Shown in pieces: positions 1 to 64,000 of a stretch of DNA of 64,000 bases; positions within the stretch are counted from its first letter, which is position 1, and each line of letters begins with the position of its first letter. This stretch comes from Rickettsiales bacterium. Its GTDB lineage: Bacteria; Pseudomonadota; Alphaproteobacteria; Rickettsiales; UBA998. Both the position numbers and the translations under genes were made by a program. The notes beneath the pieces are model-generated. The model saw only the letters and a list, made by a program, of their open reading frames with translations, was not told the DNA's origin and ran no database searches. Location: positions 1-64,000 of the forward strand of contig JANQNR010000004.1 in the NCBI GenBank assembly GCA_028279475.1. The letters are read 5' to 3'.

Positions 1-1
1 C

Positions 2-85
2 AAAACGCTCAATGCTGCCATCGCCATTGCTGTCAAGCGCATCAATGACGGATTCAACTTCAAGCTCAATTCATATCTAGCTTAA
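2..85 (+). CDS. C-terminal end of an unidentified protein (partial)
   Basis: One frame is open from the left window edge to a TAA at 83-85 and gives 27 residues ending NSYLA. It would run convergently into the small gene at 82-390, the two stop codons overlapping by a few bases, a packing seen several times in this window. Too little is visible to name a family, and it may simply be an open frame. Confidence 0.35.
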   Translation, partial: KTLNAAIAIAVKRINDGFNFKLNSYLA

Positions 86-390
86 TGTAACAATGCCTGA
101 GCACTAGCCATTGGCTCAAACCAGAGGACGAATTCTGCACAAAATTTGTACAGTTTATCGTCATGAGCAAAAATCTCAGGTGTAAGATCTGCTGATCGCT
201 CATGCTCGCCGAAAATGTAAAGTGTAACAACGTACACTTTATGGGTTGGGGTATAGTACTCCTTGTCTAGCAGCGCACGCCTCGCGGCGTACAGCGCTTT
301 TTCAAAAGAATAAAACCAGCCCTGATGCAGGGCTAAGGCTTCTTCTAATGAGCCGACCTTGACCCGACGTAGCCCAAGCTTTTTCAACAT
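82..390 (-). CDS. small hypothetical protein
   Basis: 102-residue soluble protein of no family I recognise. The ATG at 390 is preferred over an upstream in-frame start at 414 because a GGGAGG ribosome-binding site lies about 5 nt before it. The protein starts MLKKLGLRRVKVG, with many aromatic residues in the middle (WFYSFEKALYAA, YVVTLYIF) and no signal peptide or membrane helix. It lies alone between the window edge and a toxin-antitoxin pair. Confidence 0.6.
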   Translation of the reverse strand: MLKKLGLRRVKVGSLEEALALHQGWFYSFEKALYAARRALLDKEYYTPTHKVYVVTLYIFGEHERSADLTPEIFAHDDKLYKFCAEFVLWFEPMASAQALLH

Positions 391-553
391 GTTGCCTCCC
401 TCGGCAGTAAACAAAACATCGCATATTGCTACACGATGGAAAAAACAAAGTTTCTACCACAAGAATAACATAGGTTAATTTTTTATGCAGCTAAAAAATT
501 GCTTATTATCACGACTTTCGCCGTAATTCGGCTCCAATTTATGTGGTTATCTG

Positions 554-826
554 TTAAAACAAGTCGACATGAGAGCCGGTGCGCTCGAAGATAATCTCCT
601 GATGTGCTTCATCAATGCGGTAGATGAGTAGCCAGTCCGGATCAATATGGCATTCCCTGCGTCCGCGCCAATTGCCAGAAAGCTGGTGGTCTCTATATTT
701 TGGAAGAAGTGTTTGTCCGGCGGCCAGTTGCGTCAACACTTCTTTCAGATGAGCCATATCTTTGCCGCGCTTTTTGGCACGTTTCACGTCACGCCTGAAT
801 ATGGTGGTTGGCTTGGGGGTATACAC
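554..826 (-). CDS. YafQ-family toxin (type II toxin-antitoxin)
   Basis: 90-residue RelE/YafQ-superfamily protein. YafQ is a ribosome-dependent mRNA endonuclease. The family core is clear: basic N-terminal helices (RRDVKRAKKRGKD), then KYRDHQLSGNW, RRECHIDPDWLLIYRI and the C-terminal FERTGSH. His and Asp residues in these motifs match those used by YafQ. It begins with GTG two bases after the antitoxin stop, so the pair is one operon. It is strongly similar to the toxin at 10680-10949 (shared KYRDH, LSGNW, RRECHI, PDWLLIY, GSH). Confidence 0.9.
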   Translation of the reverse strand: MYTPKPTTIFRRDVKRAKKRGKDMAHLKEVLTQLAAGQTLLPKYRDHQLSGNWRGRRECHIDPDWLLIYRIDEAHQEIIFERTGSHVDLF

Positions 827-828
827 AA

Positions 829-1104
829 TCAGTGTGATGTTTCTTCTTCGTGGAGAATATCATCCAACATACCGTCTACACTTTCATAGGGAGTTAGTTG
901 CTCTCTATGGTCGGATTCGTGCATAGCCTGCAGGGTCTCAGCATTAGGCACTTTCAACTCAAAGGGAATACCTCCTTGCAGCTGCACTTGATGGAGAAAC
1001 AGGTTGAACGCCTGAGCAGGTTTGATGCCTATCTGTTCAAAAACGGCGTAGGCTGCTGCTTTTGCTTTAGCATCCAGCCGGATATTGGTAGGCTCTGTGG
1101 CCAT
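829..1104 (-). CDS. RelB/DinJ-family antitoxin
   Basis: 91-residue antitoxin with an N-terminal ribbon-helix-helix (NIRLDAKAKAAAYAVFEQIG, then KPAQAFNLFLHQV and GGIPFEL), typical of DinJ. The acidic C-terminal tail would wrap the YafQ partner. The ATG at 1104 is chosen over an upstream in-frame start because AGGAG sits 6 nt before it. It is the first gene of the operon; the leader is almost entirely the palindromic repeat at 1118-1185. DinJ-type antitoxins usually repress their own promoter. Confidence 0.88.
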   Translation of the reverse strand: MATEPTNIRLDAKAKAAAYAVFEQIGIKPAQAFNLFLHQVQLQGGIPFELKVPNAETLQAMHESDHREQLTPYESVDGMLDDILHEEETSH

Positions 1105-1117
1105 GACTATCTCCTGA

Positions 1118-1185
1118 TATAGCAGTTTAAATATTTCATGAATCAAAATAATATGAATGTGTCATATTATTTTGAAATGACTATA
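1118..1185. repeat. palindromic repeat, family A, variant (TATAG ends)
   Basis: Starts TATAGCAGTTTAAA, ends with the loosely inverted ATGACTATA, and contains a perfect 14-bp stem (1143-1156 with 1162-1175, TCAAAATAATATGA) around a 5-nt loop. The same inner hairpin recurs at 15435-15477. Given the promoter at 1193-1222, this element would form the 5' leader of the antitoxin-toxin transcript. Confidence 0.8.
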
Positions 1186-1192
1186 TGTTACA

Positions 1193-1222
1193 AATGTAGC
1201 ATTTTTGTGTTGGTTTTGTCAA
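1193..1222 (-). promoter_or_regulatory. candidate sigma-70 promoter of the dinJ-yafQ operon
   Basis: On the minus strand TTGACA (1222-1217) is followed after 18 nt by TACATT (1198-1193). Transcription would start near 1186, at the edge of the palindromic element. Confidence 0.5.
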
Positions 1223-1224
1223 TG

Positions 1225-1692
1225 TTACGACTTCCGCCGCAACTCGGCCAGCAACAACATCCCCACGCCAATGACGATCCCGCTATCGGCGATGTTGAAG
1301 GCAGGCCAGTGATACCCGGCCACATGGACATCAAAGAAATCGGCCACGGCACCGAAGCGCAGGCGATCCATCACATTGCCCAGCGCGCCGCCGACAATCA
1401 GCCCGGTGGCAATATGCTGCCAGCGTGTGGTATGGCTGCGATCCCACCACAACAGCGCGATGGATAGTCCGATCGCCAGAGCAATTAACGGCCAGCGTGC
1501 ATCCAACCCGGCAAACAGCCCGAAACTGACTCCCGGATTCCACACCATCACCAGGTTAAAGAACGAAGTGATTTCCAGTGGTGGTTGACCAGGTGCCGAC
1601 ACGATGTCCAGCAGCCATGCTTTGGTCAGCTGATCTACGATAAAAGTCGCAAGCGCGGTGATGAGTGTGCTGATAGTAAGGGGAAAGCGCAT
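1225..1692 (-). CDS. lspA: lipoprotein signal peptidase (signal peptidase II)
   Basis: Inner-membrane aspartyl protease that cleaves signal peptides from prolipoproteins after lipidation. About 155 residues with four hydrophobic segments, as in the family. Visible motifs are VDQLTK in the first helix, NPGVSFG, GNVMDRLRFGAVADFFD holding the first catalytic Asp, and FNIADSG holding the second. ATG at 1692 is used; TTG at 1698 is in frame, and neither has a well spaced Shine-Dalgarno. The methyltransferase lies 38 bp upstream, so the two are probably cotranscribed. Confidence 0.95.
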   Translation of the reverse strand: MRFPLTISTLITALATFIVDQLTKAWLLDIVSAPGQPPLEITSFFNLVMVWNPGVSFGLFAGLDARWPLIALAIGLSIALLWWDRSHTTRWQHIATGLIVGGALGNVMDRLRFGAVADFFDVHVAGYHWPAFNIADSGIVIGVGMLLLAELRRKS

Positions 1693-1730
1693 CTCCAAGC
1701 CATACTATGGACTGACGTTTGTTGCAACGG

Positions 1731-2447
1731 CTATGGCTGTGGTATTGGTAGCGGCGCTCGCACCGGCTTCTTCACCGGGTCGGGAATTGAGGCATACAGC
1801 TGCTTTTCCACTTCCACCAGTAGCGCTCCTCCCAATTGTGGTGCCAGTACGCGTCCGATTGCCTCGATCCAGCCGGAAAGCCGTGTCACCAGCCGCCAGT
1901 TGCTGGGCGGATAAAACAGGGCACCGGTGGAGCGAATGAAGGTCAACCCGGCCAGTTCTGCCCGGTGTCGCATTTGCAGGACAGTATAGGGATGCCCGGA
2001 ACCGAACGGGTTCTGATGGCGACTCGACCATAGCCCTCGGCGATTCGGGACGACAAACAGGGCGCGCCCACCCGGTAGCAATACGCGGTAAATTTCCTGC
2101 ATCAGGGTGGTGAAATGGTGGCTATGCTCGGCGCAGTGGCACACCAGCAGTCGGCCAATCGTATGATCCTGAAACGGCAAGGCGTTTTCGGTAGCCAGTA
2201 TGGCGTGATTGCTGATGTCTGCCGGCCAGTACATCGCCCCCAGATGTGGAAACATCACGGGTACTACGTGGCGTGCCGGTTCCAGGAACTGGCGCAAATA
2301 GGGGAGAGAAAACCCAAGCCCGGCCAGCGTAACATCATCGGCATCATGCCAGTAGCGCAGTATAGCGGCACCTAGATCACGACGTACACATACCCCCAGC
2401 GGTGAGGAATAAAACCGCCGGAGTTCGACTACGTCAGGATGGAGCAT
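1731..2447 (-). CDS. class I SAM-dependent methyltransferase
   Basis: 238 residues with a methyltransferase-11-like core: ADISNHAILATENALPF around motif II, then LVCHCAEHS, and LPGGRALFVVPNRRGLWSS after the central strand. The glycine-rich SAM loop is reduced (LAGLGFSLPYL), as in a conserved alphaproteobacterial subfamily of unknown substrate. The C-terminus is proline- and lysine-rich (PDPVKKPVRAPLP). Cytoplasmic. The substrate cannot be inferred. Confidence 0.8.
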   Translation of the reverse strand: MLHPDVVELRRFYSSPLGVCVRRDLGAAILRYWHDADDVTLAGLGFSLPYLRQFLEPARHVVPVMFPHLGAMYWPADISNHAILATENALPFQDHTIGRLLVCHCAEHSHHFTTLMQEIYRVLLPGGRALFVVPNRRGLWSSRHQNPFGSGHPYTVLQMRHRAELAGLTFIRSTGALFYPPSNWRLVTRLSGWIEAIGRVLAPQLGGALLVEVEKQLYASIPDPVKKPVRAPLPIPQP

Positions 2448-2475
2448 GGCTAGTTGTACGCTTTGTTCTATAAGA

Positions 2476-2531
2476 TGTCATGCCGTCGAATGACGGCATC
2501 CGGCCAGACCCCGGCATACGCCGGGGTGACA
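2476..2531. repeat. double-hairpin intergenic palindrome with TGTCA/TGACA ends
   Basis: Two strong hairpins in series, TGCCGTC/GACGGCA (2481-2498) and CCCCGGC/GCCGGGG (2509-2526), enclosed by TGTCA and TGACA. It lies just past the gltA stop, where it could stabilise or end the transcript, but there is no T-tract. Similar in type to the larger element at 53095-53262. Confidence 0.65.
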
Positions 2532-2539
2532 TAGTTACA

Positions 2540-3832
2540 TTAAGCGCACCGCTTGAAAGTGGCAGGGAATTTCCGTCCTTTCGCTCCGGTATACAGCTGG
2601 CGTGGACGTCCGATCTTCTGTTTCGGATCTTCAATCATCTCCTTCCACTGTGCCACCCATCCGGCGGTGCGGGCGATGGCAAACATCACCGTAAACATAT
2701 TGGTTGGGATGCCCAGCGCCCGGTAGATAATACCGGAATAGAAATCGACATTCGGATAGAGTTTGCGTTGCACGAAATAGTCGTCTTCAAGGGCAATCTT
2801 TTCCAGTTCCATGGCAATGTCCAGTAGCGGCTCATCCTTCACGCCCAGATCGTCCAGTACTTCTTTACAGGTCTCACGCAGTACATTGGCACGTGGATCG
2901 TAATTCTTATAGACCCGGTGGCCGAAGCCCATCAGGCGGAACGGATCGTTCTTATCCTTGGCGCGCTTGATGAATTCCGGAATATTGCTCTTATGGCCGA
3001 TCTCTTCCAGCATGTTCAGTACCGCCTCATTGGCACCACCATGCGCCGGTCCCCAAAGCGAGGCAACGCCGGCTGACAGGCAGGCAAAGGGGTTGGCACC
3101 TGACGATCCAGCCAACCGTACGGTGGATGTGGACGCGTTTTGCTCATGGTCGGCATGCAGGATAAACAATTTATCAATCGCACGCGCAGCGACCGGGTTG
3201 ACGCGATACGGTTCACACGGGTTTGAGAACATCATATAGAGGAAATTCTCAGCCATGCTCAGTTCGTTATTCGGATAGACGAACGGGTGACCGACCGCAT
3301 ATTTATAGGTCATCGCACCCAGTGTCGGCACCTTGGCGATCATGCGATAAATGGCGATTTCACGTTCTTCTTCGTTATTAATATCCAGACTGTCATGGTA
3401 AAAGGCCGATAATGCGCCGATGGAGCCGACCAGCACGGACATGGGGTGCGCCCGGCGTGGATAGCCTCTGAACAGGAAATGCAGCTGTTCATGCACCATG
3501 GTATGATAGGTGATGCGGTGGGTGAACGCGTCGCGTTGTTTGTCATCTGGCAGTTCGCCATAAAGCAGGAGGTAGGCCACTTCCAGGAAAGAGCAATTAT
3601 CCGCTAGCGCATCAATATCATAGCCACGATAGCGCAGAATGCCTTTCTCGCCATCAATAAAGGTAATCTGGGACTCACAGGAGGCGGTGGACAGGAAGCC
3701 TGGATCATAGGTGAAACAGCCCGACTCTTTATATAATGTGCTGATGTCAATGGTATCAGGCCCTTCTTTGCCTTGTAGAATAGGGAATTCGTAGCTTTTG
3801 CCGTCAATACTTATGGTTGCTTTCTTCGTCAT
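2540..3832 (-). CDS. gltA: citrate synthase
   Basis: Condenses acetyl-CoA and oxaloacetate at entry to the TCA cycle. 430 residues, the length of type II enzymes. The catalytic residues are in place at about the E. coli positions: His in [10 protein letters not shown] (~264), His in [15 protein letters not shown] (~305) and Asp in NVDFYSG (~362). The N-terminus has the small extra domain of the hexameric, NADH-sensitive class, but allostery cannot be read from sequence. ATG at 3832 follows GGAGGAG. Transcribed alone. Confidence 0.97.
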
Positions 3833-4011
3833 GTTCTCCTCCTTTATGCGATGGTGCATTGCAGCATACCAAAAACCGGGGGGTAATGTAAAACGATAAG
3901 TGACAATCTTAGGTAATTACAGAGACATTCGGGCTGCAAATGTCATGAAAAGGTCATACGCGGCAAGGCATTTCATGATATAATGGCCTATTAGTATAGA
4001 CTAACAGAATT

Positions 4012-4887
4012 ATGGCCTTAACACCGCTCAGATACCGCCGCGCTAGCTATGAAAGCGCCACCATTGCCCGTACGGATGAACAGGGCAACCCAGTCTATCA
4101 TGCCACGCTAGGGGAGAAGCGCCAGCCGGAGCGGATGAAGATTCTGGGTAAGGAATTCAAGTGGCATGAGCCAAATGTTAGCTGGATTGAACGGGCAACG
4201 CAGCGCGATTTTTCGATTGGTATTAGTGCAGGGTATCTAGCGATTTCCGCACTTTCCGCGCTGACTGGAGGAATTCCTGCGCTGGCTACGGCAGGGATTG
4301 TGCTGGGGGCTGGGCTAATTGGTGGCATCAGTGATTATACGCGCAATACCAAGGAATTAAATGAGGGCGTGGAAGTGAAGCCTCCGACCCGCTTTAACCG
4401 AGATGCAGTCAAGGCGGCGCTGGGTTGGGGAGTGCTGGGCAAGCTGGCGGTGACGTTAGTAGGGATGGCAATACCGGCGGTGGGCGCTTTATCGTTCCTT
4501 CCAGCGTTGGCCTGGGGTGCGGCGGCGGTAGGTGCAGGCTATGGTGCGATGCGTGGTTCCGAGAAAGGCTACCAGCGTATGCAGAGAGAATATCAAGCGG
4601 TAGCGTTTAAGCATCAAAATCCAGATCATGGGGTGGCGGTAAGCCAGCAGCAGGAACGCGCCAAAGACATTGCCACTAGCATCGCTGCGCTTGGCGGTAC
4701 AGCCATAGAAGCCGGGGCACAGGCAACGATCGGTGCACAAACTGCTCCAGGTGGTGGATCATGGACAGATCATGTCTCAGGGAAAGCACCGGCTAGAAAT
4801 AACATGGTCAAGTTGGGACAGTATACGGCAGCGGAGCAGCGTCGCGAAGCACAGCGTGGGCTAGCTGGCTCTCAGGAGATTAGTTAA
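4012..4887 (+). CDS. hypothetical protein with two glycine-rich hydrophobic hairpins
   Basis: 291 residues, no recognised family. A polar N-terminus (1-65, containing FKWHEPNVSWIERA) precedes two long Ala/Gly-rich hydrophobic stretches, about 68-110 (LSALTGGIPALATAGIVLGA) and 133-182 (LPALAWGAAAVGAGYGAMRG), with GxxxG spacing. A polar, glutamine-rich tail follows. The pattern suggests membrane insertion or helix packing, as in glycine-zipper or pore-forming proteins; that is inference only. No signal peptide. It ends 4 bp inside the convergent regulator gene. Confidence 0.7.
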   Translation: MALTPLRYRRASYESATIARTDEQGNPVYHATLGEKRQPERMKILGKEFKWHEPNVSWIERATQRDFSIGISAGYLAISALSALTGGIPALATAGIVLGAGLIGGISDYTRNTKELNEGVEVKPPTRFNRDAVKAALGWGVLGKLAVTLVGMAIPAVGALSFLPALAWGAAAVGAGYGAMRGSEKGYQRMQREYQAVAFKHQNPDHGVAVSQQQERAKDIATSIAALGGTAIEAGAQATIGAQTAPGGGSWTDHVSGKAPARNNMVKLGQYTAAEQRREAQRGLAGSQEIS

Positions 4888-5210
4888 ATCGCACCGCTAT
4901 CTAGCAGGTGATGCAACGCTTCTTCCACCTTTCTGTGCTGACGCATTTTTTCCTCGCGACTTCTGATATCACGCTTTTCGGTTGTAAAGCGCACGCCGCC
5001 TGGAATAAGGAATTCCAGTTTTTCCCTAACAAAGGCTTCAATGATCTGGTTCATTTCTTCTGCCAGCAGTTTGTCTTTGGCCGCTTCAAAACGGATGATA
5101 CGACTGGTATCAACATTGGCTTTGAACGACAGGTCGCGGACATTCCAGCGCAGTAGTGCGCGTGCTTCTCGGCATTGGAGTCCGGTAATGGATTGCACAG
5201 AGGTATACAT
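4884..5210 (-). CDS. Xre-like helix-turn-helix protein
   Basis: 108 residues. The first ~65 read as a short Cro/CI-type helix-turn-helix: GLQCREARALLRWNVRDLSF, then ANVDTSRIIRFEA, then EEMNQIIEAFVREKLEFL. Then comes GGVRF, the usual end of small alphaproteobacterial Xre proteins that finish IPENGGGVGVRL. A charged helical tail (RSREEKMRQHRKVEEALHHL) is added. It probably binds DNA; its target is unknown. Convergent with the glycine-rich protein gene. Confidence 0.75.
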   Translation of the reverse strand: MYTSVQSITGLQCREARALLRWNVRDLSFKANVDTSRIIRFEAAKDKLLAEEMNQIIEAFVREKLEFLIPGGVRFTTEKRDIRSREEKMRQHRKVEEALHHLLDSGAI

Positions 5211-5297
5211 AGCGTTATAATTCCTTTTCTACTGCCATGGATTGTAACCCAATGTGCGTCAATAAATCTTTAATTTTCCAAGCAATTTTATACGTAT

Positions 5298-5606
5298 ATG
5301 TCGTTTCTTGATTCTTTAGCACTGTTTCTGAAGCAAGCCTCACTGGTACAGGTGGCGTTGTATTTGGTTGCCATTAATCTGGCGACCTTTTTCATCTATC
5401 GCCATGATAAGCGTGCTGCCGTCTACCGGAATCGCCGTGTACCTGAATCGACACTGCATTTCCTGATGTTTATCGGTGGGACAGTTGGTGCTTTGGCCGG
5501 GCAGCGCATCTTGCGCCACAAAACCCGTAAGCAGCCATTTCAGTCAGTCTTTTGGTTGCTGGTATTAGTTCAGATAATCGGCCTGAGTTATATTATGACA
5601 GTTTGA
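5298..5606 (+). CDS. DUF1294 family small membrane protein
   Basis: 102 residues with three hydrophobic segments (about 14-35, 55-72, 83-101). The DUF1294 signature is present: YRHDKRAA, then RRVPESTLHFL, GGTVGAL and the basic loop RHKTRKQPF. Function of the family is not known; it is an inner-membrane protein. Divergent from the Xre-like gene, with an 87-bp shared upstream region. Confidence 0.85.
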   Translation: MSFLDSLALFLKQASLVQVALYLVAINLATFFIYRHDKRAAVYRNRRVPESTLHFLMFIGGTVGALAGQRILRHKTRKQPFQSVFWLLVLVQIIGLSYIMTV

Positions 5607-5682
5607 CGACATTTCCGGGTTCTGGGTGGTTCGAGATGGTTCGATATGGTATCCTCTTTTCCGTAAATGAGAGTGATAACGA

Positions 5683-5979
5683 TTGGATAAAAAAAGCAAA
5701 AAAGCAGTTGTCAGAGCGCGGGCGCGCAAGGTGCAGATCATCCGCAAGCATGCGGAGCAGCATCTGGAAGCGCATGAAGCGGCGCTTGAGCAGGAGCGTG
5801 AGCAGTTCGCCCAACAATTGGAAGCCTCGCGTCGGGCGACACAGGAAGGAGCGGGAGAAGAGGCATGGTCGGCGCGCACCCAGATGATTCGCAACCGTCT
5901 GACCAATAAAAAGCGTAAATCTATGGATCGCTGGAACCGTTTTGCCGGAACTGCCGGCGGTGGTGGCATGGGTAGATAG
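5683..5979 (+). CDS. small basic coiled-coil hypothetical protein
   Basis: 98 residues, lysine/arginine-rich at both ends, with a heptad-like helix in the middle (EAHEAALEQEREQFAQQLEA). It probably starts at TTG 5683, since no ATG is in frame; GAGAGTGATAA lies upstream. Its stop is one base before the folP GTG, so the two are probably cotranscribed. No family recognised; a nucleic-acid-binding helical protein is possible. Confidence 0.55.
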   Translation: MDKKSKKAVVRARARKVQIIRKHAEQHLEAHEAALEQEREQFAQQLEASRRATQEGAGEEAWSARTQMIRNRLTNKKRKSMDRWNRFAGTAGGGGMGR

Positions 5980-5980
5980 T

Positions 5981-6775
5981 GTGACCCAATTAGTCGGTAT
6001 TTTGAACATAACGCCAGATTCTTTTTCCGATGGCGGGCGCTATGATGTGCCGGAGGCGGCCTATCGCCACGCCGAACAGCTCATTAAAGACGGTGCAGAG
6101 GTGCTTGATATTGGTGCAGAATCAACCCGTCCGGGTGCTGCCCCGCTAAGTGCAGAGGAAGAATGGCAGCGATTGGGGCCAGTGCTGCCGGATATTGTCA
6201 GATTGGCACAGCAGCAGCATGTCTTGGTGAGTGTGGATACGCGCCATGCCGCCACCGCCAAAGCGGCGATTCTGGTTGGAGCTGACTGGATCAATGACGT
6301 CTCCGGTGGAGCGGATGACGCATTGCTGTACCATGTGGCGGAAGCGCCGGAAGTACGCTATGTGCTAATGCACTCGCTGGGCGTGCCGGCAGATAAGGCT
6401 GTGCATCTACCAGAGGGCTGTGATCCTGTAGTAGAAGTCAACGACTGGTTTGAACGTCAGATGACGCGGTTGGAATCGATTGGCATTGCCAGAGAGCGTA
6501 TGATTCTCGATCCTGGTATCGGGTTTGGTAAAACGGCAACGCAATCATTAACGCTATTATGGCACTGTCCGGTATTAAAGCGGGCAGATATTCCTCTGCT
6601 TTTCGGCCATTCTCGTAAGTCATGTTTCCGTCTGATTTCTGAAGACTTGGTGCGGCGCGACTCCCTGACGCTGCTGGCATCCAGTTATCTGATGCAGCAG
6701 GAAGTGGCGTATATTCGTGTCCATGAGATTCATGCACATGCAACATTAAGAGAAACTTTACGACTTCAGCGCTAA
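5981..6775 (+). CDS. folP: dihydropteroate synthase
   Basis: Joins p-aminobenzoate to the pterin diphosphate in folate synthesis. 264 residues. Motifs in order: GILNITPDSFSDGG near the N-terminus, LDIGAESTRPGA, VSVDTRH, WINDVSGG, ILDPGIGFGKT, FGHSRKSCF and the closing IRVHEIHAH. GTG at 5981 puts the first motif about six residues in, as in other DHPS; earlier in-frame starts would overlap the preceding gene. The C-terminal third is more divergent than usual (RVHEIHAH instead of RVHDV). Confidence 0.93.
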   Translation: MTQLVGILNITPDSFSDGGRYDVPEAAYRHAEQLIKDGAEVLDIGAESTRPGAAPLSAEEEWQRLGPVLPDIVRLAQQQHVLVSVDTRHAATAKAAILVGADWINDVSGGADDALLYHVAEAPEVRYVLMHSLGVPADKAVHLPEGCDPVVEVNDWFERQMTRLESIGIARERMILDPGIGFGKTATQSLTLLWHCPVLKRADIPLLFGHSRKSCFRLISEDLVRRDSLTLLASSYLMQQEVAYIRVHEIHAHATLRETLRLQR

Positions 6776-6790
6776 AAAACATGGTTTTTT
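6774..6790 (+). terminator. A/T hairpin after folP
   Basis: AAAAAAC-ATG-GTTTTTT forms a perfect 7-bp stem at the folP stop codon, enclosed by AGCGC (6768) and TAGCGC (6798-6803). A weak terminator is likely. Confidence 0.35.
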
Positions 6791-6846
6791 CTTGTGATAG
6801 CGCGCCCGTCCTTTTTTAACAGAATCATGTCGGGAGTGATAATCGT

Positions 6847-8091
6847 ATGATGCCGCTATGGCCAATGTGGGGATGGTGGATCGGAGAGGGGGAGCCGCAA
6901 ACACCTTCTGCCGATGAAGCGGTGACAGCGCAGGCAACATGGTTACACGGGGCAGACGCTGGGGCGATGCCGGATGCTGAGACATGTATGCGGGCACTCA
7001 TGGAAGATCGTATGATACTTATACTGAATGCGTCACTGGAGATATGTTGTGCCAGCGAGTCAGCACTGGAAACATTTGGCTTTCATGTTGATGATATGCA
7101 GGAGATGCCTTTTGGGGATTTGCTCCACACCAGCCATCGTGAGCTGTTTGAGGCATCGCATGGTGTGCCGCAGCAACGCCGGGCACAATTGCAGCATGCG
7201 GATGATAGCTATCATTGGTATCGTCTGAAATATGCCTCTTATGGTGCATCAATGCTTATTGTTCTTGAGCCGATTGATAAATTAGTGCAGGCGGAGCGTG
7301 AATTACGTGCGGCACAGATGGAGGCAGAATATAGTTCCCGTGAGCGTGGTGAGTTCCTCAGGCATATGAGCCATGAACTGCGTACACCACTGAATGCCAT
7401 TCTGGGTTTTTCCCGCATGATGGAAAGCGGCGTGTTTGGAGATATTCAAAACGAGACGTATAATGAATATCTTCGACTGATTCGCCAGAGTGGTGAGGAA
7501 ATGCTGTCCAAGATTGTAGATCTGATGGATTTATCTGCCATCGGATCGCATAAAGTGGCTTTGGTCGAAGAAGATGCCGATCTTCAGGAGGTGGTCAAGG
7601 CAGCGTTAGAAGAGGTGCGCCCGGTTGCAGATGGTCGCAATATCTCCCTTAAGCTCAAGCCAATTGATATGGCGATACAATTGAATGTTGATCCGAGATT
7701 ATTGCGCAAAAGCCTGTATCAGATACTCAAGAATGCCGTGGATTATAACAAGTCCGGCGGTAGAGTGGTTGTGCATGCTGGGATTGGAGAGGCTGGGCAG
7801 TGCTTTATTTCAATACAGGACAACGGGAAGGGAATTCGCCAAAGTCAGTTAAAAGTGCTACAAACTGCGCTGCATGATAGTTCTAACCTGTACAGTAACG
7901 TGGAAAGTTACCGTCCAATCGGTCTGGGACTGACACTGGCCAAAGAATATATGCATTTACATGATGGTGAGCTGGAAATCAGTAGCCGGATTGGCCGTGG
8001 TACGCATGTAATCGTGGCATTGCCGGCGCAGCGTGTGCACAACGTGTCGAAGGTGCATGTGGCGGAACCTCTTCAGGCACAGCATTCGTAG
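6847..8091 (+). CDS. cytoplasmic PAS-domain sensor histidine kinase
   Basis: 414 residues, no membrane helix. A PAS-like domain covers about 50-150 (LEDRMILILNASLEICCASE onward). Then a HisKA domain with FLRHMSHELRTPLNAILGF (phospho-accepting His near 174) and a HATPase_c domain with the N-box NAVDYN, DNGKGI and GLGLTLAKEY. It autophosphorylates and passes phosphate to a response regulator, which is not encoded nearby. It precedes an aminopeptidase gene by 10 bp and may be cotranscribed with it. Confidence 0.9.
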   Translation: MMPLWPMWGWWIGEGEPQTPSADEAVTAQATWLHGADAGAMPDAETCMRALMEDRMILILNASLEICCASESALETFGFHVDDMQEMPFGDLLHTSHRELFEASHGVPQQRRAQLQHADDSYHWYRLKYASYGASMLIVLEPIDKLVQAERELRAAQMEAEYSSRERGEFLRHMSHELRTPLNAILGFSRMMESGVFGDIQNETYNEYLRLIRQSGEEMLSKIVDLMDLSAIGSHKVALVEEDADLQEVVKAALEEVRPVADGRNISLKLKPIDMAIQLNVDPRLLRKSLYQILKNAVDYNKSGGRVVVHAGIGEAGQCFISIQDNGKGIRQSQLKVLQTALHDSSNLYSNVESYRPIGLGLTLAKEYMHLHDGELEISSRIGRGTHVIVALPAQRVHNVSKVHVAEPLQAQHS

Positions 8092-8101
8092 GGAGAACAG
8101 G

Positions 8102-9475
8102 TTGCAGACGATACCAATCTATTTATGTGCGCCGGATGCCGTGGAGGTAGCGGCAGAATCCATTGGTGGCGAAGCGCTACGACAATGGTGCGAACTGCAT
8201 CGCCTGAAGGAAGGTGAAGAAGCCTCATTCGTGTTGTGGCCGGGCGATCAGGGAGGAGCGGTATGTGTTCTGGCAATCGTGATGCCACCCTATCATTTAT
8301 ATGCCTGTGCAGCTTTGGCATCCAGGTTGCCACCTGGGCAGTATCAGTTGGCCTTTGATTATCTGGAAGTAGTGCCGACACAGGATGAATACCGGCAGAT
8401 AGCGTTGGGTTGGATGCTGGATCAGTATCGTTTTGATCGTTACCGATCAAATGAATCTGCTGAATTACCGAAGTTATTGTTGCCGGAAGGGTTGGCGGAT
8501 TCGGCCACAGAAGAATATAACGCTATTACGCTGGTGCGCGATCTGATTAATACGCCTGCGTCAGATTTGGGGCCGGAAGAGTTGGCAGATGCCGCTTCTG
8601 TTGTGGCACGGCAATTCCGAGCAAAGTGCCAGATTACCAATGGTAAGCGGTTGCAGAGTGATTATCCTGCTATCCATATTGTGGGGCAGGGATCAACCCG
8701 TCCCCCTTGCTTGATTGACATGCGTTGGGGGGAGAAAAATCATCCTGCCGTAACGCTGGTGGGCAAGGGAGTCTGTTTTGATACCGGTGGGTTGGACATC
8801 AAGTCATCCAATTCCATGAAATTGATGAAAAAGGATATGGGCGGCGCAGCCTGTGTGCTGGGGCTGGCGCAACGCATTATGGCGACAGAGTTGCCGATCC
8901 GATTGCGGGTATTGATTCCCGCTGTTGAGAATGCCGTGGATGGTGCATCCTATCGCACCTCGGATGTGATTACCATGCGTAGTGGGTTAACGGTGGAAGT
9001 TGGCAATACGGATGCCGAGGGGCGGCTGGTGATTGCCGATGCGATGACCGAGGCGTGCAGTGAATCGCCGGAGTTATTGATTGACTGTGCCACGTTGACT
9101 GGCGCTGCAAGGGTTGCGCTGGGAACCGATATGCCCGCTGTATTCAGTAATGATGATACATTGGCACATGCATTGGTGAATGCTGCCTGGGAGCAGCAGG
9201 ATCCGCTATGGCATATGCCGCTCTATCAACCGTATGCACAAAACCTCAAGTCACGCATTGCCGATACGAATAGCATAGGTAGTGGTTCGTATGGTGGAGC
9301 GATTACGGCAGCATTATTCCTAAGCCGCTTTGTACCGGAAACGGTGCCGTGGCTGCATCTGGATATGATGGCATGGAATATGAAACGCCGCCCCGGACGT
9401 CCGATTGGTGGCGAGGCGATGGGGCTGAGAGGACTTTACAGCTGGTTGTATCAACGCTATGGATCAGGGGCATGA
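8102..9475 (+). CDS. M17 leucyl aminopeptidase family protein
   Basis: Cytoplasmic di-metal aminopeptidase. The catalytic domain is well conserved: GKGVCFDTGGLDIK carries a metal ligand and Lys, MKKDMGGAA, NTDAEGRL holds the metal-binding Asp/Glu, and LTGAARVALG follows. 457 residues. TTG at 8102 is chosen because GGGAG precedes it and the upstream in-frame stretch overlaps the kinase gene out of family. The N-terminal domain is shorter than in PepA, so this is the compact M17 subtype; a second, PepA-like M17 gene is at 51035-52552. Overlaps the next gene by ATGA. Confidence 0.92.
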   Translation: MQTIPIYLCAPDAVEVAAESIGGEALRQWCELHRLKEGEEASFVLWPGDQGGAVCVLAIVMPPYHLYACAALASRLPPGQYQLAFDYLEVVPTQDEYRQIALGWMLDQYRFDRYRSNESAELPKLLLPEGLADSATEEYNAITLVRDLINTPASDLGPEELADAASVVARQFRAKCQITNGKRLQSDYPAIHIVGQGSTRPPCLIDMRWGEKNHPAVTLVGKGVCFDTGGLDIKSSNSMKLMKKDMGGAACVLGLAQRIMATELPIRLRVLIPAVENAVDGASYRTSDVITMRSGLTVEVGNTDAEGRLVIADAMTEACSESPELLIDCATLTGAARVALGTDMPAVFSNDDTLAHALVNAAWEQQDPLWHMPLYQPYAQNLKSRIADTNSIGSGSYGGAITAALFLSRFVPETVPWLHLDMMAWNMKRRPGRPIGGEAMGLRGLYSWLYQRYGSGA

Positions 9476-9825
9476 ATATACCGGACAGCAAACCCCATTT
9501 AGTGGAGTGGTATCGTATCTGCGGTGAGACGATTACCGGGTTGCCACATGAACTGACTATGCGCCAATGGGCGATTTTGCTGCATGTGTACCTGGTGGAT
9601 GACACGCATACGGTAAAGTCGTTGGCTTATACGTTTGATTTGCCTAAGCCGTCCGTTTGTCGGGCGCTTGATACATTGTCGATGATTGGCCTGCTGCGGC
9701 GACGCAAGGATGATGAGGATAAACGCAATGTGATCGTGCAGAAGACCATGAAGGGCATCAGCTTTCTCAACCAGTTTGACGACATACTGGAACGATTACA
9801 GCGGGATGCGCCGGTAGCAGTATAA
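9472..9825 (+). CDS. MarR-like winged-helix protein
   Basis: 117 residues with a winged-helix fold: LTMRQWAILLHVYL, then TVKSLAYTFDLPKPSVCRAL as the recognition helix, LSMIGLLRRRKDDEDKRNVI as the wing (the MarR signature D-x-R-D-x-R is loosely kept as DDEDKRN). The start ATG overlaps the aminopeptidase stop, so it is translationally coupled to it. Probable transcription regulator; ligand unknown. Confidence 0.8.
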   Translation: MNIPDSKPHLVEWYRICGETITGLPHELTMRQWAILLHVYLVDDTHTVKSLAYTFDLPKPSVCRALDTLSMIGLLRRRKDDEDKRNVIVQKTMKGISFLNQFDDILERLQRDAPVAV

Positions 9826-9837
9826 GGGAAAAGTGCG

Positions 9838-10683
9838 ATGGGGTATTATATTCATCACGAACATGGTAGTGACGGTCCCTATGATCTGCTGGGAATGATT
9901 CGCAAAATCCGCAACGGTATGGTGGATAAAAACCAGCTGTTGTCTTCTGACACGCAGACCGAGCCCAAAGTAGCGTATCAGTTTCCAGAGTTTTATGACG
10001 TGCTGATCGAGCAGGATACGGTGGCACGGGAAGACGAGGCGCAGGAAGGTGGTGAGTCTATTTCCCTGGCCGGGGTATTCAAAGCCGGTGTCGCCATTCT
10101 AAAAGAAGATGTGACAGCTGCCTTTGTCGCAGCCTTTATGCTATTGTTTGTTACTCTTTTCGTAGGAGCATTGGCTGCGGCACTGCCAGCGTTGATTTCT
10201 GCGTTTATTGCACCACTGATTGGCTATGTGCTGTTTGCATTATGCCTGATTGCCATGTTGCGCGTTGCGCGAGTCCAGCTCTTATCACTGGGATATGTGA
10301 TACAGGTGATACGGCGATGCGGCGTTGCTTTGTTATTGACCACATTGCCGCCGGCGTTATTGGCGTTTACTCTGCCATGGCTTATTTCCATTAAGGCAGG
10401 GATGATGGCTTGGGGGTTGCTGCTATTTCCTGGTCTGCCGATTATCGCCTATTTTCTGTTTGTGCCGTTGCTAGTGATTGATCGTGATATTTCCGTTTCC
10501 GGCGCGTTTTCGCTCAATCATCGAATTGTGAAGCAACAAGGATTTGAATTACTGGCGACTGTAGTGGCGTTGCTTGCCGTTAATATCCTGGTGGCACCGT
10601 TGATTGTCGGGTTGTTGGTGACGCTACCGATTACATTGCTGGCATTGATGCTGGTGTATGACCGGCATTTTTACGAAACTTAA
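9838..10683 (+). CDS. GYF_2-like domain plus membrane domain protein
   Basis: 281 residues. The first ~60 resemble the GYF_2 domain found at the ends of bacterial membrane proteins (YYIHHEHGSDGPYDLLGMIR, then NGMVDKNQLL). After an acidic linker come about six hydrophobic segments from residue ~95 to the end, with a DUF-like glycerophosphoryl/YciC-type layout. Inner-membrane protein of unknown role. It ends in a 4-bp overlap with the convergent toxin gene and follows the regulator by 12 bp. Confidence 0.7.
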   Translation: MGYYIHHEHGSDGPYDLLGMIRKIRNGMVDKNQLLSSDTQTEPKVAYQFPEFYDVLIEQDTVAREDEAQEGGESISLAGVFKAGVAILKEDVTAAFVAAFMLLFVTLFVGALAAALPALISAFIAPLIGYVLFALCLIAMLRVARVQLLSLGYVIQVIRRCGVALLLTTLPPALLAFTLPWLISIKAGMMAWGLLLFPGLPIIAYFLFVPLLVIDRDISVSGAFSLNHRIVKQQGFELLATVVALLAVNILVAPLIVGLLVTLPITLLALMLVYDRHFYET

Positions 10684-10949
10684 AATAATTCCGAGTGGCT
10701 GCCACTGCGTTCAAGCGTCAAAATGTTTCCATCAATATGGTAGATCAACAACCAGTCTGGCTGAATGTGACATTCGCGGCGATTAATCCAGTTGCCGGAT
10801 AGGGGATGGTCACGGTATTTGACGGGCAACGTTCGATCTTGTTCAAGTAACTCTATTACCGTCATTAGCCGTGAGAGGTCTTTACCCTGTCGCCTCAGTT
10901 TACGTATATCTTTTTTGAATCGACTGGTTTGATAAATTTCCAGGGTCAC
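10680..10949 (-). CDS. YafQ-family toxin, second copy
   Basis: 89 residues. Same architecture as the toxin at 554-826 and clearly paralogous: RFKKDIRKLRRQGKD, KYRDHPLSGNW, RRECHIQPDWLLIYHI, LERSGSH. Expected to be a ribosome-dependent mRNA endonuclease. It overlaps the antitoxin stop by ATGA (10946-10949). Its stop overlaps the convergent membrane protein gene. Confidence 0.92.
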   Translation of the reverse strand: MTLEIYQTSRFKKDIRKLRRQGKDLSRLMTVIELLEQDRTLPVKYRDHPLSGNWINRRECHIQPDWLLIYHIDGNILTLERSGSHSELF

Positions 10950-11206
10950 ATCAAACCCATATCCTGCCGTAACTTGTCGAGACTTGTTTGTATTGCTTTT
11001 CCACTTTCCGTTTCAGAAAATGCAGCCAATGTTTCCGTATTAGGGATTTTGGCGTGGGGTTGAAACGGCAGCCCTCCCTCATTGACGGACTGCTGTAAGA
11101 AGATACGGATAGCATCTGCCGTACTCATGCCCATATTGGAAAAAATCACCTCTGCCTGCGCTTTCAAATGAGGCGTTACTCGCGATTGAACTGTTACATT
11201 ACTCAT
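10946..11206 (-). CDS. RelB/DinJ-family antitoxin, second copy
   Basis: 86 residues: ribbon-helix-helix (NVTVQSRVTPHLKAQAEVIF, then MSTADAIRIFLQQSVN and GGLPFQP), with the PNTETLAAF linker that is PNAETLQAM in the first copy. Neutralises the downstream toxin and probably represses this operon. Upstream at 11220-11241 TATAG and CTATA face each other across 11 bp and overlap the likely -10, a plausible operator. Confidence 0.9.
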   Translation of the reverse strand: MSNVTVQSRVTPHLKAQAEVIFSNMGMSTADAIRIFLQQSVNEGGLPFQPHAKIPNTETLAAFSETESGKAIQTSLDKLRQDMGLM

Positions 11207-11305
11207 ATCAAACTTCCTAATATAGGTATTATAACTCTATATAGCGTTATTTTGCAACATTTTTGAAAGATTGCCTACTGGACACACTATTGAAGACCCG
11301 CTATC

Positions 11306-11368
11306 TATAGCAGTTCAACTTAAGAATTTCCCATTTATGAGAAGTTCTTAAGTTGAGAAACTGCTATA
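11306..11368. repeat. palindromic repeat, family A (TATAGCAGTT ends)
   Basis: 63 bp. The arms TATAGCAGTT-CAACTTAAGAA and their inverted partner (with three extra bases) fold into a long hairpin with a short loop. Just beyond, GAACGAGTATA at 11379-11389 matches one end of family B (61818-61871), suggesting a deleted family B copy beside it. It lies between the second toxin-antitoxin pair and ychF. Confidence 0.85.
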
Positions 11369-11420
11369 TATTAAAGTTGAACGAGTATAAACGCTTCAAT
11401 CATCATGGAAGCGAGGTATT

Positions 11421-12533
11421 ATGGGATTTAGTTGCGGGATTGTCGGGTTGCCGAATGTGGGAAAGTCCACTCTGTTTAACGCGCTCCTGTCACAGCAGGC
11501 AGCGGAAGCGGCCAATTACCCGTTTTGTACGATTGAACCAAATAATGGTCGAGTTGGTGTGCCAGACGAGCGTTTGCACAAGATTGCCGCTATTGCCAAG
11601 TCGGCAGAAATCATCCCTACACAACTGGAATTCGTCGATATTGCCGGGTTGGTGCGTGGTGCCAGCAAGGGGGAAGGGCTGGGTAACCAGTTTTTGTCGC
11701 ATATCCGGGAAGTCGATGCCATTGTCTATATGCTGCGCTGTTTTGAGGATGATGACATTACCCATGTGGAAGGCTCGGTAGACCCATTGCGTGACTGGGA
11801 AGTGATAGAGACAGAACTGATCCTGGCCGATCTGGAGTCACTCGAAAAGCGCAAAGAAGGACTGGTCAAGCGCCTGCGTGGTCAGGATAAGGAAGCAATC
11901 GCAATCATGCCATTGGTAGAGCAGGGGATTGCACTGGCCTCTGAAGGGAAAACATTGCGCCCACTTGTGGAGGAAGCGGCGGGCGATGCGGAGCAGTTGA
12001 AGCGTATCCGGGAGTTGAACCTGCTGACAGCCAAGCCGGTAATGGCGGTGTGTAATGTCGAAGAAGAATCAGCGGCAGATGGCAATGGGTTAAGTACGCA
12101 GGTCAGCCAGTATTGCCAGGAGCGTGGGCTGGCGTCGGTGGTTATTTCCGCGAAGATTGAGGCGGAGATTGCCGCGCTGGAAACGGAAGAGGAAAAGCAG
12201 GAGTTTCTGGAGACGTTGGGGTTGGAAGAAACCGGGCTGGCACGCATTATCCGGGAAGGCTATGGGTTGCTGAACCTTCTTACCTTCTTTACTGCCGGGC
12301 CGAAAGAGTCGCGGGCATGGACGGTACGGCAGGGCGCAAAAGCACCGGAAGCGGCCGGGCGGATTCATACCGATTTTGAAAAGGGCTTTATTCGCGCCGA
12401 GACGATTGCGTATGACGATTACATCACGCTGGGTGGTGAGCAGGCAGCAAAGGATGCCGGGAAGCTGCGGCTGGAAGGCAAGGACTATGTTGTGCAGGAT
12501 GGCGATATTTTCCATTTTCGCTTTAATGTTTAG
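11421..12533 (+). CDS. ychF: ribosome-associated ATPase YchF (Obg family)
   Basis: 370 residues, usual family length. Walker [15 protein letters not shown] near residue 9, switch-region [21 protein letters not shown]4-like CNVEE in place of NKxD (the YchF/OLA1 change that gives ATP preference) and the C-terminal TGS domain from ~280 (KGFIRAETI, then [15 protein letters not shown], ending [11 protein letters not shown]). Binds ribosomes and takes part in stress responses in other bacteria. The next gene, tgt, starts 6 bp after its stop. Confidence 0.96.
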
Positions 12534-12539
12534 GCAATC

Positions 12540-13655
12540 ATGTCGCTAACATTTTCTTTATCTGATTCGGATGGTAAAGCGCGCCTAGGGACGCTGACTA
12601 CTGCGCATGGTGACATTCGCACCCCGGCCTTCATGCCGGTGGGGACGGCAGCGACGGTGAAAGGGCTGACGCCGGGAATGGTCGAATCAACGGGAGCAGA
12701 CATTCTGCTGGGCAATACCTACCATTTGATGTTGCGTCCCGGTGCCGAGCGTATCGAACGACTGGGCGGGTTACACCGTTTTATGCAATGGGATAAGCCG
12801 ATTTTGACTGACTCCGGCGGGTTTCAGGTGATGTCGCTGGGAGATTTGCGCACCATCACCGAAGAAGGCGTCGAGTTCAAATCCCATATTGACGGGTCGA
12901 TGCACATGCTCACTCCGGAGCGTGCCGTTCAGATTCAGCATCAGTTGGACAGTAACATCACCATGGTGCTGGATGAATGCACATCTTACCCTGTGACGCA
13001 TGAACAGGCGCAAGCATCGATGGAACTGTCCATGCGCTGGGCGCGGCGGTGCCAGGAGGCATTTGTGGATCGTGATGGGTATGGGGTATTTGGCATTCAG
13101 CAGGGCAGCATGTTCGAGGATTTACGCGCTGCATCGTCACAGGCGCTGATCGAGATTGGTTTTGACGGCTATGCCATTGGCGGACTGGCCGTGGGTGAAG
13201 GGCAGGACGTGATGTTCGGCGTGCTGGATTATGCGGTGGATACATTGCCGCAGGACAAGCCACGTTATTTAATGGGTGTGGGTAAGCCAACAGATATGGT
13301 TGGGGCGGTGATGCGTGGCGTTGATATGTTCGACTGCGTCATTCCGACACGCTCCGGACGGTTTGGTCGCGCCTATACGTCTGAGGGGGAACTCAATCTC
13401 CGCAATGCCTGCCACGCCGATGACGAGCGCCCACTAGATGCGACGGTGGATTGCCGGGCATCACGCTTCAGCCGCGCCTATTTGCATCATCTGTTCAAGG
13501 CCGGGGAGATGCTGGGGCCGGTGCTGCTTAGCTGGCATAATACGGCGTATTACCAGCATCTAATGCAGCGCATCCGTGCAGCGATTGCGGCAGGCACGCT
13601 GAATGAGGTTGCACGTGAAGTACAGATGGCGTATGAGTCTCAGACTTCCGCCTAA
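12540..13655 (+). CDS. tgt: tRNA-guanine transglycosylase with a degraded zinc site
   Basis: Exchanges G34 for preQ1 in tRNAs with GUN anticodons. 371 residues. Substrate motifs are intact: [23 protein letters not shown] with the general-base Asp (~92), [20 protein letters not shown], and CVIPTRSGR after the nucleophile Asp. The zinc site is unusual. Where the family has C-x-C-x-x-C before SRAYLHH, this protein has VDCRASRF with one residue deleted, keeping one Cys; the His in SWHNTAYY remains. It may bind no zinc or bind it weakly. Follows ychF closely. Confidence 0.93.
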
Positions 13656-13665
13656 ACCATATTGT

Positions 13666-13743
13666 CGGGGTGTGGCGCAGCCTGGTTAGTGCGTCCGTCT
13701 GGGGGACGGGAGGTCGCTGGTTCGAATCCAGTCACCCCGACCA
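13666..13743 (+). tRNA. tRNA-Pro (anticodon GGG)
   Basis: 78 nt. Acceptor CGGGGTG pairs with CACCCCG, discriminator A and encoded CCA (13741-13743). The anticodon loop CTGGGGG reads GGG; the T loop is TTCGAAT. Ten bases after the tgt stop. Confidence 0.97.
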
Positions 13744-14039
13744 TCCTTCGCCCTTCGGGCTTCGGATGGCAGGGCCATTCGAAGGACGTTAGGCCGAAGG
13801 ATACGCTACGAAGCCGGAGCATAAGCGGAGGCGAAGGAGGGCTTTATATTCAAGGGTGCTTACGGTGCATTTGATATGCAGGCAACCTTACCCCCCATTT
13901 AGTTCTAAAGACGTCTATCCGCCCCGTCCCGCCCATCCCTTATATATAATGGATGATGCATATTTAATAAAATCCTAATAAAATATTTACCAATGTAGCG
14001 CTATAATTGGCTTGAACACATTATGGATGCATCAAATAC
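13744..14039. other. 296-bp gene-free stretch with a tRNA-attached palindrome
   Basis: The first ~95 bp form an inverted-repeat block rich in CCTTCG/CGAAGG. ATCCTTCG (13743-13750, including the last A of the tRNA) pairs with CGAAGGAT (13795-13802); CCTTCGCC (13745-13752) could pair instead with GGCGAAGG (13830-13837). It may end or process the tRNA transcript. A similar block follows tRNA-Leu at 38053. The rest (13840-14039) turns AT-rich toward the prepilin gene; no further gene seen. Confidence 0.55.
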
Positions 14040-14813
14040 ATGAAACATCGTGGTTTTAGCTTAGTAGAATTATCCATCGTACTCGTTATTCTTGGGCTGT
14101 TGACAGGCGGCATTCTGACCGGGCAGCAATTGATTGAGGCGGCGGAATTGCGCGCTATTTCTCAGGAACAGGAGCAGTTCACTACAGCCATTATGGCTTT
14201 TAAGAATAAATATTTCGGGCTGCCGGGTGATCTCACGAATGCAACGGATTTTTGGGGAACGGCAGGAGGCAACGGTGCCAATGCCGCCTGCTATGACGTA
14301 TTCTCAACGACTGGTGCAACCTGCAACGGGGATGGCAATAATCAGGTGTTGGGAGCTTACGGGCCTGGTAATGAAGGGCTCAGGATGTGGCAGCATCTCA
14401 GTAATGCGGGCCTGTTGGCAGGATCATATGCCGGCGGTGACGCCACGGATGGCGGTTATGGAGATTTCCTCGTTGCGGATGTCAACGTACCTTCCTCGAA
14501 ATTCGGTAAGGGCACATATTGGTATGCCGGACATCAGCCGACCAGTGCCGGTGATGCGTCAAATTTTGCGGTGACGGCCAGTAATTTTATGCGTATTACC
14601 GGCACCTCAACCTTCCTGTTGCCGGAGCAGGCGTGGAATATTGATAAGAAAGTGGATGATGGGCGCCCTAATACGGGCAACATGGTGACGAATAAGGGAG
14701 ATGCAACCTACCCATGTACGGATGCCGCAGGTGTGGTGCCTCCGGGAGATGCGAATGCTCAGTATAATCTGACGTCAAGCGTATCGTCTTGTTTGCCCTG
14801 GTGGTATTTCTAG
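14040..14813 (+). CDS. type IV pilin-like (prepilin N-terminus) protein
   Basis: 257 residues. Class III signal at once: MKHRG then FSLVELSIVLVILGLLTGG, cleavage after Gly5, Glu at +5. The following globular part (KYFGLPGDLTNATDFWG onward) is Gly/Asn/Thr-rich with cysteines in two loops and ends SSCLPWWYF. The LPGD and ATDFWG motifs occur in a class of pseudopilins of unknown role. No pilus assembly genes are near; it would rely on machinery elsewhere. It has no RCC1 domain, unlike the operon at 53-59 kb. Confidence 0.85.
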   Translation: MKHRGFSLVELSIVLVILGLLTGGILTGQQLIEAAELRAISQEQEQFTTAIMAFKNKYFGLPGDLTNATDFWGTAGGNGANAACYDVFSTTGATCNGDGNNQVLGAYGPGNEGLRMWQHLSNAGLLAGSYAGGDATDGGYGDFLVADVNVPSSKFGKGTYWYAGHQPTSAGDASNFAVTASNFMRITGTSTFLLPEQAWNIDKKVDDGRPNTGNMVTNKGDATYPCTDAAGVVPPGDANAQYNLTSSVSSCLPWWYF

Positions 14814-14873
14814 TAGCAGCATTAGTTACAGGAAAAACAGGGGAAATCACCGCGAAATGAGGGTTCTTGTTGT

Positions 14874-15263
14874 TCATTCTGTATCTTCGCCAAAAAACAA
14901 CAGGCAGCCATCGGGGTCTTTTACGTGAAATTCCCGCATTCCATAATCCTGTACAAATGGTGGTCGAACACGACCTTCCGGTAATGTATCCAGTGTTGGT
15001 TTTAACTGCTTATACAGTGTATCAACGCCTCTCACCCACAGGTAAATGGAAATGTTATTTGCCGTCGCTCTCAATGCCTCGTCACTATCTGTCTTCACCA
15101 GCTGGATCGCCGCATCGCCGTGTATGACAATTGCAAACGTTTCGTCCTCCGATACGAACCGCTCCTCGAACGCCAATACATCAACATAAAAATCGACGGT
15201 ACGGCGAATATCTTTAACCGGAACAATGGAGACAGCATCCTCAATAATCGGTTCTTTTACCAT
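14874..15263 (-). CDS. VOC superfamily (glyoxalase/bleomycin-resistance-like) protein
   Basis: 129 residues with two beta-alpha-beta-beta-beta units: DAVSIVPVKDIRRTVDFYVD, then LAFEERF, and MREFHVKDPDGCLLFFGE at the end. The ending EFHVKDPDG with a metal-binding-type Glu is typical of VOC dioxygenase-like or resistance proteins. Substrate unknown; single gene. Confidence 0.85.
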   Translation of the reverse strand: MVKEPIIEDAVSIVPVKDIRRTVDFYVDVLAFEERFVSEDETFAIVIHGDAAIQLVKTDSDEALRATANNISIYLWVRGVDTLYKQLKPTLDTLPEGRVRPPFVQDYGMREFHVKDPDGCLLFFGEDTE

Positions 15264-15304
15264 GTCGTATTCGCTTAATTATTTCTTCAAAATAGGGCAG
15301 GTTT

Positions 15305-15345
15305 TCTACGCAAGCACCTCCCAAAGTTGGAAATGCTTGCGTAGA
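15305..15345. repeat. hairpin with 12-bp perfect stem
   Basis: TCTACGCAAGCA (15305-15316) pairs with TGCTTGCGTAGA (15334-15345) across a 17-nt loop. It directly abuts the family A repeat at 15348, upstream of the VOC gene. Confidence 0.7.
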
Positions 15346-15347
15346 TA

Positions 15348-15410
15348 TATAGCAGTTTAAAAATTTCATGACTCATTGTTTATGAGTCGAAATTTTTAAG
15401 TACTGCTATA
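15348..15410. repeat. palindromic repeat, family A (TATAGCAGTT ends)
   Basis: 63 bp; arms TATAGCAGTTTAAAAATTTC...GACTCA and the inverted copy fold around a 7-nt loop. The inner sequence differs from the other copies, but the TATAGCAG/CTGCTATA ends are identical and mismatches in one arm are matched in the other. Confidence 0.85.
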
Positions 15411-15434
15411 ACACTATAATGTTATCGTCATTAC

Positions 15435-15477
15435 TCAAAATAATATGAATATGTCATATTATTTTTAAATGACTATA
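15435..15477. repeat. palindromic repeat, family A variant, half copy
   Basis: TCAAAATAATATGA (15435-15448), 5-nt loop, its near-perfect inverse, then AAATGACTATA. Nearly identical to the right half of 1118-1185. It sits 4 bp past the stop of the outer-membrane protein gene. Confidence 0.75.
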
Positions 15478-15481
15478 GCTT

Positions 15482-16489
15482 TTAAAAAGCCAGTTGCCAG
15501 CCAAGTGTCAAGCGATAGTCCGTTTCCAACCGTGGTCCATCCAGGCGCTCATAAAGCGGTATACCGAACTCTGCAGCCAGGCGGTTGCCTTTCAGCGTAC
15601 CGGATGGCACGATAAAGTTCACGCCCACTAATGCATCCAGGCGCTCCCCGGCCTGCAGGTTAGCGTCCATCGGTGGTGCCATGAACATAGGCCCCGTCAG
15701 GTCACGATCGGTGCCATCCACATCTTCCCATGCCTGGCCGTCAAGACGCAGCGAAACACTGAACATGTCGTTGAGTTTGCGCGCTCCCCAACCGGTAATC
15801 TGATAGCGGTTACCGAGCGTATAGCCACGATTATTCTGACCAAGGCGCAGGGTAGTGTTGACCTGTCCACCCCATGACCAATGATCGGCTATGCCACTGT
15901 AGCTAATGCCGGGCAGCAGATCATAGGTGCCGGAACCTAACTGCATGGGGTAGGCAAAAATGCTTCCGTTAGGCTTACGGTCATTCACCGACCCGGTAGG
16001 CAGGCTGACCCCGGCATTGAACTGCCACTGGTGCATCCCGTCATTGTAGAATTCATACAATGCGTTGACTTTCGTGTCGGTTATGCCGTCATTTTCCATC
16101 ACAAACGTGGTGCCATTGCGGCGTATGTGATCCATTTCCTTGTCGGCAAATCCACCCATCACTGATAGGGTGAGTTGATCCGTCACACCGTACATGGCAC
16201 CGAACATATGCATCAGCATGGGCATTTCGGTCGGGGCAACCATGTAATCGTTGAGGACTTCCTGGTTGCTGACAGATGAGGTGCCGTCGCGATTACCGTC
16301 CATATGCATGTAGCCCAGGCGATAGGATAGCATCCACTCACCTTCATCGTGTACATGATCTCTCATCACGCCGATAGGGGCATGGGCGTCAGGGCGCTCA
16401 TGGTGGGTTGCGTCATGTGCATGCGCGACGGGCAGAGGGCTATACGCCATGCAGACGCACAACCCTGAAAATAGGGTTCTTTTTAACAT
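15482..16489 (-). CDS. outer-membrane beta-barrel protein, PF13557-like, His/Met-rich
   Basis: 335 residues. Signal peptide MLKRTLFSGLCVCMAYSPLP cut near VAHAHD. Directly after it is a histidine-rich stretch (HDATHHERPDAH, then HVHDEGE) and a methionine-rich one (TEMPMLMHMFGAMYG), both typical of metal-contacting exported proteins. The rest alternates as a beta-barrel and ends in Phe (TLGWQLAF). The family is often annotated as a transporter of the MetA-pathway type. Its likely operon partner is the DUF2946 protein upstream, which suggests copper handling by inference. Confidence 0.8.
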   Translation of the reverse strand: MLKRTLFSGLCVCMAYSPLPVAHAHDATHHERPDAHAPIGVMRDHVHDEGEWMLSYRLGYMHMDGNRDGTSSVSNQEVLNDYMVAPTEMPMLMHMFGAMYGVTDQLTLSVMGGFADKEMDHIRRNGTTFVMENDGITDTKVNALYEFYNDGMHQWQFNAGVSLPTGSVNDRKPNGSIFAYPMQLGSGTYDLLPGISYSGIADHWSWGGQVNTTLRLGQNNRGYTLGNRYQITGWGARKLNDMFSVSLRLDGQAWEDVDGTDRDLTGPMFMAPPMDANLQAGERLDALVGVNFIVPSGTLKGNRLAAEFGIPLYERLDGPRLETDYRLTLGWQLAF

Positions 16490-16557
16490 AAGAATTCTCC
16501 ATAATAATTGGTGATAGCCGGCCTTTCTGATTGGTCGGCAGAAATAGATAATATTGC

Positions 16558-16983
16558 TCAGGTGAGGGCAGTCAGGGGAGGTGCTCGACTCAGGCGGCTA
16601 CCCGGGAGCAATTGCGTTTGAATAGGATGTTCGGAGAAGAAGCGGTTGCGGCTATGATGCATGGACAGCAGGTTCATATCTGCTTCCAACACTCCCGATG
16701 GAAGCATGTGGCTGATGCCATGTGCGGCAATATAACACAGCGCGCATTGATATTGCGGGTGCGGTGACAGGGGTTCGCTACCGTCAACTATATCTGCCCA
16801 GCGCACCCATTTGAAGCCTTCAGAGGTACAGATCAGTACTTTCTCATCGAAGAGCGTCGCCATTGATTCGGCTGATACAGGGGCTGCTGAGGCTTGCTGA
16901 CTATGATATACCGCAAAGAACGGCAGCATCAGGTTGAGTAGAAGCGCAACCGATGTCAGCAGGGGGACAACAACCTTTTTCAT
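16558..16983 (-). CDS. DUF2946-like exported protein
   Basis: About 141 residues. MKKVVVPLLTSVALLLNLML with FFAVYHSQQASA is a good signal or anchor sequence, the reason for taking ATG 16983 over the in-frame ATG at 17034; neither has a clear Shine-Dalgarno. The DUF2946 hallmark is present: CTSEGFKWV, then HPQYQCALCYIAAHG with the CxLC pair. Members often lie beside TonB receptors or copper-resistance genes. Here it is 69 bp upstream of the His-rich barrel gene. Confidence 0.75.
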   Translation of the reverse strand: MKKVVVPLLTSVALLLNLMLPFFAVYHSQQASAAPVSAESMATLFDEKVLICTSEGFKWVRWADIVDGSEPLSPHPQYQCALCYIAAHGISHMLPSGVLEADMNLLSMHHSRNRFFSEHPIQTQLLPGSRLSRAPPLTALT

Positions 16984-17106
16984 GGATGCAACTGATAGAA
17001 TGATTGCTTGCTTAAGACAATCATATATCGACATAGAGCACGTTAAAAACGTTATGATTCACGTTGATGGTGGCGTTAGGTTTCACAGTGTTATGTGCGG
17101 TATGAT

Positions 17107-18360
17107 TTATTCATCCCCCATCTTCAGCGCAGCGATAAAGGCGGATTGAGGGATGTCGACGTTACCGATCGAACGCATTTTCTTCTTACCTTTTTTCTGT
17201 TTTTCCAGCAATTTGCGTTTCCGGCTAATATCGCCGCCATAGCATTTGGCGGTGACATCTTTACGTAAAGCAGAGATCGTTTCCCTGGCGATGATTTTGC
17301 CGCCGATGGCTGCCTGCACCGGGATTTTGAACAAATGCTGCGGGATCAGTTCCTTGAGTCGCTTACACAGCGCCCGGCCACGAAATTCGGCTTGAGAACG
17401 GTGGACAATCAGCGAGAGTGCATCGACTGGTTCAGCATTTACAAGTATGGAGAGTTTCACCAGATCACTGGCTTCGTAGCCGTCCATCTGATAGTCAAAG
17501 CTAGCATAACCCCTTGTGCAAGATTTCAGTCGGTCATAGAAGTCGAACACCACCTCGTTGAGCGGCAAGCGATAAACCGCCATCGCCCGCCCACTGACAT
17601 AGGTAAGGTCTTCCTGTACGCCTCGTTTTTCGGTGCAGAGCGACAGGACATTGCCCAGATATTCATCCGGTACCATGATCGTCCCCTTGATCCATGGCTC
17701 GCGCATTTCGGCGATTTTGGTGGGGTCGGGCATGTCGGCAGGGTTGTGCAGTTCGACATCGGTGCCGTCGCTCATCGTCATCTCATAGACCACGCTGGGA
17801 GCGGTGGTGATAAGATCGACGTCATATTCCCGCTCCAGCCGCTCCTGGATAATCTCTAGATGCAACAGGCCGAGGAAGCCGCAGCGGAAGCCCATGCCTA
17901 GTGCTGACGAGCTTTCCACCTCATAGTGAAAGCTGGCGTCATTGAGGTGCAGCTTGGCGATGCTGTGTTTGAGGTGCTCGTATTCGCCGGTATCGGTCGG
18001 ATACAGACCGCAGAACACCATCGGCTGGCTGGGTTGAAAGCCGGGTAGGGGAGCATCGGTCGGTTTGAGGTCATCGGTGATGGTATCGCCCACATTGGTA
18101 TCGGCTACCTGCTTAATGCCGGTGATGATATAACCGACCTCCCCGGCTCCCAGTTCCTTCATGCTGATTTTCTTCGGGGTGAAGACCCCGACATCATCGA
18201 CGGTATAGGTCGCGCCGTTCGACATCATGCGGATTTTTTGGCCTTTATTAATGTTGCCGGCAAATACGCGAATCAGGATAATGACGCCGAGATAGGTGTC
18301 GTACCAGCTATCCACGAGCAGGGCTTTGAGGGGAAGGGAGGAGGGACTCGATTTAGTCAT
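17107..18360 (-). CDS. lepA: LepA (EF-4) C-terminal part, split gene
   Basis: 418 residues covering domain II onward: [43 protein letters not shown], the GLYPTD motif, [20 protein letters not shown], the domain V segment and the EF-4-specific C-terminal domain ([18 protein letters not shown], then [20 protein letters not shown]). It lacks the whole G domain, which is encoded at 19327-19896. The proposed start is ATG 18360, from which 6-10 residues are not LepA-like. In intact LepA the two parts join through a short proline-rich linker. Confidence 0.9.
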
Positions 18361-18706
18361 TATCCCGATACATACACAAATGCTTTTACAACAACAGCCA
18401 AAAAACACCAAAACTTCCAGTCAATACTAACATGGCACCCGAAACTGGTGTTAATTTCTATGGCTAGCTTTCTCGGTTTGGACATACAATCTCTTTGATA
18501 TAGGGCAGTGTATCAAATGGTACACGACACTCTAAAACGAGAAGAGTCAGTTTTTTGAATTTTTAACATCAGTATCCAAATTTTCTTATAAAATATTGAT
18601 CTATAATACAGAAAATTGATTAATTGTTTGTCCGAAAACATAAGTCAAGAAGCGCAGCTGTGTCTTGTTATTAGACTTTCCCCTTTAACCATACTACCCC
18701 ATCACC
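18361..18706. other. AT-rich 346-bp region inside the lepA interruption
   Basis: Noncoding as far as I can see, much more AT-rich than lepA, and lies between the divergently transcribed lepA C-part and the membrane protein gene. It must supply any new promoter for the C-part. TATAAT at 18602-18607 faces the membrane gene, without a good -35. No inverted-repeat ends or tRNA-like sequence were found. Confidence 0.5.
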
Positions 18707-19330
18707 ATGGAGTTTCTCATTAGCAAAGTCTTTTGGGGTATTGTTGCCAGCATCATCTCGTTTGTAGCATTGATGCCTTATATGGTTGGCACTTTTAAAG
18801 GCACTATCAAGCCGCATGTGTTTAGCTGGTTTATCTGGGGTGTTTCGACACTTACTGTATTTGCCGCGCAATGGGTTGACGATGGAGGGGCTGGCAGTTG
18901 GTCCACTGCGGTTGGTGGCAGCATGACCTTCGTGATTATTGCATTGGCTGTTTATCGCAGTCATCGCGACGCAGCTTTGCATCAAGATCAAAAGGCTGAT
19001 TTATCAATTACACGCGCAGATTGGGCAGTGCTTTTTACCTGTTTGTCTGCATTACCCTTGTGGTTTTTTACCGATAACCCATTGTTTGCCGTATGCCTGT
19101 TGACTATGATTGACATGCTGGCCTATATCCCCACGTTCCGTAAAAGCTGGCACAAGCCCTATGAAGAGCAGTTATTTATGTTTGTGGTGATGACCATACG
19201 GAACATAATTGCGGCGTCTTCATTAGAACATTACTCCATGACGACATTAATGTTTCCCGTGGTGACTGCATGCGCCAACATTGCGCTCATCAGTTTTATT
19301 ATGGTACGCAGGAAACAGATCGAACATTAA
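18707..19330 (+). CDS. seven-helix PQ-loop-like membrane protein inserted in lepA
   Basis: 207 residues with about seven hydrophobic segments in a 3+1+3 arrangement. Two similar loops follow a first helix in each half: [19 protein letters not shown] with VFSWFIWG in the first, [19 protein letters not shown] in the second. This is the layout of PQ-loop (SWEET/MtN3-like) transporters, although the exact PQ pair is MP/IP here. Substrate unknown. The stop codon overlaps that of the lepA N-part on the other strand. There is no transposase in the segment. Confidence 0.75.
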
Positions 19331-19896
19331 GCCACTCTCGGTGCTGGCAGCCGTGTCACCACCGCTTCTAGGACGTCTTCAATCCCTAACCCAGTTTTGG
19401 CGGAGATTTCCAGCGCGTCAGAGGCATCCAGCCCGATGACATCTTCAATCTGCTGCTTGATACGCTCCGGCTCGGCGGCGGGCAGGTCAATCTTGTTCAG
19501 CACAGGTACGATCTCATGATCCGCTTCAATGGCTTTGTAGACGTTGGCCAGTGTTTGCGCTTCTACGCCTTGCGAAGCATCGACCACCAGTAGCGACCCT
19601 TCACAAGCGGCCAGGCATCGGCTCACCTCATAGGCAAAATCAACATGACCGGGCGTGTCCATGAGGTTAAGAATATAGGTTTCTCCATCCTTTGCCTTAT
19701 AGGTCAGGCGCACGGTCTGGGATTTAATAGTGATGCCACGTTCACGCTCCAGTTCCATATTATCGAGCAGTTGATCCTGCATCTCCCGGTCTTCCACCGC
19801 GCCGCAATACTGAATCAGGCGATCGGCTAGGGTGGACTTGCCGTGGTCGATATGGGCAACAATCGAAAAATTGCGGATTCTGGACAGATCAGTCAT
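19327..19896 (-). CDS. lepA: LepA (EF-4) N-terminal GTPase part, split gene
   Basis: 189 residues from [13 protein letters not shown] to [10 protein letters not shown]1 [10 protein letters not shown], switch I with [11 protein letters not shown]3 DTPGHVDF, G4 NKIDLP, G5 SAKTG. It stops just after the LPAP linker that in LepA leads into domain II. So the complete G domain is retained and the break falls between domains. The missing part is at 17107-18360 on the same strand, about 1 kb downstream. ATG 19896 is 21 bp from the divergent glycosylase gene, so their promoters overlap. Confidence 0.92.
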
Positions 19897-19917
19897 GGCG
19901 TGACTATATAGTGGGTT

Positions 19918-20589
19918 ATGTCTGATTCTGCCAGCCGTTTTTCTACCGCTCCCGACTATTGGGGTGCCGCTATTACGCATCTATCCAATGATGTGGTCAT
20001 GCAGGCGATCATCACGCGATTTCCGACCGGTACACTGGTGAGTCGTGGCGATCCGTTTTACACGCTGATGCGTTCCATTGTCGGGCAGCAGGTCTCGGTG
20101 AAGGCGGCGGATGCCATCTGGGGACGAGTGGAGGCATTGTGTCAGAAACCTCTCCTAGAGGGAGAGGGAACTATACTGTCTCCCACCACCATCCCCCATC
20201 TGACCGATGATGAACTGCGTGCCTGCGGTTTATCGCGTCAGAAAATCCGCTATGTGCGTAGTCTGGCTGAGTTCTTTATTGAGGAGGCTATCACACCGGA
20301 TGTCTGGGATGACATGGGCGATGAGGCCGTTATTCGCCATGTGACCCAGGTCAAAGGGATCGGGCGCTGGACGGCGGAGATGTTCCTGATGTTCTGTCTG
20401 TTGCGCCCGGACGTGTTTCCACTTGATGATCTGGGGCTGCAACGGGCGATCTCACAGGCTTACGGTCTGGACTATGATGCATTCTGTAAACGTTCGGCAT
20501 TGAAGCTGTCCGAGTCATGGCAACCCTATCGCAGTGTGGCCACCTGGTATCTCTGGCGTTCGATCGATCCGGCGGAGGTGTGTTATTGA
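19918..20589 (+). CDS. DNA-3-methyladenine glycosylase II-like (HhH-GPD)
   Basis: 223 residues. Removes alkylated bases from DNA in base-excision repair. The HhH-GPD core is clear: [19 protein letters not shown], then [17 protein letters not shown], the helix-hairpin-helix [15 protein letters not shown], and the catalytic Asp in [15 protein letters not shown]. The compact length matches the bacterial AlkA-like/MagIII-type enzymes without the N-terminal domain. Divergent from lepA. Confidence 0.92.
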
Positions 20590-20594
20590 ACAGG

Positions 20595-22040
20595 TTATAG
20601 GGATTGGGTATTGTTGCTATCCATCGTTTTTCCTGTTCTTTTGGGAGAATGAGGGGGAGATATGATAATGGCCGATGGTTTGGTGATGATTGTTTCCTTG
20701 TTAAACAATGCGATAGCGCCCCCAAACTCTGCTGCGTAGAGATCGACTATTGTTGGTGGATTACCAACCGTATCTGAAAGATATTTTGCTTCGGCATCTT
20801 TGATAGAAAGCGGATCGGATAAAGAGTGAGTTTGCATATACTGATTCAGTGCTGTTGCCAATCTTTGTCCTGTCGGGGTGCTAGCAATGTGCTGCTGATA
20901 CGCTGCTAATGCCGGCATGTTCGTCATTTTGGGAGACATTTGTTTTCCCGGCTCACTGTGCTCCAGTTTTCCCAGGAACGTTTCATTGGTAACGCCTTTT
21001 TGTTTAATCGCAGCAATGATATCCGTTTTATCACCTTCCATGGCAATTCCGTCTTTGAATGCTTCGCGTATTGTGTGAGGGTTCGTGCCTTTAAGCGCAA
21101 TCTGCTGCTGCTCTGCCGTCCGTTGGCTTATGAGTTGTGTGATATGCGTATCGTTACCTTCCAGAATCGGTAAAAGCGCCTCATGAATATAACGGGGAAG
21201 GATGCCACTCTTTTTCGCATACAGATCTTTCCCCTTCTTTAATCCGATTTCAGCCGCAAGAATAAGGGGAACGGCTGCATAGAAACTGTATTCTACGGCT
21301 TTTGCTCCCCGTTTTTCTACTTCGGTGGTAAACATGTGGTGAGGATCATTGGCCAGGGTATCAATGCCAACCATCACTTCCTGATATCCCTGTTCTAAAA
21401 TATCCTGATTATGAATGGCTGCCCCGACTGCCATACGTGCGGTGCCTCGCCAGTACCCATGATTTTGTTGCGCTTTTTCATTAACGATGGCGGGGGTTTC
21501 TCCTATGGATAACATGCCAATTTGTGGGTTATTCGGAATATACGATACCAGGGTTGATTGTACGTTATGCAGCCATTGATCAATATTTCGTTGCTGATGT
21601 TCGGGTAAGGCATCCCGTATTTGTGTATAACTGTTTGCTATAGCACATAAGGTAAGCGATAAATTGAACTGGGATATATTATCATTTTTATCTGCCAATT
21701 CTGCTGATGCAGCAATCTCCTGCTTTTTCTTTTGGTGAATCTCAGGATGAAAAAAATGTGTGAGTGCTTCCTTGTCTGCCCATTCACTTAACCAATCACC
21801 CAGTAATTGTGCTGCTGCTATGTTACCTGTAGTCGTATAACGGTTGGCCTGATCGGCAAATGCCTGCCGGGCTGCGCGTAGCGGTGCAACGCGTCGATCA
21901 TAATCTCCAGATTGTTTTTCAAAATTTCTGCTGAGAAAATTGGTGCCCATGCCAATAATACTGTCTGGAGCCGGAGGCATGTCATCATTTCGCGGGTTGG
22001 CAGCCACGATAGTTGGTTGAGCTTGAAATGGATGGCTCAT
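20595..22040 (-). CDS. PL5 alginate-lyase-like protein without signal peptide
   Basis: 481 residues. Residues ~55-260 match the alginate lyase alpha/alpha barrel: LLGDWLSEWADKEAL, FNLSLTLCAIANSYTQI, then QNHGYWRGTARM and EVEKRGAKAVEYSFYAAVPL. Asn193-His194, Arg244 and Tyr251 line up with the Asn-His, Arg and Tyr used by Sphingomonas A1-III, with the same 7-residue Arg-Tyr spacing. Known members are periplasmic, but this one starts MSHPFQAQ and has no signal peptide. It carries a ~200-residue unrelated tail (repeated Thr/Gln-rich helices). It could act on an internal polymer or leave by another route. Confidence 0.75.
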   Translation of the reverse strand: MSHPFQAQPTIVAANPRNDDMPPAPDSIIGMGTNFLSRNFEKQSGDYDRRVAPLRAARQAFADQANRYTTTGNIAAAQLLGDWLSEWADKEALTHFFHPEIHQKKKQEIAASAELADKNDNISQFNLSLTLCAIANSYTQIRDALPEHQQRNIDQWLHNVQSTLVSYIPNNPQIGMLSIGETPAIVNEKAQQNHGYWRGTARMAVGAAIHNQDILEQGYQEVMVGIDTLANDPHHMFTTEVEKRGAKAVEYSFYAAVPLILAAEIGLKKGKDLYAKKSGILPRYIHEALLPILEGNDTHITQLISQRTAEQQQIALKGTNPHTIREAFKDGIAMEGDKTDIIAAIKQKGVTNETFLGKLEHSEPGKQMSPKMTNMPALAAYQQHIASTPTGQRLATALNQYMQTHSLSDPLSIKDAEAKYLSDTVGNPPTIVDLYAAEFGGAIALFNKETIITKPSAIIISPPHSPKRTGKTMDSNNTQSL

Positions 22041-22067
22041 GAGAGTGTTATATCTATTAATTGTCCT

Positions 22068-23798
22068 CTACGCCACTTGATCCTGCACAATGGCGCGTGC
22101 TTGCGGGAATTGTAGGCGTACGGTGGTGCCCTCGCCCAGTGCACTGGTCAGGGTCAGTGAGCCGCCATGCAGTTCAGTGAACATGCGGCACAGCGGCAGT
22201 CCCAGCCCGGTGCCTTCATGGCTCTGTGAGCGATGCACCTGTCCAAAGACGGCCAGTGCTGTTGGAATATCTTCCTCGGCAATACCGATACCGGTGTCCG
22301 ATACCTCAATAATAATGTTACCGCTGTTATCCTGATGGGCGCGCAACGAGATGGTGCCTTCCGGTGGGGTAAACTTAATGGCATTGGATACCAGGTTAAT
22401 CAGCACCTGTTTCAGCTTGCGCTTGTCGGCAAACAGCACGGGCATCTCTTCTTTCACATCTACCACGAGTTTGACACCCTTGCTTTTGACTTTCTCGTTC
22501 ATGATGCGCAAGGTTTCATCAATGATGGAAGGAATCGAAACCTTTTCTTCAATGATTTCAAGCCGACCAGCTTCTCCTTTTGAAAACTCCAAAATATCGT
22601 TGATGAGATGCAGCAGGTGATTGCCGCAAAGTGTAATATCGGCCATTCGCTCTTTTTGCTTACTATTCATCGGTCCGAAATAGCCGGCGGTCATCATCTC
22701 GGAAAACCCGATAATCGCATTGAGCGGTGTACGCAGTTCGTGCGACATGTTCGCGAGAAATTCAGATTTTGCCTGAGATGCGAGGATAGCTGATGCTTCC
22801 GATTTTTCTACCCTCATGATTTGTTTGGACAGTGTTATGATAAAGAAAGAGCCAATCGAACCAAATAGCACGATCAGCAGCAGGAAGGATAAATCTTTGA
22901 AGCGATCATCCCAGAAATTATCCAGAAAAGAGGCTTCGTCAATACTCACAACGGCTGTTAGTGGTAAATCATCCAGTTTCTGATACGCCAGCACCTTGAT
23001 CGTTTCTGAGCCTCGATAGATCATGGCATTGCGCAGTGAATCTTGCTGATTCTCCAGTATACTACGCCATACGTCACTGCCACCCTGCCACAGGCGATCA
23101 TGATTCATCGTATCGAAGATGCTTTTGCCATCTTCCATCAACAAGTCAATATGGTGTTGTTCGCCGCTGTCAATTGACTGAAAATAATCGAGAAAGAAAT
23201 CAGCATTGACAACAGCGATAACAGCGCCACCAAATGTGCCATCCAGTTTGCTCATGCGACGTGCTACCAGGATGGCATGCAACGAGGTATCACGCGTGGT
23301 TTGGTATGGCATCACCACATGGGATTGCGTATCGTCTTCACGCAGGATGGCGAAGGGTAAAAAGTCTTCAAACGACCCTTGATAATCAATCCATTGTGAG
23401 TATTCCTTGCTATTGACTGCAATTTCCGCCTGGCCATGCTCGTTAATCAGCATCATGGCAACCGTTTGTGGGGTAGAGTCGACCCAAAGTTTGAAGTTAT
23501 GAACAATGTCCTGAGGGAGTCTGCCGCCAAATAGCAAATTCATGTGTTGTCGTTCGACGGCATGTTGCAGCAACAAGTCCACGACCCGGATATTCTGGTC
23601 GACATGCTCTGAAACGATAGCTGCCAGCCGCAATGCCTCTGACTGTGCATTATTATAAGAGCGGCGATATTCATTAAAGGTTTGGTAGAACATCACGCCG
23701 ATTGCTACGCACATCATCAGCAGGCTCATACCAACAAGCCAGCGTACACGTTTTGAACGTTTGGGTTGTAACCGCTTATATACTTCTTTGACCGCCAT
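22068..23798 (-). CDS. membrane sensor histidine kinase
   Basis: 576 residues. TM1 about 20-42 (WLVGMSLLMMCVAIGVMFY), a periplasmic sensor of ~255 residues with the dCache-like layout, TM2 about 303-326 (LLLIVLFGSIGSFFIITL), then HisKA with FLANMSHELRTPLNAIIGF (His ~355), and HATPase_c with NLVSNAIKFT, DTGIGI and GTGLGLPL. No HAMP domain and no receiver. The partner regulator is not in the window. Confidence 0.92.
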   Translation of the reverse strand: MAVKEVYKRLQPKRSKRVRWLVGMSLLMMCVAIGVMFYQTFNEYRRSYNNAQSEALRLAAIVSEHVDQNIRVVDLLLQHAVERQHMNLLFGGRLPQDIVHNFKLWVDSTPQTVAMMLINEHGQAEIAVNSKEYSQWIDYQGSFEDFLPFAILREDDTQSHVVMPYQTTRDTSLHAILVARRMSKLDGTFGGAVIAVVNADFFLDYFQSIDSGEQHHIDLLMEDGKSIFDTMNHDRLWQGGSDVWRSILENQQDSLRNAMIYRGSETIKVLAYQKLDDLPLTAVVSIDEASFLDNFWDDRFKDLSFLLLIVLFGSIGSFFIITLSKQIMRVEKSEASAILASQAKSEFLANMSHELRTPLNAIIGFSEMMTAGYFGPMNSKQKERMADITLCGNHLLHLINDILEFSKGEAGRLEIIEEKVSIPSIIDETLRIMNEKVKSKGVKLVVDVKEEMPVLFADKRKLKQVLINLVSNAIKFTPPEGTISLRAHQDNSGNIIIEVSDTGIGIAEEDIPTALAVFGQVHRSQSHEGTGLGLPLCRMFTELHGGSLTLTSALGEGTTVRLQFPQARAIVQDQVA

Positions 23799-23902
23799 AC
23801 CAGTGAAGATCGTTAATTTTCATCTCTCTTAATGCATCATAAATGTTAAGAAATAAAGACATTACTGCCATCATTCCTGATTTGCGTTAATTTAGCACTA
23901 AT

Positions 23903-23964
23903 TATAGCAGTTCAGCGTAAGAATTTCCCATGTGGAGGAATTCTTACGTTGAGAAACTGCTATA
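23903..23964. repeat. palindromic repeat, family A (TATAGCAGTT ends)
   Basis: 62 bp: TATAGCAGTTCAGCGTAAGAA, short loop, then the inverted arm ending AAACTGCTATA. The inner stem bases differ from 11306-11368 but remain complementary (GCGTAAG with CTTACGT). Confidence 0.88.
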
Positions 23965-23975
23965 TATTTAAAGAT

Positions 23976-24302
23976 ATACTCGACCTTCAGCTTTTAGGCC
24001 TCGTTGAGAGATATATTAAGGGTTTGCCATGCGACTGATTTTGCCGAAGAACAAGGGGAATATTGCACCGCGTAGTGGTGCTACGGGGAAAATATTTTCC
24101 GACGTTATTCGGCAAAATCAGCCATGGTTCTTCGAATTGCGGCGAAAATGGCCGACTACTTTGTTGAAGTCCTTGTCCGTAGCAACCACTACGCACTGCG
24201 GGCTTCGCCTCGTATTCAGCCATTTTCGACTCGCAACAAAACATTAATATATCTCTCAACGAGGCCTAAATTCCATAAGGAATTTTAACGCTGAACGAGT
24301 AT
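23976..24302. repeat. palindromic repeat, family B (ATACTCG ends), interrupted
   Basis: Left part ATACTCGACCTTCAGC, right part CGCTGAACGAGTAT. If the element at 23993-24270 is removed at its TA, the two parts join into a ~56-bp palindrome that aligns along its whole length with the reverse complement of the intact copy at 61818-61871, including the central AAATTCC/GGAATTT arms. Confidence 0.82.
23993..24270. mobile_element. MITE-like element with 27-bp perfect terminal inverted repeats
   Basis: The ends 23993-24019 and 24244-24270 are exact inverse copies over 27 bp (TTTAGGCCTCGTTGAGAG...). Read as TA-GGCC...GGCC-TA the element is ~270 bp with a TA target duplication, as Tc1/mariner/IS630-type elements make. 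Inside are three more inverse pairs: 24027-24048 with 24108-24127 (14 bp exact core CTGATTTTGCCGAA), 24070-24086 with 24177-24194 (one base different), and 24143-24152 with 24219-24228. They interlock rather than nest. No coding capacity, so it would need a transposase in trans. Confidence 0.85.
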
Positions 24303-24353
24303 ATAGACTGAAATCTCTTTACATACTTCAACATAGGCAGGTAGGCTCCTCCT

Positions 24354-25874
24354 ATGGTCGCCCATATCCATACGCTGGCATTTGAAGGCATCGACGTTAC
24401 CGACGTGGAAGTGCAGGTACATATAGCATCAGGCATGCCGGCATTTACCATTGTCGGTCTTCCGGATAAGGCGGTGGCCGAATCTCGTGAGCGGGTGCGT
24501 GTCGCTATTCAGGCGCTTGGGCTTGCATTGCCGGCGAAACGGATTACCGTTAATCTTGCGCCGGCTGATATTACCAAGGAAGGGAGCCATTTTGATCTTC
24601 CGATCGCGGTGGGGTTACTGGTGGCGATGGGTGTGATCCCTCAGGATGCTGTGAGCGGACACATGGTGCTAGGAGAGTTATCGTTGGATGGGCGTATTTT
24701 GCCAGTGAGCGGCGTGCTTCCCGCGGCCATAGGAGCTTCAGCCCGTGAACTTGGTATTTTATGCCCCGCCGGGAATGCTGATGAAGCCAGTTGGGCAGGT
24801 GGATTGGATATTTTAGCGCCGGATTCGCTTCTAACACTGATTAATCACATTAAAGGGGTACAAGTCTTGGCACCGCCATGCCCTGTGATTGACACCAATA
24901 CCCCTAAATATCCTGATTTAGCACAAGTCCGGGGGCACCCCCAAGCCAGGCGGGCATTGGAAATTGCAGCCGCTGGTGGACATAACTTGTTGATGGTAGG
25001 GCCGCCCGGTACCGGAAAATCCATGCTGGCTTCGTGTCTGCCGGGGATATTGCCACCTCTGAGTACAAGGGAAATGTTGGACATCAGTGTCATCGCTAGC
25101 GTTGCTGGTATGTTGCCAGAAGGCGGATTGGTACGGCAGCGTCCATTCCGTACACCGCATCATTCGGCGTCACTCCCGGCCATGGTGGGGGGAGGCAAGC
25201 GTGCGAAGCCAGGGGAAATTTCACTGGCGCATCACGGCGTATTGTTTCTGGATGAACTGCCGGAGTTCCCCCGCCCGGTGCTGGAAGCGCTCCGACAACC
25301 ACTGGAAACGCGGAATGTCACCATCTCCCGGGTGAATGCCCATATTACTTATCCGGCTAGTTTTCAATTAGTGGCCGCCATGAACCCCTGCCGTTGTGGG
25401 TATTTGGGTGATGCGGAACGTGCCTGTTCCAAAGCGCCGCGCTGTGGTGAAGATTATCAGGGCAAAATCTCCGGCCCCATGTTAGATCGATTTGATTTAC
25501 ATATCGATATGCCGATGCTCAGCGGACAGGAGATGTTTTCAGACGATGTGGGAGAAACTTCAGAGATTGTTGCAAAACGTGTATTGTCGGCACGTCAGGT
25601 GCAGGCACAACGGTACAATGATGATGTGACTATTAACGCGACCGCAACGGCAGAACAGATCAACAGTTTGCTATCATGGGAGCCAGAAGCAAAATCATTG
25701 CTCCAGCAAGCAGCTGGGCAATTGCGCCTCTCCATGCGGGGGATTACCCGGATCAGCCGCGTTGCTGCAACCATTGCTGATCTGGCACAGCAACCTACTA
25801 TTCGGCGTGGTGCCGTCGCCGAAGCCCTTAACTATCGCCATGTCACCTATGACCAGTCCTGCCTCGTCGCCTGA
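24354..25874 (+). CDS. comM: ComM/YifB family AAA ATPase (Mg-chelatase-like)
   Basis: 506 residues. N-terminal ChlI/LonC-like domain (about 20-170; VNLAPADITKEGSHFDLP is the family signature), then the AAA motor with Walker A GPPGTGKSMLASCLPGIL, Walker B-like VLFLDELPEF, AAMNPCRCGYLGD with zinc-finger-type cysteines, and the sensor region DRFDLHIDMP. ComM is a branch-migration helicase for natural transformation in other bacteria. The 3' end overlaps the J-domain-like gene. Confidence 0.95.
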   Translation: MVAHIHTLAFEGIDVTDVEVQVHIASGMPAFTIVGLPDKAVAESRERVRVAIQALGLALPAKRITVNLAPADITKEGSHFDLPIAVGLLVAMGVIPQDAVSGHMVLGELSLDGRILPVSGVLPAAIGASARELGILCPAGNADEASWAGGLDILAPDSLLTLINHIKGVQVLAPPCPVIDTNTPKYPDLAQVRGHPQARRALEIAAAGGHNLLMVGPPGTGKSMLASCLPGILPPLSTREMLDISVIASVAGMLPEGGLVRQRPFRTPHHSASLPAMVGGGKRAKPGEISLAHHGVLFLDELPEFPRPVLEALRQPLETRNVTISRVNAHITYPASFQLVAAMNPCRCGYLGDAERACSKAPRCGEDYQGKISGPMLDRFDLHIDMPMLSGQEMFSDDVGETSEIVAKRVLSARQVQAQRYNDDVTINATATAEQINSLLSWEPEAKSLLQQAAGQLRLSMRGITRISRVAATIADLAQQPTIRRGAVAEALNYRHVTYDQSCLVA

Positions 25875-26481
25875 TCGCTATTCACAGCAGACGCAACTGG
25901 CCGTGCGCATGAACATGGCATTGATGCGCCTGTACCGGCTGGAGCGCGAAGTAGCGGAGCTACGTCGTGAAATAGCTGAATTTCTGGAAGAGTATTTCGG
26001 TGCAATAGCGGCAAAACTTCATCCTGGGTTGTATGCAAGCGAGACAATTTCTGAGGCTGAGGAAGCGTTGCCATCAGATGAGATGACGGATGTACGCCGC
26101 CATCTTGATGCGTTGGATGAGCAGATGCATCACATGTATCGACAGCTTGCCCGGCAATGCCACCCGGATGTGAATCGGAACGTGCCGGAAGGAACCATGC
26201 GAGCGGTTAATGAAGCCTATCAGAATAAGGAATTGGGAAGCCTGATTATTTTGTGTGCGGATATGCTGGATGGCGCAATGGATCAGGAGGCACTTGAGCA
26301 GCAATATCAGATGATTGCCGAAATGGAGACCATGTTACAGAAGGAACGGGAAACGCTGGATCAAAGCGATGCCAACCGGTTGCGCAAACGGCATTTGCTC
26401 TCCCGCCTGCATGGGGATGATTTTGTGGAGAGTGTAGCGGGAGGCATAAACCAAATGTGGTTGAAGCGGGAAGAGAATTGA
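25840..26481 (+). CDS. J-domain-like protein
   Basis: About 213 residues. A divergent J domain at ~85-140 keeps the HPD tripeptide: MYRQLARQCHPDVNRNVPEG, then MRAVNEAYQNKELGSLI. It is flanked by long helices (LYRLEREVAELRREIAEFLE before; METMLQKERETLDQSDANRL after). Likely partner of an Hsp70. Start uncertain: ATG 25840 or ATG 25849, both inside comM. The stop overlaps the recJ ATG (TGATG), so comM, this gene and recJ are probably one operon. Confidence 0.75.
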   Translation: MSPMTSPASSPDRYSQQTQLAVRMNMALMRLYRLEREVAELRREIAEFLEEYFGAIAAKLHPGLYASETISEAEEALPSDEMTDVRRHLDALDEQMHHMYRQLARQCHPDVNRNVPEGTMRAVNEAYQNKELGSLIILCADMLDGAMDQEALEQQYQMIAEMETMLQKERETLDQSDANRLRKRHLLSRLHGDDFVESVAGGINQMWLKREEN

Positions 26482-28268
26482 TGGTTACTGAGCTTGCTGC
26501 CAGTCTTACAACGATTACGTTTCCAGGCATCTCTGCATTGGGTCAGCGATGGGAGTGGCGCGTTCAAGATGAGTCACTGGTGCGGGATATGGAGCGATAC
26601 TTGGAGTTGTCCGAATTGCTGGCGCAGTTTCTGGTAGGACGAGGCCATATGCCGGAGACAGTGCCGGATTATTTAAACCCGACTTTGCGGGCATTATTGC
26701 CTGATCCCATGCATTTGCGGGATATGGATAAGGCCGTTGCCCGGCTGGTGGAGGCCATTGAACGGAGGGAATCCGTAGCCGTTTTCGGGGATTATGATGT
26801 GGATGGAGCGACGTCGAGTGCTTTACTGATGCGTTATTTCCGACTGTTGGGACTGGACATGATCTACCATATCCCCGACCGCCAGAAGGAAGGGTATGGG
26901 CCAAATGCCCCGGCATTGCTGGCGCTGAAGGAACAGGGGGTATCGCTGGTTATTACAGTGGATTGCGGTGCTGTGGCGTTTGAGCCGTTAAAGCAGGCGG
27001 CGGATGCCGAGCTGGATGTCATTGTCGTTGACCATCACAAAGGGGCGGCGGCATTGCCGGAGGCGGTGGCGGTGGTGAACCCAAACCGGCTGGACGAAAC
27101 ATCGGACTATCGTCACTTGGCGGCGGTGGGCGTGACATTCTTATTGCTGGTGGCGTTGAATACGGCGTTGAAGAATGCCGGGTATTTCAGGGACAGTACG
27201 CCGCCGGATCTGCGTGCTCTGCTGGATGTGGTGGCGCTGGGTACGGTGTGTGATGTGGTGCCATTGACCACGGTCAACCGCGCATTTGTTACGCAGGGGC
27301 TGAAAATTCTCTCACAGCGGCGTAATCCAGGGCTGGCGACGTTGCTGGAACAGGCGGGTGTGATGGGCGAGGTAACGGCCTACCATGCCGGGTTTGTCAT
27401 CGGGCCGCGCATCAATGCCGGTGGACGGGTTGGGGAAGCCGATCTTGGGGTGCGGCTGCTCACATCCGAAGACCCGGCGGAGCAGGCGGAGATTGCCGCT
27501 GCACTTTCACGCTATAATGAGGAGCGCCGCGCCATTGAGATGCTGGTGCTGGATGAGGCCATGACACAGGCGGAGATGCAGGCAGATGCGCCGATGATAT
27601 TAGTAGCCGGGGAGGGATGGCATCCGGGGGTGATTGGGATTGTTGCCAGCCGTATCAAGGATCGGTTTCATCGCCCGGTGGCGGTGGTTGCATTGGACGG
27701 AGAGTCCGGCAAGGCCAGCGCTCGCTCTGTTAGTGGGGTGGATATCGGTGCGGTGATCGTGGCCGCGCGTGAACAGGGCGTGATTATAGAGGGCGGGGGG
27801 CATGCCATGGCAGGCGGGTTCAGTCTCAAGACATCCGCACTGGAGGAAGTGCGGCAGTTTTTCTGTGAGCACATGAAGGCGGCGGTGGAGACGTATCTAG
27901 CCACACGTACCCTGAAACTGGACGGTTTGCTGACCACGGCAATGGCGAATCCGGCCACGGTAGCGGAACTGGAGCGGGCAGCGCCGTTCGGGATGGGCAA
28001 CGCGTCGCCGGTGCTGGCCGTCCATCATGCCAAAGTCGTGGCTGTCGATATTTTAAAAGAGCAGCATCTCCGTTTGATTGTTACCGATGCCAGCGGCGGG
28101 CGACTCAAAGTCATGTGCTTCCGTTGTGTGGGCACGCCGATGGGAGACAGGCTCACCGGAGCGCGTGGGAAGATGCTGCATTTGGCTGGAACGCTAAAAT
28201 CGGAAATCTGGCAAAACCGTCCGCAGGTGACGTTCATGGTCAGCGATGCGATGTGTGCAGATGCGTAA
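26481..28268 (+). CDS. recJ: single-stranded-DNA-specific exonuclease RecJ
   Basis: 595 residues. 5'-3' exonuclease in recombination and mismatch repair. DHH-family motifs: VAVFGDYDVDGATSSALL, VITVDCGAVAFE, IVVDHHKG, then DVVALGTVCDVVPL, and GPRINAGGRVGEADLG; the DHHA1 part has GEGWHPGVIGIVASR and EGGGHAMAGGFSLK, followed by the OB-type C-terminal domain. ATG 26481 has GGAAGAGA before it; the GTG at 26457 would overlap the preceding gene further. Confidence 0.96.
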   Translation: MVTELAASLTTITFPGISALGQRWEWRVQDESLVRDMERYLELSELLAQFLVGRGHMPETVPDYLNPTLRALLPDPMHLRDMDKAVARLVEAIERRESVAVFGDYDVDGATSSALLMRYFRLLGLDMIYHIPDRQKEGYGPNAPALLALKEQGVSLVITVDCGAVAFEPLKQAADAELDVIVVDHHKGAAALPEAVAVVNPNRLDETSDYRHLAAVGVTFLLLVALNTALKNAGYFRDSTPPDLRALLDVVALGTVCDVVPLTTVNRAFVTQGLKILSQRRNPGLATLLEQAGVMGEVTAYHAGFVIGPRINAGGRVGEADLGVRLLTSEDPAEQAEIAAALSRYNEERRAIEMLVLDEAMTQAEMQADAPMILVAGEGWHPGVIGIVASRIKDRFHRPVAVVALDGESGKASARSVSGVDIGAVIVAAREQGVIIEGGGHAMAGGFSLKTSALEEVRQFFCEHMKAAVETYLATRTLKLDGLLTTAMANPATVAELERAAPFGMGNASPVLAVHHAKVVAVDILKEQHLRLIVTDASGGRLKVMCFRCVGTPMGDRLTGARGKMLHLAGTLKSEIWQNRPQVTFMVSDAMCADA

Positions 28269-28271
28269 GGC

Positions 28272-28320
28272 AAAAAAAATCCGGTGATACTACGGATCGG
28301 GGGATGGTAGTATCAACCGG
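28272..28320 (-). terminator. rho-independent terminator of the downstream-facing membrane gene
   Basis: CCGGTGATACTAC (28281-28293) pairs with GTAGTATCAACCGG (28307-28320). On the minus strand the hairpin is followed by eight Ts (28279-28272), a standard terminator for the gene at 28326; on the plus strand it also follows recJ. Confidence 0.8.
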
Positions 28321-28325
28321 GTGGG

Positions 28326-28892
28326 TTATCGTTTGATTAACTTGAACAAATCTTTAATTGCTTTGATCAAATTTCTCACCACTTGTTTTGTAGGGCAACG
28401 CTTTATCGGCGTTGTCAGAAAGTGGATTATCTCGATAATCATATATATTGTGTATGCTCCTACTAATGGTAGTTTCCAGGGTGAAGTAGGGGCAACGATT
28501 AAATGAGGTAATATTAATAGCAGTGATAAGTAAGAGCATACCCCGAACTCTTTATACAGCATATGTCCCCCATATTCCCTAATGTAGCGTTCGCGTACAA
28601 AGGGGAATGATAGATAGCCTGCTCGAAAAATAAAAGTTGCAGGAAGTATTCCTGACCAGTATCGGCTGACAAAGGTCAAGAACCCACCCAAGCTGAGTGG
28701 TAACCCTGAATGTAAAGTCACCATAGTAAGATGGCTAACAGTCAGGAAAAAATTGCTCATTCCGAGAGCTGCCTTATTGGCCTTGATGATTCTCGGCCAA
28801 AGCGTGAACCAGGCAGACTTAACCAGAATGAAAAATATGAGCAGCCAGTCTCCTGACACCCATACTAAGCCAGCAATGAAAAAATCACCCAT
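28326..28892 (-). CDS. hypothetical membrane protein
   Basis: 188 residues, four or five hydrophobic segments (about 5-30, 45-65, 75-95, 115-132, 140-160) and a basic C-terminal tail (VVRNLIKAIKDLFKLIKR). Loop sequence FVRERYIREYGGHMLYKEFG. No family recognised. Base composition is more AT-rich than recJ. Followed by the terminator at 28272-28320; single gene. Confidence 0.65.
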   Translation of the reverse strand: MGDFFIAGLVWVSGDWLLIFFILVKSAWFTLWPRIIKANKAALGMSNFFLTVSHLTMVTLHSGLPLSLGGFLTFVSRYWSGILPATFIFRAGYLSFPFVRERYIREYGGHMLYKEFGVCSYLSLLLILPHLIVAPTSPWKLPLVGAYTIYMIIEIIHFLTTPIKRCPTKQVVRNLIKAIKDLFKLIKR

Positions 28893-29256
28893 TTTTTCGT
28901 TTACTCGCGAAACAACCCCTTAACTCTAAACAAAAGTTCATTAATGGGCAACGAGTTTTTTTAAGGCGCCTCATGAGTGCTCTAAGACGGTTAATGCTCT
29001 TAGTCGGCGGACGGCAATCATGGAATGCTGTTGCGTTTTATCCCATTCAGTAAAAGAAGTATTAATAACTGTTACATTGCGATGACGCTCGCGTGTAATT
29101 CGTACATAATGCGCGTTGATCATAATAATTTTTAGAAAAAATTTAAAAAGATTGATTTTTTAACCAAACCTTCAATTGAATGTTAACTATTCACTCAATA
29201 TTATTAACAAAGCCGCAAGGCGATGTAAAACCTGTTAACATGTGAAGGAGACGTTC
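28893..29256. other. 364-bp intergenic region upstream of the RTX gene
   Basis: AT-rich, no coding frame of note. Contains the candidate RTX promoter at 29176-29204 and A-rich runs near 29130-29165. Nothing else recognisable. Confidence 0.6.
29176..29204 (+). promoter_or_regulatory. candidate promoter of the RTX gene
   Basis: TTGAAT (29176-29181), 17-nt spacer, TATTAT (29199-29204), within an AT-rich region; GGAG precedes the ATG at 29257. Confidence 0.5.
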
Positions 29257-31083
29257 ATGTCTGTAATTATTGGTACATCCTCAAACGATAATCTAGATGG
29301 TACTGCAAACAACGATATCATTAAAGGTCGTGATGGTAATGATACGCTGGCCGGAGGTGCCGGCGATGATTTGCTGATCGGTAATAAAGGCGACGATATA
29401 TTGCGGGGTGATGATAACTCATCATCCGGAACGGGTTCGTCTGCGGGTAACGATACGTTAAAAGGCGGGCAAGGTAATGACCGGCTTGGCGGAAAGGACG
29501 GCGACGATGTGCTGTTTGGCGGAAGAGACAATGACTCGCTTTGGGGCGATGCCGGGAATGACGTCCTGCGCGGCGGCTGGGGTGATGATATGCTGCTCGG
29601 TGGTGCGGGTAATGACACGCTCCGTGGCGGCAAAGGCAATGACACCCTGATAGAATCGAAAGGGAATAATGAAATGCGTGGTGGCCGGGGCGATGATACG
29701 CTGACGGCAGCCTCCGGTTCCGATACGCTCTATGGAGGGTGGGGAGATGATTCTCTGAACGCCGGTGGCGGCAATGATGTGCTGCGCGGCGGCAAAGGCA
29801 ATGATACATTAATCGGTGGTGAAGGGGATGACCATATTCGTGCCGGGCGTGATAATGACCTGGTCTTTGGTGGTGAAGGCAATGATACGATCCGGCTGGG
29901 CAAAGGCGATGATAGTGCCGAAGGCGGGGATGGGAATGATATCATCCGTGGTGGCAAGGGTGCCGATACACTGATTGGAGGTGATGGTGCCGATACGATT
30001 TACACAGCTCACGATGTGGAAGCCGATGTAGTGGTGTTTGCCGATCGTGCCCATAGTACCAATGTTAACGGCGATACATTGTTCCGTTTTGAAGCAGGTG
30101 AGGACAAGATTGATGTCTCTGCCATTGGCATTACCGGCCTGACTACCGATAGCGTGACAGGTGCCGATGCATTGCGGATTGAGTATGATGCAGTGAATAA
30201 CCTGACCATCGTGAAAAATGACGTACCCGACGCGTCCAGCGGTGAAACTTTCGAGTTTACGCTGCATGGCGACTATCGTGATCTGAGCGAAGCTGATTTC
30301 ATCTTTGCCGTTGATCCGAATGATGAACTGATCATCGGAACGGCATTAGCAGACAGCTTTAATGGTGGTATTGGTGATGACACCATCTATGGACGTGAAG
30401 GTAACGATACGCTGTCTGGCGATGAAGATGCCGACGAGATTTACGGAGAGGATGGTGATGATTCATTACTCGGTGGTGACGGTGATGATACCCTCGATGG
30501 TGGCGACGGGCTGGATATGCTTGATGGTGGTGATGGTAATGATTTGCTGAAAGGCGGCGCAATTGCCGATACCATATTAGGTGGTGATGGGGATGATACC
30601 ATTGAAGCTGGGGCAGGTGACGATTTCGTGCGCGGTGGTGATGGGGATGATCTGATCCATGGCGACGCAGGGAATGATCGTCTCTTTGGAGATCGTGGGA
30701 ATGATACGATCTATGGCGGCGCAGATGTGGACTCACTTCTGGGCGGTAACGATGATGATCTTCTCATTTCCGAACAGATTGACGGCGACGTTTCCGGGCA
30801 AAATGGCAATGACACCCTAGTTGGTATGGATAGCACGGCCGTCTTTAACGGTGGTCTGGGAGAGGATGTGTTCCGCTTCACCGGTAATGGTGCCAAGGTG
30901 CAAGACTTTAGTAGAGGGCAAGACCTGCTGGATGTCTCTGCGTTTGCAACCAGCATGGCTGACCTTACTATTACCAACAGTACAACCAGTAGCGGGGCGA
31001 TTATTACAACCAGTGGTTCAGAGTTTGAAGTTCTGAATGTTGGGCCAGCCTTGTTTACGGCTGATGATTTCATCTTCGGATAG
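29257..31083 (+). CDS. RTX calcium-binding repeat protein, two-module
   Basis: 608 residues, almost all GGxGxDxLx nonapeptides that bind Ca2+ after export. Module 1 (about 8-250) is followed by a non-repeat beta region resembling the serralysin C-terminal secretion domain (FRFEAGEDKIDVSAIG ... LSEADFIFAVD, to ~350). Module 2 (about 355-520) is followed by a similar region (FRFTGNGAKVQDFSRGQDLL ... FTADDFIFG) that ends the protein. So the secretion-type domain is duplicated, once internally. No catalytic domain and no signal peptide: type I secretion is expected, but no exporter genes are near. GGAG supports the ATG at 29257. Confidence 0.93.
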   Translation: MSVIIGTSSNDNLDGTANNDIIKGRDGNDTLAGGAGDDLLIGNKGDDILRGDDNSSSGTGSSAGNDTLKGGQGNDRLGGKDGDDVLFGGRDNDSLWGDAGNDVLRGGWGDDMLLGGAGNDTLRGGKGNDTLIESKGNNEMRGGRGDDTLTAASGSDTLYGGWGDDSLNAGGGNDVLRGGKGNDTLIGGEGDDHIRAGRDNDLVFGGEGNDTIRLGKGDDSAEGGDGNDIIRGGKGADTLIGGDGADTIYTAHDVEADVVVFADRAHSTNVNGDTLFRFEAGEDKIDVSAIGITGLTTDSVTGADALRIEYDAVNNLTIVKNDVPDASSGETFEFTLHGDYRDLSEADFIFAVDPNDELIIGTALADSFNGGIGDDTIYGREGNDTLSGDEDADEIYGEDGDDSLLGGDGDDTLDGGDGLDMLDGGDGNDLLKGGAIADTILGGDGDDTIEAGAGDDFVRGGDGDDLIHGDAGNDRLFGDRGNDTIYGGADVDSLLGGNDDDLLISEQIDGDVSGQNGNDTLVGMDSTAVFNGGLGEDVFRFTGNGAKVQDFSRGQDLLDVSAFATSMADLTITNSTTSSGAIITTSGSEFEVLNVGPALFTADDFIFG

Positions 31084-31113
31084 GCTGTAATGACGCCAAT
31101 AGTGTGATCAGAG

Positions 31114-31144
31114 AGGGAGTGTGGCAATGGCCACCTCCCTTTTT
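31114..31144 (+). terminator. rho-independent terminator after the RTX gene
   Basis: AGGGAGTGTGGC, loop AATG, GCCACCTCCCT and a T-run; one bulged base. Confidence 0.85.
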
Positions 31145-31215
31145 CATTAAATCGTTGCATTAGCAAGCAATATGCTGTAGGCATCCCTGTTCCATCATTA
31201 TCAAGGGATACAGAC

Positions 31216-31854
31216 ATGAAAACGGCATGTACATTTGAAGGAACAACACGCAAGGAAGTGGGCACAGGCAGCGCCAGAGCGTTGCGCAATGAAGGAAAGG
31301 TTCCTTCCGTCATCTATGGCAGCAAGGACGCACCACTGCATTTCTCCATTGATGAAAACCTGATTAAGCGTGAATACCAGAAAGGTGGGTTCTTTGGTAA
31401 GCTGGTAACGCTCACTATCGACGGAAAAGCCGTCTATGGAATCCCGAAAGATATTCAGATGCATCCGGTCAATGACCACATCATGCATGTGGATTTTCTG
31501 AAAGTTGAGGAAGGGAAGGACGTGAAAGTTCTCGTGCCAGTGATTTTCCTTAACGCGGATCGCTGTACCGGTATTCGCCGCGGTGGCACACTGAATGTGG
31601 TACGATATGATCTGGAAGTGTATTGCCATCCGGATGCGATTCCTGAGTCTGTTGAGGTCGACCTTCAGCCACTGAATATCGGCGACTCCATACATATTTC
31701 TCATATTTCATTACCTGAAGGGGTGCGGCCCACCATTACGGATCGTGACTTCACCATCGCAGCGATTGCCGGACGAGCCAGTAAGGCAACCCGTGAAGCC
31801 GAAGAGGCGGAAGAAGGAGAAGAAGGCGAAGGCGAGGAAGCTTCCGAGGAATAA
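31216..31854 (+). CDS. rplY: 50S ribosomal protein L25 (CTC form)
   Basis: 212 residues. Binds 5S rRNA in the large subunit. N-terminal L25 domain (GTGSARALRNEGKVPSVIYG) and the C-terminal TL5/CTC domain (GGTLNVVRYDLEVYCHPDAI, then DSIHISHISLPEGV). An acidic tail of about 20 Glu-rich residues ends the protein. Followed by a terminator, then pth, the usual neighbour in alphaproteobacteria. Confidence 0.96.
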   Translation: MKTACTFEGTTRKEVGTGSARALRNEGKVPSVIYGSKDAPLHFSIDENLIKREYQKGGFFGKLVTLTIDGKAVYGIPKDIQMHPVNDHIMHVDFLKVEEGKDVKVLVPVIFLNADRCTGIRRGGTLNVVRYDLEVYCHPDAIPESVEVDLQPLNIGDSIHISHISLPEGVRPTITDRDFTIAAIAGRASKATREAEEAEEGEEGEGEEASEE

Positions 31855-31887
31855 GGAGCATCGCCTGCTTTGCTTTTTTTAAACCAT

Positions 31888-31916
31888 GCCCCGTCAGCGA
31901 GCTGTCGGGGCTTTTT
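31888..31916 (+). terminator. rho-independent terminator between rplY and pth
   Basis: GCCCCGTCAGC, 2-nt loop GA, GCTGTCGGGGC, then TTTTT; one mismatch in the stem. Confidence 0.88.
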
Positions 31917-31934
31917 CATAGGGTATAGGTTTGC

Positions 31935-32516
31935 ATGTTTTTGCTGGTCGGTTTAGGGAATCCCGGACGTCAATATGAGCAAACCCGCCATAATGCCGGG
32001 TTTATAGCGCTGGATCATATGATTGAACAATATGGTTTAAGTAGTATGCCGGGTAAGTTTCAGGCACAGCTATGGAAAGGCACGATTGGAGAGCATGTGG
32101 TGCTGGCCATCAAGCCGCAGACCTTTATGAACAAATCCGGAGAGAGCGTTGGTGCCGCTGCCCGGTTTTATAAAATTCCACCGGAGCGCGTGATCGTATT
32201 CTATGATGATTTAGACTTGGTGCCTGGTAAGATGCGCATCAAATGTGGTGGTGGCCATGGCGGTCATAACGGGTTGAAGGATATAGACCGTGTATTCGGT
32301 AAAGATTATTGGAGAGTTCGGTTAGGGATTGGTCATCCGGGTGATAAGGATCGGGTCACCGGTTATGTGCTCGGTAGACTTTCAGATGCTGAAAAGAGCA
32401 TAATGGATGCATTGGCACAGGCGGTCGCAAGGCATGTTCCACTAATGCTTGACGATCAATCAGAAAAAATGATGACTGCCGTTGCGCGTGAGATGCAGGC
32501 ACAGGAGAAAGCATAA
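31935..32516 (+). CDS. pth: peptidyl-tRNA hydrolase
   Basis: 193 residues. Recycles tRNA from dropped-off peptidyl-tRNA. Motifs: VGLGNPGRQYEQTRHNAGF with the catalytic His, KPQTFMNKSGESV, FYDDLDLVPGKMRIK, GGGHGGHNGLKDI and VRLGIGHPG. Begins an operon with thiD and miaA (3-bp gap, then an 8-bp overlap). Confidence 0.97.
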   Translation: MFLLVGLGNPGRQYEQTRHNAGFIALDHMIEQYGLSSMPGKFQAQLWKGTIGEHVVLAIKPQTFMNKSGESVGAAARFYKIPPERVIVFYDDLDLVPGKMRIKCGGGHGGHNGLKDIDRVFGKDYWRVRLGIGHPGDKDRVTGYVLGRLSDAEKSIMDALAQAVARHVPLMLDDQSEKMMTAVAREMQAQEKA

Positions 32517-32518
32517 CG

Positions 32519-33331
32519 ATGGCGCATCACCCTCCGCGTATTCTGATCATCGCCGGTTCCGATTCCGGTGGCGGTGCTGGGTTGCAGGCCGATATTAAGA
32601 CTATAACTATGCTTGGTGGTTATGCGATGACTGCCGTCACCGCCATTACCGTGCAGAATACGTGCGGCGTGTCACATGTTATGCCGGTGTCGACTGATAT
32701 GATTCGTGATCAGATAATGGCTGTAGTAGAGGATATTGGAGTTGATGACATCAAAATCGGGATGCTTGGCAGCCAGGATAGTATTGAGTGCGTGGCATCT
32801 GCACTGACTTCATTGACACCTCGCGTGCCAATCATTCTAGACCCCGTGATGCAGGCCAAAGGAGGTGCCAGCTTGTTGGAAGAAGGAGCGGCAGAGGCGA
32901 TGGTTGAGAGGCTCTTTTCTATGGCTAGCCTGATTACACCGAATTTGCCGGAAGCAGAGCATCTCACGGGCAACAAGATTCGCACTACAAAAGATATGGA
33001 GCAAGCAGGACAAAAATTGCTGGATACTGGTGCTGAGGCTGTCCTGATTAAGGGGGGGCATGGAACAGGAAAGGAACTGGTCAACGTCCTATGTACGCAT
33101 GAAGGAGTACATCAATTTCGATCTACTCGAATCGATACGCCACATACCCATGGTACAGGTTGTACGCTTGCCTCAGCGATTGCCACCTATCTTGCTAAGG
33201 GGCAGAGCTTAAAACAGGCCGTACAACAGGCGCAGGACTATGTCCATGGCGCAATTCTCCATGCGCCCGGCTATGGGAAAGGGCATGGGCCGTTACACCA
33301 TGGTTGGGTATTAGACGAGACGCATGAGTAG
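32519..33331 (+). CDS. thiD: hydroxymethylpyrimidine/phosphomethylpyrimidine kinase
   Basis: 270 residues. Two-step phosphorylation of HMP in thiamine synthesis. Ribokinase-fold motifs: AGSDSGGGAGLQADIKT at the start, ITVQNT, VLDPVM-like ILDPVMQAKGG, ITPNLPEAEHLTG, and the catalytic DTPHTHGTGCTLASAIA. No thiamine riboswitch is seen upstream, since the gene is inside an operon. Overlaps miaA by 8 bp. Confidence 0.95.
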   Translation: MAHHPPRILIIAGSDSGGGAGLQADIKTITMLGGYAMTAVTAITVQNTCGVSHVMPVSTDMIRDQIMAVVEDIGVDDIKIGMLGSQDSIECVASALTSLTPRVPIILDPVMQAKGGASLLEEGAAEAMVERLFSMASLITPNLPEAEHLTGNKIRTTKDMEQAGQKLLDTGAEAVLIKGGHGTGKELVNVLCTHEGVHQFRSTRIDTPHTHGTGCTLASAIATYLAKGQSLKQAVQQAQDYVHGAILHAPGYGKGHGPLHHGWVLDETHE

Positions 33332-34208
33332 TAACGAGGTTATTTTACTTACCGGAGCAACCGCTTCTGGAAAATCCGCTGAAGCAATACGGATGGCGGA
33401 AGAGCAAAAGGGCATCATTATCAATGCCGACAGCATGCAGCTTTATCAGGGTGCACCAATCCTGACAGCACAGCCCACACAGGAAGAGCAAGGGCATATT
33501 GAGCATCGCCTGTATGGCATACTCACGCCCGATGATCCTTGCTCCGTTGCACGCTGGATTAGGATGGCCTGTGAGGAAATTCACCGTTGCTGGTCACAGG
33601 GGAACCTGCCGATTATTGTTGGCGGCACGGGTATGTATCTGAAGGTATTGATGGAGGGTATCGCTACAATACCTGATATTGACCTGGAAATACGTACATC
33701 CGTACGCCAATTATCGGCAGATGAGTTACATAAAGCATTGCAAAAGGAAGACTTAGTAATGGCCGAGCGGCTAACGTTCGGGGATAAGCAGCGCATGGCG
33801 CGCGCCTTGGAGGTGATACGCAGTACAGGAATTTCCTTGTCGGAGTGGGTTAACCAGCCAGTTCAGCCACCACTGCCTGATGTCTCTTTCATGCTCTATG
33901 CGATGGAGATGCCACGTGCCATACTCTATGAAAGGATCAACCAGCGATTTGACGCCATGCTAGCGTCCGGGGCATTGGAGGAAGCAAACATGCTGCATAC
34001 ACAAGGCTATGCACGCGATCTTCCATTAATGCGGGCTGTTGGCATTGCCGAGTTGCTGGCATTTCATGATGGCGATTTCACAATAGATGTGGCAATTGAG
34101 CAGGCAAAAATGAATAGTCGGCGCTATGCTAAGCGACAGTTGACCTGGATCAGGAGGCAGTTCCCGCAGGCGACGTTGATAAGAAACTATACTCGTGATC
34201 CTGAATGA
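33324..34208 (+). CDS. miaA: tRNA dimethylallyltransferase
   Basis: 294 residues. Adds a dimethylallyl group to A37 of tRNAs reading U-starting codons. Motifs: P-loop LTGATASGKSAEAIRMAE, NADSMQLYQG, TAQPTQEEQGHIEHRLYG (with the catalytic Asp region), IIVGGTGMYLKVLMEG, and the C-terminal AMKMNSRRYAKRQLTW-type segment. The 3' 59 bp overlap the convergent phosphatase gene. Confidence 0.95.
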   Translation: MSSNEVILLTGATASGKSAEAIRMAEEQKGIIINADSMQLYQGAPILTAQPTQEEQGHIEHRLYGILTPDDPCSVARWIRMACEEIHRCWSQGNLPIIVGGTGMYLKVLMEGIATIPDIDLEIRTSVRQLSADELHKALQKEDLVMAERLTFGDKQRMARALEVIRSTGISLSEWVNQPVQPPLPDVSFMLYAMEMPRAILYERINQRFDAMLASGALEEANMLHTQGYARDLPLMRAVGIAELLAFHDGDFTIDVAIEQAKMNSRRYAKRQLTWIRRQFPQATLIRNYTRDPE

Positions 34209-34920
34209 CAATAGCCGTCAGCCGGTTCGTATCATAGGCGCCTGTATCAATACCGATGCTGCGCTCACGGATATGAGGTTCTGCAAACACGCTATGGCCA
34301 TGAATAATGCATTTATCCAACGTAACCGGGTGCCCCAGGAAGTCTTCCCGGATCATCATGACATCCTCCCGTTTTTGCTTGTGAAGAGGGATATTAGGAC
34401 GCAACCCTGCATGAACGAAGACATAATCGCCTAACTCATGCATGTGTGGCAGATCTTTCAGAAACTGTATATGAGTCTCGGGAATAGCGTTGGCTAATTG
34501 TTCGCGGATTGCCTGTTTCTGGTCTTCTTTTGCATTAACAGGGCAGGGGGTGACTCCATAGCTCTTCATGGTCGCGTCACCGCCCCAGCGATACCAGCTG
34601 TGATAAGGTAGCTTTCCCTGCAAAAATCTCAATAATGCCCATTCATGATTCCCGGCCAGGCACGTAATATGTGGCTTTGCCGCCATAATGACCATATAGT
34701 CAAGCACATCGCGGGAGTGACTGCCTCGATCGACATAATCTCCAAGAAATACAATCTCATAAGAGTCTACAGGGTGGGCGCGTAGGTGATGATCAATCAT
34801 CACCATCAGCATATGCAAACATCCCATCATACCATGGATGTCGCCAACGGCATAGACGCGCTTACCGCCCGTGGTGAAACGCTCTTTTTTTGGCGCAGGT
34901 TTTTTTGAAAAAAACATCAT
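34150..34920 (-). CDS. PPP-family serine/threonine phosphatase-like metallophosphoesterase
   Basis: 257 residues. Phosphoesterase signature: YAVGDIHGMMGCL, FLGDYVDRGSHSRDV, LAGNHEWALL, FVHAGL, IIHGHS. This is the PrpA/PrpB-like bacterial branch (diadenosine tetraphosphatase or protein phosphatase). ATG 34920 is one of two adjacent Met codons; upstream in-frame sequence looks noncoding. Tail overlaps the end of miaA by 59 bp in the opposite direction. Confidence 0.9.
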   Translation of the reverse strand: MMFFSKKPAPKKERFTTGGKRVYAVGDIHGMMGCLHMLMVMIDHHLRAHPVDSYEIVFLGDYVDRGSHSRDVLDYMVIMAAKPHITCLAGNHEWALLRFLQGKLPYHSWYRWGGDATMKSYGVTPCPVNAKEDQKQAIREQLANAIPETHIQFLKDLPHMHELGDYVFVHAGLRPNIPLHKQKREDVMMIREDFLGHPVTLDKCIIHGHSVFAEPHIRERSIGIDTGAYDTNRLTAIVIQDHEYSFLSTSPAGTAS

Positions 34921-35078
34921 ATGATCCAGAAATTTGCTTTTACAGAAATGGGGTGTCTTTGTCTTTATTAATGTTTTGTGCAGCGCACATTTTTTTCTTG
35001 TCTCATTCAAATCTTTGTTTTATAAGGCGTTCGGTAGCTGCCAATATTTACATAAAAGCATATATATTAAATATATTG

Positions 35079-35107
35079 TTGACTTATTAATTAATTATTA
35101 ATATATT
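35079..35107 (+). promoter_or_regulatory. candidate sigma-70 promoter of galU
   Basis: TTGACT (35079-35084), 17-nt AT-rich spacer, TATATT (35102-35107), about 46 bp before the galU ATG. Confidence 0.65.
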
Positions 35108-35152
35108 GGGCGCCATAGCCTTATCCATGCTTAACCAACAGGAGAACTTACC

Positions 35153-36049
35153 ATGAAAAAGATAAAAAAAGTTGTATTTCCGGTAGGGGGACTCGGCACC
35201 CGATTTTTACCTGCAACGAAATCCATGCCAAAGGAAATGTTGCCCGTCGTCAGTAAGCCACTGATTCATTATGCATTCGAAGAAGCAGTTGCTGCTGGTG
35301 CTGAGCAATTCATTTTTGTAACCGGCCGTAGTAAAAACGCCATTAACAACCACTTTGACCATGCGTTTGAGTTGCAAACAAAACTCAGCGAGGCAAGTAA
35401 AACCAAGGCACTAGAGGAAACCACTGGCTGGTTGCCAGATCCAGGGAACATCATGTTCATTCGCCAGCAAGAGCCTTTAGGGCTAGGACATGCGATCTGG
35501 TGTGCCCGCCATGTCGTTGGTGATGAGCCGTTTGCCGTGATTCTTGCTGATGATCTGGTAAAGGCGCAAACCCCCTGTTTAAAGCAATTAGTTGAGGCCT
35601 ATGACAGCATGCCTGGTAGCAATATGGTGGCAGTTATGGATGTGCCACGGGAGCAAACAAAAAGTTATGGGGTACTGGATGTAGCGTCAGAGAACGGCCA
35701 ACTGGTTACGGCAAATGGGTTGGTAGAAAAACCAGCGCCGGAAGATGCGCCTTCTACCTTGTCTGTGATTGGCCGCTATATCCTGCAACCGGAAATATTT
35801 GGCATTCTGGAAAATCAGGGCAAGGGCAGCGGTGGTGAAATCCAGTTGACCGATGCGATTAGCTCGGCGATTCCCAACACGCCGATGGCGGGCTATCGCT
35901 TTGAAGGGCGCCGTTTTGATTGTGGTAATCATTGTGGGTTTGTTGAGGCAAATCTAGCCTATGCACTGGACAATCCTGAATTTGCACCAAGCATTCGCGC
36001 CTTTATGCAGGAATGCCTAAATGAAGAGCCTTCACGCCATGTAGCATGA
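35153..36049 (+). CDS. galU: UTP-glucose-1-phosphate uridylyltransferase
   Basis: 298 residues. Makes UDP-glucose, the substrate for ugd at 46929. Motifs: FPVGGLGTRFLPATKSMPKE nucleotide-binding loop, KPLIHYAFEEAVAAG, RQQEPLGLGHAIWCAR, ILADDL, VEKPAPEDAPS, GGEIQLTDAI, GRRFDCGNHCGFVEAN. GGAGAAC ribosome-binding site. Its stop overlaps the next gene by ATGA, so the two are coupled. Confidence 0.97.
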   Translation: MKKIKKVVFPVGGLGTRFLPATKSMPKEMLPVVSKPLIHYAFEEAVAAGAEQFIFVTGRSKNAINNHFDHAFELQTKLSEASKTKALEETTGWLPDPGNIMFIRQQEPLGLGHAIWCARHVVGDEPFAVILADDLVKAQTPCLKQLVEAYDSMPGSNMVAVMDVPREQTKSYGVLDVASENGQLVTANGLVEKPAPEDAPSTLSVIGRYILQPEIFGILENQGKGSGGEIQLTDAISSAIPNTPMAGYRFEGRRFDCGNHCGFVEANLAYALDNPEFAPSIRAFMQECLNEEPSRHVA

Positions 36050-36999
36050 TCTACATTGCGCTCATCTGCACCGCGCTTGCTCTATGGCCATGGCTGGATA
36101 CGATATCGTTACCGGCAGAGTTACTAGGGCAGGCGCGTTTGCATATGACGCTCTTGACTGCCATTATGGTTGTGGTGGCTGTGGTACGGAAATCCTGGGC
36201 GGCAGCAACCATTCTCATGTGTGTGGTTGTCGCCAATCTTTTGTGGATAGAGCGCGCTATACCGCTAAAACATCCTGTATCCAAGCAGGCCACTATAACA
36301 GTGCTTACCCATAATATATGGAAGTTTAATCCCACACCTGATGCAGCTATCGTGCAATTGGAGGCGTCTGATGCAGATCTCATCTGGATACAGGAAGTTA
36401 CCATCCCACTCTATAAGCAGCTCGTGGACGCGCTGAATCAGCGTTACCCCTACCACACGCAGCCACAAGGTTTTCAGAAGGAAACAGTTTCTCTGTTATT
36501 TTCTCGCTATCCAATAACCAGCTATAATTTACACGCAACATCAATGGGGGTGGTGCCACCATTCGGTCAACTGACCCATTATATTCGCCATGCTGAGTTG
36601 GAGATTGACCAACAAAAGGTGCATTTCATTGGGTTGCATTTGCTTTCTCCGAGAAGTGTAGAGCGTGTGGAGGCGCGTAATCAGCAATTAATCATTACCT
36701 CTGAGTATATTCAAGAATTACGGCAGAATCAGATGCTCCCTATTATTGTTGCCGGTGATATGAACACGGCGACGTGGCGTGTTAACTTTCAGCATTTTCT
36801 GGAACAGGCGCAGCTAATGACGGTAGCAACATTCGAGGAAACCCCGTTCTCCTGGCCGGCATGGCTGCCACGAATGCTACAAGTGCCAATTGATCACATC
36901 CTTGTATCTAAGGAGCTCTGCCCGGGTGACATCACAACCTTGTCAAGTGCCGGTTCTGACCATCACCCTCTTTATGCAGAGTTAACGTTTTGCCACTAA
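36046..36999 (+). CDS. endonuclease/exonuclease/phosphatase (EEP) family protein, membrane-anchored
   Basis: 317 residues. Two or three N-terminal membrane segments (about 2-18, 30-48, 52-68), then an EEP catalytic domain facing the periplasm: VLTHNIWKFN, IQEVTIPLYKQ, IGLHLLSP, VAGDMNTATW, and GSDHHPLYAEL with the catalytic Asp-His. Members hydrolyse phosphodiester bonds in DNA, lipids or sugars; substrate unknown. Coupled to galU. Confidence 0.87.
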   Translation: MIYIALICTALALWPWLDTISLPAELLGQARLHMTLLTAIMVVVAVVRKSWAAATILMCVVVANLLWIERAIPLKHPVSKQATITVLTHNIWKFNPTPDAAIVQLEASDADLIWIQEVTIPLYKQLVDALNQRYPYHTQPQGFQKETVSLLFSRYPITSYNLHATSMGVVPPFGQLTHYIRHAELEIDQQKVHFIGLHLLSPRSVERVEARNQQLIITSEYIQELRQNQMLPIIVAGDMNTATWRVNFQHFLEQAQLMTVATFEETPFSWPAWLPRMLQVPIDHILVSKELCPGDITTLSSAGSDHHPLYAELTFCH

Positions 37000-37062
37000 G
37001 GCAAGGATCACTATAAAACTAACGGGTTAAAAAGTTGTGCAGACGCTTTCAATCATGAGATA

Positions 37063-37737
37063 TTAAAAACGGAAGCGAGCGCCAGCCTCAATGCTGTGAA
37101 TTTCGTATTCATGCTCCAGCCGTGCGCCCGTCGCTGTGCCAAACTCTGGATCCTGGGTATCATAATAACGATAGCCAATTTGTAATACGGTATTCAGCAG
37201 TGACTCTGGTTGCCATCCCACACCAGCCATCAACTGGTAGGCAAAGACCATATCTTCGTCAGACAGTGCCAGTGACGGAACGTTCAGCTCAATATCAGAA
37301 AATCCGATACCTCCGCCGATATAAGGAGAGAAACGCGTTCCGGTATCAATATCATAATAAACATTGAACATATAACTGTTTGATGAGATGTCATCTGAAA
37401 TGGTGGCACTTGTGCCGGCAGAGTTCAGTTCGTCCAATTCATTGTGGCGATAAAAATATTCTAATTCAAAACGTGTATGATCAAGGAAGGTGCGCGTATG
37501 CCCGGGCGTGTACCCGAGAGAGGCACCAACTCCAAATCCGGTTTCAAAGTCAAGGTCGCCGATAGTAGCGCTGTTGACTTCCACATCCGTTTCATTCACG
37601 AATGGTATAGCTCCCTGAACACCAATATACCAGTTCGGCCAACGATCACGGCCATGCTGGCCACCGTTATATTGTGCCAGCGCCTGTGTGGAAACTAATG
37701 CAGTCACTACAATAAACACCCCGAATAATCTGAGCAT
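37063..37737 (-). CDS. outer-membrane beta-barrel protein
   Basis: 224 residues. Signal peptide MLRLFGVFIVVTALVSTQALA, then an 8-stranded-type barrel (YIGVQGAIPF, GFGVGASLGY, TRFELEYFYRHNELD, SPYIGGGIGFSDIEL, YQLMAGVGWQ, QIGYRYYDTQ) ending EAGARFRF with the C-terminal Phe recognised by BAM. Resembles the OMP_b-brl/Opa-like family. Single gene; function not inferable. Confidence 0.85.
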   Translation of the reverse strand: MLRLFGVFIVVTALVSTQALAQYNGGQHGRDRWPNWYIGVQGAIPFVNETDVEVNSATIGDLDFETGFGVGASLGYTPGHTRTFLDHTRFELEYFYRHNELDELNSAGTSATISDDISSNSYMFNVYYDIDTGTRFSPYIGGGIGFSDIELNVPSLALSDEDMVFAYQLMAGVGWQPESLLNTVLQIGYRYYDTQDPEFGTATGARLEHEYEIHSIEAGARFRF

Positions 37738-37967
37738 AGGATAATCCTCTCTAAATATATATTTTTGCGTAGCCTAAACATGTCCTGCGTGGGGTGCAAC
37801 AGAAATACGCATTAACCTGTAGTGACTTGGTGCTTTTGCATGGCATGTCAGCCTATGCGTTGTATCAGCGCCGCTATTCCTGCTGAACCATTCAACATGA
37901 AGTAGGAAAAATTTTTACTGGACTTCACATATGCATAGGAACGTTCTATAAGGATGAGGCTTTCACA

Positions 37968-38052
37968 GCCCCCGTGGCGGAATTGGTAGACGCTGCGGAC
38001 TTAAAATCCGTTGACTTCGGTCGTGCCGGTTCGATTCCGGCCGGGGGCACCA
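37968..38052 (+). tRNA. tRNA-Leu (anticodon UAA)
   Basis: 85 nt, long variable arm as in class II tRNAs. Acceptor GCCCCCG with CGGGGGC, discriminator A, encoded CCA (38050-38052). Anticodon loop ACTTAAAA within stem CGG-CCG gives UAA. T loop TTCGATT. Confidence 0.97.
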
Positions 38053-38126
38053 GCCTTCGCAGCTTATCGAGCGAAGCGAGATTAGCGAGAACGCTGTCAC
38101 GCCGTAGTTCCAAGGGAACGAAGGCG
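38053..38126 (+). repeat. palindromic block attached to tRNA-Leu
   Basis: GCCTTCG (38053-38059), starting right at the CCA end, pairs with CGAAGGC (38119-38125). Within it, CGCC-GTA-GTTCC and GGAAC-GAA-GGCG (38100-38126) form a second hairpin. Same CCTTCG/CGAAGG plan as after tRNA-Pro at 13743. It may serve in termination or 3' processing. Confidence 0.55.
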
Positions 38127-38240
38127 GACTTTCCGCTGCTTCGGCTCGGCAAGCCTGCCCAGAAGTTCAAACTCCCCTTCTCTGATATATATATCAAGCT
38201 CATGGGGTTGAGTTAGGGAGTTTCCTGCGTTGTCCGCATT

Positions 38241-39218
38241 TTATGCGTTTTGCCTTTTCAGAAGCGTAACAATGTCGGAATCATGCGTCCACATAGCGTG
38301 AAACCCACTGACTTTTCCATAGCTATTATCTAGTACCGTATGGGGGATATCCAATAAGAGACTAAGAATATGGCCGTGCAGCCGATCAGTAATGACGCTT
38401 TCACCTTTGGAAAGAATCTCAATGCCACGTTCCAGGCGTGTTTGTGCCAATGTGCGATAAAAGAACTCACGCCTAGCTGCCGGATTCAGGCATTTTAATC
38501 CTAATATAAAAGGTAGTTTCAACGTTACTTTCTTCTTAACATCGGAAACAAAGGATGCTTCTTCCCTTGGCCAGTCTTCGCTGATGGCTCCTTGAGGAAT
38601 AGAAAACCCTTCAAATGCACTTGTATCTACTTGTTCCTGATCCTTACGCATTAGCATGAGCGCCGGGCATATCGGGGACTTGCGTTGCAGTGCTCCAATG
38701 TAAAACGCCATATCCGGACAAAGCGCTACCTTGCAGTCAAAATGCTTGGTTACTAGATCATAACTTTTCTGATCACGTACCAGCATAGTGAAATTTCCAT
38801 GCTGCTTTATCAGCTCTGCAGTTTTTTCAATATTTGCCGGATCATTGTAATGAATGGATTGCGGAAGTTGCACGACCGCTCTATCAGGAAAATCACGTAA
38901 CACCTGCTCACGCATGTTTTGGTGTTGAAGCCATAAGTCGCCGAAATTACCGCCTCCTTGAATCAGGATAGGCCCTTTGGGTAGTGCTGTTTTTAGATCA
39001 TGCGCTTTGTAGGCAATATTATCCGTAATATAGGCTGGTAACTGATGGTGCTTGATGAAATATGCAATTTGCCCAAGCCATATAGCGCTATCCCCGATGT
39101 TAGCATAGTTTGGGAAGTCCAACAACGCATACCCTTGTTCAAGCGACGGCAAATGTTCACTCAGGCAGGTATGAATTTGTTGTTGAAGCTGATCAATAAT
39201 ACTCAGTGTGTTACTCAT
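38241..39218 (-). CDS. polysaccharide pyruvyl transferase family protein
   Basis: 325 residues. Adds pyruvate ketals to sugars of surface polysaccharides (ExoV/EpsO-like). Family features: NYANIGDSAIWLGQ at the start, GPILIQGGGNFGDLW, VVQLPQSIHY, LVRDQKSYDL, CPDMAFYIG, VITDRLHGHILSLLL, DNSYGKVSGF. Cytoplasmic. Shares a 27-bp gap with the GT2 gene upstream, in a glycan locus of ~10 kb. Confidence 0.9.
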   Translation of the reverse strand: MSNTLSIIDQLQQQIHTCLSEHLPSLEQGYALLDFPNYANIGDSAIWLGQIAYFIKHHQLPAYITDNIAYKAHDLKTALPKGPILIQGGGNFGDLWLQHQNMREQVLRDFPDRAVVQLPQSIHYNDPANIEKTAELIKQHGNFTMLVRDQKSYDLVTKHFDCKVALCPDMAFYIGALQRKSPICPALMLMRKDQEQVDTSAFEGFSIPQGAISEDWPREEASFVSDVKKKVTLKLPFILGLKCLNPAARREFFYRTLAQTRLERGIEILSKGESVITDRLHGHILSLLLDIPHTVLDNSYGKVSGFHAMWTHDSDIVTLLKRQNA

Positions 39219-39245
39219 AACGTCTCTCTAGCGTTGATTATGTGT

Positions 39246-40169
39246 TTAGCGAATTAAACTCTTGCACCAATGGCCAAAGTAGGTGCCTATTCCTTTTATA
39301 TTCCGTTGTGCAATGAGTCTTGGGTCTTGCAAGATTTTATCAAGGCTTTCCTTTTTGTAGGGAGTGACAACGGTTTTTATGCCGCATTTTATACCACGTT
39401 TAAGACGACGTATAAAAATACGCATGATTGGCCTGTAAAATAGATATTTACCGTAAAGTGCGCCATTTCCGGCGTAATACCCCCTGAACAGTTTGATAAT
39501 GGAGTCTTCCGTATTGCGGCCATGGAAATGGTGTACTACTAGCTCCGGCGTGTAGGTGACGCGGAATCCCCGCCGATAGCTTCTGATAATATAGTCCGTA
39601 TCCTCTCCAGAGATAAACGGCGTACCAGCGCCATAACGCTCATCAAACATTCCTACTGACTCATAGATGGTGCGTGGAAACGCCATATTGCAGCCATGGA
39701 TGAAGCCATGTATCTGGTTTGTAATATTTGTAAGCTCTTCAGGCTGTGTTTCCGTTCTAATGGTGTAGGGCATGTCTTCCGGATTGCCCAGCAACACCTG
39801 CCCACCCCGAAACACCGGTTTGTTATCGGACTTATAGAGGTTTGCGAGCGTAGAAAAGTAGTTCTCTTCTAAATGACAGTCATCATCCGTAAAGCATAGG
39901 ATGTTACCAGTAGCAGTGCGAAGGCCGGCATTACGCGCCGCTCCCAACCCTTTTTTGGTTTCCGTGACTACATGCGTGGCAAAGGATTGCTGTGCTGCCC
40001 AATTGTTCAGGCGTTCGAGCGTATCGTCAGTCGAATTATTGTTTACCAATACAACTTCTACCGTCACATCTGCGGCATACTGAATGGCTTGGGAAAAAGA
40101 CGCAAGTGAACCGGCAAGATGCTGTGCACGGTTGTAGGTACATAGTATAATGGAAATATCCGGTCGCAT
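39246..40169 (-). CDS. family 2 glycosyltransferase
   Basis: 307 residues. GT-A fold: SIILCTYNRAQHLAGSLASF, VEVVLVNNNSTDDTLERL, GLGAARNAGLRTATGNIL with CFTDDDCHLEENY (the DxD), and SGEDTDYIIRSYRRGF acceptor-site motif. The C-terminal part is basic and helical. Acts at the inner membrane face on a glycan precursor; sugar unknown. More distant from the three tandem GT2 genes at 41.8-44.6 kb. Confidence 0.92.
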   Translation of the reverse strand: MRPDISIILCTYNRAQHLAGSLASFSQAIQYAADVTVEVVLVNNNSTDDTLERLNNWAAQQSFATHVVTETKKGLGAARNAGLRTATGNILCFTDDDCHLEENYFSTLANLYKSDNKPVFRGGQVLLGNPEDMPYTIRTETQPEELTNITNQIHGFIHGCNMAFPRTIYESVGMFDERYGAGTPFISGEDTDYIIRSYRRGFRVTYTPELVVHHFHGRNTEDSIIKLFRGYYAGNGALYGKYLFYRPIMRIFIRRLKRGIKCGIKTVVTPYKKESLDKILQDPRLIAQRNIKGIGTYFGHWCKSLIR

Positions 40170-40321
40170 GGCATTCTACCCAAGGAACACTAAAGTTTTT
40201 ATTGATTTACATGTTAATTTCGCTACTAATCGCCGGATTGCTGGATCCGGCAAGATGAGCTCCAAGACTCCAGTGTTCAATTAGCGGACTTATTCTAAAA
40301 ATACTAGTAAAAAGGATAGAT

Positions 40322-41773
40322 ATGAGCTCTGTAAGCTTTAAGGCTGTTGGCAAGAATGTTGGCTGGAATCTGTTGGGAAATATATCCACATTCGGCCTTA
40401 AATTCATTACAGTTCCTATCCTTGCTCGCATATTGACGCCGGAAGACTTTGGCGCGATCGCCGTTGCTTTCTCGCTGATTGTATTTCTGACCATGATTGG
40501 TAATGGAGGGCTTGGGGCAGCGCTCGTTGTGAAAGACAAAGAAGATCCGGATACGTCGGATACGGTCTTTTGGATGATATCCGGTATTTCAGTCGTCATG
40601 GCCGCCTCCATGTATCTGCTCGCTGGTCCTTTTACCGATCTGATGAATGCCCCTAAAGCAAAGGAAGTGGTGGAGGTATTGAGCCTGACGGTGCCACTTT
40701 TTTTATGTAATACGGTTAGTAAAACCTTGTTGGAACGGCGGATGCAATTTGCACGTTTGTCACTGGTGGTTACCAGTGCAGAAGTGCTTTCGGCATTACT
40801 GGCAATATTTCTGGCCTATCAGGGCTTTGGTGTATGGTCGTTAGTAGCACAGGCAGTGGCCAGCGGTGTCATTAAGTTAATCGGTCTAACCATTGCAGCG
40901 CGTTATGTGCCGCGCTTTGTTTTCCATTTTGACAAGTTAAGGGCATTGTGGCAGTTCAGTTTTCGACTGCTGAATGTAAATATAATTTATTATTTCGTGT
41001 GGAAGAGTCCGCTGTTTTTCATTACTAAAAATCTGGGGCTGACGGCTGCCGGTTCTTATACCGTACCAAATAATTTTGTCGATATTCCACAAAAAGTTAT
41101 CATGACGGCGCTTGGGTCTGTCATGTTTCCGGCATTCAGTGCCATTAAGCACGATGCAGATCGCTGTGTGAATGCGCTGATGACAAGTACACGTCTGACG
41201 GCGTTGATTATATGTCCGATGATGGCAGGGATGGCCGCGTTATCCGATCCTATTGTTCGCGTCATGTTCGGTGAGAAATGGCTGCATGTGATTCCCGTCA
41301 TGGGGCTTATAGCACTGGGAAAGACAATGTTGGCACCTTGTAGTAGCCTGGCTCCTTATCTTACGGCTCTGGAGAAGACGCGAGAAATTCTTCGTGTGGC
41401 GCTTGCACGACTGGTTATTGTGGTTTCAGTGCTTATATATACGAGTTATAACGGCACACTGATTGACGTGCTATATGGGATGGCCATCATCAATTTTATT
41501 ACCATATTCGGGTATGGCGGCTATGTGTTTCATATTAGTGGCCAGCCGGTTGCAAAAAGCTTATTCATTGTGACACGCCCGGCATTATTGTCTTTCATCA
41601 TGGCGGCATGTGTTTATCTGCTGCATCAATACTGGCTGGACGATCTCAACATGCCGATTCTTGAACTCATGATCGGTATTCCTATTGGTGCGATTATTTA
41701 TGGGGCGCTGGTATTGCTGTTTGAACGTACTTTGGTATTGACGGTCATAGAAAAAATCAGAAAGAAATCCTAA
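40322..41773 (+). CDS. polysaccharide flippase, Wzx/MOP family
   Basis: 483 residues, about 12-14 membrane helices. N-terminus GKNVGWNLLGNISTFGLKFI, then VPILARILTPEDFGAIAVAF, typical of WzxC/AmsL exporters. Moves lipid-linked repeat units across the inner membrane. Transcribed opposite to its neighbours, which it separates; ribosome-binding site AAGGATAG. Confidence 0.93.
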   Translation: MSSVSFKAVGKNVGWNLLGNISTFGLKFITVPILARILTPEDFGAIAVAFSLIVFLTMIGNGGLGAALVVKDKEDPDTSDTVFWMISGISVVMAASMYLLAGPFTDLMNAPKAKEVVEVLSLTVPLFLCNTVSKTLLERRMQFARLSLVVTSAEVLSALLAIFLAYQGFGVWSLVAQAVASGVIKLIGLTIAARYVPRFVFHFDKLRALWQFSFRLLNVNIIYYFVWKSPLFFITKNLGLTAAGSYTVPNNFVDIPQKVIMTALGSVMFPAFSAIKHDADRCVNALMTSTRLTALIICPMMAGMAALSDPIVRVMFGEKWLHVIPVMGLIALGKTMLAPCSSLAPYLTALEKTREILRVALARLVIVVSVLIYTSYNGTLIDVLYGMAIINFITIFGYGGYVFHISGQPVAKSLFIVTRPALLSFIMAACVYLLHQYWLDDLNMPILELMIGIPIGAIIYGALVLLFERTLVLTVIEKIRKKS

Positions 41774-41776
41774 ATA

Positions 41777-42757
41777 TTACTGCAAAGGATTTTCGGGGAA
41801 ATGGCCGTTATTCTCTTTACGCATCTGGATTTCCTGCATTAGCGCACCGCTCCTCCAGTTATTGTCCCAAATGAAGTCAAAGCGGAAACGGCTATGGGGT
41901 AGAAAATACACCAGTTTAGCCAGTGGATATTGCCAAAGCCAACGTATGACTGGCTTCACAGGGTAACCAAGCATGCATTTATGCCGGGCAAATTTAGCGG
42001 GTCTTTGGTAGGGCATACCGCGCCCGAAACGAGTGGCACGTCCCAGAATCCAGTTTTCATCGAGGTATTTTGCCGGAATGATATGTTGTACTTTCACATC
42101 GCGTGAGTGATAGGCTCGATATCCTTGCTTTCCAAGGGACTGGGAAAAGACCGTGTCACCGCCCATAGGGTAGTTATTGCTGTCTGACTTGGGGCCAACA
42201 TTCTCGCTGGCAACCGTGTAGGTGTTTGGCAATATGGGGCGGCGAAATGCAGAATTGGGGCCAAAAATCATCCAGGCATCCGCTTCACCTGCTGGAAAGT
42301 CCTCATTGAGTGCATAAACAATATTATGTTGTACCCATGTCAGTACCCACTCCGGTGGTTCCTTGTCCCATGCTGGGGAGATGAGTCCACCGAACATATC
42401 GTATTCAGGGTGCGCATCGGCTAGTTGAAGATACTGTTCCAGCCAGTCTGGTGAAGGGATCACGTCATCATCGGTAATGACAACTAGATCACCTTCCAGA
42501 TGCCGGAAGCCAGTATCAAGTGCTGCTCCTTTGCCACGTGCCGTTTCCGCATGGATTTCAATGGGTAACTTTTCTGCATAGGATTGGAGAATATCCAATG
42601 TGTTGTCCGTGCTGTTATTGTTGACTGCAACAATTTTCCATACAGCCTTATCCAGTGTCTGATTACACAGTGCATCCAGCATTCGAGGCAGTTTTTCTGC
42701 CCCGTTGTAGGAAGCAAACAGGACGGTGAGTTGGATAGGTGGTGTGTTGGAAGACAT
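41777..42757 (-). CDS. family 2 glycosyltransferase (tandem copy 3)
   Basis: 326 residues from ATG 42757, which overlaps the stop of the preceding gene (ATGA); an upstream in-frame extension lies inside that gene. Motifs: TVLFASYNGAEKLPRMLDAL, VAVNNNSTDNTLDIL, GKGAALDTGFRH, VITDDDVIPSPDWLEQYL, GGDTVFSQSLGKQGYRAYH, ILGRATRFGRGMPY. Strongly similar to the gene at 42757-43707. The C-terminal hydrophobic helix suits membrane association. Confidence 0.92.
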   Translation of the reverse strand: MSSNTPPIQLTVLFASYNGAEKLPRMLDALCNQTLDKAVWKIVAVNNNSTDNTLDILQSYAEKLPIEIHAETARGKGAALDTGFRHLEGDLVVITDDDVIPSPDWLEQYLQLADAHPEYDMFGGLISPAWDKEPPEWVLTWVQHNIVYALNEDFPAGEADAWMIFGPNSAFRRPILPNTYTVASENVGPKSDSNNYPMGGDTVFSQSLGKQGYRAYHSRDVKVQHIIPAKYLDENWILGRATRFGRGMPYQRPAKFARHKCMLGYPVKPVIRWLWQYPLAKLVYFLPHSRFRFDFIWDNNWRSGALMQEIQMRKENNGHFPENPLQ

Positions 42758-43707
42758 CAGGCAACTTCTTTTGCTCTGGACATGGCATGCATAGTTTTCA
42801 GCATACCCCGGTTCATATAGTATTGCCAAAGTAACTGAAAGCGTAATCGAGATTTGGGCAACCATTCGATTGGTTTACGCAGTATGTTTAGTGCTGCATA
42901 TCGCAGCCATGTGGTAATTGGTATGCCGTTAAGCGCCAGTTTACCTTCAAACCAGTGTGCATTGACAATCGGATTGCCTAGCCCATACCTTTCTGCTCGG
43001 CTAAGAATCCACTGTTCATCAAGGTATTCTGTGGGAATGATATGATGGACGACAGCATCACGGCAATGATAGACCTTTGCTCCCTTTGCTTCTAGAGAAG
43101 CGGCAAACATGACATCTTCTCCCATGGCGTATTGTCCCACTGTTGCGTTAGGGCCAAGGGTTTCATCAACAATATATGAGTCTGGTAAGATGCGACGGCG
43201 AAACGCGGAGTTGGGACCAGACACCCAACGTGCCTTACCGTCCCCCTCTGGCAATTCATCATTGAGTGCATAGACAATCCCCTGATGCACCCATTCCCGT
43301 ATCCACTCAGGCGGTTCTTGTTCCCATGCAGGAAGGATCAGACCACCGAAAATGTCATAATCCGGCTGTGCTTCGGCGATGTGTAAAAACTGCTCCAGCC
43401 ACTCCGGTGCGGGAATCACGTCGTCATCGGTAATCACGATCAGATCGCCTTCAAGATACTGAAAACCCGTATTCAGGGCATGTGCTTTGCCCTGCTTAGC
43501 TTCCTTATATATTTCAATAGGAAGACGATCCTGAAATGATCGCAGTACATTGTAGGTGTTGTCGTTACTATTATTATCAACAGCAACAATTTTCCAACGT
43601 TCCATTGGCAAGGTTTGTTTGTTTAGCGCGTCCAGCATCCGAGGCAGTTTTTCTGCGCCGTTATAGGATGAGAAGACAATAGTAATATCAACAGGTTGAT
43701 TGGTCAT
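42757..43707 (-). CDS. family 2 glycosyltransferase (tandem copy 2)
   Basis: 316 residues. TIVFSSYNGAEKLPRMLDAL, VAVDNNSNDNTYNVL, GKAHALNTGFQYLEGDL, VITDDDVIPAPEWLEQFL, GEDVMFAASLEAKGAKVYH, ILSRAERYGLGNP. Shares its N-terminal motif, DDDVIP, the following WLEQ(F/Y)L and the GGLI(L/S)PAW segment with copy 3, so a recent duplication. Overlaps both neighbours by ATGA. Confidence 0.92.
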   Translation of the reverse strand: MTNQPVDITIVFSSYNGAEKLPRMLDALNKQTLPMERWKIVAVDNNSNDNTYNVLRSFQDRLPIEIYKEAKQGKAHALNTGFQYLEGDLIVITDDDVIPAPEWLEQFLHIAEAQPDYDIFGGLILPAWEQEPPEWIREWVHQGIVYALNDELPEGDGKARWVSGPNSAFRRRILPDSYIVDETLGPNATVGQYAMGEDVMFAASLEAKGAKVYHCRDAVVHHIIPTEYLDEQWILSRAERYGLGNPIVNAHWFEGKLALNGIPITTWLRYAALNILRKPIEWLPKSRLRFQLLWQYYMNRGMLKTMHAMSRAKEVA

Positions 43708-44645
43708 CAGGACGCCTTTGCTCCAAATGCCTTATAGCTATTCCACAAACCTTTAAAGTAAAAATACCGCCAGCGGCTCCAGAAACGTAATTTTCCATAG
43801 GGTAGTGCATAGGTGAAGGGATAAGCGCATGTCCAGACCATCCGCATCAGCAAGATGTCCAACCACATCGGCAATGCACGATGGATACGATTCTTATGTG
43901 CTTTTTCTCCAGAGTAGAGGGCAAAAATACCCAGTCCCAGTCGTTCCGCTCGCCTGACGATCCAGTCTTCATTGACTGTATCTGCTTCGATCGTATGAAT
44001 CACTTTGGCATCGGCAGAAAAATAGACTTTGTGACCTGATTCCGATGCGCGTACGGCCAGCTCGGAATCTTCGCCCATGGCGTAGGTTGGGGCAGGTACA
44101 GGGCCAATGGCTTCATTGAAGCGATGGCCATTTTCAAATACACATTTTCGGTACATCATATTCGGCCCCCAGACTTTGCCGGGATCACAGTCGCCGCTTT
44201 CAGTGCGTTCGTGAATGGCATAGGTAGAGCCGAGTGGAATCCAGTTTTTCAGTTGTGTATCCGGTTCTTTTTCCCATTGGCCGATAATCATGCCGGTGAA
44301 GATGTCATAATCCGGCTGCGTTTCTCCAGCATGGATCAGTGCTGCGGCCCATTCTGGGGCAAGTTTCACGTCGTCATCGGTAAACAGGATGTACTCCGCA
44401 TCAGTAAGTGCAATGCCGGCATTCTGCGCCTTTGATTTTCCCGGAGTCGTTACATCGATGACTTCAACCGGTAGCTTGTCAGCGTAGGATTCGACGACAG
44501 CACGAGTATGATCGGTACTGTTATTATTCATCACCAACAACCGCCACTGATCTTTTGGGAGAGTGGAGCGAGTGAGAGAATCTAGTACAACCGGCAATGT
44601 TTTGGCACCGTTATAGGTGGCAATGATAATATCTGCTTTTCTCAT
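43707..44645 (-). CDS. family 2 glycosyltransferase (tandem copy 1)
   Basis: 312 residues. IIIATYNGAKTLPVVLDSL, LVMNNNSTDHTRAVVESY, GKSKAQNAGIALTDAEY, LFTDDDVKLAPEWAAALI, GEDSELAVRASESGHKVYF, IVRRAERLGLGIFALYSGEK. Same plan as the next two genes but more divergent. First of the three coupled GT2 genes; it overlaps the ExoD gene by 4 bp. Confidence 0.92.
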   Translation of the reverse strand: MRKADIIIATYNGAKTLPVVLDSLTRSTLPKDQWRLLVMNNNSTDHTRAVVESYADKLPVEVIDVTTPGKSKAQNAGIALTDAEYILFTDDDVKLAPEWAAALIHAGETQPDYDIFTGMIIGQWEKEPDTQLKNWIPLGSTYAIHERTESGDCDPGKVWGPNMMYRKCVFENGHRFNEAIGPVPAPTYAMGEDSELAVRASESGHKVYFSADAKVIHTIEADTVNEDWIVRRAERLGLGIFALYSGEKAHKNRIHRALPMWLDILLMRMVWTCAYPFTYALPYGKLRFWSRWRYFYFKGLWNSYKAFGAKAS

Positions 44646-45232
44646 GTCACCGCCTTTAATACGGTATCAGACAATACCACCAACACTACCAGCCATGCTG
44701 CACCCAGCGCCATTCCTCCCAGCATCAATAGCCCATCACGGCTAAGTAAGCCAATACTGATGATAATCATGGCGATGCCGGGTACCGTGTTCGTCAGGGG
44801 CAGGGGAATCAGGATGGTGAGTGAAAAAACCAGCATGACGGCGCCTACATAGCGTTCCATATGTGAGTTTGTTAGCCATGGCAGGCGTGGGCGGATAATC
44901 GTTTCAATTTTTCTGATGTATGGCAGCGTACGATTAATGGTCTGCCGTAGCCCGGCGCGTTTGACGGCTTTTCTTTCAATAAATGCAGGCAGGGATGGGG
45001 CGTTACGACGTAATACCATTTGCATACATAAAAAACAGACAGGGAGGGCAAAGATGCTGGGAATAGGGGGAGGGCAGCCTGGAATGGCGATGGGCAGGCA
45101 TAGTAAGATAATCATCAGGCCAAAGCCGCGCTCATGCATGGCAGATATGATGTCCCCGACGCTTAACTGTTCGGAACCTTCGGCCGGGAAGCTCTCATCC
45201 AGGAAGGTAGAGATATGCCGCATTTGTTCCAT
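44642..45232 (-). CDS. exoD: ExoD family exopolysaccharide synthesis protein
   Basis: 196 residues. ExoD-type membrane protein: LMIILLCLPIAIPGCPPPIP, then ALPVCFLCMQMVLRRNAPSLP, and IIISIGLLSRDGLLMLGGMA near the end; four or five membrane segments. Affects exopolysaccharide output in rhizobia; mechanism unclear. Between the sugar transferase and the GT2 genes, cotranscribed. Confidence 0.88.
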   Translation of the reverse strand: MEQMRHISTFLDESFPAEGSEQLSVGDIISAMHERGFGLMIILLCLPIAIPGCPPPIPSIFALPVCFLCMQMVLRRNAPSLPAFIERKAVKRAGLRQTINRTLPYIRKIETIIRPRLPWLTNSHMERYVGAVMLVFSLTILIPLPLTNTVPGIAMIIISIGLLSRDGLLMLGGMALGAAWLVVLVVLSDTVLKAVT

Positions 45233-45233
45233 G

Positions 45234-46730
45234 CTAGTAAGCTCCAGAACCTGTCAGGAACACACGCACCGTTTTTACCAGGATGACAATATCATGCCAG
45301 AGTGACCAGTTGCGAACATACCAGTTATCCCAGACAACACGCTGCTGAAAGCTGGTTTCATTGCGGCCGCTGACCTGCCATAACCCGGTCAAACCCGGAC
45401 GCATGGAAATATAGAACTCGTAATCTTTTTCAAATCCTTGTTTATAGTCTTCCGCCTGTTCAGGAAGGATGGGACGTGGTCCGACTAGCGACATGTCACC
45501 AAGGAACACGTTCCATAGTTGCGGCAGTTCATCCAGGCTGGTTTTGCGCAGTAATTTGGAAATGTGGGAATCGACCCTTGGGTCTTTTTTGAGTTTCTTA
45601 TATTTGTCCCATTCTTCTTTTGCTGCTGGGTCAGCGGCTAGTACATCATCAAGAATCTGATCGGCACCTGGCTTCATGGTACAGAATTTCCAGCAGGGGA
45701 AGGATTTTCCGTTCATGCCGATACGTGCACCACCATAGAAGAGTGGGGACTTGGAGCCCTCCAGTCGCTTAAGTACCCAGACGAGTGCTGTCAGTAACGC
45801 TAGTGGCGGCAATGAGAGGGCAGTGAGTGTAATATCCATGCACCGCTTCAGGAACAGAGAGCCGCGTTTTCGGATTGATGAACGCTTATGCAGCAGCATA
45901 ATGTCATTGCCAAAAAAGTAATGCGGTTCCATGCCGTGTAGGTGCAGGCGTTTCATGGGGGGAATGATAGAATAGCCGCGCCCTGTCTCTTCCAGCGCCT
46001 GCATCAGATTGTCACGTCTCTCGCCGCGGAAACCATCCAGAGACAGCACATAAAAATACTTTTCATATTCGCGGATAAAAGTATCAAACCCGTCCTGCAT
46101 GGGAATGACGTCCACAGGAGGATGTGCATCTGGCAGGAAGCTCAGATCCAGTGGGTTGCGCTCATGATTCTGTAGCAATACTTTCTTGATTTCATAGCCG
46201 GTAAATCCATCAGCGTAGAATGCGTAGAAACAGTCGGTGATGATTTGAGCGTCACCAATGACGATGAGCGGTAATTTCCAGCGAGGCAGGCGAATGACAA
46301 TCTGTATAGAGGTCAGGCGTGCTAATATCAGTAGCAGGATCGTAATCAGGGCGATGGCAACACTGTTGGGAAAATAGATTGGTAGTTCTAATATGCCCCG
46401 GATTACCAGGTCAAACACAGAGATAACAATGGTCATTTCTATGATATGCATGGCTTGCGTCCACCATGGCACACGTTGCGTGTAGTGTCCTTTCAAAATA
46501 AAACCAGCGCCAATCAGGGAGAACAACATGATGTAGTATGGCGTGGTGATGGCGCGCTGACTGCCTGCCTCAATGAGGGTGTGATAGCTATGCACCGGCT
46601 GCCACAGACCAAATTCCGAGATAATGGCCATGATCGTAGTGAATGCCAGTATATCAAAGGCCAGGATTACCAGACTGATATGCCAGGGAAGCCGGCGTCT
46701 GACGGGTGGTATGTCATTGTAGTTATTCAT
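45234..46730 (-). CDS. polyprenyl-phosphate sugar-phosphate transferase (WbaP/ExoY-like, initiating)
   Basis: 498 residues. Starts the lipid-linked repeat unit. N-terminal half with five hydrophobic segments (about 16-38, 60-80, 85-110, 115-140) and a nucleotide-binding-like domain; C-terminal bacterial sugar transferase domain from ~290: KRCMDITLTALSLPPLALLT, GMNGKSFPCWKFCTMKPGAD, KTSLDELPQLWNVFLGDMSL and VGPRPILPEQAEDY, then RPGLTGLWQVSGRNE. Probably first gene of the minus-strand glycan operon 41.8-46.7 kb. Confidence 0.93.
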   Translation of the reverse strand: MNNYNDIPPVRRRLPWHISLVILAFDILAFTTIMAIISEFGLWQPVHSYHTLIEAGSQRAITTPYYIMLFSLIGAGFILKGHYTQRVPWWTQAMHIIEMTIVISVFDLVIRGILELPIYFPNSVAIALITILLLILARLTSIQIVIRLPRWKLPLIVIGDAQIITDCFYAFYADGFTGYEIKKVLLQNHERNPLDLSFLPDAHPPVDVIPMQDGFDTFIREYEKYFYVLSLDGFRGERRDNLMQALEETGRGYSIIPPMKRLHLHGMEPHYFFGNDIMLLHKRSSIRKRGSLFLKRCMDITLTALSLPPLALLTALVWVLKRLEGSKSPLFYGGARIGMNGKSFPCWKFCTMKPGADQILDDVLAADPAAKEEWDKYKKLKKDPRVDSHISKLLRKTSLDELPQLWNVFLGDMSLVGPRPILPEQAEDYKQGFEKDYEFYISMRPGLTGLWQVSGRNETSFQQRVVWDNWYVRNWSLWHDIVILVKTVRVFLTGSGAY

Positions 46731-46897
46731 GATTCGATCAGATATGCGCTATCTTGAATGTTTCAGTGCGCAGTCATATCGACGTTATTAATTTTTGTAA
46801 AGCAGAGTTTTTGTTAAAATTATTGTAATTTATTGATATTAAGGAATTTGCATGTTGCAATTACCCTTGGAACCAGCTAAATAGGCGTAGAAATTTT

Positions 46898-46909
46898 ATT
46901 AACGTTAAT
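46898..46909. promoter_or_regulatory. 12-bp perfect palindrome upstream of ugd
   Basis: ATTAACGTTAAT lies in the 198-bp AT-rich divergent region between the sugar transferase and ugd, 19 bp before the ugd ATG. Could be an operator; no protein can be named. Confidence 0.3.
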
Positions 46910-46928
46910 TAGTAAAGTGAGTTTTTTT

Positions 46929-48281
46929 ATGAAAGTGGCAGTGATTGGAACCGGATATGTTGGACTGGTCAGCGGTACGTGTCTGGCAGAAACTGGTTGG
47001 GATGTAACCTGTGTTGACAAAGTAGACGCGAAAATAGAAAAGTTGAAAGAAGGCATTATCCCTATCTATGAGCCGGGTCTGGATGACATGGTCACACGCA
47101 ATATAGCTGCAGGCAGACTGCACTTTACGACGAATCTGGCGGAGGCCATCAAAGATGCCACGGTGATTGTCATTGCCGTAGGGACGCCGACCCGTAAGCT
47201 GGACGGTAATGCTGATCTGCAATATGTATTTGCTGTTGCCAAGGAAATCGGGCAGACGCTTGACCATTACGCCGTGGTCGTCACGAAATCTACCGTACCG
47301 GCAGGTACTGGGCAGGAAGTAAAGCGCATTATTTCTGAGGAAAATCCATCGCTGGACTTTGATATTGCATCGAACCCAGAATTTCTGCGTGAGGGAAATG
47401 CGATCTACGACTTTATGGAGCCGGATCGTGTCGTCGTTGGTACGGAGACGGAGAAAGCCAAAGACATCATGGCTGAGCTGTACAAGCCGTTTTCGGATAA
47501 AGGGGCGTCTGTGATTTTTACGGATATTATCTCTTCTGAGCTGATTAAATACGCAGCGAATACGTTTCTAGCAACCAAAGTGAGCTTTATCAATGAGATG
47601 GCCGATATTTGTGAACGTCTAGGCGGTGATATTGAGAGTGTATCACTGGGGATGGGTAGTGACCATCGCATCGGCATGCCATTCCTACGTCCAGGGCCAG
47701 GCTATGGTGGTTCCTGCTTCCCGAAAGATACGCTGGCGATGGTGAGCATCGGGGAGCGCGCTTTGTCACCGGCGACCATTGTTGAGGCGGTCATTGCTGT
47801 GAATCGGGCGCGTCCGCATCGCATGGTGGCGAAAATTTTGGCCGCTTGCGGCGATAATGTGCGTGGTAAGCGGATTGCATTATTGGGGCTGACCTTTAAG
47901 CCGGATACGGATGATGTGCGCGATAGTATTGCACTGCTCATCGCAGACGAGTTGGTGCGCGGCGGTGCGCAGGTCATTGCTTATGACCCGCAGGGAATGG
48001 AAGAAGCGAAGCATATGCTGGGTGATAGCATTACCTATGCTGTTTCAGGGCGTGAGGCGTTGGAAGGCGCTGATATTGCTGTGCTGACAACAGAGTGGGG
48101 TGAATTCAAGGAGCTGACGCCGCAGGATTATCGTGATCTGCTCAAGCAGCCGGTGCTGGTGGATTTGCGGAATGTCTACAGTCCGGAGGCGATGCAAGAG
48201 GAAGGATTTACCTATTATTCCATCGGACGGGCGCCGGTATTTGCCGCTGCGACTGCCGCAGAGCGTAGTGAGGCCGTCTAG
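46929..48281 (+). CDS. ugd: UDP-glucose 6-dehydrogenase
   Basis: 450 residues. Oxidises UDP-glucose to UDP-glucuronate for acidic surface glycans. MKVAVIGTGYVGLVSGTCLA Rossmann start (the reason for ATG 46929), GTPTRK, VTKSTVPAGTG, SNPEFLREGNAI, ELIKYAANTFLATKVSFINE, GYGGSCFPKDTLAM with the catalytic Cys (~262), and the C-terminal LGLTFKPDTDDVRDSIA. Fits with galU in the same window. Confidence 0.97.
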   Translation: MKVAVIGTGYVGLVSGTCLAETGWDVTCVDKVDAKIEKLKEGIIPIYEPGLDDMVTRNIAAGRLHFTTNLAEAIKDATVIVIAVGTPTRKLDGNADLQYVFAVAKEIGQTLDHYAVVVTKSTVPAGTGQEVKRIISEENPSLDFDIASNPEFLREGNAIYDFMEPDRVVVGTETEKAKDIMAELYKPFSDKGASVIFTDIISSELIKYAANTFLATKVSFINEMADICERLGGDIESVSLGMGSDHRIGMPFLRPGPGYGGSCFPKDTLAMVSIGERALSPATIVEAVIAVNRARPHRMVAKILAACGDNVRGKRIALLGLTFKPDTDDVRDSIALLIADELVRGGAQVIAYDPQGMEEAKHMLGDSITYAVSGREALEGADIAVLTTEWGEFKELTPQDYRDLLKQPVLVDLRNVYSPEAMQEEGFTYYSIGRAPVFAAATAAERSEAV

Positions 48282-48379
48282 CTTTGCAGTTGCAACCTGT
48301 TGCATTATCGCATACATAGACGCAGTAGACACAAGGACGAAAGCCACGGTCGTGTGGTGTTGATAGGAGATAAGCATCT

Positions 48380-49078
48380 ATGCCTGAAGTGATTGTAACC
48401 GGTTCGGAAGGACGCCTTGAGGGACGGTATCACCATAATGACAACCCCACCTCGCCCGTGGCAGTGATTCTGCACCCACACCCGCTTTATGGCGGCACGA
48501 TGAACAACAAGGTAGTGTACCGCCTGTTTCAATCTTTCATGAAAAGTGGATTTTCCGTGTTGCGCTTCAATTTTCGCGGTGTTGGGAAATCCATGGGAAC
48601 CTATGATGAGGGAGTGGGGGAGCTCAGTGACGCGGCAGCAGCGTTAGACTGGGTACAACTCAAAAACCCGGAAGCCTGTACCTGTTGGATTTCCGGATTT
48701 TCCTTTGGTGCTTGGATTGCTTTGCAACTATTGATGCGTCGGCCTGAAATCGAAGGCTTTGTTACTGCTTCACCACCAGTGAATAAATATGATTTTTCGT
48801 TTCTCTCACCGTGCCCATCGCCCGGACTGATATTGCAGGGAAATAAGGACGATATTGTCTCGGAGCAGGACGTTACCAAGCTGGTCAGCAAGTTGCATTC
48901 TCAGAATGCGCAGGGCATTGAATATCAGATTTTTGATGGTTCCGACCACTATTTCCGCAATCAACTGGACACGTTTGAAACGCAGGTCACTGAATATATT
49001 GCACGCAGTATGGAAACCTTTATGGAGAATCGGCAGCCGGGGCAGAATAAAAAGCGCCGCCTGGTGTCGGGGCAGTAA
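48380..49078 (+). CDS. alpha/beta hydrolase
   Basis: 232 residues. HPHPLYGGTMNNKVVYRLFQ is the oxyanion and start motif of a conserved bacterial branch often described as alpha/beta hydrolases of unknown substrate; nucleophile elbow GFSFGAWI; acid and base near GNKDDIVSE and GSDHYFRN. Cytoplasmic. The last 59 bp overlap anmK on the other strand and encode a basic tail (NRQPGQNKKRRLVSG). Confidence 0.9.
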   Translation: MPEVIVTGSEGRLEGRYHHNDNPTSPVAVILHPHPLYGGTMNNKVVYRLFQSFMKSGFSVLRFNFRGVGKSMGTYDEGVGELSDAAAALDWVQLKNPEACTCWISGFSFGAWIALQLLMRRPEIEGFVTASPPVNKYDFSFLSPCPSPGLILQGNKDDIVSEQDVTKLVSKLHSQNAQGIEYQIFDGSDHYFRNQLDTFETQVTEYIARSMETFMENRQPGQNKKRRLVSGQ

Positions 49079-50123
49079 CACCAGTCGTTGACGGCAGGGT
49101 AAGGGGTAGTCCTTTCAGGCTCCGTACTGCCAGAAAAGCAAACGCTTCCGCTTCCAGTGCGTCACCACGCCAGCCCACAGCTTCTACCGGATCTACATGA
49201 GGCAATTGTTCGGCCAACCATCCCATAATCGTCTGATTATGGCGTCCGCCACCACAGACCAGCCAGCGTGTCACTGGTTCCGGGAAATACGCTTCTGCCT
49301 GGATGATGGTTTCTGCTACCATGTTAGTGAGAGTTGCGGCACCATCTGCAACAGACATGCTTTCCATGGAAGGGTAAGAGAGTCCGTTGCGATCCAGTGA
49401 CTTGGGAGGGGGTTGTTGAAAATAGGGTTGCGCCAGAAAATGATCCAACGCCTCGGAACTAACATGTCCTTTCAGCGCCAAGGTGCCATCCGTATCATAC
49501 GGCTGACCGGCATGGCGCATAACCCAATCATTGATGGGCGCATTACCGGGCCCTGTATCAAATGCAAGGATATGATCCTTTCCAATCCACGTCACGTTGG
49601 CAACGCCGCCAATATTCACCACGGCAACCGGCAATGGCAGGTCGGTGGCCAGGGCTGCGTGGTAGAGCGGCACCAGCGGTGCCCCTTCCCCGCCTGCCGC
49701 CATATCGGCACGGCGGAAATCGGCCACGACCGGTAGCCCGGTGATCGAGGCCAGCAGGGCAGGGTTGCCTAATTGCCAGGTGAGTCCTTCTTCGGGGCGG
49801 TGGGTAATCGTTTGTCCGTGAAACCCAATCACGTCCACATCACCTGTGTTTATACCATGGCGGCTAAGGAACTGCCGCACCGCCGTGCCAATCAGTTGGG
49901 TGTAGTCACGTTCAATCAGCAAGGCATCTCCCTTGCCTTGCATTAATGCTAACAGGCGGGTCTGGATTGCCTCAGGCATAGGTATGTTTTCCCATGCGCC
50001 GAATGCATCAATGGTGTCGCCGTCCGTAGTGATGAGTGCCAGATCGATGCCGTCTAGCGAGGTACCCGTCATGATACCAAGTGCATGCAGTGTATTTCTA
50101 GAGGTTGACTTGAATTTAAACAT
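49020..50123 (-). CDS. anmK: anhydro-N-acetylmuramic acid kinase
   Basis: 367 residues. Phosphorylates and opens anhydroMurNAc in cell-wall recycling. Motifs: LGIMTGTSLDGIDLALITTD, IGFHGQTITHRP, PVVADFRRADMAAGGEGAPL, VNIGGVANVTWI, FDTGPGNAPINDW, VCGGGRHNQTIM. The C-terminal 20 residues lie over the hydrolase gene end. Confidence 0.96.
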   Translation of the reverse strand: MFKFKSTSRNTLHALGIMTGTSLDGIDLALITTDGDTIDAFGAWENIPMPEAIQTRLLALMQGKGDALLIERDYTQLIGTAVRQFLSRHGINTGDVDVIGFHGQTITHRPEEGLTWQLGNPALLASITGLPVVADFRRADMAAGGEGAPLVPLYHAALATDLPLPVAVVNIGGVANVTWIGKDHILAFDTGPGNAPINDWVMRHAGQPYDTDGTLALKGHVSSEALDHFLAQPYFQQPPPKSLDRNGLSYPSMESMSVADGAATLTNMVAETIIQAEAYFPEPVTRWLVCGGGRHNQTIMGWLAEQLPHVDPVEAVGWRGDALEAEAFAFLAVRSLKGLPLTLPSTTGVTAPTPGGAFYSAPAADSP

Positions 50124-50200
50124 TGATTAATCCTACCTGTTTGTCACAAAGATGTAACCTTTAATCATTATTTACGTAACCTGTATTTGATGGAATCGAT

Positions 50201-50968
50201 ATGGACGATAAACAATCTATTACACGTGAAGGTCTGGCAAGAAAATTATACAATGCAAGCGAAGGAACGTTGCAACGTTTGGCTGAAGCTTGCCATGTTG
50301 ATTCAGGTCACGACATACAGGTAGCAGAAGACAAGCCAACATGCATGGTTTGTGAGCCAAAGTGGCTTGGCACTCTTATAGATTTAATTCTTGATAAGAA
50401 TCCTAGTCTGTATGACGCGTATCAAAAATTCACTATTGCAGAGCATCAAGACCAGCTTCACCGAGTGCTTAAAGCATATAGTGTTGAACGTGTTATCATG
50501 ATAGCTCAGTACTTCATTGAGCTAGTAAGAGACAGAGTATTTACAGAAGATTCTGTCATTAACAATCAGGATTGGTCTGAAGATACTATTGGACAACTCG
50601 TTGAACGTTTGGTCGACTATGCTGGGAAAACAAATAACCTTTGTGCTCTGGAACGAGCTATTGGCGGTTATCAGCCAGAAGTTCCGGTACCGACACATAT
50701 ATCAAAAACCAATCTTCGACAAATGCTTGAAAGGTTTAATATTGAAAGTATAGTTAGCATAGCGTCTGATAGCGGTATTCCGAAAGAGGTCATTCAGCCC
50801 CCACAGAATCAGAACGGCCAGAACATTCACGTGCTTGTTGGCAATATACTTCAATACGCTGAAGCAAATAATAAATTCAGTGATCTGAGGAAAACGATCA
50901 CTAAACATAGTTCTCAGGCTACTACACTTAAACAATCTGCACAACCGGCCGAAATTGCAATAGGCTAG
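50201..50968 (+). CDS. three-repeat protein resembling effector-associated (death-like) domains
   Basis: 255 residues, soluble, no signal peptide. Three repeats are visible at about 10-78, 85-158 and 170-236. Repeats 2 and 3 match best: LHRVLKAYSVERVIMIAQ and LRQMLERFNIESIVSIAS at the start, then IGQLVERLVDYAGKTNNLCAL and VLVGNILQYAEANNKFSDLR at the end. This pattern (amphipathic helix, short loop, LV..++.YA, L..L) is that of the effector-associated adaptor domains of bacterial conflict systems. No TIR, caspase or NTPase is fused to it. The gene is more AT-rich than neighbours. Function is inference only. Confidence 0.6.
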   Translation: MDDKQSITREGLARKLYNASEGTLQRLAEACHVDSGHDIQVAEDKPTCMVCEPKWLGTLIDLILDKNPSLYDAYQKFTIAEHQDQLHRVLKAYSVERVIMIAQYFIELVRDRVFTEDSVINNQDWSEDTIGQLVERLVDYAGKTNNLCALERAIGGYQPEVPVPTHISKTNLRQMLERFNIESIVSIASDSGIPKEVIQPPQNQNGQNIHVLVGNILQYAEANNKFSDLRKTITKHSSQATTLKQSAQPAEIAIG

Positions 50969-51034
50969 TTGCATCCCGCCAGTGCACCCTTTATGGTGCT
51001 GTCCATTATCACTCAGCGAATAAAAGGACAGAAC

Positions 51035-52552
51035 ATGGATTTCAGCTACGCGGCACAATCAGACTATACCACAATCACGGAGCAGGCAGAAGGCGCGGTT
51101 GCGCTAGCGTTTTTTGTGACTGATAAGCAAGTGTTGGGAGAGGCAGCGACGGCGTTGGATGCCACGGCGGGCGGGCTGATTATCAAGGCATTGGCACGTA
51201 AACGTTTTACAGGAAAGGCAGGACAGACGGTGGCCATTGCCGCGCCTGAGAACGTGAATGCACAATCTATTTTTGTGCTAGGGCTGGGTGAAGAAAAGAA
51301 AATCGATCATTTATCCTATGAAAATGCGGCAGGAGAGGCGGTGAAGTTGGCGAATGCACAAGGCATCGAGACGCTGGTGATTGTTGTTGATGTCGTGGCT
51401 GGCAAGGATTTGGGCGTCGGAGAAGCGGAAGCGCATGCCCTTTATGGCGCACGGCTAGGCAGTTATTATTTTGGCAAGTATTTTACGACGAAAGAAGAGG
51501 ATGAGGTGCCATCCTTGGAAAATGTGATCGTTGCCGGGCACCTGGAAGGCGCGAAGGCGTTCCACCCGAAGCTGGAAGCGTTGGCAGAAGGTATACTATT
51601 GACGCGTGATGTTGTGAGTGAGCCGGCTAATGTTATCCATCCTGAATCTCTGGCAGAACTCTGCAATGACATGGGTAAGCTGGGATTGGATGTTGATGCC
51701 ATAGGTGAAAAGCGCTTGCAGAAGCTTGGCATGAACGCGCTGTTGGGCGTTGGGCAGGGGAGTCGCAAGGAATCGCATTTAGTCGTGATGCGTTGGAACG
51801 GTGCTGATGACAAAAAGGCGGCACCCGTGGCGTTTATTGGAAAAGGTGTGTGTTTTGACACCGGTGGCATCAGCATTAAGCCGTCCAATGGTATGGAAGA
51901 GATGAAATGGGATATGGGCGGTGCCGGTACGGTCATCGGCCTGATGCATACACTGGCGAAACGCAAAGCGAAAGTGAATGCGGTCGGTGTGGTCGGGCTG
52001 GTGGAGAATATGCCCGACGGCAATGCGCAGCGCCCCGGCGATGTCGTCACCTCCTATTCCGGTCAGACGATTGAGGTGCTCAATACCGATGCGGAAGGAC
52101 GACTGGTGCTGGCTGATGCGCTTTGGTACACGCAGGAGCAGTTCAAGCCGCGCTTTATGATCGATCTGGCGACGTTGACCGGAGCGATCATTGTGGCGCT
52201 TGGTTCCAAATATGCAGGCCTCATGGCATCGGATGATGAACTGGCGGGGCAGATCAGCGGGCTGGGCAAGGAAACCGGTGATGAAACCTGGCGCCTGCCG
52301 TTGGATACATATTACGACAAGCAGATCAATTCCGACATTGCCGATATGCAGAATATCGGGGCGGATCGTGAGGCGGGCAGTATCACCGCCGGTCAGTTCC
52401 TGCAACGTTTCACGAATGACGTGCCTTGGGTGCATCTAGATATTGCCGGTACCGCCTGGCGCAAGAAACCGAAGCCGACCTGTCCGAAAGGAGCGACCGG
52501 ATTTGGGGTGCGCCTGCTGGATGCGCTGGTGGCTCGCCACTATGAGGGGTAG
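51035..52552 (+). CDS. pepA: leucyl aminopeptidase (PepA-like, M17)
   Basis: 505 residues, the full two-domain length: N-terminal macro-like domain (1-~190) and catalytic domain with GKGVCFDTGGISIKPSNG, MKWDMGGAG, NTDAEGRLVLADAL, LTGAIIVALG, and the ending GTAWRKKPKPTCPKGATGFG. ATG 51035 has AAGGACAG before it, 67 bp after the death-like repeat gene. Distinct from the shorter M17 enzyme at 8102-9475. Confidence 0.94.
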   Translation: MDFSYAAQSDYTTITEQAEGAVALAFFVTDKQVLGEAATALDATAGGLIIKALARKRFTGKAGQTVAIAAPENVNAQSIFVLGLGEEKKIDHLSYENAAGEAVKLANAQGIETLVIVVDVVAGKDLGVGEAEAHALYGARLGSYYFGKYFTTKEEDEVPSLENVIVAGHLEGAKAFHPKLEALAEGILLTRDVVSEPANVIHPESLAELCNDMGKLGLDVDAIGEKRLQKLGMNALLGVGQGSRKESHLVVMRWNGADDKKAAPVAFIGKGVCFDTGGISIKPSNGMEEMKWDMGGAGTVIGLMHTLAKRKAKVNAVGVVGLVENMPDGNAQRPGDVVTSYSGQTIEVLNTDAEGRLVLADALWYTQEQFKPRFMIDLATLTGAIIVALGSKYAGLMASDDELAGQISGLGKETGDETWRLPLDTYYDKQINSDIADMQNIGADREAGSITAGQFLQRFTNDVPWVHLDIAGTAWRKKPKPTCPKGATGFGVRLLDALVARHYEG

Positions 52553-52620
52553 TGGATTTCAAGTTGAAATGCACAGACGCATGAATTAAGACCGTTTCAC
52601 ACTCAAAAAAGGAGTTTCGC

Positions 52621-53040
52621 ATGACCGTGGAATTGCCGAAAGGCTACAAACCTACCGAAAAAGAAGACTATATGAATGAAAAACAGGTGGAATATTTCCG
52701 CCGCAAGCTGGTTGACTGGCGGGAAGAATTGCTGAAGGAATCCCGCGAAACCATGGAGCACCTGAAAGAGGAAAATTGGCATGAGGCCGATATTGCCGAC
52801 CGGGCATCACTGGAAACGGAAGCCGGTGTTGAGTTGCGTACGCGCAATCGCTATCTCAAGCTGATTTCCAAGATTGACCAGGCATTGCGTCGCATTGAGT
52901 TGGGCGAATATGGTTACTGCGAAGAAACCGGCGAGCCGATCGGGCTCAAGCGCTTAGAAGCCCGTCCGGTAGCGACCATGACGATTGAGGCGCAGGAGCG
53001 TCACGAAAAGCTGGAAAAGCAATACGCGGACGACGATTGA
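52621..53040 (+). CDS. dksA: RNA polymerase-binding transcription factor DksA
   Basis: 139 residues. Binds in the RNA polymerase secondary channel with ppGpp. Long coiled coil (YFRRKLVDWREELLKESRET; the tip ADIADRASLETE has the functional acidic pair), then LGEYGYCEETGEPIGLKRLE. Only the first Cys of the usual four zinc ligands remains, as is normal for alphaproteobacterial DksA. Last gene before the repeat block. Confidence 0.95.
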   Translation: MTVELPKGYKPTEKEDYMNEKQVEYFRRKLVDWREELLKESRETMEHLKEENWHEADIADRASLETEAGVELRTRNRYLKLISKIDQALRRIELGEYGYCEETGEPIGLKRLEARPVATMTIEAQERHEKLEKQYADDD

Positions 53041-53094
53041 GCAGGGGCTCTTTGTTATCGCCTGGGCTCAGGGACTCATAAGAAAACTATCCCC

Positions 53095-53262
53095 GTCATT
53101 CCGCTACGCGAGCAGTCAGGAGACTGCGAGACGACGGAATCCAGGAATAGTCTATTGTCAGGAGGACAATAGACGTCAGAAAATGTCTCCTGACATTTTC
53201 TTCCACTGGACTCCGGCCTTCCGCCGTCGCTATGCTTTGGCGAGACAAGTCGCCGGAGTGAC
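53095..53262. repeat. 168-bp complex intergenic palindrome
   Basis: Outer arms GTCATTCCG...CGGAATCCAG and CTGGACTCCGG...CGGAGTGAC are imperfect inverse copies; inside are two perfect 10-bp hairpins, GTCTATTGTC/GACAATAGAC (53150-53174) and AGAAAATGTC/GACATTTTCT (53178-53201). It lies between dksA and the last gene of the prepilin operon and can serve both as a bidirectional terminator. Confidence 0.7.
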
Positions 53263-53288
53263 GAAACTTCGTAATAAGTGTTCTGGGT

Positions 53289-55199
53289 CTAGTTTGTTTG
53301 AACGGTGATGCCGGTGGTTTGCGCAGGAGCCGCAGGTGTCAGGTTTGTACTGCCGTCACCGAACTGACCGTCCGGGTTTTCTCCCCAACACCAAAGTTCA
53401 CCGCTGCTTTTTACGCCACAGGTGTGGAATTCACCTTTGGTAGCAGCGCTTATCCAGTCGGTATCCGTTCCAACCTGTTGCGGTGAGCCTATGTCGCCAC
53501 CGCCAACGCCATCAATCTGACCATTATTGTTGCGACCCCAGCAATAGAGTTCGCTGCTATCGTTTACGCCACAGGTTGTATAGGTCCCTGTCCATACATA
53601 ATTCCAATCGCTGACAGCTCCTGTTACGATGGTCGGGTCTTGTTCATTACCACCGCCGGTTCCCAGGTTTGAATTTCGATCTTCTCCCCAACAGCGCATT
53701 TCCCCGGTGTCGCGGATAGCGCATGTGCTAGTAGAGGTCGTATGCACGAAGTTCCAGTCGGTAATGGCACCCGTGACGAGGAACGGAGCATCCTTATCGC
53801 CTTCGCCGGCACCATTTCCTAACTTACCGGTTGTGCCATCGTCACCCCAACAATAGAGATCTCCGGTACTCCGAACACCACAACTATGTTGTGAGCCAAC
53901 TGTAATCATGATCCAGTCACTATGCCCGCCATCAACCAAGTCAGGTATCTGACTCGCGCCATCGGTACCATTTCCAAGTTGCCCTTCGTCATCTAGTCCC
54001 CAGCAATAGGCTTCTCCACTATTACGGATACCACATGCATGGTCTGCACCCGCATCAATATACGTCCAGTCCGTATGGTTGCCGAATACTTCTGTCGGCG
54101 TATCGCTTGCGGTTGTACTGTTATTACCAAGCTCTCCATTATCATTTTCGCCCCAGCAATAGGCGCGCCCGCTACTCCGGATACCGCAGGCCGTGCTGTC
54201 ATCCCCGTTAATCATCGTCCAGTCGGAGAAGCCGTTTGCCTCCGTCACAAAGCTGGTGCTGTTCCCTGACGCACCATTACCCAGAATGTCATCCGTATCT
54301 GCGCCGGCACATTGAAGGTTGTTCGTGTTATTAATAATACAGGTAAAATCCTCGCCTGCGATGATATTGCGCTGCGCCAGCAGATCGTAGTTGATGCCAC
54401 TTCCCCCGCTTGCAATTCTGGCCAGGGTTGCGGTGGATTGCCAGCGTACCAGGTCATAGAAATAATTAGCACCACTGGCCTGATCGTTGATTGCACGCGT
54501 TACAAACATACGATCCTCATCACCTGCAACCAGATAATCACAATTTTCCGAATCGACGGCGGTATTACCGCAATCAACGGAGGTAATCCCCTGTTTGGTG
54601 TATGCTCCCTTTTTGTCGGGGCCATGGCTGGTCAATACGTAGCCTACCAATTCGGATGAATCATTGCCATGCAACACGGCACCGGTACCATCTACTACTT
54701 GAAAATAGCCACTGGTCTGTGTTGGTGCGTACGTATCATACGTTGCCTGGTCAATGCCCAGATCACGAATAATGGTGTAAGAAATCGTATTACCCCATTC
54801 ATCGGCCGCATAGCGGTCGGGAATACCAAGTGTACGAGTGGGTACGCCACCGACGCGCACATGATAATCGTCATCCGGGTCGATATGGACGACACCGGCC
54901 TGTGCCGGGTCGCTACAATCCGAGCTTTCCCTGTAACCGGCATCGCCGACTTTCTGATCCAGTCGTGAAGGGCAGGGCAGATGACCGTATTGCACAAAGA
55001 AATAGACAATGGCGCGTTCCACTTCATCCAGCTTGGACTCCGTATCGCTGATAATGGTTTCCTCACGCTCCGTCACCTGTGTTTGCAGCACGGCGGCCAT
55101 GAGTAACCCGAAAATGGTTATCATGATCGACAGTTCGATGAGAGAAAAGCCGTGTTGTGATGGCTTGTTCATGCGACGGCGCGTGATGTTGTAACCCAT
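53289..55199 (-). CDS. prepilin-RCC1 fusion protein 1 (operon gene 4)
   Basis: 636 residues. N-terminus with a class III signal: HG then FSLIELSIMITIFGLLMAAV, cleavage after Gly. Residues ~30-270 are the pilin-like head (GHLPCPS, RTLGIPDRYAADEWGN, YVLTSHGPDKKGAYT). From ~290 come seven blade-like units with Cys-x(~8)-CWG or close, each ~45 residues: CIINNTNNLQC, CGIRSSGRAYCWG, CGIRNSGEAYCWG, CGVRSTGDLYCWG, CAIRDTGEMRCWG, CGVNDSSELYCWG and CGVKSSGELWCWG. A secreted disulfide-bonded RCC1-type propeller at the tip of a pseudopilin is the likely form. GAGGAG precedes ATG 55199. Confidence 0.85.
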   Translation of the reverse strand: MGYNITRRRMNKPSQHGFSLIELSIMITIFGLLMAAVLQTQVTEREETIISDTESKLDEVERAIVYFFVQYGHLPCPSRLDQKVGDAGYRESSDCSDPAQAGVVHIDPDDDYHVRVGGVPTRTLGIPDRYAADEWGNTISYTIIRDLGIDQATYDTYAPTQTSGYFQVVDGTGAVLHGNDSSELVGYVLTSHGPDKKGAYTKQGITSVDCGNTAVDSENCDYLVAGDEDRMFVTRAINDQASGANYFYDLVRWQSTATLARIASGGSGINYDLLAQRNIIAGEDFTCIINNTNNLQCAGADTDDILGNGASGNSTSFVTEANGFSDWTMINGDDSTACGIRSSGRAYCWGENDNGELGNNSTTASDTPTEVFGNHTDWTYIDAGADHACGIRNSGEAYCWGLDDEGQLGNGTDGASQIPDLVDGGHSDWIMITVGSQHSCGVRSTGDLYCWGDDGTTGKLGNGAGEGDKDAPFLVTGAITDWNFVHTTSTSTCAIRDTGEMRCWGEDRNSNLGTGGGNEQDPTIVTGAVSDWNYVWTGTYTTCGVNDSSELYCWGRNNNGQIDGVGGGDIGSPQQVGTDTDWISAATKGEFHTCGVKSSGELWCWGENPDGQFGDGSTNLTPAAPAQTTGITVQTN

Positions 55200-55221
55200 G
55201 GTGATGCTCCTCTTGATTACC

Positions 55222-57195
55222 CTATGTACCTACATCCGGTGCAGCGGTGATTTCGGTCGGTAAGACGATGCTGGATGAATTGCCGCCATTGCCGAAGACA
55301 CCGTTGGTATTCTTACCCCAGCAATGGAGTTCACCTCCTGTACGTACACCACAACCGGACAGTGTGCCGGTCGACTGCATAACTTTCCAGTCGGTGATCG
55401 CTGGTGCAACAGGTTGCGGTGTATTGTAATCAATCAATCCGGCGATTCCGAGTTCCCCCTCGTCATTGGCACCCCAGCAATAGCCCTCACCTGTAGCGCG
55501 CACGCCGCAGACAGTACGCTCTCTATGTACATTTCCATGTCCTCCGCCAATATGCACGTAGGTCCAGTCGCTAATTGTTGCATCGACGCGTGTCGGAGAG
55601 AGAGCATAAGAACCTCCGGCACCGTCACCGACCTGTCCGGAGGTTTTACGCCCCCAGCAATAAAGTTCACCGCCGGCTTTAATGGCACAGCTATTGTAGA
55701 AATTGGATGTTACCGTATCCCAGTCACCATCACCATTGATGAGAACAGGAGTGTGATTGATTGACCATGAACTGCTGCCAGTACCCATGGTTCCCATGTA
55801 ATGGCGTCCCCAGCAATACAGGTTGCCATCCATGATACCGCAACCGAATTCCGTACCGAGGCTGACGTCGGTCCATACGCCGGCTCCGGCGCCCGTAACC
55901 TGTGTGGGATTATTCTTGTCAGTCGTATCTCCAACGCCCAGTTCTCCGTTACTGTTTTCTCCCCAGCACCAGAGCTGGCCGCCATTGCGGATACCGCAGA
56001 GATTCTTTCCGCCATAGGCCATATCTTCCCAGTCGGTATAGGTGACGGTGGTGCCACCATGTTCCGCAGGGGCATTAGCGGTGATGTCGTTCCCCCCCGG
56101 CCAGTCACCCCTGTAGCCCCAGCAATAGATGCGGCCGTTGCCGCGGAGTCCACAACGAGCAATTCCCCAGTCATTGCCTTCTACCTTGATCCAGTCGGTG
56201 TTACCATCGATCAGTTGGAAGGAGGTGGAATGACCGCCACCGCCGCCGCCATTACCCAAGGCACCATCATCATCCAGACCGGTTCCCCATAATTCACCTG
56301 TTGGCGTAATGATAAAGGTATTGGCATTCCATACATCCATCTTGGCAGCCGTTACTATACCGCCTGAAGGAGGAGTAGCCGGAGTAGCAGGGGTGCTTTC
56401 AACGGCGTTCACGGCACCGAGGCTCACTTTGGTTTTCCAGCGCACCAGATCATGGAAATATTCGGCGTTATCCGTACTTGCATTCAGTTCGCCATCAATA
56501 AAAATATGATCCTCATTACCACTGTCGACGATGTCGCAATTCTCGATGTCAATCTGTGTGTTGGTGCTGGCGCAACCGGCGGAGAGCGTACCGGCTCTCG
56601 TATAGGCGCCGCGTTTGTCCTGTCCGTGACTCATCAGTACGTAAATCACCGGGTTGGCGGTATCTGCCGGGTTCATCTGGCTTCCGCCCTTATCCTGTAC
56701 GGTAATCATGGTCGCCGTATTGTCGGCATCCAGCTCTCTCAGATTGTTGCCATCCGTTGCAAAGTTTTTAGGTACGGCATAGGTAAACCGGTTGTTCCAG
56801 TGATCCAGGGCAAAACGATCCGGCAGGCCCAGTGTACGGATAGGCACCGACCCGACCCAGATTTCATCCGGTGTGCCGTCACTCAGTTCTACGATAGAGC
56901 CATCACTGGCGGCAGCGAGTGAGCAATCATCTTCCAGTCCGTAGCCGGCATTATCATCCGACAGTGCCGGAATGGCCGGGCAGGGAAGGCGGTTATTGTA
57001 GTTCACATAACGTTTCAGCGCATCTTCAATGGCATTGAGATTCGAGCGTGTGGCAACTTGCGCATCTTTTTCTGACTTGGTGGTTGCCAGTGACAGAGCC
57101 GTTCCGGCGACGATACCGACCAGTGCCAGCGTGACCGATAATTCGATCAATGAGTAAGCTGCATTACGTAATAGGTTAAAACGTTTCTTTTCCAT
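55222..57195 (-). CDS. prepilin-RCC1 fusion protein 2 (operon gene 3)
   Basis: 657 residues, same design as its neighbours. The signal is atypical: AA before YSLIELSVTLALVGIVAG, so Ala-Tyr in place of Gly-Phe at the cleavage site; Glu at +5 is kept. Head motifs: RLPCPAIPALSDDNAGYG, RTLGLPDRFALDHWNNRFTY, YVLMSHGQDKRGAYTRAG. Seven blades, the first without cysteines (FIITPTGELWGTG), six with CG(L/I/V)-x-CWG-like pairs. ATG 57195 has GGAG 8 nt before it; GTG 57204 is possible. 22 bp to the next gene. Confidence 0.85.
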   Translation of the reverse strand: MEKKRFNLLRNAAYSLIELSVTLALVGIVAGTALSLATTKSEKDAQVATRSNLNAIEDALKRYVNYNNRLPCPAIPALSDDNAGYGLEDDCSLAAASDGSIVELSDGTPDEIWVGSVPIRTLGLPDRFALDHWNNRFTYAVPKNFATDGNNLRELDADNTATMITVQDKGGSQMNPADTANPVIYVLMSHGQDKRGAYTRAGTLSAGCASTNTQIDIENCDIVDSGNEDHIFIDGELNASTDNAEYFHDLVRWKTKVSLGAVNAVESTPATPATPPSGGIVTAAKMDVWNANTFIITPTGELWGTGLDDDGALGNGGGGGGHSTSFQLIDGNTDWIKVEGNDWGIARCGLRGNGRIYCWGYRGDWPGGNDITANAPAEHGGTTVTYTDWEDMAYGGKNLCGIRNGGQLWCWGENSNGELGVGDTTDKNNPTQVTGAGAGVWTDVSLGTEFGCGIMDGNLYCWGRHYMGTMGTGSSSWSINHTPVLINGDGDWDTVTSNFYNSCAIKAGGELYCWGRKTSGQVGDGAGGSYALSPTRVDATISDWTYVHIGGGHGNVHRERTVCGVRATGEGYCWGANDEGELGIAGLIDYNTPQPVAPAITDWKVMQSTGTLSGCGVRTGGELHCWGKNTNGVFGNGGNSSSIVLPTEITAAPDVGT

Positions 57196-57200
57196 GTTGA

Positions 57201-59147
57201 TCACTCCGTAATCGTTATTTCCGTTGGTGTCACAATACTCGTTGACGTCGTGCCGTCACCAAACTGCCCGTTTCTGTTTTCACCCCAGCAGTAATATTGT
57301 CCTGTCTGGCGAACGCCACATCCTGAAAGAATATGGTTTGCCTGATATTCTTTCCAGTCGGTGATAGATGTCGCTACTTGCTGTGGTGCATTGTATTGAC
57401 TTGGTGTGGCAGACCCAGTTCCCATCTGGCCGTTGTCATTCCTCCCCCAGCAATACGCCAGACCGCCGGCTCGCACGCCGCAGGTGGTTCTGCCTTCCCA
57501 TGTGAAGCCGTCTCCCAGGCTGATTGAGACATAGCTCCAGTCGTCAAAGGCAACCTTCACAGGTGCTTCCCGAGTTGTTGTGGTGCCGTCGCCTACCTGT
57601 CCCCAGCTATTTACGCCCCAACAATAGAGTTCACCACCATTTTTGATGCCGCACATATTGTAATGTGAGGAGGCCAGTGATTCCCAATTATCCCCCGCAA
57701 CGGAGGTAATTTGTGTCGGTGTGAGGCGCATTGCCCCTTGGGGGCCAAGACCCAACCCCAGCATATTTCCTGTATTCCTGCCCCAGCAGTAAAGTCTCCC
57801 GGTATTAATTCCACAAGTGACTCGTTCAGCACTTTGCACATCACTCCATCCATTGGTTGGAGTAACGGCCGTGACCTGTACCGGGGTTGCATGATCCACC
57901 TGATCGCCCTGACCGAGTTTTCCATACTCACCGTCCCCCCAGCACCAGAGTTCGCCGCCATTGCGAATACCACAGATGACGGCGCCAAATGCGACTTTCT
58001 CCCAATCGGAATAGGTCTGATTGGGAGCTTCTACAATTGACGTGGTATTAAGTGCTGTGCCGCTACGGTTAAAATCATCATGCCATCCCCAGCAATAGAT
58101 CTTGCCATCTGCCCGAAGTCCACACCTCCTTGCCCCCCAGTCGTGACGGTGCACGATGGAGACCCAGTCGGTTGCCGTGCCGATTTGTTCAAAGGTGGTG
58201 GTATCATCATTCCAGCCACCCCCATTTCCCAGCGCTCCTTCTCCATTCTCAAGTCCGGTAGCATATAATTTTCCATCGGTAGAAATAATAAAGGTATTGT
58301 TCCAGGTAGTTGAAACAGAGCTTGCCATGACAAGACCGGAGGTGGAGCTTCCATCACCGCTTTCATGTGCTAAAAGTGCACCTGCGCTCACTTTCGTCTT
58401 CCAGCGCACCAGGTCATGGAAATATTCTCCGGGCGTCGTGCTGTTATTCAGTTCCGCATCAATAAATACGCGTCCTTCAGCCACGACATCCTGATGATCG
58501 CAGTTTTCAGCATCCTGTTGTGCATCACTGTCGCTACAGGCAACGGAGACAGCGCCAGTACGTGTGTATCCCCCGCGCTTGTCCTGCCCGTGACTTATCA
58601 GCACATAGGTGACTGGGTTTTCCGTATTCGCCGGACTTACCCGATTGCCTGATTTGTCTTGAATTTCCAGCATCACTGCCGGGTCGTCGCCTTCCAGTGT
58701 TTTCAGGTCATTACCAGCTGTGGCGAATGCTTTGGGGACGACATAGGTAAAACGTGTATTCCAGCCATCAAGCATATAGCGGTCAGAAAGTCCTAATGTG
58801 CGGGTGGGAAGGTTGCCGATCCAGACTTCGTCTGCAGTGCCGTCATTGACTTCCACGATAGTAGTGTCGCTGGCTGCAGCCTGAGAACAATCATCCTCCA
58901 CCCCGTAATCCGGGTCATTTTCAGCAAGATCCGGAATAGCAGGGCAAGGCAGGCGGTCATTCAGTTTTACAAAACGTTTCAATGCCTCTTCAATCACATC
59001 CATGGAGGCAACCGTTTCTTCCTGAACACTTGCACCTGATTCCTTGGTTGCCAGTGATAAACCGGCACCGATGACAAGCCCTATCAGGGCAACGGTGGTT
59101 GCCAGTTCAATCAGGGAGAATCCACTATATTTTCTTTTCCTTGCCAT
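57201..59147 (-). CDS. prepilin-RCC1 fusion protein 3 (operon gene 2)
   Basis: 648 residues. Signal KYSG then FSLIELATTVALIGLVIG, regular Gly-Phe cleavage site. Head RLPCPAIPDLAENDPDYG, RTLGLSDRYMLDGWNTRFTY, YVLISHGQDKRGGYTRTG; near-identical in layout to fusion 2. Seven blades, the first Cys-less (FIISTDGKLYATG), then CGLRADGKIYCWG, CGIRNGGELWCWG, CGINTGRLYCWG, CGIKNGGELYCWG, CGVRAGGLAYCWG, CGVRQTGQYYCWG. Start ATG 59147 or GTG 59150. Stop overlaps the next gene's GTG. Confidence 0.85.
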   Translation of the reverse strand: MARKRKYSGFSLIELATTVALIGLVIGAGLSLATKESGASVQEETVASMDVIEEALKRFVKLNDRLPCPAIPDLAENDPDYGVEDDCSQAAASDTTIVEVNDGTADEVWIGNLPTRTLGLSDRYMLDGWNTRFTYVVPKAFATAGNDLKTLEGDDPAVMLEIQDKSGNRVSPANTENPVTYVLISHGQDKRGGYTRTGAVSVACSDSDAQQDAENCDHQDVVAEGRVFIDAELNNSTTPGEYFHDLVRWKTKVSAGALLAHESGDGSSTSGLVMASSVSTTWNNTFIISTDGKLYATGLENGEGALGNGGGWNDDTTTFEQIGTATDWVSIVHRHDWGARRCGLRADGKIYCWGWHDDFNRSGTALNTTSIVEAPNQTYSDWEKVAFGAVICGIRNGGELWCWGDGEYGKLGQGDQVDHATPVQVTAVTPTNGWSDVQSAERVTCGINTGRLYCWGRNTGNMLGLGLGPQGAMRLTPTQITSVAGDNWESLASSHYNMCGIKNGGELYCWGVNSWGQVGDGTTTTREAPVKVAFDDWSYVSISLGDGFTWEGRTTCGVRAGGLAYCWGRNDNGQMGTGSATPSQYNAPQQVATSITDWKEYQANHILSGCGVRQTGQYYCWGENRNGQFGDGTTSTSIVTPTEITITE

Positions 59148-59149
59148 CA

Positions 59150-59938
59150 CTATTGCATACTTGGATCAATTAAATATTTAGCTTTCCACAATACCAGATC
59201 ATCGAAAAACGCCGCATCCGTGGAAGCGGAGAGTGCAACGGATTTATCAACAAATATATTATCGTTATTGCAATTTTCTTCATCGCCATGACCGGCTGTA
59301 CAGGTGGAAGCGGTGCCTCCACTCTTGGGAGTTGCACCCTTCTTGTCATCGCCATGACTGACAATCAGATAGGCGGCCAGTTGATTGCCTGTAGAGGCTC
59401 CAATAATGATTGTTCCGGCAGCAGAATCTCTTATTTCAATACCGTTTGTGGCAGGTTTTGAGTAGGCGTCAAACGTTGCCTGATCAATGGCCAAGTCTTT
59501 TACTACGACATAAGTAAACCGACTGTTCCAGGCATCATACATATAAAAATCCGGTAAATTAAGTTCCCGAACGGGTAACACTCCGATACGAATATCGTCT
59601 GCCGTTATGGCGCCATCCGTGCTGACATCGGTGACGCCGGCAGGGGCGGCTGCACTACAGTCCGTGGCAGTACCAAAGGTGCCTGTATTTGGTAGTGGGT
59701 CACGCTCTGCCGGACAGGGCAGGTTGCCGGCAACCATCACATATCGTTCCAGTGCATCTTCAATCACTCTGAGTTTCTCTGCTGTCGCATCGTATTTGGA
59801 GATTTCCTGCTGGCGTTCACCCAGTACGAGCAGGGATCCGGCCATGGCCGCAATAATCGCCAGCACAACGCTCAACTCTACCATTGAGAAACCAAGCGTT
59901 GACGGCGTGATATGATGTCGTGCGGTATGGATAGTCAT
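59150..59938 (-). CDS. pseudopilin without RCC1 domain (operon gene 1)
   Basis: 262 residues. Signal STLG then FSMVELSVVLAIIAAMAGSL, cleavage after Gly, Glu at +5. Head motifs shared with the fusions: GNLPCPAERDPLPNTG, RELNLPDFYMYDAWNSRFTY, YLIVSHGDDKKGATP, and DLVLWKAKYLI near the end where the fusions have DLVRWKTKVSL before the propeller. So the propeller was added after this head in the others. First gene of the four-gene operon. Confidence 0.88.
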   Translation of the reverse strand: MTIHTARHHITPSTLGFSMVELSVVLAIIAAMAGSLLVLGERQQEISKYDATAEKLRVIEDALERYVMVAGNLPCPAERDPLPNTGTFGTATDCSAAAPAGVTDVSTDGAITADDIRIGVLPVRELNLPDFYMYDAWNSRFTYVVVKDLAIDQATFDAYSKPATNGIEIRDSAAGTIIIGASTGNQLAAYLIVSHGDDKKGATPKSGGTASTCTAGHGDEENCNNDNIFVDKSVALSASTDAAFFDDLVLWKAKYLIDPSMQ

Positions 59939-60094
59939 ACATCAATTAGTATGTGGGGAAAAGGTTAATATTAAATGAACCATACAAACTTGCCTCGCAT
60001 TATTGTTATATTATCAGCACATGCTTTTTAAATGTTTCTTAATGTGTTAGTGCGATAACAGCAGGGTTAAGAAATACGTGATATAACTAGTTCA

Positions 60095-61810
60095 ATGATG
60101 CAAAAGCGCTTATTTCCCAGTGACCATTTCGCGGCCTTCGCCTTTTCTTCCGCAGACTTATTATTCGAAGTCGATGGAGAGGGTAAGATTCTATACGCTG
60201 AAGGTGCGATTACCGGATTATTGGACTATGAGTCTGACAAGCTTGTAGGCAAGGAGTTTTCTGAATTAGTAAAACAGCAACATCGCAAACGTCTTGGAAA
60301 TATTTTCCGTTCGCTGGAACGCCTTCATCGAATTGATGCCGTATCTCTTTCATTGATTACGGCCGGAGAGCATTTGGTGCCGTTCAGGCTTTCGGGCGTC
60401 TATGTTGATCATAAGGGTGGACGTTATTATCTGTCGCTACGTTCGGAAACGGAGATGCAGACACCGGCGGATCTGGATATTCGTGATCCTGAAACAGGGG
60501 TATTGGAGAAAGAGACGTTCGCTATTAAAGCCAGTGAACGTATTTCCGAGGCGGTTGAGAAAGGTGAGGAAGTTGAAGTCACGATTCTAGACTTCCCTGG
60601 CCTGGAAACCATGCTCGATAGCATGGGAAAAGATCAGGCCAAGCTGTTGCTGCGCGTCATTGGGGATTATCTGAAGGAACATTCCATTGATAATGATTCT
60701 GCGGGAGTGGTTGACCGGGAATCTTATTCCATCATTACGCCGGCCTCTATTGATAAAGAAGAACTGGTCGAAGGAATACAGGGCGCCGCACGGCGTGAAG
60801 TATCGGAATCGCTGAACCTTGAAGTACGCACTCATACGATTAAGACGGAATCAGAGGAATACCCGTTGTCTCAGCAGGATACGGCCAATGCTGTGCTGTA
60901 TACGATCAATAAATTTGCCAACGATAAAGGGGAGGCATTCAGTATCCAGTCTCTCAACGAAAGCTATGAGGAAATGCTGGATGTGACGTTGGGGCATATC
61001 AGTGAGTTTCGTCGCACACTGTCTGCGGATGATTTCTCCATGGCGTATCAGCCGATTGTTAATATTCGTGATGGTAAAGTGCATCATCATGAGTGCCTGG
61101 TGCGTCTGAATAATTCAGAAAAGTTCAGCAACCCGTTTGAGTTTATTACCTTTGGTGAGCAGTCGGGCCTGATTCATGAGTTTGATCTGGCAGTTACGGA
61201 GAAGGCATTATTGGTGCTACGGGACTTTGATCGCAAAGGCGAACCCATCAAGTTGGCAGTTAATCTTTCCGGGCGGTCGCTAGGGTCTAATCTGTTTATG
61301 GATAGTTTCCTCAGTCTGGTGCGCGATCACAAAGACGTACGGGAACAACTGATTGTTGAAGTCACCGAGTCCTACAAAATCGAAAACATGCAAATGGCCA
61401 ATGACTTTATTCAAACGCTAAGGGAAGAAGGAAACCTGGTGTGTCTGGATGATTTCGGTAGTGGCGAGTCTTCCTTCGACTATTTACGGCATCTGCATGT
61501 GGACTTTATCAAGATTGACGGCAGCTATGTACGCGATTCGATGAAAACCAGCCGCGGTCGCAAATTATTGAAGGCAATGGCCGGGTTGTGCCGGAACCTG
61601 GATATGAAGACGATCGGGGAGATGGTAGAAACGGAAAAAGAAGCCGAGTTTCTCAATGAGTGCGGGGTACAGTACGGCCAAGGCTATTTAATCGGTAAGC
61701 CGGATACCGACATCTCTGTATTACAGCTACATGGCAAAATTACCCATACGTATTCCGGGCTGTTCAATGCAAGGCGTTTCAAGAAGGATGATGAGGAAGA
61801 AGACGATTAG
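60095..61810 (+). CDS. PAS/degenerate-GGDEF/EAL protein
   Basis: 571 residues, cytoplasmic. PAS-like domain at ~10-115 (FSSADLLFEVDGEGKILYAE). The middle (~145-270) has the size of a GGDEF domain, but the active motif is replaced (VVDRESYSII), so no cyclase activity. EAL domain from ~305: YQPIVNIRDGKVHHHECLVR with ECLVR for EALVR, LAVNLSGRSL, EVTESYKI, CLDDFGSGESSFDYLRHL, FIKIDGSYV, and GQGYLIGKP. The main metal and substrate residues are present, so it may be a c-di-GMP phosphodiesterase or a binder. It is divergent from the prepilin-RCC1 operon, sharing a 156-bp upstream region. Confidence 0.9.
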   Translation: MMQKRLFPSDHFAAFAFSSADLLFEVDGEGKILYAEGAITGLLDYESDKLVGKEFSELVKQQHRKRLGNIFRSLERLHRIDAVSLSLITAGEHLVPFRLSGVYVDHKGGRYYLSLRSETEMQTPADLDIRDPETGVLEKETFAIKASERISEAVEKGEEVEVTILDFPGLETMLDSMGKDQAKLLLRVIGDYLKEHSIDNDSAGVVDRESYSIITPASIDKEELVEGIQGAARREVSESLNLEVRTHTIKTESEEYPLSQQDTANAVLYTINKFANDKGEAFSIQSLNESYEEMLDVTLGHISEFRRTLSADDFSMAYQPIVNIRDGKVHHHECLVRLNNSEKFSNPFEFITFGEQSGLIHEFDLAVTEKALLVLRDFDRKGEPIKLAVNLSGRSLGSNLFMDSFLSLVRDHKDVREQLIVEVTESYKIENMQMANDFIQTLREEGNLVCLDDFGSGESSFDYLRHLHVDFIKIDGSYVRDSMKTSRGRKLLKAMAGLCRNLDMKTIGEMVETEKEAEFLNECGVQYGQGYLIGKPDTDISVLQLHGKITHTYSGLFNARRFKKDDEEEDD

Positions 61811-61817
61811 CCTTGAT

Positions 61818-61871
61818 ATACTCGTTTCGCTTTAAATTCCCTATGGAAATTTAAAGCGAAAGGTCGAGTAT
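61818..61871. repeat. palindromic repeat, family B (ATACTCG ends), intact
   Basis: ATACTCG-TTTCGCTTTAAATT, small loop, then the inverse arm and CGAGTAT; 54 bp. Seven bases after the EAL gene stop. It also lies 13 bp from a family A copy, the same neighbour order (B beside A) as at 23.9 kb. Confidence 0.85.
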
Positions 61872-61884
61872 GTCTTTGAATATA

Positions 61885-61946
61885 TATAGCAGTTTTTCAA
61901 CATAAGAACTTCTGCGAATGAAGAATTCTTATGTTGAACTGCTATA
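61885..61946. repeat. palindromic repeat, family A (TATAGCAGTT ends)
   Basis: 62 bp; arms TATAGCAGTTTTTCAACATAAGAA and the inverse with AACTGCTATA. Its right end overlaps the yggS coding sequence and supplies the stop codon and the last five residues. Confidence 0.88.
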
Positions 61947-62615
61947 ATGACGCTCTCCCATCAGTGCCGTACCGATACGCAGATGGGTGGCGCCGAAGCG
62001 AATGGCTGTTTGGTAATCATCACTCATGCCCATGCTGAGACAGGGAAATGCATATTTTTCTTTTAGCTTTTTCATAAGTGCATAATAAGGCGCAGGGGGT
62101 TCATCGGCAGGGGGAATACACATCAATCCTTCAAGTTGAAGATTGGGCAACGCCTTACAGTGTGTAACCAATGCTTCCAATTCATTGGGTTTGACGCCCG
62201 ACTTTTGCGGTTCCTCACCAATGTTGACCTGGATCATGCAGCGCTGGCATTTACCTTGTATGGCAGCTGCATGGTTGATGGTATCGGCCAGTTTTTCCCG
62301 GTCCACCGTTTCTATGACATCAAACAGGGCAAGCGCCTGCTTTACCTTGTTCGTTTGGAGGGGGCCGATCATATGAAGTTCTCTGTCCGGGGATGCTGTT
62401 TTCAATTCAGGCCAGTATTTTGCTGCATCTTGTACACGATTTTCGGCAAAAAAACGATGCCCGGATGCTATGAGAGCCTTGATCTTATCTAGTGGTTGTT
62501 GTTTGGTAACGGCTAATAACAAGATATTGGGTTCTGCCAGTAACATCTGTTGCTGCTGTGCGTCAATCTCGCATAGTAGTTGGTGATAAACGTAGTCAAT
62601 AGAATCATAATTCAT
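61929..62615 (-). CDS. yggS: YggS family PLP homeostasis protein
   Basis: 228 residues. PLP-binding TIM-barrel protein without known catalysis; balances PLP and amino-acid pools. LLAVTKQQPLDKIKALI holds the PLP Lys, then FAENRVQDAAKYW, LHMIGPLQTNKVKQAL, MIQVNIGEEPQKSG, LEGLMCIPP, SMGMSDDYQTAIRFGATHLR and IGTALMGERHY. Homologues end at about GARDYS; here the family A repeat adds SSST and the stop. Confidence 0.95.
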   Translation of the reverse strand: MNYDSIDYVYHQLLCEIDAQQQQMLLAEPNILLLAVTKQQPLDKIKALIASGHRFFAENRVQDAAKYWPELKTASPDRELHMIGPLQTNKVKQALALFDVIETVDREKLADTINHAAAIQGKCQRCMIQVNIGEEPQKSGVKPNELEALVTHCKALPNLQLEGLMCIPPADEPPAPYYALMKKLKEKYAFPCLSMGMSDDYQTAIRFGATHLRIGTALMGERHYSSST

Positions 62616-62838
62616 TGTATTTTATGTGTATTTATATATTTTCTTGCTTCTTAAACCGAATCTTAACTGTTGTGTGATAGCAACAGTCACGGTTTCCGAT
62701 CCCGATTTTTGTAGAAAAAACTTTCCTTACGGTTGGATGTTGTTATAAGTGCCCGTATATATGGGTGCAAGGACGCGCTCGACGCGTGACCCATTAGTGT
62801 TTAACAACAAACGTGTAATTAAGTATAGGATGAAAATC

Positions 62839-63948
62839 ATGAAAAAAATATTACTCGGAACGACTGGGCTGGTAGCTGCTGCAATGTTCGCAAATGCTGC
62901 AACAGCGCAGACGCCAAAAGTAACAATCGGTGGTTTTGCTGATTTCCAGGCTGGATTCGTTAGCGATGATCTGGATGGAAGTGAGCGTTCTCACGGATTC
63001 CGCAACGATACAGAAGTGTCTGTACGTGTTGATGGTAAATCAGATGCAGGACTGGGTTATGGTGCTGTAATCGATCTGGAAGCTGACGTCAGTGCTGATG
63101 CAGATGGCGAAGGTGTAAACGCGTCTCGTACCTATGTATATTTAGAAGGTAATTTCGGTCGCTTTGAGCTTGGTTCTAACCAAGGTGCAGGTGCGACTAT
63201 GCGTGTCGATGCTTCAAGTCTGGCAGTTGCTACTGGTGGTATTGACGGTGCATGGACGTATTTTGCTAACAGCCCAGCTGGCGTTCCTTTTATCACAACG
63301 CCTTCTCTGCCGCTTGAGCATGGTTCTCTGCTAGCACTGGGTGGTGAGACTACAGATAACGTAAGCAAGATTACTTATTACTCTCCACGCTACTCCGGTT
63401 TCCAACTGGGTATTTCATACCAGCCTGATTTTGCTGACCGCGGTCAGTTGACCAGCCTGACAGATGTTGATGCCGGTGAATCTGGTGAAAATCTGGATGT
63501 TGGTGTGAACTATGAAGGTCAATGGGGCGAAGTTTCTGCCGCTGCTGCTGTAACTGGTCAGTTCGGTGATGGTGAAACTGCTGCCACTGAAGATCTTGGC
63601 GCTTGGAATGCTGGCCTGAATCTGGGTTATGCAGGTTTCCAACTGGCCGGTTCTTATGGTGACTGGGATGACAGTCTTGGCGCAAGCAGCACCGATGGTG
63701 ACTACTGGACACTGGGTCTGGGTTATTCTTATGGCGCGTTTGGTGCATCTGCTACTTACATGGATAGTTCCTATGAAGTAGGTGGTGCGGATAACGACTT
63801 TGATAACCTGGTATTAGGTGCTGACTACCAGTTGGCTCCAGGTCTGGTTCCGTATGCTGAGCTGAGTTTCTATGACTTCGATGCTGCTGGTACGGCATCT
63901 GATAATGACGGTACAGTCTTTATCCTGGGTACTCAGCTGTCCTTCTAA
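62839..63948 (+). CDS. outer-membrane porin (Porin_4-like)
   Basis: 369 residues. MKKILLGTTGLVAAAMFANA signal cut at ATAQ; then VTIGGFADFQAGFVSDD, and a run of beta strands with acidic turns, ending FILGTQLSF with terminal Phe. General diffusion pore. ATG 62839 has AGGATGAAAATC before it (AGGA at good distance); ATG 62830 is also in frame. 223 bp of upstream sequence with a hairpin ACTGTTG/CAACAGT (62666-62687) suggests its own regulated promoter. Confidence 0.93.
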   Translation: MKKILLGTTGLVAAAMFANAATAQTPKVTIGGFADFQAGFVSDDLDGSERSHGFRNDTEVSVRVDGKSDAGLGYGAVIDLEADVSADADGEGVNASRTYVYLEGNFGRFELGSNQGAGATMRVDASSLAVATGGIDGAWTYFANSPAGVPFITTPSLPLEHGSLLALGGETTDNVSKITYYSPRYSGFQLGISYQPDFADRGQLTSLTDVDAGESGENLDVGVNYEGQWGEVSAAAAVTGQFGDGETAATEDLGAWNAGLNLGYAGFQLAGSYGDWDDSLGASSTDGDYWTLGLGYSYGAFGASATYMDSSYEVGGADNDFDNLVLGADYQLAPGLVPYAELSFYDFDAAGTASDNDGTVFILGTQLSF

Positions 63949-63966
63949 TCGTTGGATAGTACGAAG

Positions 63967-63999
63967 AAAAGGCGGCTCTGATGTGAGTCGCCTTTTTTT
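63967..63999 (+). terminator. rho-independent terminator after the porin gene
   Basis: AAAAGGCGGCTC, loop TGATGT, GAGTCGCC and a T7 run; one mismatched pair. Confidence 0.92.
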
Positions 64000-64000
64000 A

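What the first reader, a model, noticed from the sequence alone, without database searches (positions are those of the whole stretch)
23993..24270. 278-bp noncoding element with perfect 27-bp inverted ends and interlocked internal repeats
Besides the exact terminal repeats, three internal inverse pairs occur in the order a-b-a'-c-b'-c' (24027-24048/24108-24127; 24070-24086/24177-24194; 24143-24152/24219-24228), plus a 14-bp palindrome GGAAAATATTTTCC at 24087-24100. Interlocking, not nested, repeats mean the strand can fold in alternative or pseudoknotted ways. Such order is more than a simple hairpin MITE needs and suggests a structured RNA or a regulatory switch.
Basis: seen in the sequence. 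Interest (0 to 1): 0.78.

Follow-up and report, generated by a model that had tools for sequence, protein, structure and literature searches.

The report
Widespread folded mobile DNA in Alphaproteobacteria
The 274-base palindromic stretch is one copy of a small transposon-like DNA element with two interlocking hairpins that recurs across the Alphaproteobacteria, and its paired bases change together at the DNA level rather than in the way expected of an RNA switch.

Summary
The own genome holds five copies. A covariance model finds relatives in 57 of 343 Rickettsiales genomes and, at E<=1e-6, in 40 of 385 genomes of the class, 38 outside the order. No Rfam family matches.

76 of 86 pairs show double changes. 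Partner-swap tests support the terminal stem, both arms and the interlocked tips, but not one long hairpin. The covariation is strand-symmetric: G.U versus A.C is 71:70 in Rickettsiales, 208:181 in other orders. The ends turn over faster than the core, nearly always in concert. That points to DNA-level maintenance (template switching between arms is inferred), not selection on one RNA strand. An open frame in some copies shows no codon signal.

Best reading: a MITE-like element inserted at YTAR, often reusing neighbouring stop codons, probably moved by IS5-type transposases (PF13340 in 3 of 29 carriers, not this genome). A sense bias in operons (20:6) is unexplained.

The parts
23995..24268 (+). 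the whole mobile element, TA to TA, 274 bp
   Evidence: boundaries shared by the copies of the family; CM match 1-273 of 273, 261.6 bits
23995..24019 (+). P1 left, 25-bp terminal inverted repeat
   Evidence: perfect complement of 24244-24268; covaries across copies, 0 of 5000 permutations
24244..24268 (-). P1 right, terminal inverted repeat
24027..24127 (+). arm 1: hairpin a-b-a'
   Evidence: fold; a x a' covaries, 0 of 5000
24071..24085 (+). tip b of arm 1, CGTAG-TGGTG-CTACG, loop complementary to tip b'
   Evidence: b x b' covaries, 0 of 5000; one copy per genome 129 of 5000
24087..24100 (.). 14-bp palindrome GGAAAATATTTTCC, on the 3' side of the inner stem of arm 1
   Evidence: part of the paired stretch
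24128..24136 (+). small hairpin TTC-TTC-GAA between the arms (CCC-loop-GGG in most relatives)
   Evidence: fold; columns 138-145 of A4 with CG to UA double changes
24137..24237 (+). arm 2: hairpin c-b'-c' (limits approximate)
   Evidence: fold; c x c' covaries, 0 of 5000
24178..24193 (+). tip b' of arm 2, CGTAG-CAACCA-CTACG; this copy has one extra A against its relatives
23974..24304 (.). older hairpin repeat into which the element was inserted (ATATACTCG at 23974-23982, CGAGTATAT at 24296-24304)
   Evidence: I10, I11; flanks joined with one TA fold into a hairpin of -25.1 kcal/mol

Best explanation
A small non-autonomous mobile DNA element (MITE-like), one copy of an old family spread over the Alphaproteobacteria. 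Shown: about 270 bp of near-constant size; ends TA...TA at YTAR sites; a terminal stem (P1) enclosing two hairpin arms with complementary tips; near-identical copies at unrelated sites; the partners of a pair change together, without preference for one strand. Inferred: transposition in trans by IS5-type transposases whose outermost end sequence the elements resemble; pairing of arms and tips kept by DNA fold-back (template switching between arms during replication, or need of a folded DNA form for movement) rather than by selection on a transcript. The copy in this window is probably idle: no transposase of the three Pfam families sought was found in its genome, and it carries small indels.
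For: Five copies in the genome; hits in 57 of 343 Rickettsiales genomes and 40 of 385 genomes of the class, 38 outside the order; named carriers Martelella and Sinorhizobium plasmids. Recent movement: three G340 copies with cores of 221-222 bp that are identical or differ at one position, in unrelated flanks. Window insertion site restored as a hairpin with one TA. Covariation of P1, a x a', c x c', b x b' but not of the extended hairpin. Strand symmetry of mismatches: 71:70, 208:181, P1 12:16. P1 differs at 29% of sites against 15% in the core, 202 concerted to 38 single changes, in runs. Inverted arm spacer in one copy, the hallmark of template switching (PMC8604942 abstract). IS with PF13340 transposase and similar TA-flanked ends in G247.
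Against: No partner transposase in the window genome: PF13358 and PF01609 over cut-off in 0 of 9 genomes, PF13340 in 3 of 29 carriers, 2 over cut-off, so the IS5 link rests on one genome. Sense bias 20:6 among copies in co-directional gene pairs is not predicted. P1 of the class set leans to G.U 14:4, and the two arms of the class set lean in opposite directions, 81:45 and 53:80. No orthologous empty site between sister species was examined.
Confidence: 0.66

Rival explanations
1. A functional RNA in mRNA leaders or operon spacers (cis-regulator, RNase III target or translational coupler) whose fold, kissing tips included, is kept by selection on the transcript.
For: Sense orientation 20:6 (17:5 for long forms); downstream open frames on the same strand often start within some tens of bases; conserved complementary tips; P1 of the class set 14 G.U to 4 A.C.
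Against: Strand-symmetric mismatches in the stems against 5:0 in a small tRNA control (18 tRNAs); no Rfam match; many different neighbours and 6 antisense, 12 divergent and 4 convergent sites; ends that change faster than the core.
Confidence: 0.15
2. Pure mutational by-product: an ordinary MITE whose inverted repeats are homogenised by template switching, tips included, with no role for the fold at all.
For: Arm homogenisation and spacer inversion are both seen and known elsewhere (PMC8604942 and PMC8794818, abstracts); b and b' share GTAG/CTAC seeds that could prime a switch.
Against: Overall size, arm layout and core motifs are kept across orders; the left and right outer arm halves, also partly complementary in the window, do not covary.
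Confidence: 0.13
3. A mobile small gene: the element encodes a short protein from ATG near its left end to a stop codon at its right end.
For: Frame open end to end in several copies with a ribosome-site-like AAGGA/AGGAG before ATG; protein-level search reaches other families.
Against: Substitutions 50:53:53 by codon position (4 copies tested, P1 left out), 10 of 49 long copies open end to end in frame +1 or +2, many copies with several stops; no Pfam or NCBIfam match.
Confidence: 0.04

Closest known systems
Bacterial MITEs with TA ends (Correia/NEMIS, RUP, ERIC/RU-1)
   Same: Short, no transposase, terminal inverted repeats, mostly intergenic, palindromic, some with open frames (PMC2229807 abstract and section 9; PMC2759123 abstract; PMC10969869 passages). 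TA duplication of Correia and RUP is recalled.
   Different: About 270 bp with two arms and complementary tips; spread over many families of one class; the terminal repeats differ between copies of one genome yet stay paired. ERIC at 127 bp is smaller.
Rickettsia palindromic elements (RPE)
   Same: Same order of bacteria; palindromic, repeated, some with open frames.
   Different: RPEs are given as 105-146 bp and often sit in frame inside genes; these elements are about 270 bp (short form 163-182 bp) and mostly lie between genes.
RIME of rhizobia and Bru-RS of Brucella
   Same: Palindromic intergenic repeats of Alphaproteobacteria (PMC2573895 passages; PMC2267715 passages).
   Different: Not compared: no sequence was at hand. 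Bru-RS is listed at 103-105 bp, 118 in that study.
IS5-type insertion sequences
   Same: An 883-bp IS in G247 with a PF13340 protein has TA-flanked ends TAGGTTCTGTTGACAAAATTTT, close to the ends of that genome's short elements.
   Different: The elements carry no transposase, and most carriers show no such protein.
Integron attC sites
   Same: Works-like comparison only: variable sequence with a conserved folded DNA form (recalled, no call).
   Different: No integrase or cassette was sought; ends and target differ.

Membership tests
MITE (non-autonomous TIR element) | terminal inverted repeats | tested here: met
   834 of 882 terminal pairs Watson-Crick in 49 long copies
MITE (non-autonomous TIR element) | several copies at unrelated sites | tested here: met
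MITE (non-autonomous TIR element) | short target duplication | tested here: inconclusive
   TA at both ends of most copies; one restored site inside a hairpin; no orthologous empty site examined
MITE (non-autonomous TIR element) | no transposase of its own | tested here: met
   about 270 bp, no Pfam or NCBIfam match for three translations
MITE (non-autonomous TIR element) | autonomous partner with matching ends | tested here: inconclusive
   similar ends of an IS in one genome, G247; none found in the window genome
Cis-regulatory RNA / riboswitch | match to a described family | tested here: not met
   only sub-threshold chance matches
Cis-regulatory RNA / riboswitch | pairing kept on one strand (G.U tolerated, A.C not) | tested here: not met
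   71:70 and 208:181; P1 of the class set is an exception, 14:4
Cis-regulatory RNA / riboswitch | fixed position and sense before a set of related genes | tested here: inconclusive
   sense bias 20:6, neighbours differ between copies but were not named by a search
Rickettsia palindromic element | 105-146 bp, recurrent in-frame insertion in genes | tested here: not met
   274 bp, between genes; family size about 270 bp
RIME / Bru-RS | sequence similarity to the published repeats | not tested
   sequences not at hand; the RIME paper is not held

The most novel reading that the evidence does not exclude
A class-wide selfish DNA whose hereditary identity is its fold: a terminal stem and two hairpins locked by kissing tips, recognised as folded (single-stranded or cruciform) DNA, so that even the transposon ends are free to change sequence as long as both change together.
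Probability: 0.25. Interest if true: 0.85.

Novelty: new variant of a known kind. Interest (0 to 1): 0.58.

Why it matters
It is a small mobile element found in many alphaproteobacterial families that no Rfam family covers, and a clear case where strong covariation, usually taken as proof of a functional RNA, is strand-symmetric and better explained at the DNA level. It makes the role of template switching in keeping palindromes paired directly testable, and it is a warning for RNA-discovery pipelines. If the fold itself is what the movement machinery recognises, it would be an unusual way for a transposon to be recognised.

Tried and rejected
Viral relatives: the two exact hits of the end motif in viral contigs lie in phage-like coding sequence, and the core motif has none. 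G004 (25 nt) is a chance hit. Weak protein hits in G159, G319 and G044:C8 had no terminal repeats and were dropped. A 2854-bp span between two ends in G072 holds ordinary-looking genes and no transposase that I recognised. IS630 (PF13358) and IS4/5 DDE (PF01609) partners: none over cut-off in 9 genomes. Coding hypothesis: followed through, rejected. Extended single-hairpin fold: rejected. Plasmid look-ups: no match for 4 of 6 queries, one weak named hit each for two. Literature searches (open-licence library, listings only except where passages are cited) showed no description of this family; subscription papers were not visible.

Rows dropped before counts: A4 uses 25 of the 34 loci (left out: L120 truncated, L127 cut, L136 with insert, L137 and L143 with deletions, L142 with inverted spacer, L132, L145 and L146 without ends). 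One search uses same-genome pairs of 260-280-bp copies with core identity of at least 0.70 (43 pairs; the pairs below that were not printed). One search uses the 46 same-genome pairs with 2 to 11 concerted changes. One search found tips in 39 of 41 class copies. The class set is 40 copies fetched from 20 of the 38 out-of-order genomes, plus Martelella. Orientation: 42 of 66 Rickettsiales copies had both flanks called, 26 of these with both genes in one direction; in the class set 4 of 41 had both flanks called, so it says nothing. Gene calls there are longest-open-frame calls, not annotation.

Full report
What is there. Window 23995-24268 is a 274-bp element that begins and ends with TA. A perfect 25-bp terminal stem (P1) encloses two long hairpins: arm 1 (24027-24127; a, tip b, a') and arm 2 (about 24137-24237; c, tip b', c'), with a small hairpin between them. 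As single-stranded DNA it folds 13 standard deviations better than shuffles.

It is a repeat family. The own genome has five copies: three of full length, one carrying a 129-bp insert, one with a 117-bp internal deletion. A relative lies in another genus of the family. A search with the translated frame reached other families of the order; the exact core motif finds contigs of the MAG 'Rickettsiales bacterium isolate PL24a_bin.1' whose lengths equal those of G072, so the order is taken as Rickettsiales. A covariance model of 25 copies (R1) gives hits in 57 of 343 genomes of the order, including a short form of 163-182 bp with P1 and arm 1 only, and in 40 of 385 genomes drawn from the class at E <= 1e-6, 38 of them outside the order. 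The sequences agree in size and in core motifs such as CCC-loop-GGGTT, not only in fold. Named carriers are a Martelella mediterranea plasmid (272 bp, E = 2e-47) and a Sinorhizobium chiapasense plasmid. No Rfam family fits.

It moves. In G340 three copies have cores of 221-222 bp that are identical or differ at one position, in unrelated flanks. The window copy sits inside another hairpin repeat; joining its flanks with one TA restores that hairpin. The target reads YTAR in the copies that I looked at. Of 92 Rickettsiales ends that begin with a stop codon, 17 close a neighbouring open frame of at least 120 codons; in the two other frames 5 and 4 of 132 ends have such a frame running in. This fits insertion into the TA of TAA/TAG stop codons, which leaves the protein whole.

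Structure and covariation. RNAalifold gives 86 pairs, 76 of them with a two-sided change. Because structure programs favour G.U, I tested complementarity by swapping partners between copies: P1, a x a', c x c' and the tips b x b' are all more complementary within a copy than after swapping (0 of 5000 each; tips with one copy per genome 129 of 5000). The two pairings of a single extended hairpin show nothing (4063 and 4395 of 5000). In copies from other orders the tips behave the same (39 tips, 0 of 401).

RNA or DNA? Selection on a transcript should accept G.U and reject A.C. With helices chosen by Watson-Crick pairs alone, the Rickettsiales set has 71 G.U and 70 A.C outside the outer 18 pairs of P1, the class set 208 and 181 over all helices, and P1 of 49 Rickettsiales copies 12 and 16. 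A small control, 18 tRNA acceptor stems from the same loci, has 5 and 0. Against this, P1 of the class set leans to G.U (14:4, p = 0.03), and its two arms lean in opposite directions (81:45 and 53:80, summed from the helices), which I cannot explain.

Ends that turn over. Between copies of one genome 29% of P1 sites differ against 15% of core sites, and 202 of the 240 differing P1 sites changed on both sides, 195 of them with Watson-Crick pairs in both copies (43 pairs, not independent). The changes come in runs: 142 adjacent pairs against 117 +/- 6 in permutations. Template switching between inverted-repeat arms is known to homogenise arms and to invert the spacer (PMC8604942, abstract; PMC8794818, abstract and opening text). 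One G072 copy has just that: its arm-2 spacer is inverted, 54 of 57 bases matching as reverse complement. This is my preferred cause of the covariation; it is inferred, not shown.

What moves it. In G072 the end motif TAGRCACYGTTR occurs 46 times against 2 for the reversed control, shared by 35-bp palindromes, 165-bp and 270-bp elements, as if one transposase served them all. In G247 an 883-bp IS with a PF13340 (IS4/5-type) transposase ends TAGGTTCTGTTGACAAAATTTT, close to the TAGGCTCTGTGAACAAAATTTT of that genome's short element. PF13340 was found in 3 of 29 carriers, over the cut-off in 2, and PF13358 or PF01609 over the cut-off in 0 of 9. The window genome had none of the three, so its copies may be stranded. 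The partner assignment rests on one genome.

Not a gene. Frame +2 is open in several copies with a ribosome-site-like start, but substitutions fall equally on the three codon positions (50:53:53, four open copies), few copies are open end to end, and no family matches.

Open point. Among Rickettsiales copies between two genes of one direction, 20 are sense and 6 antisense, p = 0.009 (17:5 for the long forms, p = 0.017). Either the antisense form is harmful or the sense transcript does something. This is the best remaining argument for an RNA role, and I keep that rival at 0.15.

Verdict. The thing is real, conserved and widespread. The kind (MITE-like element) is known; the architecture and the lock-step turnover of its ends are unusual. 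Parts of the family may already be in print under names such as RIME or Bru-RS; I could not compare them.

Noticed in passing
window 23903-23964, 11306-11368, 61885-61946 (single ends at 1118 and 15348): A second hairpin repeat of about 62 bp, TATAGCAGTT...AACTGCTATA; a related one lies inside the element copy at G000:C7.
   Followed up: partly
G072 (many contigs; L158, L167, L171, L207, L210, L216, L219, L223, L224): Ends TAGRCACYGTTR occur 46 times (control 2) on 35-bp mini-palindromes, 165-bp and about 270-bp elements and as many solo ends.
   Followed up: partly
L142, element at 1517-1788 in the reverse-complement reading used: Copy with inverted arm-2 spacer; its open frame runs on into a downstream open frame.
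   Followed up: partly
17 element ends listed: The terminal TAG of the element closes a neighbouring long open frame, far more often than in the other two frames (5 and 4).
   Followed up: partly
class set: Arm 1 leans to G.U (81:45) and arm 2 to A.C (53:80) in copies from other orders; unexplained.
   Followed up: no
L316:1501-1905 (NZ_CP020331.1 58414-58818): Annotated hypothetical protein Mame_RS26800 overlaps most of the element in Martelella; perhaps a spurious or element-derived gene.
   Followed up: no
L269, L284-L288: Short forms (163-167 bp, P1 and arm 1 only) in Rickettsia-like and other genera, with a tip GGAATAGTTATTCATATT also seen in long G081 copies.
   Followed up: partly

Follow-up and report, generated by a model that had tools for sequence, protein, structure and literature searches.

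Four consecutive prepilin-like genes in a Rickettsiales genome, three of them fused to RCC1 propellers, are candidate modular minor type IV pilins

The window analysed here, a stretch of 64,000 nucleotides from a Rickettsiales bacterium, contains four consecutive minus-strand genes that encode proteins of 262, 649, 660 and 636 amino acids (Table 1). Read from position 59938 to position 53289, the genes meet in overlaps of 1 base and of 4 bases (GTGA) and, at the third junction, leave a 22-base gap that contains an AGGAG-like site, as a preliminary description of this DNA had indicated when it reported overlapping or nearly touching junctions. Its statement that the first gene encodes a head only, and that the other three heads are extended by RCC1 units, was likewise borne out by the open reading frames (ORFs) and by Pfam. 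The observed four-gene pattern is far beyond chance. Scans for promoters and terminators gave no clear excess over shuffled sequences, and no pilus machinery gene was found beside the operon within the window. The divergent gene next to the operon is separated from it by a 156-bp gap. Elsewhere in the window, positions 29242-31083 (+) encode RTX calcium-binding nonapeptide repeats with a serralysin C-terminal match.

Table 1. Positions in the window of the operon genes, their domains and the divergent neighbouring gene.
Feature	Coordinates	Strand	Evidence
Head-only prepilin-like protein, 262 aa, same head family, without tail	59150..59938	-	ORF; structure model
F3, prepilin head + RCC1 propeller, 649 aa	57201..59150	-	ORF, Pfam, TIGR02532, motifs; 51% identity to F2
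RCC1 propeller of F3, approx. residues 277-645	57216..58322	-	Pfam RCC1; alignment to F1
F2, prepilin head + RCC1 propeller, 660 aa; Ala replaces Gly before predicted cut	55222..57204	-	ORF, Pfam, TIGR02532, motifs
RCC1 propeller of F2, approx. residues 287-652	55249..56346	-	Pfam RCC1; PDB sequence match to UVR8, E 1.5e-21
F1, prepilin head + RCC1 propeller, 636 aa	53289..55199	-	ORF, Pfam, TIGR02532; structure model
RCC1 propeller of F1, residues 277-632, seven blades, seven cysteine pairs	53304..54371	-	AlphaFold; Foldseek and VIA versus UVR8; cysteine covariation
Predicted class III signal and hydrophobic start of alpha-1 of F1 (QHG|FSLIEL)	55086..55199	-	N_methyl E 4.3e-5 (above Pfam cut-off); TIGR02532
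PAS-GGDEF(weak)-EAL gene, divergent neighbour of operon	60095..61810	+	Pfam

All four proteins share a head of about 260 residues, in which alignment revealed invariant LPCP, RxL, SHGxDK and ENC motifs. The LPCP, RTLG-type and SHGxDKKG motifs named earlier are present, with RELN in the head-only protein and with SHGxDKKG and DKRG variants. A prepilin signal on each protein is supported by TIGR02532, whose cut-off was passed by three of the four and narrowly missed by F3; Pfam N_methyl was above its cut-off in one. The residue before the predicted cut is glycine in three proteins and alanine in F2. Across the head family, N_methyl matched 82 of 96 members at E<=0.01, and 94 of 110 carried a prepilin motif whose residue ahead of the cut is G or A. 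The operon proteins thus have the prepilin cleavage motif and hydrophobic helix of type IV pilins and pseudopilins. A model of the head-only protein (pLDDT 90.7), built from 96 heads of relatives, contains a 52-residue N-terminal helix (residues 19-70) and a globule with a beta sheet, in keeping with the long alpha-1 helix packed on an antiparallel sheet in pilins and pseudopilins. All 11 VIA rows reported at Z>=2 for the head were pilins or pseudopilins, the best being the pilin of the ETEC type IVb pilus (Z 5.8). PDB matches of the head profile were also confined to these two groups, with similarity to GspG about as strong as that to pilins. A Foldseek search with the head model returned no significant match, and in a Pfam scan of 96 head members no family besides N_methyl covered the head consistently. 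These comparisons support a pilin-like head that, as modelled, resembles only type IV pilins, with a weak structural likeness. The alanine before the cut site of F2 and a best head Z score of only 5.8 count against the reading proposed below, as does the finding of no pilus machinery gene beside the operon in the window.

The three long proteins matched the Pfam RCC1/WD40_RLD families with E-values of 1e-36 to 1e-74. An AlphaFold model of F1, based on a 13-row alignment of fusions, was confident over the propeller region (pLDDT about 88). This region matched UVR8 both in Foldseek and in VIA, the latter with Z 50.1 and rmsd 1.8 Å over 352 aligned residues. The strand list of the model comprises seven four-stranded blades, of which the last is apparently closed by strands from both ends, as in RCC1 propellers; structure prediction thus supports the seven-bladed propeller that had been anticipated. 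As in modular pilins, a pilin head is joined to an extra module, the RCC1 propeller, in three proteins by Pfam and in one by structure. The best structural matches of the propeller were UVR8 and HERC domains (Z 50 and 43), compared with about 39 for the Ran exchange factor RCC1. We identified no ligand-binding site on the propellers. Elsewhere, RCC1 propellers work as inhibitors, receptors or exchange factors too; adhesion hence does not follow from the presence of a propeller.

Although UVR8, RCC1 and HERC have the same seven-bladed fold (Z 38 to 50), they are intracellular eukaryotic proteins, whereas the propellers described here are predicted to be extracellular and carry a cysteine pair in nearly every blade. 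F1 has seven such pairs; F3 and F2 have six each, with both cysteines missing from the first blade. The paired cysteines of a blade are ten residues apart and lie on neighbouring strands, the second within CWG. Among 91 blades from 13 proteins, 86 had both cysteines, five had neither and none had a single one (p=2e-8, a value that is optimistic because the 13 rows are related). The five losses are spread over four proteins and three blade positions. Because the cysteines are kept or lost together and DsbB is encoded in the genome, disulfides that pin the blades are likely, and the perfect covariation lends support to the earlier proposal of disulfide-locked propellers.

The genome (1.98 Mb, 19 contigs, called complete) encodes pilus genes away from the operon, which the preliminary description had suggested looking for. 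Contig 10 carries PilB with MshEN, PilC and three genes in the pilMN/O/P position (named by gene order only, with no Pfam assignment), together with a PilD-type peptidase and an adjoining secretin, and contig 18 carries a PilT/PilU-like pair. The extension ATPase, platform, peptidase and secretin of a type IV pilus system (PF00437 with MshEN, PF00482, PF01478 and PF00263) are therefore present, the PilT/PilU-like pair standing for the retraction ATPase. There is also a separate Tad-like locus. N_methyl has 18 matches in the whole genome; about 13 of the pilin-like genes lie outside the operon, mostly encode 260-311 amino acids and are scattered, and one of these adjoins the pilB-C cluster. Pilin-like genes at positions 14040-14813 (+) of the window and at L050:1363-2142 are 49% identical and have a YFGLPGD motif in common. 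The pilin repertoire is large for a 2-Mb genome.

Among 344 genomes of the order, with the head called present at E<=1e-15, head and MshEN were both found in 125, the head alone in 14, MshEN alone in 15 and neither in 190. Such co-occurrence is what would be predicted for a pilus subunit, though shared ancestry inflates the count. MshEN is also found in type II secretion ATPases. In a metagenome-assembled genome (MAG) labelled Rhodospirillaceae, the head gene adjoins PilT-, PilU-, PilB-, PilC- and pilN-like genes, named by reading of their sequences. A link of the operon to c-di-GMP, through the MshEN domain of PilB and the divergent PAS-GGDEF-EAL gene, is possible, and we offer it as a suggestion only.

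A further RCC1 fusion lies at the end of contig 8 of the same genome, its head lost at the contig end. F2 with F3, and F1 with the contig-8 copy, form the two closest pairs in this genome, each strongly. Full RCC1 fusions were found in 6 of the 344 genomes, in two families (G000, G003, G004 and G009; G020 and G042), and a divergent fusion with more repeats was found in a third family (G331); since scoring was confined to the three best places in each genome, fusion copy numbers are lower bounds. Tandem RCC1 fusions are also present in G009 and G020. The search for such fusions that had been proposed at the outset thus showed that they recur in relatives, often in tandem, and found no conserved four-gene order: relatives have two to three heads in tandem, arranged differently and bearing other tips. 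In family f29 of the order (G333:C25), RCC1 repeats fall within an apparent open frame of 25,553 codons; if real, the encoded protein would be extremely large.

Other tips on the same head family include NHL repeats, FG-GAP repeats, WD40-like propellers, a ConA-like lectin and several unnamed tails. The longest FG-GAP case is a head-family pilin of 2,444 amino acids with about 20 repeats (L065:5960-13294). On a tree of 107 heads, RCC1 requires at least 8 changes, of which at least 4 are imposed by branches with strong support; the full set of tip labels requires 30 changes versus 53 for shuffled labels. Exact counts are soft, as the tree was built quickly and has long branches. Because RCC1 is scattered on this tree, it can safely be concluded from sequence comparison that tips have been exchanged repeatedly on one head family. 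The head family also occurs beyond the order, in class and phylum searches, with tip types mostly assigned within the order; a scan of named genomes yielded two head-only or partial relatives, both in MAGs labelled Rhodospirillaceae. Micavibrio-like predators came into consideration on account of lifestyle, but the Micavibrio genome paper makes no mention of RCC1. Those RCC1 matches in the class outside the order whose sequence was read had no head in the stretches inspected. In two genomes of the small-genome family f19 (G072 and G074), the match to the sole head gene (L106 and L112) contains 1-3 TAA stops, which perhaps reflect decay or a match that merely extends past the gene end.

We propose that the operon encodes modular minor type IV pilins whose binding heads are exchangeable and are displayed at the tip of the pilus, probably as adhesins, a reading to which we assign a probability of about two-thirds; its anatomy is well supported and its function plausible. 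Four minor pilins of one head family would each be inserted into the inner membrane as prepilins, cut by the PilD-type peptidase and polymerized through the long N-terminal helix by the type IV pilus machine of the genome. This processing and assembly are predicted from sequence, and the gene for such a peptidase is present. Disulfides formed in the periplasm would pin the blades of the C-terminal seven-bladed RCC1 propellers of the three fusions. Because a propeller of ~355 residues is too bulky for the shaft, the most likely place of the fusions would be the tip or its vicinity, where they may form a hetero-complex with the head-only subunit. There the propellers would act as binding heads for another cell, a surface or a polymer, and pilus retraction would then pull the cell in. 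The tip position, complex formation, adhesion and ligand are what we infer. With different propellers and lectins mounted on it in relatives, the shared base resembles a socket into which binding heads can be exchanged. As a tentative extension, which we hold to be possible rather than probable, the head family may be a general tip socket with repeated swaps of unrelated propellers and lectins across the order and beyond; here three or four RCC1 propellers and the head-only subunit would co-assemble as a multi-propeller tip that sets the target range, for example which cell is gripped.

We consider it unlikely that the proteins are instead minor pseudopilins belonging to a system for pilus priming or one akin to type II secretion. 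Their propellers would then prime filament formation, serve as a cap, or gate or select the proteins to be secreted, and would bind no outside target. PilY1 and minor pilins are reported to prime assembly in Myxococcus (PMC7541494). The strength of the GspG match would suit this alternative, as would the tandem sets of two or three head genes, which are like minor-pilin sets. To our knowledge, type II secretion operates without PilT/PilU-like ATPases, and this genome has them. Moreover, the fold of the tip differs among relatives that retain the head, a pattern more in keeping with target binding than with a conserved role in assembly, and a large tip is not needed for core function because 50 of the 107 heads have tails under 100 residues.

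The propellers could also be surface ornaments, expanded in one lineage with no selected common target, as a variable coat or phage decoy. Propellers do diverge faster than heads (48 versus 58% identity between F2 and F3; 49 versus 57% between the G020 paralogues), and the expansion is lineage-specific, as the strong pairing of F2 with F3 and of F1 with the contig-8 copy illustrates. However, faster divergence also fits changing targets, and open frames, all seven blades and the cysteine pairs have been kept over deep divergence, which makes this account improbable. We give very little weight to a role inside a eukaryotic host. Legionella RCC1-repeat effectors target the Ran cycle (PMC7157520), and propellers acting in the same way would need the pilin head only as an export device. 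The class III signal and conserved pilin head speak against this, as do conserved disulfides, which suit the outside rather than the host cytosol, a closer structural match to UVR8 and HERC than to RCC1, and the replacement of the propeller by other folds on the same head.

Our preferred reading, that these are modular tip pilins, has counterparts among known systems. In TM7x (Nanosynbacter lyticus, Saccharibacteria), the type IV pilus minor pilin PilX2 has a C-terminal seven-bladed RCC1 propeller and is needed for normal host binding: deletion of pilX2 cut binding from 10.6% to 4.6% of hosts and lowered competition, with pili still present (PMC12206443). PilX2 offers a direct precedent for function, although it is a single gene compared with three or four here, has no predicted PilD signal and belongs to an unrelated phylum. 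Modular pilins are a recognized class of >1,200 proteins in 264 architectures, which includes the Streptococcus sanguinis adhesin PilB (PMC8179133). PilB (vWA) and PilC (ConA-like lectin) of S. sanguinis each join a pilin module to a grafted functional module thought to lie at the tip (PMC8179133), and they offer a conceptual precedent; they differ in their modules, whereas here one long conserved head family, with only N_methyl in Pfam, bears many tip types. PilY1/PilC tip adhesins of type IVa pili similarly present a beta-propeller at the tip with minor pilins, but PilY1 is not itself a pilin, has an IPR008707-type propeller and associates with minor pilins rather than being fused to one. 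The operon proteins do not belong to that type: their Pfam scan gave RCC1 families and N_methyl only. The preliminary description had known of no described system with three such fusions in a row; given the recognized modular pilins, PilX2 and the tandem RCC1-pilin genes of relatives, the idea is not undescribed.

Of the findings added here, repeated tip exchange within one head family is the most interesting. What a bacterium holds on to is decided by the adhesins at its pilus tips, and one pilin base that has swapped at least four different propeller families and a lectin would be a natural record of tip evolution. The operon may also serve as a test case for the export and pilus mounting of a bulky propeller, and tip adhesins might be predictable from the head alone in many uncultured genomes.
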